Assembly: GCF_001913705.1 (NCBI RefSeq)
Contig: NZ_MKQD01000049.1
Location: 1-33,972, forward strand
Reading direction: 5' to 3'
DNA from: Thalassotalea sp. PP2-459
GTDB lineage: Bacteria > Pseudomonadota > Gammaproteobacteria > Enterobacterales > Alteromonadaceae
Length of the DNA: 33,972 bases
A model generated the notes under the pieces. That model saw only the letters and a program-made list of their open reading frames with translations, searched no databases and was not told the origin of the DNA. Of this stretch, positions 1 to 33,972 are shown in pieces (the first letter of the stretch is position 1; every line of letters starts with the position of its first letter). The translations under genes were made by a program, and so were the position numbers.

Positions 1-481
1 GAAGCGTTTAAACTCGCCCTTTGGGAGCGTGTTAGAGGCGCGATAATTGCGCAAAACGTGTTTGATGTAGAACAACTATACCTGCACACGTTTCACTTAT
101 TCTCCCACCTCTGACATCGCTCTGAACTGACTTAATCTTTATGCGAATTGGTATAACTACTGTTGATAAAGGTATTATAGACGAATTTTTTAATGTTATA
201 AAAATTGCTAAGGTATTTTTAACGATAACATACGCAGATTTTGTTGTTTTCGTCAAAGGCAATGGTGAATTACATGCTTAAGCTTTGTAAGAATAATGAA
301 TCGCGGTATTTGACGTTTTTTTGGTATAAAAGAGGTGCGTTTAGCTCAGCCCAAAGGGCAGCGTTTTTAGTCATTTATACGTCGTTATTGCTGTTTCATG
401 TGGAATAACCACACATTAATCGCAATGCCTTGTCTAAATTCCTATAAACTGCTGCAAATAAACCTGAAAGATCAGCAGGCC
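1..481. other. Gene-poor left edge with truncated repeat
   Basis: I see no convincing gene here. A weak reading frame on the minus strand (32-262) has no recognisable domain or ribosome binding site. The right part (337-484) is a half copy of the dispersed repeat described below. The first 25 bases (GCGTTTAAACT then CCCTTTGGG) resemble the repeat's inner junction, GCGTTTAGCTCAGCCC then AAAGGG, so another degraded copy may run off the left edge. That last point is weak. Confidence 0.5.
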
Positions 482-484
482 TTA
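337..484 (-). repeat. Half copy of TA-flanked dispersed repeat
   Basis: This segment is nearly the reverse complement of 1287-1435. Shared blocks include GTCATTTATACGTCGTTATT and TGTGGAATAACCACACATTA. It ends at the right in a degenerate terminal inverted repeat (CTGAAAGATCAGCAGGCC, then TTA). It stops on the left at the internal AAACGC/GCGTTT junction, so only one module of the element is present. With 1287-1550 it brackets the binding-protein gene in inverted orientation. Its end supplies the first base of that gene's stop codon, and the adjoining TA the rest. Confidence 0.8.
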
Positions 485-1228
485 ATTAATAAGTTGATAT
501 TTTTGCTTTAATTCATGATGTTGAGGTGAATTTAAGAATATCTCAAGTTGTTGATTAAAGTTATTTCGAAAGAAGTGGCTTTTAAATGCCGCACTGTATA
601 GGCTTTCTGGGAATACTTTATGTATGGTTAATTGGTTAATATCTTCGCCAGGGTAATATTTGCTGAGCATATAGGCAAAAATATTTTTATCCATAATGAT
701 CACCTCAACTCTTTCCTTAAACAACATTTCTAATTGGTGTTGTTGTTTAATTATTTGAATGTAAACGGGGCTAAGTTCAGCACTTTTAGCAAATTCACTG
801 CCGAGTACTTTATGGGCTGATTGAAAAGTTGCTAATGAATAACTTGCTAAATCTGCAACCTTATCAATGCGTAATTCATTTTTCTTTAATGAAATGGCTA
901 CATTTTGGTAAGTGATATAAGGTTCGGATAAATAGGCTTTATCGCCAATTATTTGTTTGTTAGCGGTTAAAATAATATCAATGTCATGCTCATTCAACAT
1001 GCGCTCTGAGCGGCCGAAGGGAACAAAAATATAATTTGGTTGTTTATTCAATTGGTTGAGAACATTGGTAATTAATTCTAACTCAAAGCCTGATTGTGTT
1101 TTTTCAATCACATAAGGAGGCTTCGTTAAACCGACAACGACATTCAGTGTTTCTTTACCAAAGGTGATAAAAGAAATAGCACAGAAAAATGCAATGAAAC
1201 ACAGTTTGAGTAAGATATTAGAGTGCAT
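482..1228 (-). CDS. Orphan periplasmic solute-binding protein (SBP_bac_3-like)
   Basis: A 248-residue protein with an N-terminal hydrophobic signal-like segment (residues about 5-24). The body has the layout of family 3 periplasmic binding proteins: LNVVVGLTKPPYVIE at the start of the first lobe, then GFELELITNVLNQL, a stretch around ADLASYSLATFQSA that begins the second lobe, and a C-terminal helix. These proteins normally bind amino acids or similar small solutes for an ABC importer, but no permease or ATPase gene is adjacent. It may serve a distant transporter or act as a sensory binding protein. The Shine-Dalgarno before ATG at 1228 is poor. The stop codon (482-484) lies at the boundary of the flanking repeat, so the original C-terminus could have been altered. 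Family assignment is fairly sure; the ligand is unknown. Confidence 0.8.
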   Translation of the reverse strand: MHSNILLKLCFIAFFCAISFITFGKETLNVVVGLTKPPYVIEKTQSGFELELITNVLNQLNKQPNYIFVPFGRSERMLNEHDIDIILTANKQIIGDKAYLSEPYITYQNVAISLKKNELRIDKVADLASYSLATFQSAHKVLGSEFAKSAELSPVYIQIIKQQHQLEMLFKERVEVIIMDKNIFAYMLSKYYPGEDINQLTIHKVFPESLYSAAFKSHFFRNNFNQQLEIFLNSPQHHELKQKYQLIN

Positions 1229-1286
1229 GGTACAACTAAAAAACGCTTAATACTGATTTATTGTAATAGGATATTCCTCAATACGC

Positions 1287-1550
1287 TAGGGCTTGTTGAA
1301 CTTTCGCGTTTATTTTGGCAGCAGTTTATTGGTATTTAGAGAAGGCATTGCGATTAATGTGTGGTTATTCCACATCAAACAGCAATAACGACGTATAAAT
1401 GACAAAAAACGCTGCCCTTGGGTTCAGCTAAACGCTATTTCTTCATCGTTGTTCTCCATTGACATGGAAAAACCATGCGATATTGCTCACGCCTTGAACA
1501 AAAGCGTTTAGTTCGAACAAAATTTAATCTCGAAAGATCAACAGGCCCTA
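1287..1550. mobile_element. MITE-like element, copy 1 (264 bp including flanking TA)
   Basis: Bounded by TA on both sides with imperfect terminal inverted repeats: left GGGCTTGTTGAACTTTCG, right (reverse complement) GGGCCTGTTGATCTTTCG. No open frame for a transposase fits inside. Internally, GCGTTTA follows the left end, AAACGC lies near 1430-1435, and GCGTTTA recurs near 1504-1510, delimiting modules. A small hairpin TGTGG-TTATT-CCACA lies in the left module. TA target duplication is typical of the IS630/Tc1-mariner superfamily, so a non-autonomous derivative of such an element is the best inference. It fills most of the 423-base gap between the binding-protein gene and the DUF2999 gene. Confidence 0.75.
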
Positions 1551-1613
1551 GATAAAATGTCTAAAGAAAAACTGATATTGCAATCAAAGGTTTTTCTTTA
1601 TATTTATTCGCTT

Positions 1614-1619
1614 TATAAT
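1614..1619 (+). promoter_or_regulatory. Candidate -10 box for the DUF2999 gene
   Basis: A perfect TATAAT lies 33 bases upstream of the ATG at 1652. The -35 position is only T-rich, with no TTGACA-like hexamer. The assignment rests on the -10 match and location. Confidence 0.4.
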
Positions 1620-1651
1620 TCGTGTAATTATGCGTACACAATGAGAATGTA

Positions 1652-1912
1652 ATGAATCCGATTATTCAACTTTTAAGAGATGAAAACATCCCCGATGAAC
1701 AAATTAAGGCTGTTTTTATCCAATTAACTGACAATCCTTTAATGGCGATGAATAGCATTGCTGAACTTGGCATTCCACAAGAAAAGCTTCAAGCGGTTAT
1801 GATGCAAGTGATGACACAACCACAACTGATACAGGAAGCTGTTATTGAGTTAGGATTAGACGTTGAAGCGCTTGAAAAAGCCAAGAAAACGCTTGAACAG
1901 TCAAAACAATAA
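1652..1912 (+). CDS. Small DUF2999-like protein
   Basis: An 86-residue, probably cytoplasmic protein made almost entirely of predicted helices, with no signal peptide or membrane segment. It resembles the small DUF2999 family known from Vibrio, Shewanella and Colwellia: the MNPII..L start, a DNPLMAM motif at about residues 27-33, and the ELGIPQEKLQAVM and ELGLDVEALEKAK repeats. The repeated 'ELGI/ELGL' half-motifs at about 39-52 and 67-79 suggest an internal duplication of a short helical unit. Function is unknown. It is a lone gene with a plausible -10 box upstream and a GA-rich Shine-Dalgarno. It converges with the glycosylase gene. I recognised the family from memory, so the name is moderately certain. 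Confidence 0.75.
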   Translation: MNPIIQLLRDENIPDEQIKAVFIQLTDNPLMAMNSIAELGIPQEKLQAVMMQVMTQPQLIQEAVIELGLDVEALEKAKKTLEQSKQ

Positions 1913-1960
1913 AACAGGCTGTATAATATAGACACTCTGTATCTTATGACGATCATTTAT

Positions 1961-2548
1961 TTATTCGTTTATTATTGTTTTAAGGCGAGTGCGTAAAGCA
2001 GGTAACAAATCTTGTTCAAACCATGGGTTTTTTGTTATCCATGGGATATTTCGAGGGCTAGGATGGGGTAAAACAATCTTATTATCATCTAGTAATGACG
2101 GCCATTGTTTACAGAGTTCGGTAAGGGATTTTGAGTTTGATAAGTGCCAATTGGCGGCATATTTGCCTAGTAAAATAGTAAATTGACATTTTGTAAGTGT
2201 AGCAAGCAACGGTGCTCGCCACGTGTTAGCACAGCGTTTTATGGGCGGTAAGTCACCTGATTTGCTTTTACCAGGGTAGCAAAAACCCATTGGCAAAATG
2301 GAAAAAAGCTTATTGTTGTACAGTTGTTGATCTGTGACTTGTAGCCATTGTTTTAATCGCTTGCCACTTTGATCATCAAAAGGTGTGGAACTCATATGAG
2401 CAGATACGCCAGGTGCTTGACCTGCAAGTAGTATTTTACTTTTATCATGGTATTGTAAAACAGGATTTGCTGTAAATGGCAGCTCTTTTTGGCATAAGGT
2501 ACATTGCTGTACGCTTTTAATCAGTGTGCTTACAGATGAATGTATCAT
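1961..2548 (-). CDS. Uracil-DNA glycosylase superfamily protein with 4Fe-4S cysteines
   Basis: A 195-residue protein of the family 4/5 uracil-DNA glycosylase type, which removes uracil from DNA in base-excision repair. Motif A is GQAPG at 43-47, followed by TPFDDQSGKRL at 55-65, equivalent to the usual GxPFxGxAGxLL. The C-terminal motif is HPSPRN at 162-167. Cysteines at 16, 19, 90 and 106 follow the C-x2-C-x70-C-x15-C arrangement of the 4Fe-4S cluster of family 4 enzymes. The second motif A residue is Gln where family 4 usually has Glu, so activity or specificity may differ. It is divergent from the Rieske gene with only 18 bases between start codons. No alternative upstream start was seen. 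Superfamily assignment is strong; exact substrate is open. Confidence 0.85.
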   Translation of the reverse strand: MIHSSVSTLIKSVQQCTLCQKELPFTANPVLQYHDKSKILLAGQAPGVSAHMSSTPFDDQSGKRLKQWLQVTDQQLYNNKLFSILPMGFCYPGKSKSGDLPPIKRCANTWRAPLLATLTKCQFTILLGKYAANWHLSNSKSLTELCKQWPSLLDDNKIVLPHPSPRNIPWITKNPWFEQDLLPALRTRLKTIINE

Positions 2549-2566
2549 AACCGGTAACTTCGTACT

Positions 2567-2926
2567 ATGAATAAAAATGAACTCTTACAATACTTTCCTT
2601 GTGGCGGTGTAATTGACCATGAAGTGGAAGTAATGGATGTTAAACCATTAAAACAAAAAAATGCATGGAATGCTATTGCTACTCTACCACCTGCAAACAC
2701 GGCTAAATTGATTATCATCTATCGTTTAGGAGAAGGTGAAGAGGCTGAGTATAGAGCGATTCCAGCCAAATGCCCGCATCAAGGCGCTGATTTATCAGGT
2801 GACGAGCTAAAGCTTGACGGAAATGTTTATTGTTATCTTCATAAGCGACCAATCTGTGTGTTTAGCGAATACAATTACGCTTTTAATGTGATTAAACGTG
2901 ATAATAAGTTTGTCATAACGCCATAG
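2567..2926 (+). CDS. Rieske [2Fe-2S] domain protein
   Basis: A 119-residue soluble protein with the Rieske cluster-binding pairs C69-P-H71 and C89-Y-L-H92, the second reading CYLHKRP rather than the more common CPWHG. No signal peptide or membrane anchor is present, so it is probably a cytoplasmic Rieske-type ferredoxin or an electron-transfer partner of an unidentified enzyme. The N-terminal 60 residues are not recognisable. No oxygenase gene is nearby. Its start is 18 bases from the start of the divergent glycosylase gene, so the two promoters must overlap each other or the coding sequences. The domain call is secure from the ligand motif; the role is unknown. Confidence 0.8.
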   Translation: MNKNELLQYFPCGGVIDHEVEVMDVKPLKQKNAWNAIATLPPANTAKLIIIYRLGEGEEAEYRAIPAKCPHQGADLSGDELKLDGNVYCYLHKRPICVFSEYNYAFNVIKRDNKFVITP

Positions 2927-3132
2927 CAAAGTACGACATAATGTATCAGTGCACTCAATATTAATAGTTGTTATCTAAGTTGAGCAGCTAAACTGTCTTT
3001 TACATCAGCTTACCCAATATTCTTGAGCGTAATGCAAGGTAGAGGGCACTTAGCGTGATTGAAATACGAATGCTGTATATTTTTGAAAATGATAAAAGGG
3101 CAATAGCAGAAGTAGCTAGCAAATTGGTGATC

Positions 3133-3900
3133 ATGAAAACACATATTTTAAATGGAGATGCTTTACTTCAACGCTTCCCGGAAGCAATAAAAGGGGAGAA
3201 AATTATAGCGCGTGAATGTTTGGTTGATGGTGACCTATTTGGTGATACCTTTGAACAGTTTATGTTAAACCGTGCAACATTTATCGCTAGCTATCCACAG
3301 TGTACTGAAGCACAATATTTAGCAGAAGCAAAACCTGAATTTGAAAAGATACGCGCATTAACTCATGAAAACCTTGTTGAATTGTGGTTTGAAGAAGACT
3401 TATTTTGTCAAGTTAATCTGTGGTACATCTGTTCTTTATTAGTCGATAATAAGGTATGTAAGGTACGTTGGGTAAAGCCTAATGAGGGGAATGAATACAG
3501 CTTTGCCGATATGAGTGATGCGGAATTAATCTTAGCTAAAGATAACGCGTTATCCCTTTCGCAACATGACTTGGCTTTTTTTGCTAAGTGTTGGCAAGCT
3601 TTCTATCTGAATGACTATGCTCAATTTACTCTATTATTAAATCAGCTTCCGTCGCATCTATGCATGATAAAAAATGCAATTAATGCACAACTTTCTCGCC
3701 AGCCGGATGAGAACGGTTTAGGTTACCCTGAAAGAAAATTACTAGCGATTATGAAACATCATGCTTTGAATAATAACTTAGCGTTTGCTCCGGTGTTTAA
3801 AGAATATTATGCGAAAATGGCGGTTTATAGTTACGGCGACTTGCAAGTGTATCGAATGTATCAGCAACTAATGCAGCAATATTTTTCAACATACGAGTAA
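3133..3900 (+). CDS. DUF1835 domain-containing protein
   Basis: A 255-residue protein from ATG 3133. The N-terminus reads MKTHILNGDALLQRFPEA followed by KIIARECLVDGDLFGD, the pattern of DUF1835 proteins (a 'xHIxNGDxL' start and an 'RExLxxGP'-like segment). The frame stays open upstream to a GTG at 3055, which has a good AGAGGG Shine-Dalgarno and would add 26 residues. ATG 3133 has a poor ribosome site but matches the family's usual N-terminus, so I prefer it without certainty. The C-terminal part (about 140-255) is helical, with a YPERKLL segment. The function of the family is not established to my knowledge. The gene stands alone between the Rieske and transglycosylase genes. Confidence 0.75.
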   Translation: MKTHILNGDALLQRFPEAIKGEKIIARECLVDGDLFGDTFEQFMLNRATFIASYPQCTEAQYLAEAKPEFEKIRALTHENLVELWFEEDLFCQVNLWYICSLLVDNKVCKVRWVKPNEGNEYSFADMSDAELILAKDNALSLSQHDLAFFAKCWQAFYLNDYAQFTLLLNQLPSHLCMIKNAINAQLSRQPDENGLGYPERKLLAIMKHHALNNNLAFAPVFKEYYAKMAVYSYGDLQVYRMYQQLMQQYFSTYE

Positions 3901-3988
3901 ACGTAGATAATTTGCGATTAAGCAGCTTTACTAATTTTCTGCAATTGTATAACGTGCAAGTGTCATTTTTTTATATTTGGATTTTTCA

Positions 3989-5206
3989 ATGCAGCACAAA
4001 CTTTCTCCTAAGCTATCCAAATGGCTTATAGGTTTATCTACAACGTTTATACTCGCTCAAGCATCAGCAAGCACTATAGAAACCTTTGAACAATGCCAAC
4101 AGCGGTTTTCTACTTTAGCGGATAACCAAGGGCTTTCTCCTAAAATTCAACAAGTTATTAAGACGCTTGCTCCAGTGGAGCGGGTTATAAAGCTAGATAA
4201 AAACCAACCAGAGTTTGCTCAAAGCTTTGCGCAGTATGTTGATAAGCGTGTAAGTCAATATCATATTAAACATGGCCGTATCATGTTGAAAAAACATGAA
4301 GCATTATTATCAAGCTTGCAAAAGGAGTATGGTGTAGCGCCACAATATCTCGTGTCTTTTTGGGGACTAGAAACCGTTTTTGGTCGTCATAAAGGCAAGA
4401 TGTCTGTTCTTAATTCAATCGCCACTTTAGCGTGTGATAAGCGCAGGAAACGTTATTTTACGAGTGAACTTTTCGATCTATTTCGCTTAATTGATCAAAA
4501 TACCGTAAAGGTTGAACAATTAGCTGGCTCGTGGGCTGGGGCAATGGGGCACATGCAGTTTATGCCTTCTGCATTGAAAAAGTATGCAATTGATGGCGAT
4601 GATGACGGTAAAATAGATGTGTGGCAAAGCGAAGTTGATGCGTTAACTAGTGCAGCAAATTACCTCAATAAAATTGGTTGGAAACCCTCTTTACGCTGGG
4701 GGAGAGAAGTACGTTTACCAGAAAATTTTGACTTTAGCGCCTTTGAATTTGATACACGATATGCGTTAAATAAGTTTGCAAGTGCAGGTGTTAAGCAAAT
4801 TAATGGTAAAGCTTTACCGGTGGCTAATATTCAAGCTGAATTAGTGTTACCTAACGGATATCAAGGTAATGCGTTTTTAGTGTACAGCAACTTTGATGTG
4901 ATCATGAAATGGAATTTATCGAAAAATTACGCGCTTTCAGTGGGGATATTGGCGGATAAGCTTGTAGGTTCGCAAGGCGTACAGCCAATCGAAGATCCTA
5001 AACCATTGCATTTTAGTCGTCACCAAATGGAGCAGTTACAAGCAACCTTAAATGAGATGGGTTTTGAAAGTGGTAAACCTGATGGTATTTGGGGGCCGAA
5101 CAGCCGAAAAGCAATCCGTGCTTTTCAATTAAAGTACTCGCTAGTAGCTGATGGCTTCCCTAATCCTGAGGTGTTTTCACAGCTGCAATTGAACCTAGAT
5201 AGTTAA
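3989..5206 (+). CDS. MltB-family lytic murein transglycosylase with C-terminal peptidoglycan-binding domain
   Basis: A 405-residue exported enzyme that cleaves the MurNAc-GlcNAc bond of peptidoglycan to give 1,6-anhydro ends. Residues about 10-28 form a signal peptide ending near AQASAS. The SLT_2/GH103 catalytic domain holds WGLETVFG with the probable catalytic Glu at 128, GSWAGAMGHMQFMPS at 180-194, and an EF-hand-like acidic loop DGDDDGKIDVW at 202-212, comparable to the calcium loop of E. coli Slt35. Residues about 340-400 form a PG_binding_1 domain (MEQLQATLNEMGF, then DGIWGPNSRKAIRAFQ). I found no lipobox, so it is probably soluble in the periplasm. A TTG at 3977 would add four residues; ATG 3989 is preferred. 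The gene at 22597 is a paralogue lacking the binding domain. Confidence 0.9.
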   Translation: MQHKLSPKLSKWLIGLSTTFILAQASASTIETFEQCQQRFSTLADNQGLSPKIQQVIKTLAPVERVIKLDKNQPEFAQSFAQYVDKRVSQYHIKHGRIMLKKHEALLSSLQKEYGVAPQYLVSFWGLETVFGRHKGKMSVLNSIATLACDKRRKRYFTSELFDLFRLIDQNTVKVEQLAGSWAGAMGHMQFMPSALKKYAIDGDDDGKIDVWQSEVDALTSAANYLNKIGWKPSLRWGREVRLPENFDFSAFEFDTRYALNKFASAGVKQINGKALPVANIQAELVLPNGYQGNAFLVYSNFDVIMKWNLSKNYALSVGILADKLVGSQGVQPIEDPKPLHFSRHQMEQLQATLNEMGFESGKPDGIWGPNSRKAIRAFQLKYSLVADGFPNPEVFSQLQLNLDS

Positions 5207-5228
5207 CCGTCATTGTATTGCTTTTAGG

Positions 5229-5268
5229 GTAACGCGTATAACAGGTGTATACTGTTTTATCGCGTTAC
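5229..5268. other. Imperfect stem-loop between the transglycosylase and glnS genes
   Basis: Outer arms GTAACGCG (5229-5236) and CGCGTTAC (5261-5268) are perfectly complementary. Inside, ATAACAG and CTGTT can extend the stem with a small bulge. No T-run follows on either strand, so it is not a clear rho-independent terminator. It could stabilise the upstream transcript's 3' end or act as an operator for glnS. Confidence 0.45.
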
Positions 5269-5371
5269 TAAAGAATTTATCGTTAGCCGCATTTTACGCT
5301 GTAAGTTATCGTAGCTTTTTGACATAATGCGCGATTAATTTATTGCTTTGTTTTTTGAGGATTGACCCTTC

Positions 5372-7045
5372 ATGTCGGAAGTTGAAAACCGTCCATCTAA
5401 CTTTATTCGTCAAATTATTGATGCTGATCTTGATAGTGGCAAGCACAATAATATCCAGACGCGTTTTCCACCAGAGCCAAATGGTTATTTACATATTGGC
5501 CATGCGAAATCCATTTGCCTAAATTTTGGCCTTGCAGAAGATTATAACGGTCAATGTAATTTACGCTTTGATGATACCAACCCAGAAAAAGAAGATATCG
5601 ATTATGTTAATTCGATAAAAAACGATGTCCATTGGTTAGGTTTTGAATGGTCAGGCGATGTGCGTTACTCTTCGAACTATTTTGATCAATTATACGGATT
5701 TGCAGTAGAGCTTATTGAAAAAGGCTTAGCTTATGTTTGCTTTTTAAATAATGAGCAAACGCGTGAGTATAGAGGTACGTTAAAGGCACCAGGGAAAAAC
5801 AGCCCTTATCGTGACACGTCAATTGAAGAAAATCTTGCGCTTTTTGAAAAAATGAAACAAGGTGGATTTAAGGAAGGGGAATGTTCGTTACGCGCAAAAA
5901 TTGACATGAGTTCAAGCTTTATGTGTATGCGTGACCCTGTAATTTATCGCATTAAGTTTGCTCACCATCATCAAACGGGCGATAAATGGTGCATTTATCC
6001 AATGTATGATTTTACACACTGTATTTCTGATGCGATCGAAAATGTTACTCATTCATTATGTACATTGGAGTTTCAAGATAATCGACGTTTATACGATTGG
6101 GTGATTGAAAATATAACTATCGATTCCGCACCACATCAGTATGAGTTTTCTCGTTTAAACTTAGAATATACCATGATGAGTAAACGCAAGTTAAATGCGT
6201 TAGTAGAAGAGAAAGTAGTTTCTGGCTGGGATGATCCAAGAATGCCAACCGTTTCTGCTTTACGCCGTAGAGGTTTTACGCCCAATTCGATACGTGAATT
6301 TACCAAGCGTATCGGTGTAACCAAAATGGATAACACCGTCGAAATGGGCGTGCTTGAAGCTTGTATTCGTGAAGATTTAAATGATAACGCGCCGCGTGCT
6401 ATGGCAGTATTAGATCCTATTAAGTTAGTAATTGAAAATTACCCTGAAGACCTTGTAGAAACACTAACGGTTAAAAATCATCCTAGTGATGAGTCTTTAG
6501 GGAATCGCACGGTACCCTTCAGTAAAGAACTATTGATCGAATCAGAAGACTTTCGTGAAGAAGCTAACAAGAAGTATAAACGCTTAGTGTTAGGTAAAGC
6601 GGTACGTTTACGTGGTGCTTATGTTGTTACTGCTACGCGTTGCGATAAAGATGCGGAAGGAAATATTACCACGGTTTATTGTACTTATGATGATAAAACC
6701 TTGGGTAAAAATCCAGAAGACGGTACAAAGCCTAAAGGCGTGATACATTGGGTATCAGCAGCGCAAGCGTTAGACGCTACGGTACGTGTATATGATCGTT
6801 TATTTACCGTTCCTAACCCTGCAGCGGCAGAAGATTTTCATTCAGTTTTAAACCCTGAATCGTTAGTGGTTATTGATAATGCGAAAGTAGAGCCTGCACT
6901 TGCATCAGCAATACCAGAAATGGCTTATCAATTTGAGCGTCAGGGATATTTTTGTCTCGATAATAAAGATATTTCAGAGGGGAAATTGGTATTTAATAGA
7001 ACAGTAGGTTTACGAGATACATGGGCTAAAATATCAGCCTCTTAA
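5372..7045 (+). CDS. glnS: Glutaminyl-tRNA synthetase
   Basis: A 557-residue class I aminoacyl-tRNA synthetase that charges tRNA-Gln with glutamine in the cytoplasm. The length is near that of E. coli GlnS. The nucleotide-binding signature [12 protein letters not shown] lies at 33-44 (HIGH at 41-44), and the second signature MSKRK at 269-273 corresponds to KMSKS. The acceptor-binding region has [11 protein letters not shown] at about 64-74, and the C-terminal half is the beta-barrel anticodon-binding region (for example [13 protein letters not shown]). ATG 5372 is preceded by TGAGGATTGACCCTTC, a usable Shine-Dalgarno. Upstream, a TTGACA at 5319-5324 and a CATAATGCGCG at 5323-5333 are competing promoter candidates; the latter resembles a -10 with a GC-rich discriminator. 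Monocistronic, with a strong terminator. Confidence 0.97.
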
Positions 7046-7060
7046 AAATAAGTTAAAATG

Positions 7061-7091
7061 AAAAGCGCGACCTGTGGAAGCGCTTTTTTTT
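7061..7091 (+). terminator. Rho-independent terminator of glnS
   Basis: Arms AAAAGCGC (7061-7068) and GCGCTTTT (7080-7087) pair perfectly across an 11-base loop, and the T-run continues to 7091. It lies 16 bases after the glnS stop codon. Confidence 0.85.
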
Positions 7092-7191
7092 CCGCTAAAA
7101 TTTGTGTAATACCAAGCTGTTTTATCGGCCACTTATTTATGCGCGGATAATGTAAAACGCCTTTATTAATAGGTATTGTCATCAGTTGTTT

Positions 7192-8151
7192 ATGAGGGAT
7201 GAAAGCTTGAGCATCGAAAGGGGAGAAAAACAAAGAATTGCGATGATAGGGCTAGGTGATATTGCGCAAAAAGCCTACTTACCCATTGTCGCTAATCAGG
7301 AAGATGTTTCGCCGATCTTAGTGACGAGAGATGCTGAAACGTTATCGCAACTTGCGCAGCAATACCGTATTGATGAATGCTATCAAGATATTGAAAGCCT
7401 TATACAAGCCAAACCCGATGCTGCGATGATCCACAGTGCAACTGAAGCACATTATTCCATGGCATCAGCTCTACTAAAAGCTAATATTGCTACGTTTGTT
7501 GATAAACCTTTAAGCCTAAATATTGAAGAATGTCGACATCTAGTTGATATTGCAAAGACCAATAACATACCATTATTTTTAGCGATGAATAGGCGGTATG
7601 CACCACTCATTAGTGGGTTAAAGCAAAATAGCCCAATTCATGTTAAATGGCAGAAAAATAGAAATAACATACTTTCTCCTGCGCAAAATACGATATTTAA
7701 TGACTTTATACATGTTATTGACGGTTTGCGTTTTCTTTCTAACGCCAGCTTAAAAGAGATCACTCAAAGCCTTGACGTACATGCATATTTTGTTGGTGAA
7801 CACTTGGGGAATATTAGTATTCGCTTCACTTATAATAACGCATTATTTGAAGGCAGTATGAATCGTGTTGCGGGCGCAACTGAAGAAATAATAGAGTACT
7901 ACTGCGCACATCAAAAACAATACATTAGTAATTTAACGACGGGTTGGAAAGTGCACTCTGGCATCAAGTCACAGCTTGGCTTTTCAGATTGGCAGAGCTA
8001 TTTATTTACTCGGGGCTTTGTTGATTTGTTCTCTGAATGGCAAGCTATCATTAAAGAAAATCAACTGTATTTGCCAGAACATCTTGAAGATATATTGGCA
8101 ACTCATGAGCTTTGCCATACTATTTTATCGCGTATTGATAACCAAAAATAA
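7192..8151 (+). CDS. Gfo/Idh/MocA-family NAD(P)-dependent oxidoreductase (MviM-like)
   Basis: About 319 residues. An N-terminal Rossmann fold opens with RIAMIGLGDIAQKAYLP, the GxGxxA dinucleotide-binding turn, and FVDKPLS near residue 103-109 replaces the family's usual EKP motif. The C-terminal part (about 120-319) is the alpha/beta substrate-binding domain, with FNDFIHVIDGLRFL supplying the conserved His-containing helix. The family oxidises or reduces sugars, inositols and related hydroxy compounds; the substrate here cannot be read. The closest group I recall is the 'virulence factor MviM' type of marine gammaproteobacteria. The start is uncertain: TTG 7186, ATG 7192 and TTG 7207 are in frame, and TTG 7207 has the best Shine-Dalgarno (GAGGGA). 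The stop codon sits inside a 10-bp tandem repeat. Confidence 0.85.
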   Translation: MRDESLSIERGEKQRIAMIGLGDIAQKAYLPIVANQEDVSPILVTRDAETLSQLAQQYRIDECYQDIESLIQAKPDAAMIHSATEAHYSMASALLKANIATFVDKPLSLNIEECRHLVDIAKTNNIPLFLAMNRRYAPLISGLKQNSPIHVKWQKNRNNILSPAQNTIFNDFIHVIDGLRFLSNASLKEITQSLDVHAYFVGEHLGNISIRFTYNNALFEGSMNRVAGATEEIIEYYCAHQKQYISNLTTGWKVHSGIKSQLGFSDWQSYLFTRGFVDLFSEWQAIIKENQLYLPEHLEDILATHELCHTILSRIDNQK

Positions 8152-8179
8152 CCAAAAATAACAAAAATAACAAAAATAA
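8141..8179 (+). repeat. Short tandem repeat at the 3' end of the oxidoreductase gene
   Basis: Two units of ACCAAAAATA followed by two units of ACAAAAATA and a partial unit. The first unit encodes the last residues and the stop codon of the preceding gene. Replication slippage here would change repeat number just beyond the stop. Confidence 0.8.
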
Positions 8180-8197
8180 GGTGTAATAAAAGTTTTA

Positions 8198-8323
8198 ATG
8201 CAAAGACTAAACTTATTATTCCAATGGCTTAAAGGCTGTTTATTTGTATCAGTAAAGCGTTGGAAAATATTAGTATTGTTATTAGTGTTATTTTGTTTAG
8301 GATATTTTTATTTAAGTGGATAA
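8198..8323 (+). CDS. Possible 41-residue small membrane protein
   Basis: ATG 8198 to TAA 8321-8323 encodes a 41-residue peptide: an amphipathic, basic N-terminal part (MQRLNLLFQWLKGC, then SVKRWK) and one hydrophobic segment of about 15 residues (ILVLLLVLFCLGYFY) ending in LSG. This is the layout of single-pass inner-membrane microproteins. A Shine-Dalgarno-like AAGGTG lies at 8178-8183, about 14 bases from the ATG, which is longer than ideal. I do not recognise a family. It lies between the oxidoreductase gene and a MITE-like element, and transcription could come from upstream. AT-rich DNA can produce such frames by chance. Confidence 0.4.
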   Translation: MQRLNLLFQWLKGCLFVSVKRWKILVLLLVLFCLGYFYLSG

Positions 8324-8357
8324 TGTTTGTGACAAAGTTTTTTATTTTAAGTGTTAT

Positions 8358-8611
8358 TAGAGCGTGTTGAACGTTCATGTTTACTTTTGCTGCAATTTGT
8401 TTGGTATTTATGCAAGACAACACTTGCGCCGTGTAGTTACTCTACTCCAGTCAAGCGTTAACACAGTAGAAATGCCAAACAGATGCAGCCCGAAGGGTTC
8501 AACTAAACGCCTCCTGCTCTTTGTTACTTGAACTAACCATAGAATGACTATGCAATAATTCAAGTGCCGCGATCAAAGGCGTTTATTTTGAACAAAACTC
8601 AACACGCTCTA
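8358..8611. mobile_element. MITE-like element, copy 2 (254 bp including flanking TA)
   Basis: It has perfect 13-base terminal inverted repeats, TAGAGCGTGTTGA at the left and TCAACACGCTCTA at the right. The outer TA fits a TA target duplication. It is about the same length and modular plan as copy 1 but diverged in sequence (TIR core GAGCGTGTTGA against GGGCYTGTTGA). An inner segment is bounded by AAACGCC near 8505-8511 and GGCGTTT near 8578-8584. No transposase frame. The right part matches the reverse complement of the partial copy at 33879-33972. It fills most of the 341-base gap 8324-8664. Confidence 0.8.
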
Positions 8612-8664
8612 ATACATAATTGTCGAAAGCATTGTTAACAATAATAAGGTAGATAAGGGTTACT

Positions 8665-8934
8665 ATGGAAAGCGTCGCCTATTCATTTTTTGCCAAATTT
8701 CTTGGTGTAATATTATTAGTTTGTAGCACTGTACTTGCAATTAATCTGTTGCAAGGTGAGCCTGCAAGTGTCATTGTTTGGCTAACGCATCAGGCTTTAC
8801 ATATTGAAGTAGACTTGCATGGTTTTTTCGACAAGATATTGACCAGTGTTTTGATCATCGTTATTACTTATTGCGCGATAAGAGCGTTGTTTTATCATCG
8901 AAAACCCAAAGCGAATTATCAAGTTAATGATTAG
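8665..8934 (+). CDS. Small two-helix membrane protein, C-terminus ended by a repeat element
   Basis: An 89-residue protein with two hydrophobic segments (about residues 8-27 and 58-75) and a basic, polar tail (HRKPKANYQVND). It is not recognised. ATG 8665 has a good Shine-Dalgarno (ATAAGGG, 6-8 bases upstream). The stop codon TAG (8932-8934) is formed by the TA target site plus the first base of the adjacent MITE-like element, so the element's insertion may have created or replaced the stop and set the C-terminus. The gene lies between two such elements. It could be a small inner-membrane protein of unknown role; it is probably expressed, given the ribosome site. Confidence 0.6.
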   Translation: MESVAYSFFAKFLGVILLVCSTVLAINLLQGEPASVIVWLTHQALHIEVDLHGFFDKILTSVLIIVITYCAIRALFYHRKPKANYQVND

Positions 8935-8997
8935 AGCCTGTTGTTCTTTCGCGTTTAGTTCGAACAAAATTTAATCTCGAAAGATCAACAGACCCTA
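8932..8997. mobile_element. Short deletion derivative of MITE-like element (66 bp)
   Basis: Flanked by TA, with terminal inverted repeats GAGCCTGTTGTTCTTTCG at the left and (reverse complement) GGGTCTGTTGATCTTTCG at the right. From GCGTTTAGTTCG onward it is almost identical to the right end of copy 1 (1504-1550). The left end of copy 1 also runs CTTTCGCGTTTA, so this copy looks like a deletion between the two GCGTTTA direct repeats of a full-length element. Its left end completes the stop codon of the preceding gene. Confidence 0.8.
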
Positions 8998-9051
8998 AGG
9001 TTCAAAGTTACTTTTCGCGGTTATACAGTTAAAGACTGAGCATTTAATGCA

Positions 9052-9083
9052 AAAAAACCAACACATCATTGTGTTGGTTTTTT
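9052..9083 (-). terminator. trp operon terminator, bidirectional
   Basis: A perfect 14-base stem, AAAAAACCAACACA (9052-9065) and TGTGTTGGTTTTTT (9070-9083), with a TCAT loop. The A-run and T-run make it a terminator on both strands. It ends the trp operon 49 bases after the trpA stop and would also stop transcription from the plus-strand gene at 8665. Confidence 0.9.
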
Positions 9084-9131
9084 GTTTAACGATTTTAACT
9101 TAAAATTAAAACTTTTATAGTATGCAAGTGT

Positions 9132-9962
9132 TTAACGGGTTGCGGCTTTCATTTCACGAATAAAAGTGGCAAGTGTACTAAGCATCGCTTGTTCATCTTT
9201 TAGATGATTTTCAATGATTTTTACCACGGCTGAGCCGCTAATTGCACCTTTTGCTCCAGCTTTTAATGCATCTTTTACTTGCTCAGGTGAAGAAATTCCA
9301 AAACCAATAACGGCAGGAGCAGCATTATTTGCTTTTAACGTTGAAATAATATGCTCTGCTGGCGTGCTTGCTTTGGTTTCGGTGCCTGTGACTCCGGCTC
9401 TGCTAAGTACATAAGTATAACCTTTAGTATGCTCGGCAACTGCTGAAAGCTTATCGGCATCAGCATTTGGTGAAGCGATAAAAATAGGAGCAACACCCGC
9501 TTGTTCTGCGGCTTTGATAAACGGTTCACTTTCACGAAGAGGTAAATCGGCAATTAATACCGAATCAACGCCAGCTTTTGCTGCATCTTGGTAAAAAGTG
9601 GTAATACCACGAGCAAAGACTAAATTGCCGTATAATAAAAGCCCAATTGGAATATCGGGAGCATAAGCACGTACTTGCGCTAAAATATCAAAGCATATAT
9701 CAGTATTGACGCCAGAAGATAATGCGCGTTTACCCGCTTCTTGAATGGTGATGCCATCGGCACTCGGATCAGAAAAAGGAATACCGAGTTCTAGTGCATC
9801 TGCGCCAGCATCAATAAGTGTTTTGATTATTTTTAATGAAAGTTTGGGGTTAGGGTCACCAATGGTTACAAAAGGAATAAATGCGCCTTCTTTGGCTGTA
9901 GATAAGGCAGTAAAGCAATCATGATAACGTTTGCCTAATGTGTTTGTAGATAATTGTGTCAT
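9132..9962 (-). CDS. trpA: Tryptophan synthase alpha chain
   Basis: A 276-residue TIM-barrel subunit that cleaves indole-3-glycerol phosphate to indole and glyceraldehyde 3-phosphate and passes indole to Trp[16 protein letters not shown] holds the two catalytic acids, Glu58 and Asp69, equivalent to E. coli Glu49 and Asp60. Phosphate-binding [10 protein letters not shown] lies near 221-230 and GSAVVK near 243-248. Its start is two bases after the trpB stop codon, so the two subunits are translationally coupled. It is the last gene of the operon, followed by a strong terminator. Length and motifs are complete. Confidence 0.97.
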
Positions 9963-9964
9963 TG

Positions 9965-11170
9965 TTATTGCTCCTCGCCATTAAGCACTGTGTGTACATG
10001 AGCTAAGTCTTTGTCACCGCGGCCTGATAAATTCACTAAAAAGATAGTTTCTTCAGTGACGTCTTTTGCCATTTTCAGTGCCTGAGCTAATGCATGTGAC
10101 GACTCTAATGCGGGAATAATACCCTCGGAACGTGCCAGTGTTTGAAAGGCTTCTAGTGCTTCATCATCGTTGATCGGAACATACTGTGCTCGACCTGTTT
10201 CTTTTAGGAAGGCATGTTGCGGTCCAACGGCGGGATAATCTAACCCTGCTGAAACGGAATAAGATTCCTCTATTTGGCCAAATTTATCTTGCATAATATA
10301 GGTGTAATTACCGTGAAGCATACCTTTTGTACCTGCAGAAAGTGTTGCGCCATGTTCGTGTGTATCAACACCTTTACCGCCAGCTTCAACACCCACAATT
10401 TTCACGCTTTCATCATCAAGAAAGTCGTTAAACATGCCGATGGCATTTGAACCTCCGCCAACGCAGGCAATTACGTAATCCGGTAATCGACCTTCTTGCG
10501 TTAATAACTGTTGTTTTGCTTCTTCACCGATCATTTTTTGAAAATCACGCACAATGGTTGGAAAAGGGTGAGGGCCCGCTGCTGTGCCTAATAAATAATG
10601 CGCATCATCATAATTCGCTGACCAATCACGTAGCGCTTCATTTACTGCATCCTTTAACGTGCCGCCGCCAGCGGTAACAGGAATAACTTCTGCACCCATC
10701 AGTTTCATGCGAAAGACGTTAGGCTGTTGTCGTTCACAGTCTACTGCGCCCATATAAACACGACACTTTAATCCTAATAAGGAACAGGCAATTGCCGATG
10801 CAACACCATGTTGACCAGCACCTGTTTCAGCAATAATTTCTTTCTTGCCCATACGCTTTGCAAGTAGTGCTTGTCCCAATACTTGGTTAGTTTTATGAGC
10901 GCCACCATGCAGAAGATCTTCGCGTTTTAAATAAATTTTTGCTAATGGGTTAGGAGATACATTTCGCGTTAAGGTTAGGGGGGTTGGCCGACCAGCATAA
11001 TGTTCTAATAAGTCGTTAAACTCTTTAATAAACGCTTCATCTTGTTGCGATTCAATATAGGCTTGCTCTAGTTGCTCTAAAGCAGGCACAAGTAACTCAC
11101 CAACGTACATGCCGCCAAATTCGCCGAAATAGGCTGGAAGTGTTGGTTTTTTATCTGAATGTGATGTCAT
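9965..11170 (-). CDS. trpB: Tryptophan synthase beta chain
   Basis: A 401-residue PLP enzyme that condenses indole with serine to give tryptophan. The Schiff-base lysine lies in [12 protein letters not shown] (Lys93 from this start), PLP phosphate is held by the glycine-rich GGGSNAIG loop, and ETGAGQHG is the usual substrate loop containing the catalytic Glu. I place the start at ATG 11170, one base after the trpC/F stop (TAACATG on the coding strand), because it gives the normal TrpB N-terminus. An in-frame ATG at 11194 would add eight residues and overlap trpC/F. It acts as an alpha2beta2 complex with TrpA from the next gene. Confidence 0.97.
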
Positions 11171-11171
11171 G

Positions 11172-12563
11172 TTAATAATTCCGTATTTGTTCAAACGTAT
11201 GCGTTAGTTTTTCAGGGCACTTAATGCCGGGTGCTGACTCAACGCCAGAGTTAATATCTAAGCCAAATAAAGCCTGCTCTGTTTGTAAAGCAAGTGCTTG
11301 TTTAATGGTTTTGAGTCCAAGGCCACCAGCAATAAAACAGTGGGTAAATAATAAATTACTATCAGTGATTAATTGCCAATTAAATGCCTTTCCGCTCCCT
11401 GGCTCTGAGCCATCTAATATCACATGATCTACTTCTGGGTTACTTGTAGTGACTAAAGTAGATTCTATTTTAACCGCTTGCCAAATTTGACAGCTTTCCG
11501 GTAGTTTTTGTCGCAGTTCCTTAATGTAAAGCGCTGACTCATCTCCGTGAAGTTGAACAGCGTAAAGGTTAAGTGCTTTTGCACTTTCAACCACGATAGC
11601 TAAATCGCAATTAACAAAAACGCCTACGTAATTAAGAGAAGGTACATGTGTAACGATATCTTCTGCTTGTTGTTGCGTAATAAAACGTGCAGATTTTTCA
11701 GCAAAAATAAGCCCGCCATAAAGTGCGCCTGATTCAACTGCCAGCTTCGCATTTTTAGCTGAAGTTAAGCCACAGACTTTGTTCTCGCCATAAATAAGTT
11801 TACGACAAGCAAGATCAATATCTTGCTGCGCCATGACAGAACTCCCCACTAAGAAGCCATCAACGGCTGGTGCTAGCTCTCTAACTTGTGCATTTGTATA
11901 AATGCCTGACTCTGAAATAATAATACGATCATCAGGTATTTTTGGTGCAAATTCAAAAGTACGTGAGATATCAGTGGAAAGATCACGTAAATTACGATTA
12001 TTTATTCCAATAAGTTTGGCATCTAGTGCTATAGCTCGAGTTAGCTCATCTTCGGTGGATACTTCGGTTAAAATATTGAGGCTTAATTGTTCGGCGATCG
12101 TTGCTAATTGCTGATACTCATGATCGTCTAATACACTGAGCATTAATAAAATGGCATCAGCACCGTAGTAGCGTGCAAGATATACTTGGTATGGATCGAT
12201 AAAAAAGTCTTTATTAAGTACTGGGCAACTAACATGCTCGGTGACAATGTTTAAGTATTCATAGTTACCTTGAAAATATTGTTCGTCGGTTAACACTGAG
12301 ATGGCTGCGGCATAGTTATCATAGGTTTGACAAATTGACAGTACATCAAAATCTTCACGGATAAGCCCTTTTGAGGGTGAGGCTTTTTTACACTCTAAAA
12401 TAAACCCAGCACCATTATGACCTTTTGCTCTATCAAGCGCATCATACATATTTTTTGTTGAAGGGGTTAATGTTTCAACAAAGGTAGCTAATGGTTTTTG
12501 TTTTTTTAGTGCTTCGATTTCTATGCGTTTGTTAGCAACAATTTTTTCTAATACATTCGCCAT
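11172..12563 (-). CDS. trpCF: Bifunctional indole-3-glycerol-phosphate synthase / phosphoribosylanthranilate isomerase
   Basis: A 463-residue fusion, as in E. coli TrpC. Residues 1 to about 255 are the IGP synthase barrel: [13 protein letters not shown] carries catalytic Lys and substrate residues, then [22 protein letters not shown] and ISESGI. Residues about 258-463 are the isomerase: [19 protein letters not shown] with the catalytic Cys, FVN.....V, VQLHGDE, and C-terminal [17 protein letters not shown] with the catalytic Asp. It performs two consecutive steps, isomerisation of phosphoribosylanthranilate and ring closure to indole-3-glycerol phosphate. The start overlaps the trpD stop by one base (TAATG), and the stop is one base from trpB, indicating translational coupling. 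No domain is broken. Confidence 0.96.
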
Positions 12564-13579
12564 TATTGTGCACCTGCTTGATTTGATATAGCGACTAACT
12601 GTTCTAGCTTGGTCAAAGCTTCACCCGAGGAGAGCACTTGTTGTGCAACGGAAGCCGCTGCTTTTAAATCGAGAGCTTTACCATGCAAATATAGTAATGC
12701 GGCACAGTTAATGATCACTGCACTGTTGTGTGCATCTTCACCGTTACCAGATAAAATTTGTTTAATTATCTCTGCATTTTCCTGAGGCGTCCCACCTTTA
12801 ATATCATCTAATGAGTAGCGCGATAAGCCAAAGTCTTCCGGTGTGATGGTTTTATTGCTGAGTTGACCATTACTGATTTCACATACTTGAGTTTCACCGT
12901 GTAGGGCAATTTCATCTAAGCCACTACCGTGAACAACCCAGCCTTTTTCTACCCCTGTTAATTGCAGGCTTTTTGCCAGAGTTTGGATCAATTCAGGTGT
13001 ATATACCCCCATCAACATCACTGAGGGTGAAGCAGGGTTCACTAATGGCCCAAGAATGTTGAATAACGTTCTAATGCCCATCGCTTTGCGAACAGGGCCG
13101 GCATATTTAAACCCTGGGTGATACGCTGGCGCGTACAAAAAACATAAATTAGCTTGTTGCAAACATTGACTCGCGGTTTCTGGTGTCATAGATAAGTTAA
13201 CACCAAACGCTTCTAATAAATCTGCAGAGCCTGACATACTTGAAACACTACGGTTACCGTGTTTCGCCATTGGAATACCACATGCAGCTGCTAAAATAGC
13301 TGCAGTAGTTGAAATATTAATAGTATTTGCGCCATCACCACCCGTACCTACACAGTCGCTTACTGGCAATGTTTGTGTTGGAAATGAGGTGGCAAATTGT
13401 CGAACAGCTACCGCCGCTCCAGCAATTTCTTCAGGTGTTTCACCTTTAATTTTTAATGCCGTTAAGATAGACGCGAGTAATTCCGGCGCGATGTTGCCTT
13501 GCATTACGTCGCCAAAAAACGTTTCGGCTTGTGCTTGAGTGAGAGAGTTCCCCTCAACAAGTAATGATAAAACGTTCAT
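12563..13579 (-). CDS. trpD: Anthranilate phosphoribosyltransferase
   Basis: A 338-residue enzyme that transfers the phosphoribosyl group of PRPP to anthranilate. DCVGTGGDGANTINISTTAA contains the PRPP/Mg-binding GTGGDG loop, and KHGNRSVSSMSGSADLLEA the second signature. NILGPLVNP and the later GLDE segment are also typical. It is a free-standing TrpD, unlike the enteric trpG-trpD fusion. The start lies two bases after trpG, and the stop overlaps trpC/F by one base. Length is normal. Confidence 0.96.
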   Translation of the reverse strand: MNVLSLLVEGNSLTQAQAETFFGDVMQGNIAPELLASILTALKIKGETPEEIAGAAVAVRQFATSFPTQTLPVSDCVGTGGDGANTINISTTAAILAAACGIPMAKHGNRSVSSMSGSADLLEAFGVNLSMTPETASQCLQQANLCFLYAPAYHPGFKYAGPVRKAMGIRTLFNILGPLVNPASPSVMLMGVYTPELIQTLAKSLQLTGVEKGWVVHGSGLDEIALHGETQVCEISNGQLSNKTITPEDFGLSRYSLDDIKGGTPQENAEIIKQILSGNGEDAHNSAVIINCAALLYLHGKALDLKAAASVAQQVLSSGEALTKLEQLVAISNQAGAQ

Positions 13580-13581
13580 GA

Positions 13582-14202
13582 TTATTCCTTTAAAGTTTGT
13601 TCAGTTAGGCAACGAATACTTTGCTCTAGTAATGTGCTGCCATAAGTGGTTAATATAGATTCTGGATGAAACTGAAAGCCCATTACGCGGTCAGTTCGGT
13701 GAGTTATTGCCATAGGTAGTTGCTCGCCTGAGGCAGCTTCAACGGTTGCTGTTACCGATAATGTGCTTGGAATGTTCAATCCCACTAATGAATGATATCG
13801 GGCAACAGGTAAGGGTTGCTCTATGTTTTTAAATGCACCAGTACCACAATGGTTAACGTTTGCGGACTTACCATGAACAATTTCTGGTGCTCGACCTACT
13901 TTACCACCGTAGTGCTCTATTAACGCTTGATGACCTAAACAAATACCGAGTATGGGGTATTTTCCAGCTGTTTTTGCGATTAACGCCATTAAACAGCCAG
14001 CATGTTCTGGAGACCCTGGTCCAGGCGAAAGCACTAATAATACTTGGTCTGAGCAAGCTTCCATTTGTGCAAGAATAAAATCTGCTGATAACGTGTTGCG
14101 GTAAATAACAGGGCTGAAGCCTAGCACGTGAAATTCATCCACTAAGTTATAAGTAAATGAGTCAACGTTATCGAGCATAAAGACCTTTATTTTTTTGCTC
14201 AT
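13582..14202 (-). CDS. trpG: Anthranilate synthase component II (glutamine amidotransferase)
   Basis: A 206-residue class I glutamine amidotransferase that supplies ammonia to TrpE. The catalytic triad is visible: Cys88 in LGICLGHQAL, and His179 and Glu181 in FQFHPES. N-terminal LDNVDSFTYNL and LSPGPGSPEHAG form the oxyanion region. It is a separate gene rather than fused to trpD. The ATG overlaps the trpE stop in an ATGA tetranucleotide, giving coupling that fits the 1:1 complex. The sequence resembles the TrpG/PabA group and its operon position makes TrpG the right call, although such a protein can also serve aminodeoxychorismate synthase in some species. Confidence 0.95.
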   Translation of the reverse strand: MSKKIKVFMLDNVDSFTYNLVDEFHVLGFSPVIYRNTLSADFILAQMEACSDQVLLVLSPGPGSPEHAGCLMALIAKTAGKYPILGICLGHQALIEHYGGKVGRAPEIVHGKSANVNHCGTGAFKNIEQPLPVARYHSLVGLNIPSTLSVTATVEAASGEQLPMAITHRTDRVMGFQFHPESILTTYGSTLLEQSIRCLTEQTLKE

Positions 14203-15818
14203 GAGTCACTCTCCTGTGATGAGGAAACGTTTATTAACGTTGCTGCTTTTTGAATTGCGCTGATTACCGCTTGTGCTTTTTGTCGCGTTTCATCAGCTTC
14301 AGCTTGTGGATTTGAGTCATATACAACACCCGCACCCGCTTGAATATAGGCGATGTTATTTTTTACAAAAGCACTGCGAATAACAATACAGGTATCCATA
14401 TCTCCTTCGCCAGTAAGATAGCCTACAGCACCGCCATAACTGCCTCGTCGTTTACCTTCGTGCTGCCTGATCAACGAGGTTGCGCTTACTTTTGGAGCGC
14501 CAGATAATGTCCCCATATTCATACAAGCTTGATAGGCATGTAAGGCATCTAATTCATCGGAAAGCGTGCCGCATACACGAGAAACTAAGTGCATCACATG
14601 GGAGTATCTATCGGTTTTTAACAAATCTGCCACGTATCTAGTACCAGGTTTACACACGCGTGCAACATCATTTCGGGCTAAATCTACTAGCATAATATGT
14701 TCTGCTAATTCTTTTTGATCTTGTCTTAAGGCTAATTCAATGCGGCAATCAAGATCGGGTGAAAAGCTACCATCAGCATTAAAACCACGCGGCCTCGTGC
14801 CGGCAATAGGATAAATTTCAACTTGTCTATTATGTTGTTGATACTTAATGGCAGACTCTGGTGAGGCGCCAAACATGCAAAAATCATCGTCTTGTAAGTA
14901 AAACATGTAAGGGCTTGGGTTACTTTCTCGTAAACATAGGTAAGCATTGAAAGTGTCTGAGCAAGGCAAGCTAAAAGTACGAGATGGTACCACTTGAAAT
15001 ATATCACCAGCACAAATATGTTCTTTTAAGGTGCTTACGGTATGACAAAATTCTTCGTCACTAACATCAGTTAAAACAGTTAATGGTTCTACTGGTTTTA
15101 CGTGTGTTTGAGGCGCTGCGATATCTGATTCAACAAGTGCTTTGATATCAGACAAACGACGAGCAATTTCAAAGTGACACTTTTGCTGATCTGGACCAGA
15201 GAAAACATTACCAATAACTTCACTAGCGCGTCTTTCATGATCGATAACCACGAGAGTTTCTGCAAGATAAAACACAAAATCAGGGCAGGTGTTTTCACCG
15301 CCTTCAACAACCGGTAATGTTTCTGACATTGTGATCATATCAAAGGCAAATGCCCCTGCTAAAAATATGGCAAAAGGGTGATGGTTTTTATTGTCAAAGC
15401 GTTTAAATTGTCTTAATGCTTGAAAGGCGTTATCGGCTAACAAACGAGATTTTTCATCAAGTTGTTGATCAACCTCGGGAAAGGTTGCTTTAACTACACC
15501 ATTTTCTTCTGTTAATGATGCTTGCTTAGCCAAGTTTTCTTTAGCAAAGGCAATTGCAGCTGCGCCATTAAGGGTCAACGGAGTAAAAGTCACGGTAGTG
15601 TTGTTGCAAACAATTTTTACTGCTGCATCGATTAATAGTAAACTTTTTAATTGGTGTTTTTTGTCTATTTCTGCGGATTCTAATAATAAGTTGTTCTTTT
15701 TGTCACCACATAGTTTCTTAAAAAGCGTTAATGGATCAGGTTGATACCTGGCTTTACCTGACAACGTTGTTACGTAGCCGTAGGTATCATCATTGTGTTG
15801 AGTGAATAAGGCATTCAT
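14199..15818 (-). CDS. trpE: Anthranilate synthase component I
   Basis: A 539-residue chorismate-utilising enzyme that makes anthranilate with TrpG. The N-terminal domain has the LLLES motif (44-48) associated with tryptophan feedback binding, so allosteric inhibition is expected. The C-terminal catalytic domain has IFQVVPSRTF, the PYMFYL segment, GASPES, IAGTRPRG, HIMLVDLARNDV and GTLSGAPKV. It is slightly longer than E. coli TrpE. The start overlaps the stop of the upstream DAHP synthase gene as ATGA, and its stop overlaps trpG the same way. All catalytic blocks are intact. An internal minus-strand frame at 14732-15013 is a shadow. Confidence 0.96.
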   Translation of the reverse strand: MNALFTQHNDDTYGYVTTLSGKARYQPDPLTLFKKLCGDKKNNLLLESAEIDKKHQLKSLLLIDAAVKIVCNNTTVTFTPLTLNGAAAIAFAKENLAKQASLTEENGVVKATFPEVDQQLDEKSRLLADNAFQALRQFKRFDNKNHHPFAIFLAGAFAFDMITMSETLPVVEGGENTCPDFVFYLAETLVVIDHERRASEVIGNVFSGPDQQKCHFEIARRLSDIKALVESDIAAPQTHVKPVEPLTVLTDVSDEEFCHTVSTLKEHICAGDIFQVVPSRTFSLPCSDTFNAYLCLRESNPSPYMFYLQDDDFCMFGASPESAIKYQQHNRQVEIYPIAGTRPRGFNADGSFSPDLDCRIELALRQDQKELAEHIMLVDLARNDVARVCKPGTRYVADLLKTDRYSHVMHLVSRVCGTLSDELDALHAYQACMNMGTLSGAPKVSATSLIRQHEGKRRGSYGGAVGYLTGEGDMDTCIVIRSAFVKNNIAYIQAGAGVVYDSNPQAEADETRQKAQAVISAIQKAATLINVSSSQESDS

Positions 15819-16831
15819 ATCGATTTACCTGCAGCTTTAATGAATGGTTTGATATCAGCCATTAAAGTGGCAAAATCGTCAGCGTTAAGTGCTTGGTGCC
15901 CGTCAGATAAGGCTTCTGTTGGCTTTAAATGCGTTTCAACAATAATACCGTCCGCACCCACTGCCACAGCTGCTCGAGAAAGTGGATTGATCAACGATTT
16001 AACACCCGTTCCATGAGAAGGATCAACCAATACCGGTAAATGAGATTTTTCTTTTAAATAGGCGACTGCATTCAGATCCAATGTATTTCGTGTTGCTGTT
16101 TCGAAGGTACGTATGCCACGTTCACATAAAATGACATTGGGGTTGCCGGCATTAATGATGTACTCAGCAGCTAATAAAAGTTCTTCTATGGTCGCGCTCA
16201 TGCCACGCTTTAACAGCACAGCTTTATCAGAGTGTTTGCCTACGGCTTCCAGTAAACGAAAATTTTGCATATTTCGCGCGCCAATTTGATAACAATCAAT
16301 GTAATCGTGCATTAATTTGGCATCATTTGGGTCGATGATCTCAGAGACAATATTTAACTGATATTTTTCGCGGGCAGCTTTTAAAAGTTTCAGGCCATCA
16401 AGACCTAGACCTTGAAAAGAGTATGGGCTTGTGCGAGGTTTAAACGCGCCGCCGCGTAATAAAGTAATGCCTTGTTTTGATATCATCTCACTGACACCAA
16501 ACAGTTGCTCTTCGCTTTCAACTGAACAAGGGCCTGCAATCACTGTGAATGCTCCTCCACCGACTTTAATACCACCAATGGATACGATTGAGTCATGAGA
16601 TTGTAACTCTCGGCTAACGAGTTTATATGGGCTTAAAACGGGTTTTATTTCGTCTACCATTGGATACGCATCTAAATGAAGTTGCGCTAATACGCGTTCA
16701 TCACCTAATGCTCCTAGGACCGTTCGCTCAATACCCGGCATATATAGTGGTTTGAGCCCAAGGCTTGATATTTTTGTTAATATTTCATTCGCATCTTTTT
16801 CTGATGCTTGGGGTTTTAATACAATAATCAT
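15815..16831 (-). CDS. aroF: 3-deoxy-7-phosphoheptulonate (DAHP) synthase, type I-beta
   Basis: A 338-residue enzyme that condenses phosphoenolpyruvate and erythrose 4-phosphate, the first step of the shikimate pathway. The first 65 or so residues (MIIVLKPQAS onward) form the ferredoxin-like regulatory domain seen in Thermotoga-type DAHP synthases. The barrel follows with VIAGPCSVES at 97-106, GGAFKPRTSPYSFQGLG, LLKRGMSAT, ILCERGIRTFE and VDPSHGTG. This is the I-beta/KDO8P-synthase-like class, not the E. coli AroG/F/H I-alpha class. The start has an AGGAA Shine-Dalgarno 6 bases away. It is the first structural gene after the trp attenuator and overlaps trpE by four bases. The symbol aroF is by convention for this class; family assignment is strong. 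Confidence 0.92.
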   Translation of the reverse strand: MIIVLKPQASEKDANEILTKISSLGLKPLYMPGIERTVLGALGDERVLAQLHLDAYPMVDEIKPVLSPYKLVSRELQSHDSIVSIGGIKVGGGAFTVIAGPCSVESEEQLFGVSEMISKQGITLLRGGAFKPRTSPYSFQGLGLDGLKLLKAAREKYQLNIVSEIIDPNDAKLMHDYIDCYQIGARNMQNFRLLEAVGKHSDKAVLLKRGMSATIEELLLAAEYIINAGNPNVILCERGIRTFETATRNTLDLNAVAYLKEKSHLPVLVDPSHGTGVKSLINPLSRAAVAVGADGIIVETHLKPTEALSDGHQALNADDFATLMADIKPFIKAAGKSI

Positions 16832-16873
16832 GGTTATTCCTAATTTATCTGTTTATGTGTCATCCGGCGTAAA

Positions 16874-16886
16874 TTGGCTGAAGCCA
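16874..16886. promoter_or_regulatory. Short palindrome in the aroF 5' region
   Basis: TTGGCTGAAGCCA forms an inverted repeat (TGGCT-GA-AGCCA). It resembles the longer palindrome at 17085-17101 (TTGGCT...AGCCAA). The two could be binding sites for one regulator, but I cannot name a protein, and the match is short. Confidence 0.3.
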
Positions 16887-16940
16887 CCAGATAAACCAGC
16901 TTTTTACTTTTGTAGTTAACATGGTTTTCTCATTAAAAAG

Positions 16941-16978
16941 TTAAAATAAAAAACCCGCGTAGTAGCACTATGCGGGTT
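16941..16978 (-). terminator. trp attenuator terminator (segments 3:4)
   Basis: On the minus strand, AACCCGCATAG (16978-16968) pairs with CTACGCGGGTT (16962-16952) through a TGCTA loop with one mismatch. The strand then runs TTTTATTTTAA. Segment 3 (AACCCG) can instead pair with segment 2 (TGGGTTGTG, 17019-17011), so terminator and antiterminator exclude each other. It lies 42 bases after the leader-peptide stop and 109 bases before aroF. Confidence 0.92.
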
Positions 16979-17010
16979 ATCTTGAATTTTTAGCAAATAC
17001 AGCAAACGTT

Positions 17011-17034
17011 CACAACCCACTATGTTGAGTTATG
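17011..17034 (-). promoter_or_regulatory. trp leader pause hairpin (segments 1:2)
   Basis: On the minus strand, CATAACTCA (17034-17026) pairs over all nine positions with TGGGTTGTG (17019-17011), counting G-U pairs, with an ACATAG loop. Segment 1 lies immediately after the three Trp codons, inside the leader frame, as expected if a ribosome stalled at Trp codons masks it. Segment 2 also complements segment 3 of the terminator. Confidence 0.85.
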
Positions 17035-17076
17035 CCACCACCAAAGGTTCGTTGTTAAAGGTTTTGTTGTTTTCAT
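17020..17076 (-). CDS. trpL: trp operon leader peptide
   Basis: ATG 17076 to TAG 17022-17020 encodes MKTTKPLTTNLWWWHNST, 18 residues with three consecutive Trp codons (TGG TGG TGG). It is followed by a hairpin series ending in a U-tract terminator, then the DAHP synthase and trp genes. This is the architecture of ribosome-mediated attenuation: when charged tRNA-Trp is scarce, the ribosome stalls on the Trp codons, frees segment 2 to pair with segment 3, and the terminator does not form. The Shine-Dalgarno is only a purine tract (AAAAAAAG). The reading is convincing despite the short length, because Trp codons, spacing and RNA folds all agree. Confidence 0.93.
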   Translation of the reverse strand: MKTTKPLTTNLWWWHNST

Positions 17077-17084
17077 CTTTTTTT

Positions 17085-17101
17085 ATTGGCTAATAGCCAA
17101 T
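17085..17101. promoter_or_regulatory. 17-bp perfect palindrome upstream of trpL
   Basis: ATTGGCTAATAGCCAAT is a perfect inverted repeat nine bases upstream of the trpL start. It lies between the likely trp promoter and the leader peptide and also upstream of the divergent rnm gene. It could be an operator for one or both, or a hairpin in the leader RNA. It does not resemble the E. coli TrpR operator (no ACTAGT core) or the TyrR box. Confidence 0.55.
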
Positions 17102-17135
17102 TCCCATTTACAATGCGTCTGCCTAAATCCCCTAT

Positions 17136-17164
17136 AGAAAACCTTATTATGACCTTGATGTCAA
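17136..17164 (-). promoter_or_regulatory. Candidate trp operon promoter
   Basis: On the minus strand a perfect TTGACA (17164-17159) is followed at 17-base spacing by TTTTCT (17141-17136), a weak -10. TATAGG lies nearby at a less favourable 22-base spacing. It would give a leader of about 55 bases before trpL and overlaps the 5' end of the divergent rnm gene. Confidence 0.35.
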
Positions 17165-18018
17165 CCGAAAATTTAGCGAGCTTTTCCACGAAACGCGTTG
17201 ACTTACACAGTCATACTACATGTTCTGACGGCGGTCTTTCGCCTACAGAGCTGATAGACAGAGCCGTTAACTTTCAAATTGATGTGTTAGCTATCACCGA
17301 TCATGATACCGTAGCAGCGCTTGATATCGCTAAAGGTTATATTCAAGAAAAAAATTATCCATTAACAATCATTGATGGCATTGAAATATCAACTCGGTGG
17401 CATAATTTTGAAATTCATATTGTTGGGTTAAATATTCAAGCAGATCACCCTGCATTAGTGTCATTAATTCACTCACAGCAGCAAGCAAGAGAGTTACGTG
17501 CGACACTCATTGGTGAAAAACTCGCTAAATGCGGGTTTGATCATGTATATCAACAGGCAAAAGCACTCGCAGGTAAAGGGTCTATTACTCGTGCACACTT
17601 TGCAAAAGTGTTATTAAATCAAGGCCATATCAACCATATGCAAGCTGCATTTGATAAATATTTAGGCAAAGGTAAACGGGCATATGTTAAACCTCAGTGG
17701 TGTGATATTGAAAACGCAGTTGAGGCCATTCATCTAGCTGGGGGCAGCGCAGTAATCGCCCATCCTATTCGCTATGACATGACAACGAAATGGCTTCGGC
17801 GATTAGTGGTAGATTTTAAATCGTGTGGTGGTGACGGTTTAGAAATAGTTTTACCTCAAATGAATAACGAACAACGTAAATTAATGCTAAGCTTTTGTTT
17901 GGAGTATGATTTACTTTCATCGTTGGGATCAGACTTTCATTATCCAACTAAATGGGCTGATCTTGGTAAAAATTTAGTGCTTCCAGAACAAGCAATGCCG
18001 ATTTGGCAAGCTTGGTAA
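17158..18018 (+). CDS. rnm: PHP-domain 5'-3' exoribonuclease (RNase AM type)
   Basis: A 286-residue protein of the PHP phosphoesterase fold, with metal-binding motifs DLHSHTTCSDG, ITDHDT, GIEIS, VIAHPIRY and the final GSDFHYP. It corresponds to E. coli YciV (RNase AM, previously trpH), which trims 5' ends of small RNA fragments including rRNA. In E. coli too it lies divergent from the trp operon and next to yciO, supporting the assignment. The frame is open to TTG 17086, but that would begin within the palindrome upstream of trpL. ATG 17158 (MSTENLAS) gives the normal family N-terminus, with ATG 17149 and 17113 as alternatives, none with a strong Shine-Dalgarno. The start is therefore uncertain, the identity much less so. 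Confidence 0.88.
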   Translation: MSTENLASFSTKRVDLHSHTTCSDGGLSPTELIDRAVNFQIDVLAITDHDTVAALDIAKGYIQEKNYPLTIIDGIEISTRWHNFEIHIVGLNIQADHPALVSLIHSQQQARELRATLIGEKLAKCGFDHVYQQAKALAGKGSITRAHFAKVLLNQGHINHMQAAFDKYLGKGKRAYVKPQWCDIENAVEAIHLAGGSAVIAHPIRYDMTTKWLRRLVVDFKSCGGDGLEIVLPQMNNEQRKLMLSFCLEYDLLSSLGSDFHYPTKWADLGKNLVLPEQAMPIWQAW

Positions 18019-18086
18019 GTATGTATAAATAACGTTTTATCGGTGTTGGTGGCTTTTGTAGTAGCGCAAATTATAAGGAACACGAT

Positions 18087-18707
18087 ATGAGTCAATTTTT
18101 TTATGTACACCCTGATAATCCACAGGGACGTTTAATGAAGCAAGCGGCTGAAATTATTCACCAAGGTGGCGTTATTGTATATCCCACTGATTCTGGCTAT
18201 GCCTTGGGGTGCCATATTGGCGATAAAAAAGCGCTTGATAGAATATGTCGTATTCGCGATATTAATAAAGATCATAACTTTACTTTAGTCTGTAAAGATT
18301 TATCTGAATTGTCTGAGTACGCAAGAGTTGATAATACGGCATTTAGACTATTGAAAAATAATACGCCTGGCGCGTACACCTTTATCTTTAAAGCCAGCAA
18401 AGAAGTGCCAAAACGGTTAATGAATCCGAAGAAAAGAACGATAGGCATCAGAGTTCCAAACAGCGCAATTGTACAAGAATTATTAGCTGCACTAGAAGAG
18501 CCTATTATGTCCACTAGCTTAATTATGCCGGGTAATTCAATGGCTGAGTTTGATCCTGAAGAAATTAGAGATAAGTTAGAACATCAAGTAGATTTAATTA
18601 TTCATGGTGGACACCTAGGGGAACATCCAACAACAGTCGTTGATTTTTCCGAGGGAGATGGGCAAATTATTCGCGTTGGTGAAGGTGACCCAACCCCCTT
18701 CGAGTAG
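18087..18707 (+). CDS. yciO: YciO family protein (Sua5/YrdC-like fold)
   Basis: A 206-residue protein of the YrdC/Sua5 fold, whose members make threonylcarbamoyl-AMP for tRNA t6A modification. The N-terminal GGVIVYPTDSGYALGC, IKDKNH-like region (RIRDINKDHNFTLVCKDL) and IGIRVPNS fit the YciO branch. YciO proteins are related to TsaC, but their physiological role is less certain. The gene follows rnm by about 70 bases, as in E. coli. An AAGGAACACGAT Shine-Dalgarno precedes ATG 18087. Family is secure; enzymatic activity in the cell is inferred only by homology. Confidence 0.92.
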   Translation: MSQFFYVHPDNPQGRLMKQAAEIIHQGGVIVYPTDSGYALGCHIGDKKALDRICRIRDINKDHNFTLVCKDLSELSEYARVDNTAFRLLKNNTPGAYTFIFKASKEVPKRLMNPKKRTIGIRVPNSAIVQELLAALEEPIMSTSLIMPGNSMAEFDPEEIRDKLEHQVDLIIHGGHLGEHPTTVVDFSEGDGQIIRVGEGDPTPFE

Positions 18708-18739
18708 TGTATTTTAAATGAGAAAGTTAAGGTAATAAT

Positions 18740-19573
18740 TTGGTTGATTCCACACATACAGCAGGTGAAATGCAGCAACAAGTATTGCCGTTTGCGCTTA
18801 TTCGTGGTGAAGCGATCATTGAAAAACCCCAAGACTTATTTATTCCTCCAAATGCGTTAGAAGTTATTTTAGAGTCTTTTGAAGGTCCTCTTGATTTACT
18901 GTTGTATCTGATAAAAAAACAAAAACTAGATATACTTGATTTACCTATTGCTCCGATTACAACGCAATACATGCATTATGTTGCACTGATGGAAGAGCTT
19001 AATATGGAGCTGGCATCTGAATACCTTGTCATGGCTTCAATTCTTGCTGAAATTAAATCCAAATTGTTATTACCTAAACAACCCATTGAAGACGAAGAGT
19101 ACGATCCGCGTGCCGAGTTAATTAAGCGGTTAAAAGAATACGAAGTGATTAAACAAGCAGCGGAATCTATTGACCAGCTTCCTCGTCTTGAACGGGATTA
19201 TTTCTGTGCAAAAGCAAGTTTATCTTCCAGTATTGACATAGAAACAGTATTACCTCAAATTGCTTGGCAAGAACTTGTACAAGCGCTACAGGGAGTATTA
19301 GCGCGAAACCAAGCATTTGAACATCATCAAATTACGAAAGAAGTGTTATCTACTCGAGAACGAATGACAATGATTCTATCGACACTGGAGAATAATAATG
19401 CATCTGCCTTTACGCCATTTGAACAGCTTTTTCAATTTGATGAAGGACGTCAAGGTGTATTGGTTACTTTTCTTGCTATTTTAGAGTTATTAAAAATGCA
19501 ACGAATTGAATGCCAGCAATCACAACAGTTAGGTGTTATATACATAAGGTTGCAGGAGATAAAAGATGAATGA
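18740..19573 (+). CDS. scpA: Segregation and condensation protein A
   Basis: A 277-residue kleisin subunit that bridges the SMC ATPase heads with ScpB in chromosome condensation. FEGPLDLLLYLIKKQKLDILDLPI is the typical N-terminal kleisin helix region; EYLVMASILAEIKSKLLLP follows, and a winged-helix C-terminus ends in VTFLAILELLKMQRIECQQ. The likely start is TTG 18740, with AAGG about 8 bases upstream; ATG 18770 (MQQQVLPF) is an alternative. It overlaps scpB by eight bases. No smc or mksB gene is present in this window, so the partner must lie elsewhere. Confidence 0.93.
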   Translation: MVDSTHTAGEMQQQVLPFALIRGEAIIEKPQDLFIPPNALEVILESFEGPLDLLLYLIKKQKLDILDLPIAPITTQYMHYVALMEELNMELASEYLVMASILAEIKSKLLLPKQPIEDEEYDPRAELIKRLKEYEVIKQAAESIDQLPRLERDYFCAKASLSSSIDIETVLPQIAWQELVQALQGVLARNQAFEHHQITKEVLSTRERMTMILSTLENNNASAFTPFEQLFQFDEGRQGVLVTFLAILELLKMQRIECQQSQQLGVIYIRLQEIKDE

Positions 19574-20183
19574 TGCAGCTAACCTGATGTCAGATTCACA
19601 GCTCAAATGTTTAATTGAAGCAGCCTTATTTACTGCAGATAAACCATTATCGCTTCAATGGCTTCAAAGCCATACACTTGCTGAATTACACATAAAGAAT
19701 AAAGTTGTGAAGCGTATTTTGAATGAGTTACAACAAGATTATGAGCAAAGAGGGGTAAACTTAATAGAGGTTGCTTCTGGTTATCGTTTTCAAGTCCCCC
19801 TTGAACTCAGTGAAAAAATAGCTCAAGTTGCTCAAAACAAACCGAGTAAATATTCTCGGGCATTATTAGAAACCATAGCGTTAATCGCTTACCGACAACC
19901 TATTACACGTGCAGAAATTGAACAAATTCGAGGTGTGGCGGTGAGTAGCCAAATTATTAGAACGTTAACTGAAAGAGAGTGGATAACTGTTATTGGTCAA
20001 AAAGAAGTGCCGGGTAAGCCTTCACTTTATGCAACCACGAAACAATTTTTAGATTATTTTTCATTAAATTCGCTAGAACAGTTACCTGATTTACTACCGA
20101 TCGCAGATTCTGCTATCAACCAAGCGGGGATACAAGATATAATGCATTCTCATGATACACTGACAAAAGAGACAGAGACTTAA
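19566..20183 (+). CDS. scpB: Segregation and condensation protein B
   Basis: A 205-residue tandem winged-helix protein that binds ScpA in the SMC-ScpAB complex. LKCLIEAALFTADKPLS opens the first winged helix, and SRALLETIALIAYRQPITRAEIEQIRGV is the family signature in the second. GKPSLYATTKQFLDYFSL is also characteristic. It overlaps the end of scpA by eight bases, with a GGAGATAAAAG Shine-Dalgarno inside scpA, so the two are co-translated. The C-terminal tail after residue 185 is acidic and probably flexible. Confidence 0.94.
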   Translation: MNDAANLMSDSQLKCLIEAALFTADKPLSLQWLQSHTLAELHIKNKVVKRILNELQQDYEQRGVNLIEVASGYRFQVPLELSEKIAQVAQNKPSKYSRALLETIALIAYRQPITRAEIEQIRGVAVSSQIIRTLTEREWITVIGQKEVPGKPSLYATTKQFLDYFSLNSLEQLPDLLPIADSAINQAGIQDIMHSHDTLTKETET

Positions 20184-20225
20184 CAATACATCAATATTGT
20201 GCTGTTACTGCCGGGAAATAAAACG

Positions 20226-21089
20226 ATGTCAGAAAAACTACAAAAAGTACTTGCTAGGGCAGGTAAAGGCTCTCGCCGAGAATTGGAAACAATGATCAGT
20301 GCAGGCCGAGTAAGTGTTGACGGTAAAGTTGCAAAACTTGGTGACCGCGTTGAAGGTAATGAACAAATTCGCCTTGACGGTCATAACGTTAGCATTCAGC
20401 AATCAGAAGAAGAGATTTGCCGTGTTTTAATGTACAACAAACCTGAAGGTGAAATGTGTACACGTAAAGATCCTGAAGGCAGACCAACGGTGTTTGATCG
20501 GCTACCGCCTTTAGAGGATTCTCGTTGGATAGCCGTTGGCCGTTTAGATATCAATACCTCAGGTATGTTACTATTTACCACAGACGGTGACTTAGCCAAT
20601 CGATTAATGCATCCATCACGGAAAGTTGAACGCGAATATGCTGTAAGAGTATTTGGTGAAGTAGATGATGCCATGTTACAGCGTTTGAAAAACGGCGTAA
20701 AATTAGAAGATGGCCCAGCAAAATTCCAAGAAATTTATTATCGTGGTGGCGAAGGGCGAAATCATTGGTTTCATGTGGTGATTTCTGAAGGGCGAAACCG
20801 TGAAGTTAGACGTTTATGGGAAAGCCAAGACGTTCAAGTGAGCCGCCTTATTCGTGTCAGGTATGGCGATCTTGAATTACAACGTCAATTGCCTTCGGGT
20901 GGCTGGACTGAATTGGCATTAAAAGACGTTAATTATTACCGTCAACTGGTTGGCTTACCTATTGAGCGAAAATCGAAAGTAAAAGTTGATGAAAAAGCGA
21001 TTGATAATGCAAAAGCACGACGTATTCGTCGTAGTGTAAAAAAACATCAGCATCGCAGCATACAAAAAACAAGACGAAGAAGAAGTTAG
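20226..21089 (+). CDS. rluB: 23S rRNA pseudouridine(2605) synthase
   Basis: A 287-residue enzyme that isomerises U2605 of 23S rRNA. An N-terminal S4 RNA-binding domain ([18 protein letters not shown] onward) precedes the RsuA-type catalytic domain. [18 protein letters not shown] holds the catalytic Asp108. The C-terminal tail is strongly basic ([16 protein letters not shown]). I start at ATG 20226 (MSEKLQKVL), because the nine extra residues possible from 20199 are not family-like. It lies downstream of scpAB, a common arrangement in gammaproteobacteria. RluB and the related RluE/RluF differ in substrate; size, S4 domain and context favour RluB. Confidence 0.93.
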
Positions 21090-21096
21090 GTTTACT

Positions 21097-22239
21097 GTGG
21101 TAGAACATTTAATAACAGATCAACAAGCACTCAATGAGTTGTGCCTTCGCTTTTCGACAAAAGATGTGGTTGCAATTGATACTGAATTTGTTCGTACGCG
21201 CACGTATTTTCCTAAATTAGGCTTACTACAATTATGTGATGGCGAAGTTGTTGCCTTAATTGATCCATTATCGATAGCAGATTTATCGCCAGTTTGGCAA
21301 CTGATTGAAAATCCAAAGATCACAAAAGTACTCCATGCCTGTTCTGAAGATGTGGAGATTTTTGTTAATCAGGGAAATTGTTCGCCACAAAATATCATTG
21401 ATAGCCAAATTGTCATGAGCTTTCTAGGGCATGGGTTATCAATGGGTTATGCCGCCATGATCAAGCATTATCTCGATATCGATCTTGATAAATCAGATTC
21501 ACGCACCGACTGGATCAAGCGACCTCTAACTGATAGACAGTTAGTTTATGCAAGTGCCGATGTTACACATTTAATTACGGTATACCCATTGTTACTTGAT
21601 GATATTGAAAAAACGGCTTGGTTAAGTGCAGCAAAAATTGAATCTACGCAGCTTATTGCGAAAAAACAACAAAAAATAGATGAAAATAACCTATATAAAA
21701 ATGTTAAAACAAGCTGGCGTCTTAACGCAAAACAGCTTAATAATTTAAAATATTTAGCGCGTTGGCGATATCAACAAGCATTAAAACGCGATTTGCCGTT
21801 AAGCTTTGTTGCAAAAGATAATACGCTCATGGGGTTAGCTCAATATGCACCAAAAAGCATGAGTGCTATGCTAAATATTGAAGGCGTTGATACGCTAGAC
21901 ATTCGCCATAAAGGCAAACAAATGCTTAGGGTGTTAGAAGAAGCTAGCAAGGTAAGTGCTGAGGATTACCCTGAGAAAATAAAGCGTTTAGATCAATGTA
22001 CTGGTTATAAGCAGTTATACAAAAAAGTGAAAAACTATGTATCTTCTGTTGCTGTAGACAGTCAAATACCAGTAGAAAATTTGGCATCTAAAAAACAAAT
22101 AAATCAACTGTTATCTTGGTATTACGAGTTGTCACCATCAACGGCTGATATAGACATTTTGCAAACATGGCGTGGTGAGCTATTTGGTGAGGATTTACTA
22201 CAACATGCGAAAAATCAATTTAGTTCATTACCGTTGTAA
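21097..22239 (+). CDS. rnd: Ribonuclease D
   Basis: A 380-residue 3'-5' exoribonuclease that trims tRNA and other small RNA precursors. DEDD-family exonuclease motifs are AIDTEFVRTRTYFP (Exo I), ACSEDVEIF with DSQIVMSFLGHG (Exo II), and YASADVTHL (Exo III). A first HRDC domain is visible at about 205-285 (RLNAKQLNNLKYLARWR, then KDNTLMGLA), with a second, weaker helical domain after it. The start is GTG 21097, preceded by TTAGG; it lies seven bases after rluB, so co-transcription is likely. Confidence 0.94.
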   Translation: MVEHLITDQQALNELCLRFSTKDVVAIDTEFVRTRTYFPKLGLLQLCDGEVVALIDPLSIADLSPVWQLIENPKITKVLHACSEDVEIFVNQGNCSPQNIIDSQIVMSFLGHGLSMGYAAMIKHYLDIDLDKSDSRTDWIKRPLTDRQLVYASADVTHLITVYPLLLDDIEKTAWLSAAKIESTQLIAKKQQKIDENNLYKNVKTSWRLNAKQLNNLKYLARWRYQQALKRDLPLSFVAKDNTLMGLAQYAPKSMSAMLNIEGVDTLDIRHKGKQMLRVLEEASKVSAEDYPEKIKRLDQCTGYKQLYKKVKNYVSSVAVDSQIPVENLASKKQINQLLSWYYELSPSTADIDILQTWRGELFGEDLLQHAKNQFSSLPL

Positions 22240-22293
22240 TATCAGTAATGATTTCATTATAGATATTATCAAATAATCATTTTAGGTTTTATT

Positions 22294-22584
22294 ATGCTAA
22301 CGGCTGTATATAAAAGTGCGAAAAAAGCAGAAACATATTTATTTATTAAGCAACGTGATGATTTTTCACAAGTGCCTGAAACATTAATGGCGGTTTTTGG
22401 AAAACCAGAATTAGTCACGATTATCAATTTAAATGCAAAAACCAAATTAGGTTTTGCTGATATAGTGAAAGTACAAGAAAGTTTAACTACCCAGGGCTAT
22501 TATTTACAGTTACCACCACCGAAAGAAGATTTACTTGCTGCACATAAAGCCAGTAAATTAGATACGTTTAACGAAGATCTATAA
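22294..22584 (+). CDS. ycgL: YcgL family protein
   Basis: A 96-residue protein of the small YcgL (UPF0745) family. The start MLTAVYKSAKKAETYLFI, the PETLMAVFGKPELV segment and the GYYLQLPPPKEDLLAAHKA ending are characteristic. It is a compact alpha/beta protein with no known catalytic residues and no signal peptide. Its function is not established. The position after rnd and before ycgN-type genes recurs in related gammaproteobacteria. The next gene begins within 13 bases of its stop. Confidence 0.92.
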   Translation: MLTAVYKSAKKAETYLFIKQRDDFSQVPETLMAVFGKPELVTIINLNAKTKLGFADIVKVQESLTTQGYYLQLPPPKEDLLAAHKASKLDTFNEDL

Positions 22585-22596
22585 GTGTTATTACCG

Positions 22597-23631
22597 ATGA
22601 AAAATAAAACTTCTTGCTACTTTTTAACCATTACATTATCAATTTTTAGTACAGTTACAGCTGCTAAAGAATTAACCGAAAGTAACTTTGTAAAATATGT
22701 TGAACTATTAAAAGCAGAAGCACAACAAAAAGGCTTTTCTACGCAACTTATTGAAGAAAGTTTTGCGAATGTTACTTTTCATAAACGAGCTGTAAAAGCA
22801 GATAGAAGCCAACCGGAAAAAGTTGAAACACTAGATACTTATTTACCGAAACGGGTGCCTGATTGGAAAGTAAATAAAGCGAGAGCATTATATAAAGAAA
22901 ATGAAACTGTTCTAAGAAAAATAAATGAACAATACGGTGTTCAGCCAAGATTTATTGTTGCGCTGTGGGGGTTAGAAACGAACTTCGGGAAAATAATGGG
23001 CAATTATAATGTTATTTCGGCATTAAGTACGCTTGCCTTTGAAGGACGAAGAGAAGCTTTCTTTAAAAAAGAGTTATGGGCTGCTATGACAATATTGCAA
23101 CAAGGGCATATTGAAGCTGCAAATATGAAAGGTTCTTGGGCAGGCGCTATGGGGCAAAACCAATTTATGCCAAGCTCATTTTTAGCCTATGCTGTTGACG
23201 GTGATGGTGATGGTAAAAAAGATATTTGGGGTAATAAAGCAGATGTGTTTGCTTCCATGGCCAATTATCTTGTGCAAGAGGGCTGGAACGGGAATTACAC
23301 ATGGGGAAGACAGGTTTTATTACCTGAAGGGTTTGATTATAGCTTGGCGATCCCTAAAAACACTGGCGGTCGCTCAAACTGGTTAAAGGCGTGGGCGAAG
23401 CAAGAGAAGCCAATGGCAGAATGGCAAGCATTAGGTATTAGACGCACTGATGGTACAGATCTACCTAAAGTAGATATAAAGGCGGCATTGGTGTTTCCCG
23501 ATGATAAAAACGGTCGTGTTTATTTAGCTTATAACAATTATAAAAGTTTAATGCATTGGAATTTATCGTATTATTTCGTGAGTTCGGTAGGTCACTTATC
23601 TGATCGTATCAAATTTCCACCTATTCAATAG
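22597..23631 (+). CDS. MltB-family lytic murein transglycosylase, single domain
   Basis: A 344-residue exported enzyme. The signal peptide covers about residues 1-22, ending near TVTAAKE. The SLT_2/GH103 domain has LWGLETNFGKIMG with probable catalytic Glu127, GSWAGAMGQNQFMPS, an EF-hand-like acidic loop DGDGDGKKDIW at 201-211, and the C-terminal MHWNLSYYFVSSVG. No PG_binding_1 domain and no lipobox, so it differs from its paralogue at 3989. ATG 22597 is preferred; a GTG at 22585, immediately after the ycgL stop, would add four residues before the signal peptide. It is probably transcribed with ycgL and ycgN. Confidence 0.9.
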   Translation: MKNKTSCYFLTITLSIFSTVTAAKELTESNFVKYVELLKAEAQQKGFSTQLIEESFANVTFHKRAVKADRSQPEKVETLDTYLPKRVPDWKVNKARALYKENETVLRKINEQYGVQPRFIVALWGLETNFGKIMGNYNVISALSTLAFEGRREAFFKKELWAAMTILQQGHIEAANMKGSWAGAMGQNQFMPSSFLAYAVDGDGDGKKDIWGNKADVFASMANYLVQEGWNGNYTWGRQVLLPEGFDYSLAIPKNTGGRSNWLKAWAKQEKPMAEWQALGIRRTDGTDLPKVDIKAALVFPDDKNGRVYLAYNNYKSLMHWNLSYYFVSSVGHLSDRIKFPPIQ

Positions 23632-23650
23632 TGTCTAGAGGTTTACTATT

Positions 23651-24154
23651 TTGACATTACCTTTTTGGCAAACGAAGTCACTTAATGAAATGACACGTCA
23701 AGAGTGGGAGTCGCTGTGTGACGGTTGTGCAAAATGCTGTTTGCATAAATTTATCGATGATGAAAACACCACAGAAACAACTGAGTTACAACCCACAGAC
23801 TATATCGCCGATGGTGAGAATATGGTGTATGCCAATATAGCTTGTGATTTGTTAAATGATAAAACATGCCAATGCACGCAATACGCTAAAAGAACGACAT
23901 TAGTGCCAGATTGTGTGCAATTAACGCAAGATAACCTTGATGATGTGTTTTTCATGCCCCCAAGTTGTACTTATCGCAGGCTTAAAGAAGGACGAGGCAT
24001 GCCGTCATGGCATCCGTTGTTGCATAAAGGTAAAAAGTCAGCAATGCATAAAGCAGGTATGTCGGTACGTGGTAAAATTATTAAAGACAATGAAGTTGAT
24101 GTCGAATATTTTGATGATTATATCGTCACGTGGCCGTTAGCAGATATTGACTAG
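23651..24154 (+). CDS. ycgN: YcgN family cysteine-cluster protein
   Basis: A 167-residue protein of the YcgN (UPF0260) family. LCDGCAKCCLHKF near residues 22-34 gives the CxxCxxCC cluster, and further cysteines occur at DLLNDKTCQCTQY and PDCVQL, suggesting a metal or iron-sulphur site. The HPLLHKGKKSAMHKAGMSVRGK ending is family-typical. Function is unknown. The start is TTG 23651, with AGAGG about ten bases upstream. It lies 19 bases after the transglycosylase gene, with which it forms a likely operon. Confidence 0.9.
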   Translation: MTLPFWQTKSLNEMTRQEWESLCDGCAKCCLHKFIDDENTTETTELQPTDYIADGENMVYANIACDLLNDKTCQCTQYAKRTTLVPDCVQLTQDNLDDVFFMPPSCTYRRLKEGRGMPSWHPLLHKGKKSAMHKAGMSVRGKIIKDNEVDVEYFDDYIVTWPLADID

Positions 24155-24336
24155 AAGCACACGATAAAACGATGCCCCTGATGGATTAAAAATTGAAGAA
24201 GTAACTTCGAAAAGCAAACTAGGTTAGTTTTTAGGTGTATCCCCAAGAAATCTATACAGAGTTCTCAAAATCACTTTATCAGTAACGATAATTTAGCGAA
24301 ACAATTACCTTTTAAAAATAATAGGTTGCATTATTA

Positions 24337-24356
24337 TTCATCTTAATTAAGATGAA
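24337..24356. promoter_or_regulatory. 20-bp perfect palindrome upstream of a binding-protein gene
   Basis: TTCATCTTAATTAAGATGAA is a perfect inverted repeat 33 bases before ATG 24390. No T-run follows, so a terminator is unlikely. Its size and position fit a dimeric regulator's operator. The rest of the 24155-24389 gap shows no gene; a weak GAAG-CTTC hairpin lies near 24196-24209. Confidence 0.6.
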
Positions 24357-24389
24357 GTTAACGTTTTGTTTACATTTTGCAGTGATAAC

Positions 24390-25628
24390 ATGCTTTATTT
24401 GTTTAATATTCAGTACGTAAGACTTTTAGTTTGTCTTATTATGCTTGTACTAACAGGCTCGGCTCATGCTGAAAAGAATATTATTAATTTCGCTGTTTTA
24501 GCTCATTCAGAACAACAAGAAGCAGTGTTACGCCAACAAATTTTACTATTCGAACGTTTGAATCCACATATCAGAGTACGTTTACGTATGCTTGATGGTA
24601 AAAACTATCCTGAACTCTTATCTAATTATAAAAAAGTAGCGAACAGTGTTGATGTATTAAATTGGTATTCAGGTAATCGATTAAAACAGTTAATCAATGA
24701 ACACTATATTACTTCTATTGATGAGTTTTGGTATCAGAATAACCTTCAAGCACTTTTTAGTGATGCAACTATTGAGCAGGTGAGCTACCAAGAGCGTATT
24801 TTTGCTGTTCCGTTTAGTATGTATGTTTGGGATATCTACTATAAGAAAAGTGTTTTCGAAAAGTTTGGTTTAACTGCGCCGACTACGTGGCAAGAGTTTT
24901 TACATATAGCTAATACGCTAAAACATCATGGAATTTCACCAATAGGTTTAGGATCTGAGCCACCTTGGCAGGTAGCAGCATGGTTTGACTATTTAATGTT
25001 GCGAATTAATGGTGCTCATCTATATAAAAAACTTATTTCAGGGGAGCTGTCATTTACTTCTCAAGAGGTTGTGGCTGTTTTTACACATTGGAAAAACTTA
25101 ATAGAGCAAGACTTTTTTATCAACAATCATCGTCAGTTTGATGGCGAAGAAATCATGCCGTTACTTTATCGTGAAGAGATAGGTATGAATCTTAGTGGCA
25201 GCTTTTCGTTAAGTGGTATGCCAAATTATGTGCAAAAGAGCGTTGGATTATTTCCTTTTCCTCAAGTTGGGAAAAATAAAGATCACAGCATTTTAGCGCC
25301 AATGTCTGCGCTAATGCTTACTGCACAGGGTAGAGCTAAACCTGAAAGCAAAACCTTGCTTGCTTTTTTTAGTCAATACAAAACCCAGCGTATGATTAAT
25401 GATGCTATGGCGACTATGTCTCCGATCCTCTACCAAGATGATGTGCATTCAAAGCTTATCAATGAGATCCACAGTGCTGAGCATATTTTCCAATTTTTAG
25501 ATCGCGAAATGCCTTTTGAAATGGCTGAGTTTAGTAAGCGTACTATGGCGGACTTTCTTAAACATCAAAACATTAAAAAAGTGACAGAGTCATTAGAAGC
25601 ATTTCGCCTTCAACAACAAAAACATTAA
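24390..25628 (+). CDS. Orphan extracellular solute-binding protein (SBP_bac_1-like)
   Basis: A 412-residue periplasmic protein. Residues about 9-28 form a signal peptide ending near GSAHAEK. The mature part has the layout of carbohydrate-type family 1 binding proteins: a first lobe with QQILLFERLNPHIRVRL, then VPFSMYVWDIYYKKSVFEKFGLTAPTTWQEF, GISPIGLGSEPPW, and a late MSGSF-like NLSGSFSLSG block. These usually deliver oligosaccharides to an ABC importer, but no permease or ATPase lies beside it, and pntA follows. It might feed a remote transporter or act as a sensor. The TTG at 24366 adds eight residues and is less likely than ATG 24390. A palindrome upstream suggests dedicated regulation. 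Confidence 0.85.
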   Translation: MLYLFNIQYVRLLVCLIMLVLTGSAHAEKNIINFAVLAHSEQQEAVLRQQILLFERLNPHIRVRLRMLDGKNYPELLSNYKKVANSVDVLNWYSGNRLKQLINEHYITSIDEFWYQNNLQALFSDATIEQVSYQERIFAVPFSMYVWDIYYKKSVFEKFGLTAPTTWQEFLHIANTLKHHGISPIGLGSEPPWQVAAWFDYLMLRINGAHLYKKLISGELSFTSQEVVAVFTHWKNLIEQDFFINNHRQFDGEEIMPLLYREEIGMNLSGSFSLSGMPNYVQKSVGLFPFPQVGKNKDHSILAPMSALMLTAQGRAKPESKTLLAFFSQYKTQRMINDAMATMSPILYQDDVHSKLINEIHSAEHIFQFLDREMPFEMAEFSKRTMADFLKHQNIKKVTESLEAFRLQQQKH

Positions 25629-25720
25629 CTATTACGGACTAAACCGCTTAAATAGCTTGAATTATCACCAATAAACGGTTAATTATTTAACAAAAGAACA
25701 ATAATTAACTAAGGCCTACT

Positions 25721-27268
25721 ATGATCATTGGTGTTGTTAAAGAGTCACAACGGGGTGAAAATCGTGTGGCAGCCTCTCCCACAAGTGTCTCCGCATTAAT
25801 TAAACTAGGATTCATCGTTTACGTTCAAAAAGGAGCAGGTTCAAAGGCCAGCTTTGAAGAACAGGCTTATATTGATGCTGGCGCTGAAATTGTGCCTAAA
25901 AAGAAGTGTTGGCAATGTGATTTGCTGTTAAAAGTAAACGCACCTACCGTTGATGAAATTGAACAAATTAAAGAGGGTGCAACACTTATTAGCTTCATTT
26001 CTCCGGCACAATCACCTGATCTATTAAAGCGCTTAAAAGAGAAGTCAATTACAACGTTAGCTATGGATATGGTGCCAAGAATGACACGGTCTCAATCGCT
26101 TGATGCCTTAAGTTCAATGGCGAACATTGCTGGATATAGAGCAGTAATTGAAGCAACTAACGCATTTGGTCGCTTTTTAACAGGCCAAATAACCGCAGCT
26201 GGAAATTTACCACCAGCGAAAATATTAATTATTGGTGCTGGAGTGGCTGGTCTTGCAGCAATAGGCACCGCCGGTAGTTTAGGCGCTATCGTTCGTGCCT
26301 TCGATACTCGCCCAGAAGTTCAAGAGCAAATTGAAAGTATGGGAGCCGAATTTTTAGTACTCGATTACCAAGAAGAAGAGTCTTTAGCATCAACAGATGG
26401 TTATGCGAAAGAAATGAGCAAGGCATTTATAGACGCCGAAATGGCGTTGTTTGCTGAACAAGCTCAAGATGTTGATATTATTATTACTACTGCAATGATC
26501 CCCGGCAAAAAATCACCAACGCTTATCACAGAAACAATGATTAAATCAATGAAGCCAGGTTCAGTGATTGTTGATTTAGCGGCAGCAGGTGGTGGTAACT
26601 GCGAGTTGACGACAGCAGGAAAGGTGATCAATAAGCATGGTGTTACTATTATTGGTTATACCGATTTGGTGTCACGGTTACCCAATCAATCTTCTCAACT
26701 TTATGCAAATAACTTGGTTAACTTACTTAAATTACTGTGCAAAGAGGGCAATGGTGAAATTTCACTAGATGTTGAAGATCAAGTTATTCGAAACATGCTT
26801 GTAATTCAAGGCGATGAAATTATGTTTCCACCGCCGGAAATAAAAATTAGTGCAACGTCGACTAAACCGGATAATAAAATTCCACATCAAGATGAAAAAC
26901 GACAGAAAAATACGGATTTAGCTGAAACATCCACAAATAAACTCGGCTTTGCTATTGGCGGCTCTTTACTTTTTGCTTGGATCGCAAGTGTCGCCCCAAG
27001 CGACTTTCTCGCGCATTTTACTGTATTCGTATTGGCTTGCATTATCGGTTATTACGTTGTTTGGAACGTAACGCATGCATTGCATACTCCTTTGATGAGC
27101 GTAACGAATGCGATATCGGGCATCATTATTGTTGGCGCGTTATTGCAGGTTGGTTCTGAAAATATAATCGTTCAGGTGCTTGCAGGTATCGCAATTCTTA
27201 TTGCGACCATTAATATTGTGGGTGGCTTTTTTGTCACTAAACGCATGTTAAAAATGTTTAAAAAATAA
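25721..27268 (+). CDS. pntA: NAD(P) transhydrogenase subunit alpha
   Basis: A 515-residue subunit of the proton-translocating transhydrogenase, which reduces NADP+ with NADH using the proton-motive force. Domain I (about 1-380) has the alanine dehydrogenase-like N-terminus [20 protein letters not shown], the segment [27 protein letters not shown], and NAD-binding [19 protein letters not shown] with GAGVAG at 172-177. A polar linker at about 375-410 leads to four predicted membrane helices of domain II (about 412-510). Size is close to E. coli PntA. An AAGGCCTACT Shine-Dalgarno precedes ATG 25721. It lies ten bases before pntB. Confidence 0.96.
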
Positions 27269-27278
27269 GGAACAGCTC

Positions 27279-28685
27279 ATGGAATTATCTTACGGGTTAA
27301 TCGGAGCTGCTTATTTAATTGCGGCAGTATTATTTATTTTGAGTCTATCAGGGTTGAGCAAACAAGAAACTGCGCAATCAGGTAATTATTTTGGTATGGC
27401 AGGAATGGCCATTGCTCTACTTGCTACATTAGCAGATCCACGCGTTGATAATGTGCTAGTGATCATTGTTGCCATGTTAATAGGTAGTGTCATTGGTTTA
27501 AAGTTAGCTAAACAAGTTGAAATGACACAAATGCCTGAACTTGTTGCTATCTTACATAGCTTTGTAGGCTTAGCTGCGGTATTGGTGGGCTTTAATAGCT
27601 ACTTCGCAATGGATCATCATCTACTACAAGTATTAACTGACACACAAATTATCAGTGTTAATATTCATTTAACTGAAATATTTCTTGGGGTCTTTATTGG
27701 TGCAGTTACCTTCACTGGCTCGATCGTTGCCTTTGGTAAACTAAGAGGTATTATTAATTCATCCGCGCTAATGTTACCACATCGTCATAAAATGAATTTA
27801 GCCGCAGGTATTGTTTGTACCTTTTTAATGATCTCTTTCGTGAAACAAGGGGGAGGAGATTTTATTCTATTTGTGATGACGGCAATAGCATTACTGTTTG
27901 GTTGGCATTTGGTAGCGTCTATTGGTGGTGCAGATATGCCAGTGGTTGTTTCCATGTTAAATTCATATTCTGGTTGGGCGGCAGCGGCTGCTGGTTTTAT
28001 GTTAAGTAACGATTTACTTATCATCACCGGTGCTTTGGTAGGCTCTTCAGGAGCGATTTTATCTTACATAATGTGCAAAGCGATGAACCGCTCGTTTATT
28101 AGTGTGATTGCTGGCGGTTTTGGTACAGAAGTGTTGGTTGATCATGATAAAGATTATGGTAGTTATTGTGAAACTGAGTCAAGTGAAGTAGCAAATCTAC
28201 TATCAGATGCAAAAACAGTGGTTATTACCCCAGGCTATGGCATGGCTGTTGCGCAAGCGCAATATCCTGTTTATGAGCTTACTCAACAATTACAAGCTAA
28301 AGGTGTCGAGGTTAAGTTTGCTATTCATCCCGTTGCGGGACGTTTACCTGGTCATATGAATGTATTACTTGCTGAAGCAAAAGTGCCTTATGATATTGTA
28401 TTAGGCATGGATGAAATTAATCAGGATTTTCAGCACACCGATGTGGTATTGGTTATTGGTGCTAATGACACGGTAAATCCTGCTGCGGCAGAAGATCCTA
28501 ATAGCCCTATTGCTGGTATGCCAGTATTAGAGGTATGGCATGCTAAAAATGTCATTGTTTTTAAACGTTCAATGAATACCGGTTATGCGGGTGTACAAAA
28601 CCCACTGTTTTTTAAAGATAATACTAAAATGTTATTTGGTGATGCAAAAGAGTCAGTGAATAACATTATTGCTGCGGTAGAATAA
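27279..28685 (+). CDS. pntB: NAD(P) transhydrogenase subunit beta
   Basis: A 468-residue inner-membrane subunit. Residues about 1-265 hold roughly nine membrane helices carrying the proton path, including [20 protein letters not shown] and [22 protein letters not shown]. The C-terminal NADP(H)-binding domain III (about 295-468) has [51 protein letters not shown] and MNTGYAGV. Together with PntA it forms the functional enzyme. An AAGGAACAGCTC Shine-Dalgarno lies within the ten-base gap from pntA. All family blocks are intact. Confidence 0.96.
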
Positions 28686-28733
28686 ACATAGATTTCTCTT
28701 GATAAGTGTCAACAAAACCAGAGAGCATACAAT

Positions 28734-28973
28734 ATGAGCGTTAAATTTTGGCTAAAACGAGCTTGCTTAGTTTATGCCGCAGTATTTATATTATTATTCA
28801 TTTCTGAATGTATTAAAGGTCACAAAATTATCGATGGGTTAATTTTCGCTTTAGAGTGGTCTTTACTTTCTACCATGGTGTTTATTAGCACGCGTTTGTA
28901 TTACGTGCGTAAAGGAAAGTCGTGTGCGTTGTGTAATGACATGCCAATGAAAAGTGATAAAGGGGACATTTAA
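28734..28973 (+). CDS. Small membrane protein with CxxC motif, downstream of pntB
   Basis: A 79-residue protein with two hydrophobic segments (about 9-27 and 35-55) and a cytoplasmic-type polar tail KGKSCALCNDMPMKSDKGDI containing a CALC (CxxC) pair. I do not recognise a family. The 48-base gap after pntB has no terminator, so it may be transcribed with the transhydrogenase genes. The CxxC could bind a metal or act in redox, but that is speculation. It overlaps the next small gene by 20 bases if that gene begins at GTG 28954. Confidence 0.65.
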   Translation: MSVKFWLKRACLVYAAVFILLFISECIKGHKIIDGLIFALEWSLLSTMVFISTRLYYVRKGKSCALCNDMPMKSDKGDI

Positions 28974-29256
28974 GATTACTGAATTGACCCGTTTATCTCA
29001 TTACCAACTCGCAACAATTATTGGTATTTTTGGCATTATTATTGCGCTTTTATTTCATCTGATCCATTTTTATTTTGTTGATCTTTCTCTTTTCGGTTAT
29101 CGCGTGCTTTTAGCGCCAGGTATGTTTGTGTTAAGTCTTTTTACAGAAGAGCTCAGCTATAAAATAAAAATGCTGCTGATGCTTTCAGGTCAATTTATGG
29201 GTTATGCTGCTGGCTATATTGTATTCGTATGGATCCAAAACAACATTGCCGATTAA
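28954..29256 (+). CDS. Small multi-helix membrane protein
   Basis: About 100 residues with three hydrophobic segments (about 18-40, 45-62 and 71-95 of the longest frame), no recognisable motif and no cysteines. The start is unclear: GTG 28954 lies inside the previous gene without a clear Shine-Dalgarno, while TTG 28984 and an ATT at 28975 are better placed after AAAGGGG. It probably forms a small operon with the preceding membrane protein. I cannot assign a function. Confidence 0.6.
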   Translation: MIKGTFKITELTRLSHYQLATIIGIFGIIIALLFHLIHFYFVDLSLFGYRVLLAPGMFVLSLFTEELSYKIKMLLMLSGQFMGYAAGYIVFVWIQNNIAD

Positions 29257-29335
29257 ACCATTAATTTACTATTGCAACTAATAAACCAACAGATTCTTTG
29301 TTATCCTAACGAAAACAAACAAATAGAGTGAACGT

Positions 29336-30733
29336 GTGATTTTTGATGCTGTGGGCCAAATCAATGGCTATTTATGGGGTAGTATTTTAATTTACCTTTT
29401 AACGGGGTGTGGTGTTTGGTTCTCAATTCGGTTGAAGTTTATTCAGCTACGTCATTTCTTTCATATGTTTACTTTATTACGTTTTAGCCGACAAAAAAGT
29501 CAACATGGTATTTCATCCTTTCAAGCATTATGTACCTCGTTAGCCGCGCGAGTTGGTACGGGAAACTTAATGGGCGTGGCTGTGGCCATATCTTTAGGTG
29601 GTGCTGGTGCTGTTTTTTGGATGTGGGTCATCGCCTTTGTTGGTATGGCAACAGCTTTTGCAGAAAGCCTGCTTGGCCAGTTATATAAAGAGAAAGATGC
29701 AAATGGTAACTTTCGCGGTGGCCCAGCTTACTATATGCGCAAAGGGCTAAACAGTAAGTTCTTAGCAATCACCTTTTCATTGTGTTTATTTTTTGGGTAT
29801 GGTTTTGTTTTTAGTTCAGTACAAGCGAACTCTATTACTGATGCCTTTTCTGGTTCCTTTGGTGTTGAACCCATTTATACAGGGATCTTTATAGCCATAC
29901 TAACCGCTTGGGTTGTAATGGGCGGCTTAAAAAATATTGCTCGTTTTTCTGAAATCATTGTCCCTTTTATGGGCGTAGCGTATTTACTTATTTGTTTAGT
30001 TGTAATGGGGATGAATGTTGAGCATTTACCTGGCATATTTGCACTTATTGTTAAGTCTGCGCTGGGCTTAGAGCAAGCAGGAGGCGGCCTTGTTGGTGCG
30101 GCAATTGTGCAAGGGGTGAAAAGAGGTTTGTATTCAAATGAAGCGGGTATGGGTAGCGCTCCTAATGTGGCTGCCGCCGCAACAACATACCCTGCACATC
30201 CTGCCTCACAAGGTTACATTCAGATGTTAGCGGTGTTTTTTGATACCATTATTATTTGTACTTGTACGGCTTGCTTAATTTTATTATTTGACAATGCTGA
30301 GCAGGGAATTCAAGGCATACAACTGACTCAGCAAGCATTAGCTTCTCAAGTAGGAGCATGGGGGAGTGACTTTATTACCATCGCGATTTTATTTTTTGGT
30401 TTTACGTCAATCATTGCCAGCTTTGCCTACGCAGAAACAAATTTAAAATACTTAAGATTGGATACACTTTTAGGTCACTGGTTTTTACGTATTGGCTTTT
30501 TATTCATGTTAATTTTTGGCTCCGTTGCTAGCTTACCTCAAGTGATCGCATTGGCAGATTTATCAACAGGTGTCATGACGATAATCAATGTGATAGCGCT
30601 GTTTTTACTTTCCAAAGTTATTATTCATGTGACGAAAGATTATCACCAACAAATGAAAAATAATGTATTGCCAAGTTATCAACCTAATGAAGCAGAGAAA
30701 GAAAAATTTAAATTAACGCCAAAAGTTTGGTAA
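29336..30733 (+). CDS. AGCS-family sodium:amino acid symporter
   Basis: A 465-residue inner-membrane carrier of the alanine or glycine:cation symporter family (AlsT/DagA type), importing Ala or Gly with Na+. About ten membrane helices are visible. Family blocks include SLAARVGTGNLMGVAVAISLGGAGAVFWMW, FAESLLGQLYKEKD, FRGGPAYYM, GGLKNIARFSEIIVPFM, and the GLYSNEAGMGSAPNVAAAA segment. The start is GTG 29336 with a weak AGAG Shine-Dalgarno. Sodium coupling fits a marine organism. The exact substrate is not readable from sequence. Confidence 0.92.
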   Translation: MIFDAVGQINGYLWGSILIYLLTGCGVWFSIRLKFIQLRHFFHMFTLLRFSRQKSQHGISSFQALCTSLAARVGTGNLMGVAVAISLGGAGAVFWMWVIAFVGMATAFAESLLGQLYKEKDANGNFRGGPAYYMRKGLNSKFLAITFSLCLFFGYGFVFSSVQANSITDAFSGSFGVEPIYTGIFIAILTAWVVMGGLKNIARFSEIIVPFMGVAYLLICLVVMGMNVEHLPGIFALIVKSALGLEQAGGGLVGAAIVQGVKRGLYSNEAGMGSAPNVAAAATTYPAHPASQGYIQMLAVFFDTIIICTCTACLILLFDNAEQGIQGIQLTQQALASQVGAWGSDFITIAILFFGFTSIIASFAYAETNLKYLRLDTLLGHWFLRIGFLFMLIFGSVASLPQVIALADLSTGVMTIINVIALFLLSKVIIHVTKDYHQQMKNNVLPSYQPNEAEKEKFKLTPKVW

Positions 30734-30789
30734 TGCTTCAGCTTAAATAACAAATCGCGTGATAAAAGTACTACAACAACATTGAAACT

Positions 30790-30798
30790 TGTTATACT
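30790..30798 (+). promoter_or_regulatory. Candidate extended -10 promoter for the helicase gene
   Basis: TGTTATACT is an extended -10 element (TG-N-TATACT) 32 bases before GTG 30831. It lies within the loop of a long-range inverted repeat (AAATCGCG at 30752-30759 and CGCGATTT at 30802-30809, followed by T's). That repeat could end upstream transcription weakly or fold in read-through RNA. Confidence 0.45.
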
Positions 30799-30830
30799 TC
30801 GCGCGATTTTTTAGGTTTAAGGTGAATATC

Positions 30831-32114
30831 GTGAGTGTAGATGCAATTGGCTTATCAGCAGACTTATTGAAAGCGGTTAAAGCGTGTGGTTATAAAACGC
30901 TAACGCCGATACAGCAAAACGCTATACCTGCTATTCGAGCTGGGCATGATGTATTAGCAAGTGCACAAACAGGTACAGGGAAAACTGCAGCATTTACCTT
31001 ACCCATTCTTGATCTACTTGCGCAACAAAGGACGAATGAACAAGCGTCTTTACGTGCAGTTATATTAACGCCTACCCGAGAACTTGCTATGCAAGTTGCC
31101 ACGAATATTGAACAATACAGTCAATTTTTACCACTTAAATCTGGCGTTATCTTTGGTGGTGGGAAAATGGCAAGTCAAGCAAATATGTTAAAAGCAGGGC
31201 TTGATATTTTAGTAGCAACCCCAGGCCGCTTGTTAGAGCACATGGCATTGCGTAATGTCTCATTATCTCAAGTGAAACATTTAGTACTTGATGAAGCCGA
31301 TCGTATGTTAGATATGGGCTTCTTAACAGATATTGAACGTATTCGTGAAGGTATCAAGGTATCACCACAAACCATGTTATTTTCAGCAACATTTTCTGAA
31401 AAGGTGAAAACATTAGCACAACAAATGTTAACTCACCCAAAAATGATTGAAGTAGCGAAACAAAATACCACCTCAGGAAAAGTAAAACAGTTTGTTTACC
31501 GAGTCAGTGAAGCACGAAAGCGAGAATTACTGTCTGAATTAATTGGTGTGAATAATTGGCAACAAGTGTTAGTTTTTGCTGGCACTAGAGAAAGTGCCAA
31601 TCAACTGGCGAAAGAATTGAAACTAGATGGCATTAAAGCTAGTTTGTGCCACGGTGAAAAATCGCAAGGAGCGCGCAACAAAGCGTTAGCGCAATTTACC
31701 TCAGGCGAGGTTAGAGTGTTAGTTGCAACTGATGTGGCAGCTCGAGGCCTCGATATTCCTGATCTTCCATATGTTGTCAATTTCCATTTACCGTTTTTAG
31801 CAGAAGATTACGTGCATCGCATTGGCCGTACCGGGCGCGCAGGTAAAACCGGCACTGCAGTTTCTTTAGTGAGCCCTAAAGATGAAAAATTTTTAGCTAA
31901 TATAGAAGTATTAATTAATAGAAAGTTCGAACATGTTGTACTCGCAGGTTATGAATTTGATCCGATGACTGAGCGAAAACAACCGAGAAGTGATAAAACA
32001 AAGCCAGCAAGTAAAAACCGCTACCAATCAACGCGTGATAAAAATCAGTTGATTAAGAAAAAACAAAGCGTAACCAGTAAAGCCAATGCTAAGGTTAAAA
32101 AGAAACGTAAATAA
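30831..32114 (+). CDS. rhlE: DEAD-box ATP-dependent RNA helicase, RhlE type
   Basis: A 427-residue RNA helicase that unwinds short RNA duplexes, probably in ribosome assembly or RNA decay. The Q motif (GYKTLTPIQ), Walker A AQTGTGKT at 45-52, PTRELA, TPGRLLEH, DEAD at 154-157, SAT at 185-187, and C-terminal VATDVAARGLDIPDLPYV and HRIGRTGRAGKTG are all present. A basic, low-complexity tail from about 375 to the end (rich in Lys/Arg/Ser) likely binds RNA. I start at GTG 30831, because AAGGTGA lies seven bases upstream; the frame extends to TTG 30789 without support. Several RhlE paralogues may exist, so the symbol is approximate. Confidence 0.88.
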   Translation: MSVDAIGLSADLLKAVKACGYKTLTPIQQNAIPAIRAGHDVLASAQTGTGKTAAFTLPILDLLAQQRTNEQASLRAVILTPTRELAMQVATNIEQYSQFLPLKSGVIFGGGKMASQANMLKAGLDILVATPGRLLEHMALRNVSLSQVKHLVLDEADRMLDMGFLTDIERIREGIKVSPQTMLFSATFSEKVKTLAQQMLTHPKMIEVAKQNTTSGKVKQFVYRVSEARKRELLSELIGVNNWQQVLVFAGTRESANQLAKELKLDGIKASLCHGEKSQGARNKALAQFTSGEVRVLVATDVAARGLDIPDLPYVVNFHLPFLAEDYVHRIGRTGRAGKTGTAVSLVSPKDEKFLANIEVLINRKFEHVVLAGYEFDPMTERKQPRSDKTKPASKNRYQSTRDKNQLIKKKQSVTSKANAKVKKKRK

Positions 32115-32119
32115 GCGTT

Positions 32120-32779
32120 ATGGTAAAGCACTTAATTACTGAAGCCCCTTTTGCTTATCGTTTTACTTGTTGGTTCTGCGGAGAGCCAACAAATAAAACA
32201 TTTTCTTTTCCACAACACAGCCATTATGTACCTGATTGTGTTCATCCCCCGATTACCCTTTATACTTGTGCCGAATGTTTGCGTTGGGCAAATACTGCGC
32301 ATGTAGATAATGTTTGGCAGGTCAGGTTTGTCGTAAAAAAAGCGTTAATAAAACATTATAAAAAACATCTCGCTATTGGTATTAATTGGACAAAGAAATC
32401 GCTTGAAGAAAGCGGTTTTGAACTGGGTAACTTTGCTTCTTTTCAAAGAAGTGCTTGGATGATGTATGAAATAGCACGCGATAGAGTAAACTTTTCAGGT
32501 TGGCCATTAGAAGTTAATGGAAAGACACTGGACGCTTCATCTGCCTTTTTAACACAACCTTTCTGGTTTGACGGTGTTGAATATCCTTCAATTGAGCAAG
32601 CGATTAATCAATATGCAGAAAATTTTTCATTAAATAAACATTATTTAAAGCAAGTGTTGTCTGTTGTCGGAAAAGAAAAATTTTCATTGGCAATTAGGTT
32701 CTGTCGTGTGCAGGTTGGGGCCACACCACAAGAAAGAGCATACGCATTACGAATGCTCAGTGTAGATTATACAAAGTAG
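32120..32779 (+). CDS. Unknown protein with N-terminal zinc-finger-like cysteines
   Basis: A 219-residue cytoplasmic protein. The N-terminal part has CWFCGEPT (Cys17, Cys20), a Cys at 40, and CAEC (Cys50, Cys53), a possible zinc-binding treble-clef or ribbon. The remaining 150 residues have no motif I recognise; aromatic residues are frequent (SGWPLEV, FWFDGVEYPS). ATG 32120 is only five bases after the helicase stop, implying co-transcription and perhaps a shared RNA-related function, which is inference. No signal peptide or membrane segment. Confidence 0.7.
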   Translation: MVKHLITEAPFAYRFTCWFCGEPTNKTFSFPQHSHYVPDCVHPPITLYTCAECLRWANTAHVDNVWQVRFVVKKALIKHYKKHLAIGINWTKKSLEESGFELGNFASFQRSAWMMYEIARDRVNFSGWPLEVNGKTLDASSAFLTQPFWFDGVEYPSIEQAINQYAENFSLNKHYLKQVLSVVGKEKFSLAIRFCRVQVGATPQERAYALRMLSVDYTK

Positions 32780-32795
32780 TAGCTTACAAAATCGA

Positions 32796-33686
32796 TTAAA
32801 TAATACTTAAGCGACACGGCTTTGCTAGTTTTTGTTGATAAAGGCAATTATCGGCACGTTCGAATAACGAATATTCATTATCTGCTCTTGTCATTAATGC
32901 ACAGCCTATTGAGCTACTGACCTCATATCTTGCAAGTAAGCTATTAGTATTCACTGAATGTTGTAATCTACTTTCAATTATCGTTAGTGCTTGTTCATCT
33001 GCGTTTTCGACAATGATTGCAAATTCATCACCGCCGAATCTAAATAAACTTTCAGAGTCTCTTACACTTTCAATTAATGCTTGAGCAAAATGGGTTAACA
33101 CTTGATCGCCAACATGATGTCCATGGTTATCGTTCACGGCTTTAAATTTATTTAAATCACACACAATTAAGCCGACTTTAGTGCCTTGTCTATTGGCATG
33201 ATGCATTGCGCGTTTAATTTGTTGATCAAAATGACGTCTATTGCCTAACCCCGTTAAACCGTCTTGCATTGCTAAGCTAAGTGCTTGCTGATATAGCATT
33301 GCATTATTTAGCGGGTGTACTAATAACGTGTGCAAGTTCTTTAACATATTATAAGAGGCCAATGGCATTGGCTTGTTTAAGGCGTATGTTAATGTACCGA
33401 TATAACGCTTATTGACTTTAAGCTCAAAATGTCGCTCTTTTCTTGCAAGTTTACTTCCACGCATTTCACCACTAGTAACATCATTTTTAAAGTAAAGCCC
33501 AGTAAAATCGACAAATTTCGTTACTTCCATGGCAAAAATATTGAGAATAGTATCAATATCTAAGCTTGTTTGAAGTTGTTCTGCTAAGGCTAGTTTTCGA
33601 GAATTATTTTGACGGTCTTGCGTATCAAATAACCTAAACGCGTTAAATTCAACGTGATCGCTATTGACCAAATTAAGCGTTTGCAT
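32796..33686 (-). CDS. Diguanylate cyclase with N-terminal GAF-like region
   Basis: A 296-residue soluble protein that probably makes cyclic di-GMP. Residues about 30-130 look like a GAF-type sensory fold (LQTSLDIDTILNIFAMEVTK start). The GGDEF domain occupies about 135-296: DGLTGLGNRRHFD, DLNKFKAVNDNHGHHVGD, and the active-site FGGDEF with GGDEF at 218-222. The inhibitory site five residues before the signature reads RDSE rather than the usual RxxD, so product inhibition may be weaker. No membrane segment, so it is presumably a cytoplasmic sensor. GAGGTG lies 5-6 bases before ATG 33686. It converges with the zinc-finger-like gene at a 16-base gap. Confidence 0.92.
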   Translation of the reverse strand: MQTLNLVNSDHVEFNAFRLFDTQDRQNNSRKLALAEQLQTSLDIDTILNIFAMEVTKFVDFTGLYFKNDVTSGEMRGSKLARKERHFELKVNKRYIGTLTYALNKPMPLASYNMLKNLHTLLVHPLNNAMLYQQALSLAMQDGLTGLGNRRHFDQQIKRAMHHANRQGTKVGLIVCDLNKFKAVNDNHGHHVGDQVLTHFAQALIESVRDSESLFRFGGDEFAIIVENADEQALTIIESRLQHSVNTNSLLARYEVSSSIGCALMTRADNEYSLFERADNCLYQQKLAKPCRLSII

Positions 33687-33706
33687 AAAAGCACCTCTAT
33701 AAAGTA

Positions 33707-33712
33707 ATTATA
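33707..33712 (-). promoter_or_regulatory. Candidate -10 box for the diguanylate cyclase gene
   Basis: A perfect TATAAT on the minus strand, 20 bases upstream of the ATG at 33686. The -35 position (CGGCAC) is not consensus. Confidence 0.4.
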
Positions 33713-33831
33713 CTCTTTAAGCAAATAAAGTGCCGAATATGTAAGCTGTTGATTATTAAGTGGCAGTTTATCCGTTAGGTACCGGTTTAGTGGCAATTTA
33801 TTTTAGTTCTCAGCTTTTGTCGGCATCTTGA

Positions 33832-33846
33832 CGGCAATTATTGCCG
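33832..33846. promoter_or_regulatory. 15-bp palindrome upstream of the diguanylate cyclase gene
   Basis: CGGCAATTATTGCCG is a perfect inverted repeat about 150 bases upstream of the cyclase start and 33 bases from the repeat element at the right edge. A related half-site TGGCAATTT occurs at 33791-33799. It could be an operator; no T-run supports a terminator. Confidence 0.4.
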
Positions 33847-33878
33847 CTAAGCAGAAACATTGAAACTGATAAAATGAC

Positions 33879-33972
33879 TAGAGCGTGTTGATCTTTGCTG
33901 TTTAAGTTTTGTTCAAATTAAACGCCTTCTGATCGCGGCACTTGGATTATTGCATAGTCATTCTATGGTTAA
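33879..33972. mobile_element. MITE-like element, partial copy at the right edge
   Basis: It begins with TA and the terminal repeat GAGCGTGTTGATCTTTG and runs off the window. Downstream, GATCGCGGCACTTG and TTGCATAGTCATTCTATGG match the reverse complement of the right part of copy 2 (8521-8611), with a GCTGTTTAAGTTTTGTTC linker. It is therefore the same family in the opposite orientation. Confidence 0.75.

Follow-up and report, generated by a model that had tools for sequence, protein, structure and literature searches.

A second conserved Trp-codon leader ORF behind the trp attenuator of Thalassotalea sp. PP2-459, a possible second control of the operon

Described leader peptides and how the locus compares

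The classical trpL attenuator, catalogued in Rfam as RF00513 (Trp_leader), combines a run of Trp codons with 1:2, 2:3 and 3:4 pairings and a U-tract, and is followed by trp genes. All these features are present in the leader region described here, which lies in a stretch of 33,972 nucleotides from Thalassotalea sp. PP2-459 (contig NZ_MKQD01000049.1; family Alteromonadaceae and order Enterobacterales in GTDB), hereafter the window. The window leader differs in having a second Trp-codon upstream ORF (uORF2) and in having aroG, encoding a type I-beta DAHP synthase, as the first gene. It also differs in score, since it aligns end to end with RF00513 at 33 bits (E 4.7e-5) and does not reach the gathering score of 41, which is a database cut-off and not a mechanistic feature; at the gathering threshold, Rfam gives no match in the leader region. 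Gamma-proteobacterial attenuators are reportedly the subject of work by Panina (2001), Xie (2003), Vitreschak (2004) and Merino (2008).

TnaC is a Trp-sensing arrest peptide with a UGA stop codon, in which L-Trp is captured by means of W12 and RF2 is blocked; W12 is the 13th residue from the end and is followed by F13 (PMC8429421, PMC10941005). uORF2 is likewise a short upstream ORF with a WF pair near an RF2-only UGA, upstream of a Trp-metabolism operon, its W being the 12th residue from the end and its WF pair thus one residue nearer to the end than in TnaC. In contrast, of the residues W12, D16, I19 and P24 of TnaC, uORF2 has no D and no terminal P. It ends in YAG and follows an attenuator with an intrinsic terminator. 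Furthermore, TnaC precedes the catabolic tna genes, whereas uORF2 precedes the biosynthetic aroG or trpE in all 97 readable loci. Because D16 and P24 have no counterpart, uORF2 is TnaC-like and is not a member of TnaC. The terminal YAG also recalls the RAG motif of SecM, of which the Gly occupies the P-site during the stall (PMC10951299), and this is a resemblance only.

Leaders with two short ORFs have been described elsewhere. The tandem attenuators of Salmonella mgtCBR respond to ATP and proline (PMC3641672), whereas here Trp is abundant in both leader ORFs and no terminator follows the second. Upstream of ermB, ErmBL is followed by ErmBL2, a second and previously unreported leader peptide behind the classical one; the stall is induced by erythromycin and has no link to tryptophan. 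The peTrpL peptide of Sinorhizobium meliloti is also a conserved product of a trp leader, with a function in trans at a multidrug-resistance mRNA (PMC7298713), whereas for uORF2 the place and the stop context are conserved as well. The uORF2 peptide strings have no match in the literature searched, and the terms "tandem attenuators" and "tryptophan" together retrieve only the Salmonella Mg2+ genes. Among the matches listed, none describes a second leader in this operon; subscription literature is mostly outside the scope of this search, and absence from print is unproven.

The trp attenuator and its operon

From the letters of the window alone, a sequence-only reading had proposed a complete Trp attenuator at 16941-17076, made up of an 18-residue leader with three Trp codons in a row, a 1:2 hairpin of nine pairs, an antiterminator formed by segments 2 and 3, and a terminator formed by segments 3 and 4 with a U-tract. 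All the parts are present at these positions on the minus strand (Table 1). When evaluated as explicit structures, the 1:2, 2:3 and 3:4 pairings form at -9.5, -7.5 and -14.0 kcal/mol, respectively. When no pairing is imposed, the 136 nt as a whole fold into a longer structure resembling 2:3 (-32 kcal/mol, z -1.89), an energy matched by 9 of 200 shuffles of the region. With consecutive Trp codons in its leader, 1:2 and 3:4 pairings that are mutually exclusive with 2:3, and a U-tract, the attenuator at 17076-16941 is real, of the textbook kind and, as an attenuator, ordinary.

Table 1. Coordinates of leader features and operon genes in the window
Feature	Position	Strand	Details
Leader ORF 1 (trpL-like)	17020..17076	-	MKTTKPLTTNLWWWHNST, then stop; 18 residues, three consecutive TGG codons
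Attenuator segment 1	17026..17034	-	CATAACTCA; 17034-17026 forms nine pairs with 17019-17011 of segment 2
Attenuator segment 2	17011..17020	-	GTGGGTTGTG; partner segment 1 (via 17019-17011) or segment 3 (via 17020-17014)
Attenuator segment 3	16972..16978	-	AACCCGC; 16978-16972 forms seven pairs with 17020-17014 of segment 2, or pairs with segment 4
Attenuator segment 4, terminator arm	16952..16958	-	GCGGGTT; 16958-16952 forms seven pairs, plus four inner pairs, with 16978-16972 of segment 3; T-run after
U-tract, intrinsic terminator	16941..16951	-	read from sequence
uORF2, second leader ORF	16860..16922	-	MLTTKVKSWFIWWLQPIYAG, then stop; ATG...TGA, 20 residues, between terminator and aroG
Conserved C-terminal 12 codons of uORF2	16863..16898	-	WF[ILM]WWL[QL]P[IL]YAG
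Four-base stop signal of uORF2	16859..16862	-	UGAC
Spacer, uORF2 stop to aroG start	16832..16859	-	28 nt; AGGA at 16841-16838
aroG	15815..16831	-	type I-beta DAHP synthase, N-terminal ferredoxin-like domain; curated profiles
trpE	14199..15818	-	TIGR00565
trpG	13582..14202	-	TIGR00566
trpD	12563..13579	-	TIGR01245
trpCF fusion	11172..12563	-	NF006945
trpB	9965..11194	-	TIGR00263
trpA	9132..9962	-	TIGR00262

A scan of 16800-17300 for sigma-70 and terminator consensus sequences reported nothing on the minus strand, and carries little weight because the terminator of the attenuator itself escaped it. At 17158-17164 the minus strand reads TTGACA, which may be the -35 box of the trp promoter; the consensus scan reported no promoter there. 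The hexamer overlaps a likely start codon (ATGTCAACC) of a divergent ORF (17086-18018) that resembles a PHP-domain gene.

A Trp-codon leader, a GC hairpin and a T-run lie upstream of uORF2 in all 98 loci that carry it, the window included. Pair conservation was assessed on 84 distinct sequences drawn from 88 of these 98 loci. Eight of the nine 1:2 pairs, all but one of the seven 2:3 pairs and, in the 3:4 helix, the outer seven are each kept in at least 80 of the 84. Weaker are the ninth 1:2 pair (33 of 84) and the outermost 2:3 pair (56 of 83), which count against full conservation, and the inner 3:4 pairs show none among the 84 sequences. Two-sided changes are few, with A-U replaced by G-C in the 3:4 helix of six sequences and G-C by A-U in the 2:3 helix of three. 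Because segment 1 also encodes HNS, its conservation is not purely structural. The results that the sequence-only reading named as refuting it did not appear in the window's family: upstream of trpE in 34 further genera, a Trp-codon leader is found in 34 of 34 loci. Outside the family, 25 trpE loci were readable, L229 being cut; 18 of them carry such a leader and seven carry none.

The first controlled gene is indeed, as had been proposed, a type I-beta DAHP synthase. It matches NF006421 at 463.8 bits (cut-off 335) and TIGR01361 at 372.2 (cut-off 267.75), with the domains PF00793 and PF18152. The claim that charged tRNA-Trp would set entry into the shikimate pathway was overstated, since the genome encodes three further DAHP synthases, of type I-alpha and all over the TIGR00034 cut-off. 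The window leader would therefore set a Trp-linked share of shikimate entry and not entry itself. No leader with a Trp run was seen within 400 nt before these three genes. Nor is aroG the more frequent first gene, as aroG comes next in 27 and trpE in 70 of the 98 two-leader genomes.

Among named genomes, 12 of 40 aroG loci are 84-98% identical to that of the window and belong to Thalassotalea, Colwellia, Thalassomonas and a Colwelliaceae MAG, and the remaining 28, mostly from Planctomycetota, are 46-54% identical. An aroG at least 57% identical occurs in 23 of 118 relatives (the window's genome counted), 12 in the same family and 11 in other families of the order. TrpR exceeded the cut-off in 16 of the 118 relatives. 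None of these belonged to the 71 genomes searched in the window's family, which gave three weaker matches under the cut-off; the control of this search also matched in Bacillus subtilis. Control of the window operon by TrpR is unsupported, given that no TrpR exceeds the cut-off in those 71 genomes.

A second leader ORF conserved up to its stop signal

The sequence-only reading had the anatomy of the attenuator right, but it did not cover the whole leader and missed uORF2. The motif was searched as WFxWWLxPIYAGG, with the stop codon left out and two mismatches allowed, in 395 genomes of the window's family sampled from a larger group. It was found in 98 genomes from 18 of 52 genera, with one copy per genome, and the reversed control pattern gave no match in the same 395 genomes. 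When 394 genomes of the order were searched with a similar pattern including a stop, 10 matched, every one in the window's family; by manual count, the 359 genomes from other families have no match. NCBIfam gives no match for the uORF2 peptide and Pfam none for three of its variants.

By manual count, misses within the 18 genera are confined to genus g52, in which eight of 15 genomes have no match, and to one genome of another genus (g8), the latter 66% complete and also without a trpE match. By eye, the eight motif-less g52 genomes (L238-L245) retain the WWW leader and its hairpin. One of them, L245, has a WFIWW remnant that reads on without the YAG stop, and g52 forms a natural loss series.

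Selection on the peptide is strong. Within the last 12 codons, none of the 98 loci departs from the three W or from the L, P, Y, A and G, and F is kept in 97, despite variation at third codon positions; the search pattern restricts motif variation in the sample, which matters little because outside g52 it missed one genome in those genera. Pairwise differences over these codons, calculated on 67 distinct sequences, amount to 0.65 at synonymous (pS) and 0.047 at nonsynonymous sites (pN), while pN reaches 0.30 in the four codons directly before the motif. Synonymous sites are near saturation and the last 12 residues hardly change.

Conservation extends to the stop, which was absent from the search pattern: TGA is used in 93 of the 98 loci, TAA in four and TAG in one, and the following base is C in 96. 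Beyond this base, the commonest nucleotide at each of ten positions is found in at most 59 of 98 loci, so that conservation falls off with the release-factor signal, at its fourth base. As background, 219 long ORFs from five genomes have TGA in 20 cases (9%), TGAC in two, and C after any stop in 48. The first leaders of the same 98 loci end in TGA only once. TGAC is present in all or most members of 15 of the 18 genera, and binomial statistics, which ignore relatedness, serve as a guide only. Stop-codon readthrough was considered as the function of uORF2 and rejected: a stop occurs within 12 codons downstream in 64 of 98 loci in frame 0 and in 69 and 83 in the other two frames, frame 0 being unenriched.

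uORF2 also has a fixed place before the first gene. The following gene is trpE in 70 loci and aroG in 27, and is unread at a contig end in one. The idea that uORF2 is specific to aroG is therefore rejected, and the two-leader arrangement is independent of DAHP synthase. With first-gene starts assigned by script, 84 of 97 loci have 26-40 nt between the end of uORF2 and the next start, and the median is 34. A few spacers are long, up to 145 nt, including three before aroG of 74-145 nt (L011, L013 and L124), and an inverted repeat is visible by eye in those of L011 and L013. From the uORF2 start to the next gene, no terminator-like site was found in 97 loci, while the same finder placed one upstream in 98 of 98. 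A terminator after the second leader ORF, by which tandem attenuators are recognized, is thus absent at uORF2 in the window. A conserved helix between TTTATCTG in uORF2 and CAGATAAA in the aroG ribosome-binding region was rejected by eye, the spacer being different in other genera.

Two codons within the motif stand out. At 16886-16875 in the window and at the corresponding codons elsewhere, 97 of 98 loci encode the Leu of WWL by CTN, and in 91 the following codon has G at its third position, in contrast with the AT-rich codon usage. Together, the two codons would close a small GGC-NNNN-GCC hairpin by a C-G pair, which becomes U-A in one locus and is broken in six.

Readings of the second leader

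The conservation of uORF2 to its stop suggests that the operon is controlled at a second point. Confidence stands only slightly above even in a two-stage leader, in which the classical attenuator would be followed by a nascent-peptide brake acting in cis at termination and stronger when Trp is plentiful. In the first stage, scarce charged tRNA-Trp would hold the ribosome at WWW, leaving segment 2 free to pair with segment 3, and transcription would continue. In the second, uORF2 would be translated on the read-through transcript, and its nascent C-terminus (WFxWWLxPxYAG) and the RF2-specific UGAC, reportedly the weakest UGA context in E. coli, would act jointly to make peptide release slow, probably conditionally. 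Parked at the stop, which lies upstream of the first gene by about 34 nt (28 nt in the window), the ribosome would set the translation of this gene or the extent of continued transcription. When Trp is short, the brake would presumably be weaker because ribosomes would pause before they reach the stop, on the Trp codons of uORF2.

Placing the brake at termination follows from what the release factor sees, as the RF2-only stop and its fourth base are fixed and conservation is much weaker thereafter. The fourth base of a stop signal is described to affect termination, and trp attenuation in E. coli changes with the occupancy of stop codons on leader peptides (PMC5373646). TnaC is the precedent for an arrest at this stage, and the lack of a TrpR over the cut-off in the 71 genomes of the family also counts in favour. 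Several observations count against the two-stage reading. Five of the 98 loci have TAA or TAG, eight of 15 g52 genomes have the first leader without the motif, D16 and P24 of TnaC have no equivalent, and a biosynthetic operon needs a sign opposite to that of tna. In addition, from the size of the ribosome footprint, a ribosome at the UGA with a spacing of 34 nt adjoins the initiation site rather than clearly covering it, which makes simple occlusion marginal.

Taken alone, the Trp codons would fit a tRNA sensor and the conservation of the peptide would fit a trans-acting product. The former corresponds to an inert peptide encoded by the remnant of a second full attenuator, which would sense charged tRNA-Trp by pausing at its three Trp codons and so alter the translation or stability of the first gene. 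Tandem Trp leaders with two terminators do occur, before aroG in seven of ten readable loci of other families (with L022 as an imperfect eighth) and before trpE in L189 and L197. However, such a remnant leaves the fixed L, P, Y, A and G, the UGA and its fourth base unexplained, and the missing terminator after uORF2 and the lack of sequence conservation in the spacer also speak against it; this reading is unlikely. A small peptide acting in trans, as peTrpL does in Sinorhizobium, would account for the strong purifying selection and has a precedent in a Trp leader peptide (PMC7298713), but gives no reason for UGA, for C at the fourth base or for a place 26-40 nt before the first gene, and is considered improbable.

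Termination followed by reinitiation draws on the last Gly codon of uORF2 (16865-16860 in the window), which is GGA in 67 of 98 loci against roughly 8-15% of background Gly codons. GGA with TGA (GGATGA) puts an ATG across the stop, at which ribosomes could restart, there or at the first gene, and Korolev et al. (2016) propose that ribosomes reinitiate from leader genes (PMC4833913). The median spacing of 34 nt nevertheless exceeds the 10-13 bp peak given for Proteobacteria in the same paper, and in 31 loci the last codon is GGT or GGC, with no ATG overlap and UGAC in all 31; little likelihood is left for this explanation. That a single classical attenuator does everything and uORF2 is incidental, as the sequence-only reading would imply if it were complete, agrees with the intact attenuator and with the eight g52 genomes without the motif, but hardly with the retention of uORF2 across 18 genera at near-saturated synonymous sites, and appears very improbable. 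The observation made in that reading is confirmed and its interpretation partly supported.

Within the reading of uORF2 as a brake at termination, a bolder version is tentative and on the unlikely side: uORF2 may represent a new class of metabolite-sensing arrest peptide, in which free Trp and WFxWWLxPxYAG would block RF2 at UGAC and shut the trp operon. If so, attenuation and arrest would let one leader respond to charged tRNA-Trp and to free tryptophan, respectively. In either version, a conserved peptide behind the classical leader, under selection up to the fourth base of its stop signal, would introduce a checkpoint at translation termination into the textbook circuit of trp attenuation and would be a natural second tryptophan-linked peptide beside TnaC, in a family of which 71 genomes gave no TrpR over the cut-off.

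Other second leaders are visible in relatives. Before aroG in other families, a script identified two Trp-codon leaders with two terminators in L015, L016, L017, L019, L020, L023 and L024; the second leader of L024 extends through its terminator when the first ATG is taken as the start. Among the ten readable loci, an imperfect hairpin accompanies a second uORF in L022, and L014 and L018 have one terminator each, L021 being cut by a contig end. Because tandem attenuators exist elsewhere, the terminator-less uORF2 may have descended from a second attenuator. Before trpE, tandem leaders with terminators occur in L189, L197 and perhaps L192, representing two or three genera of the window's family. 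Another kind of short second uORF, often with WRW or RWQ, follows the attenuator terminator upstream of trpE in L218, L219, L225, L234, L199, L201 and L210, and is of WRW type in L218 and L219 by script and in L225, L234 and L199 by eye.
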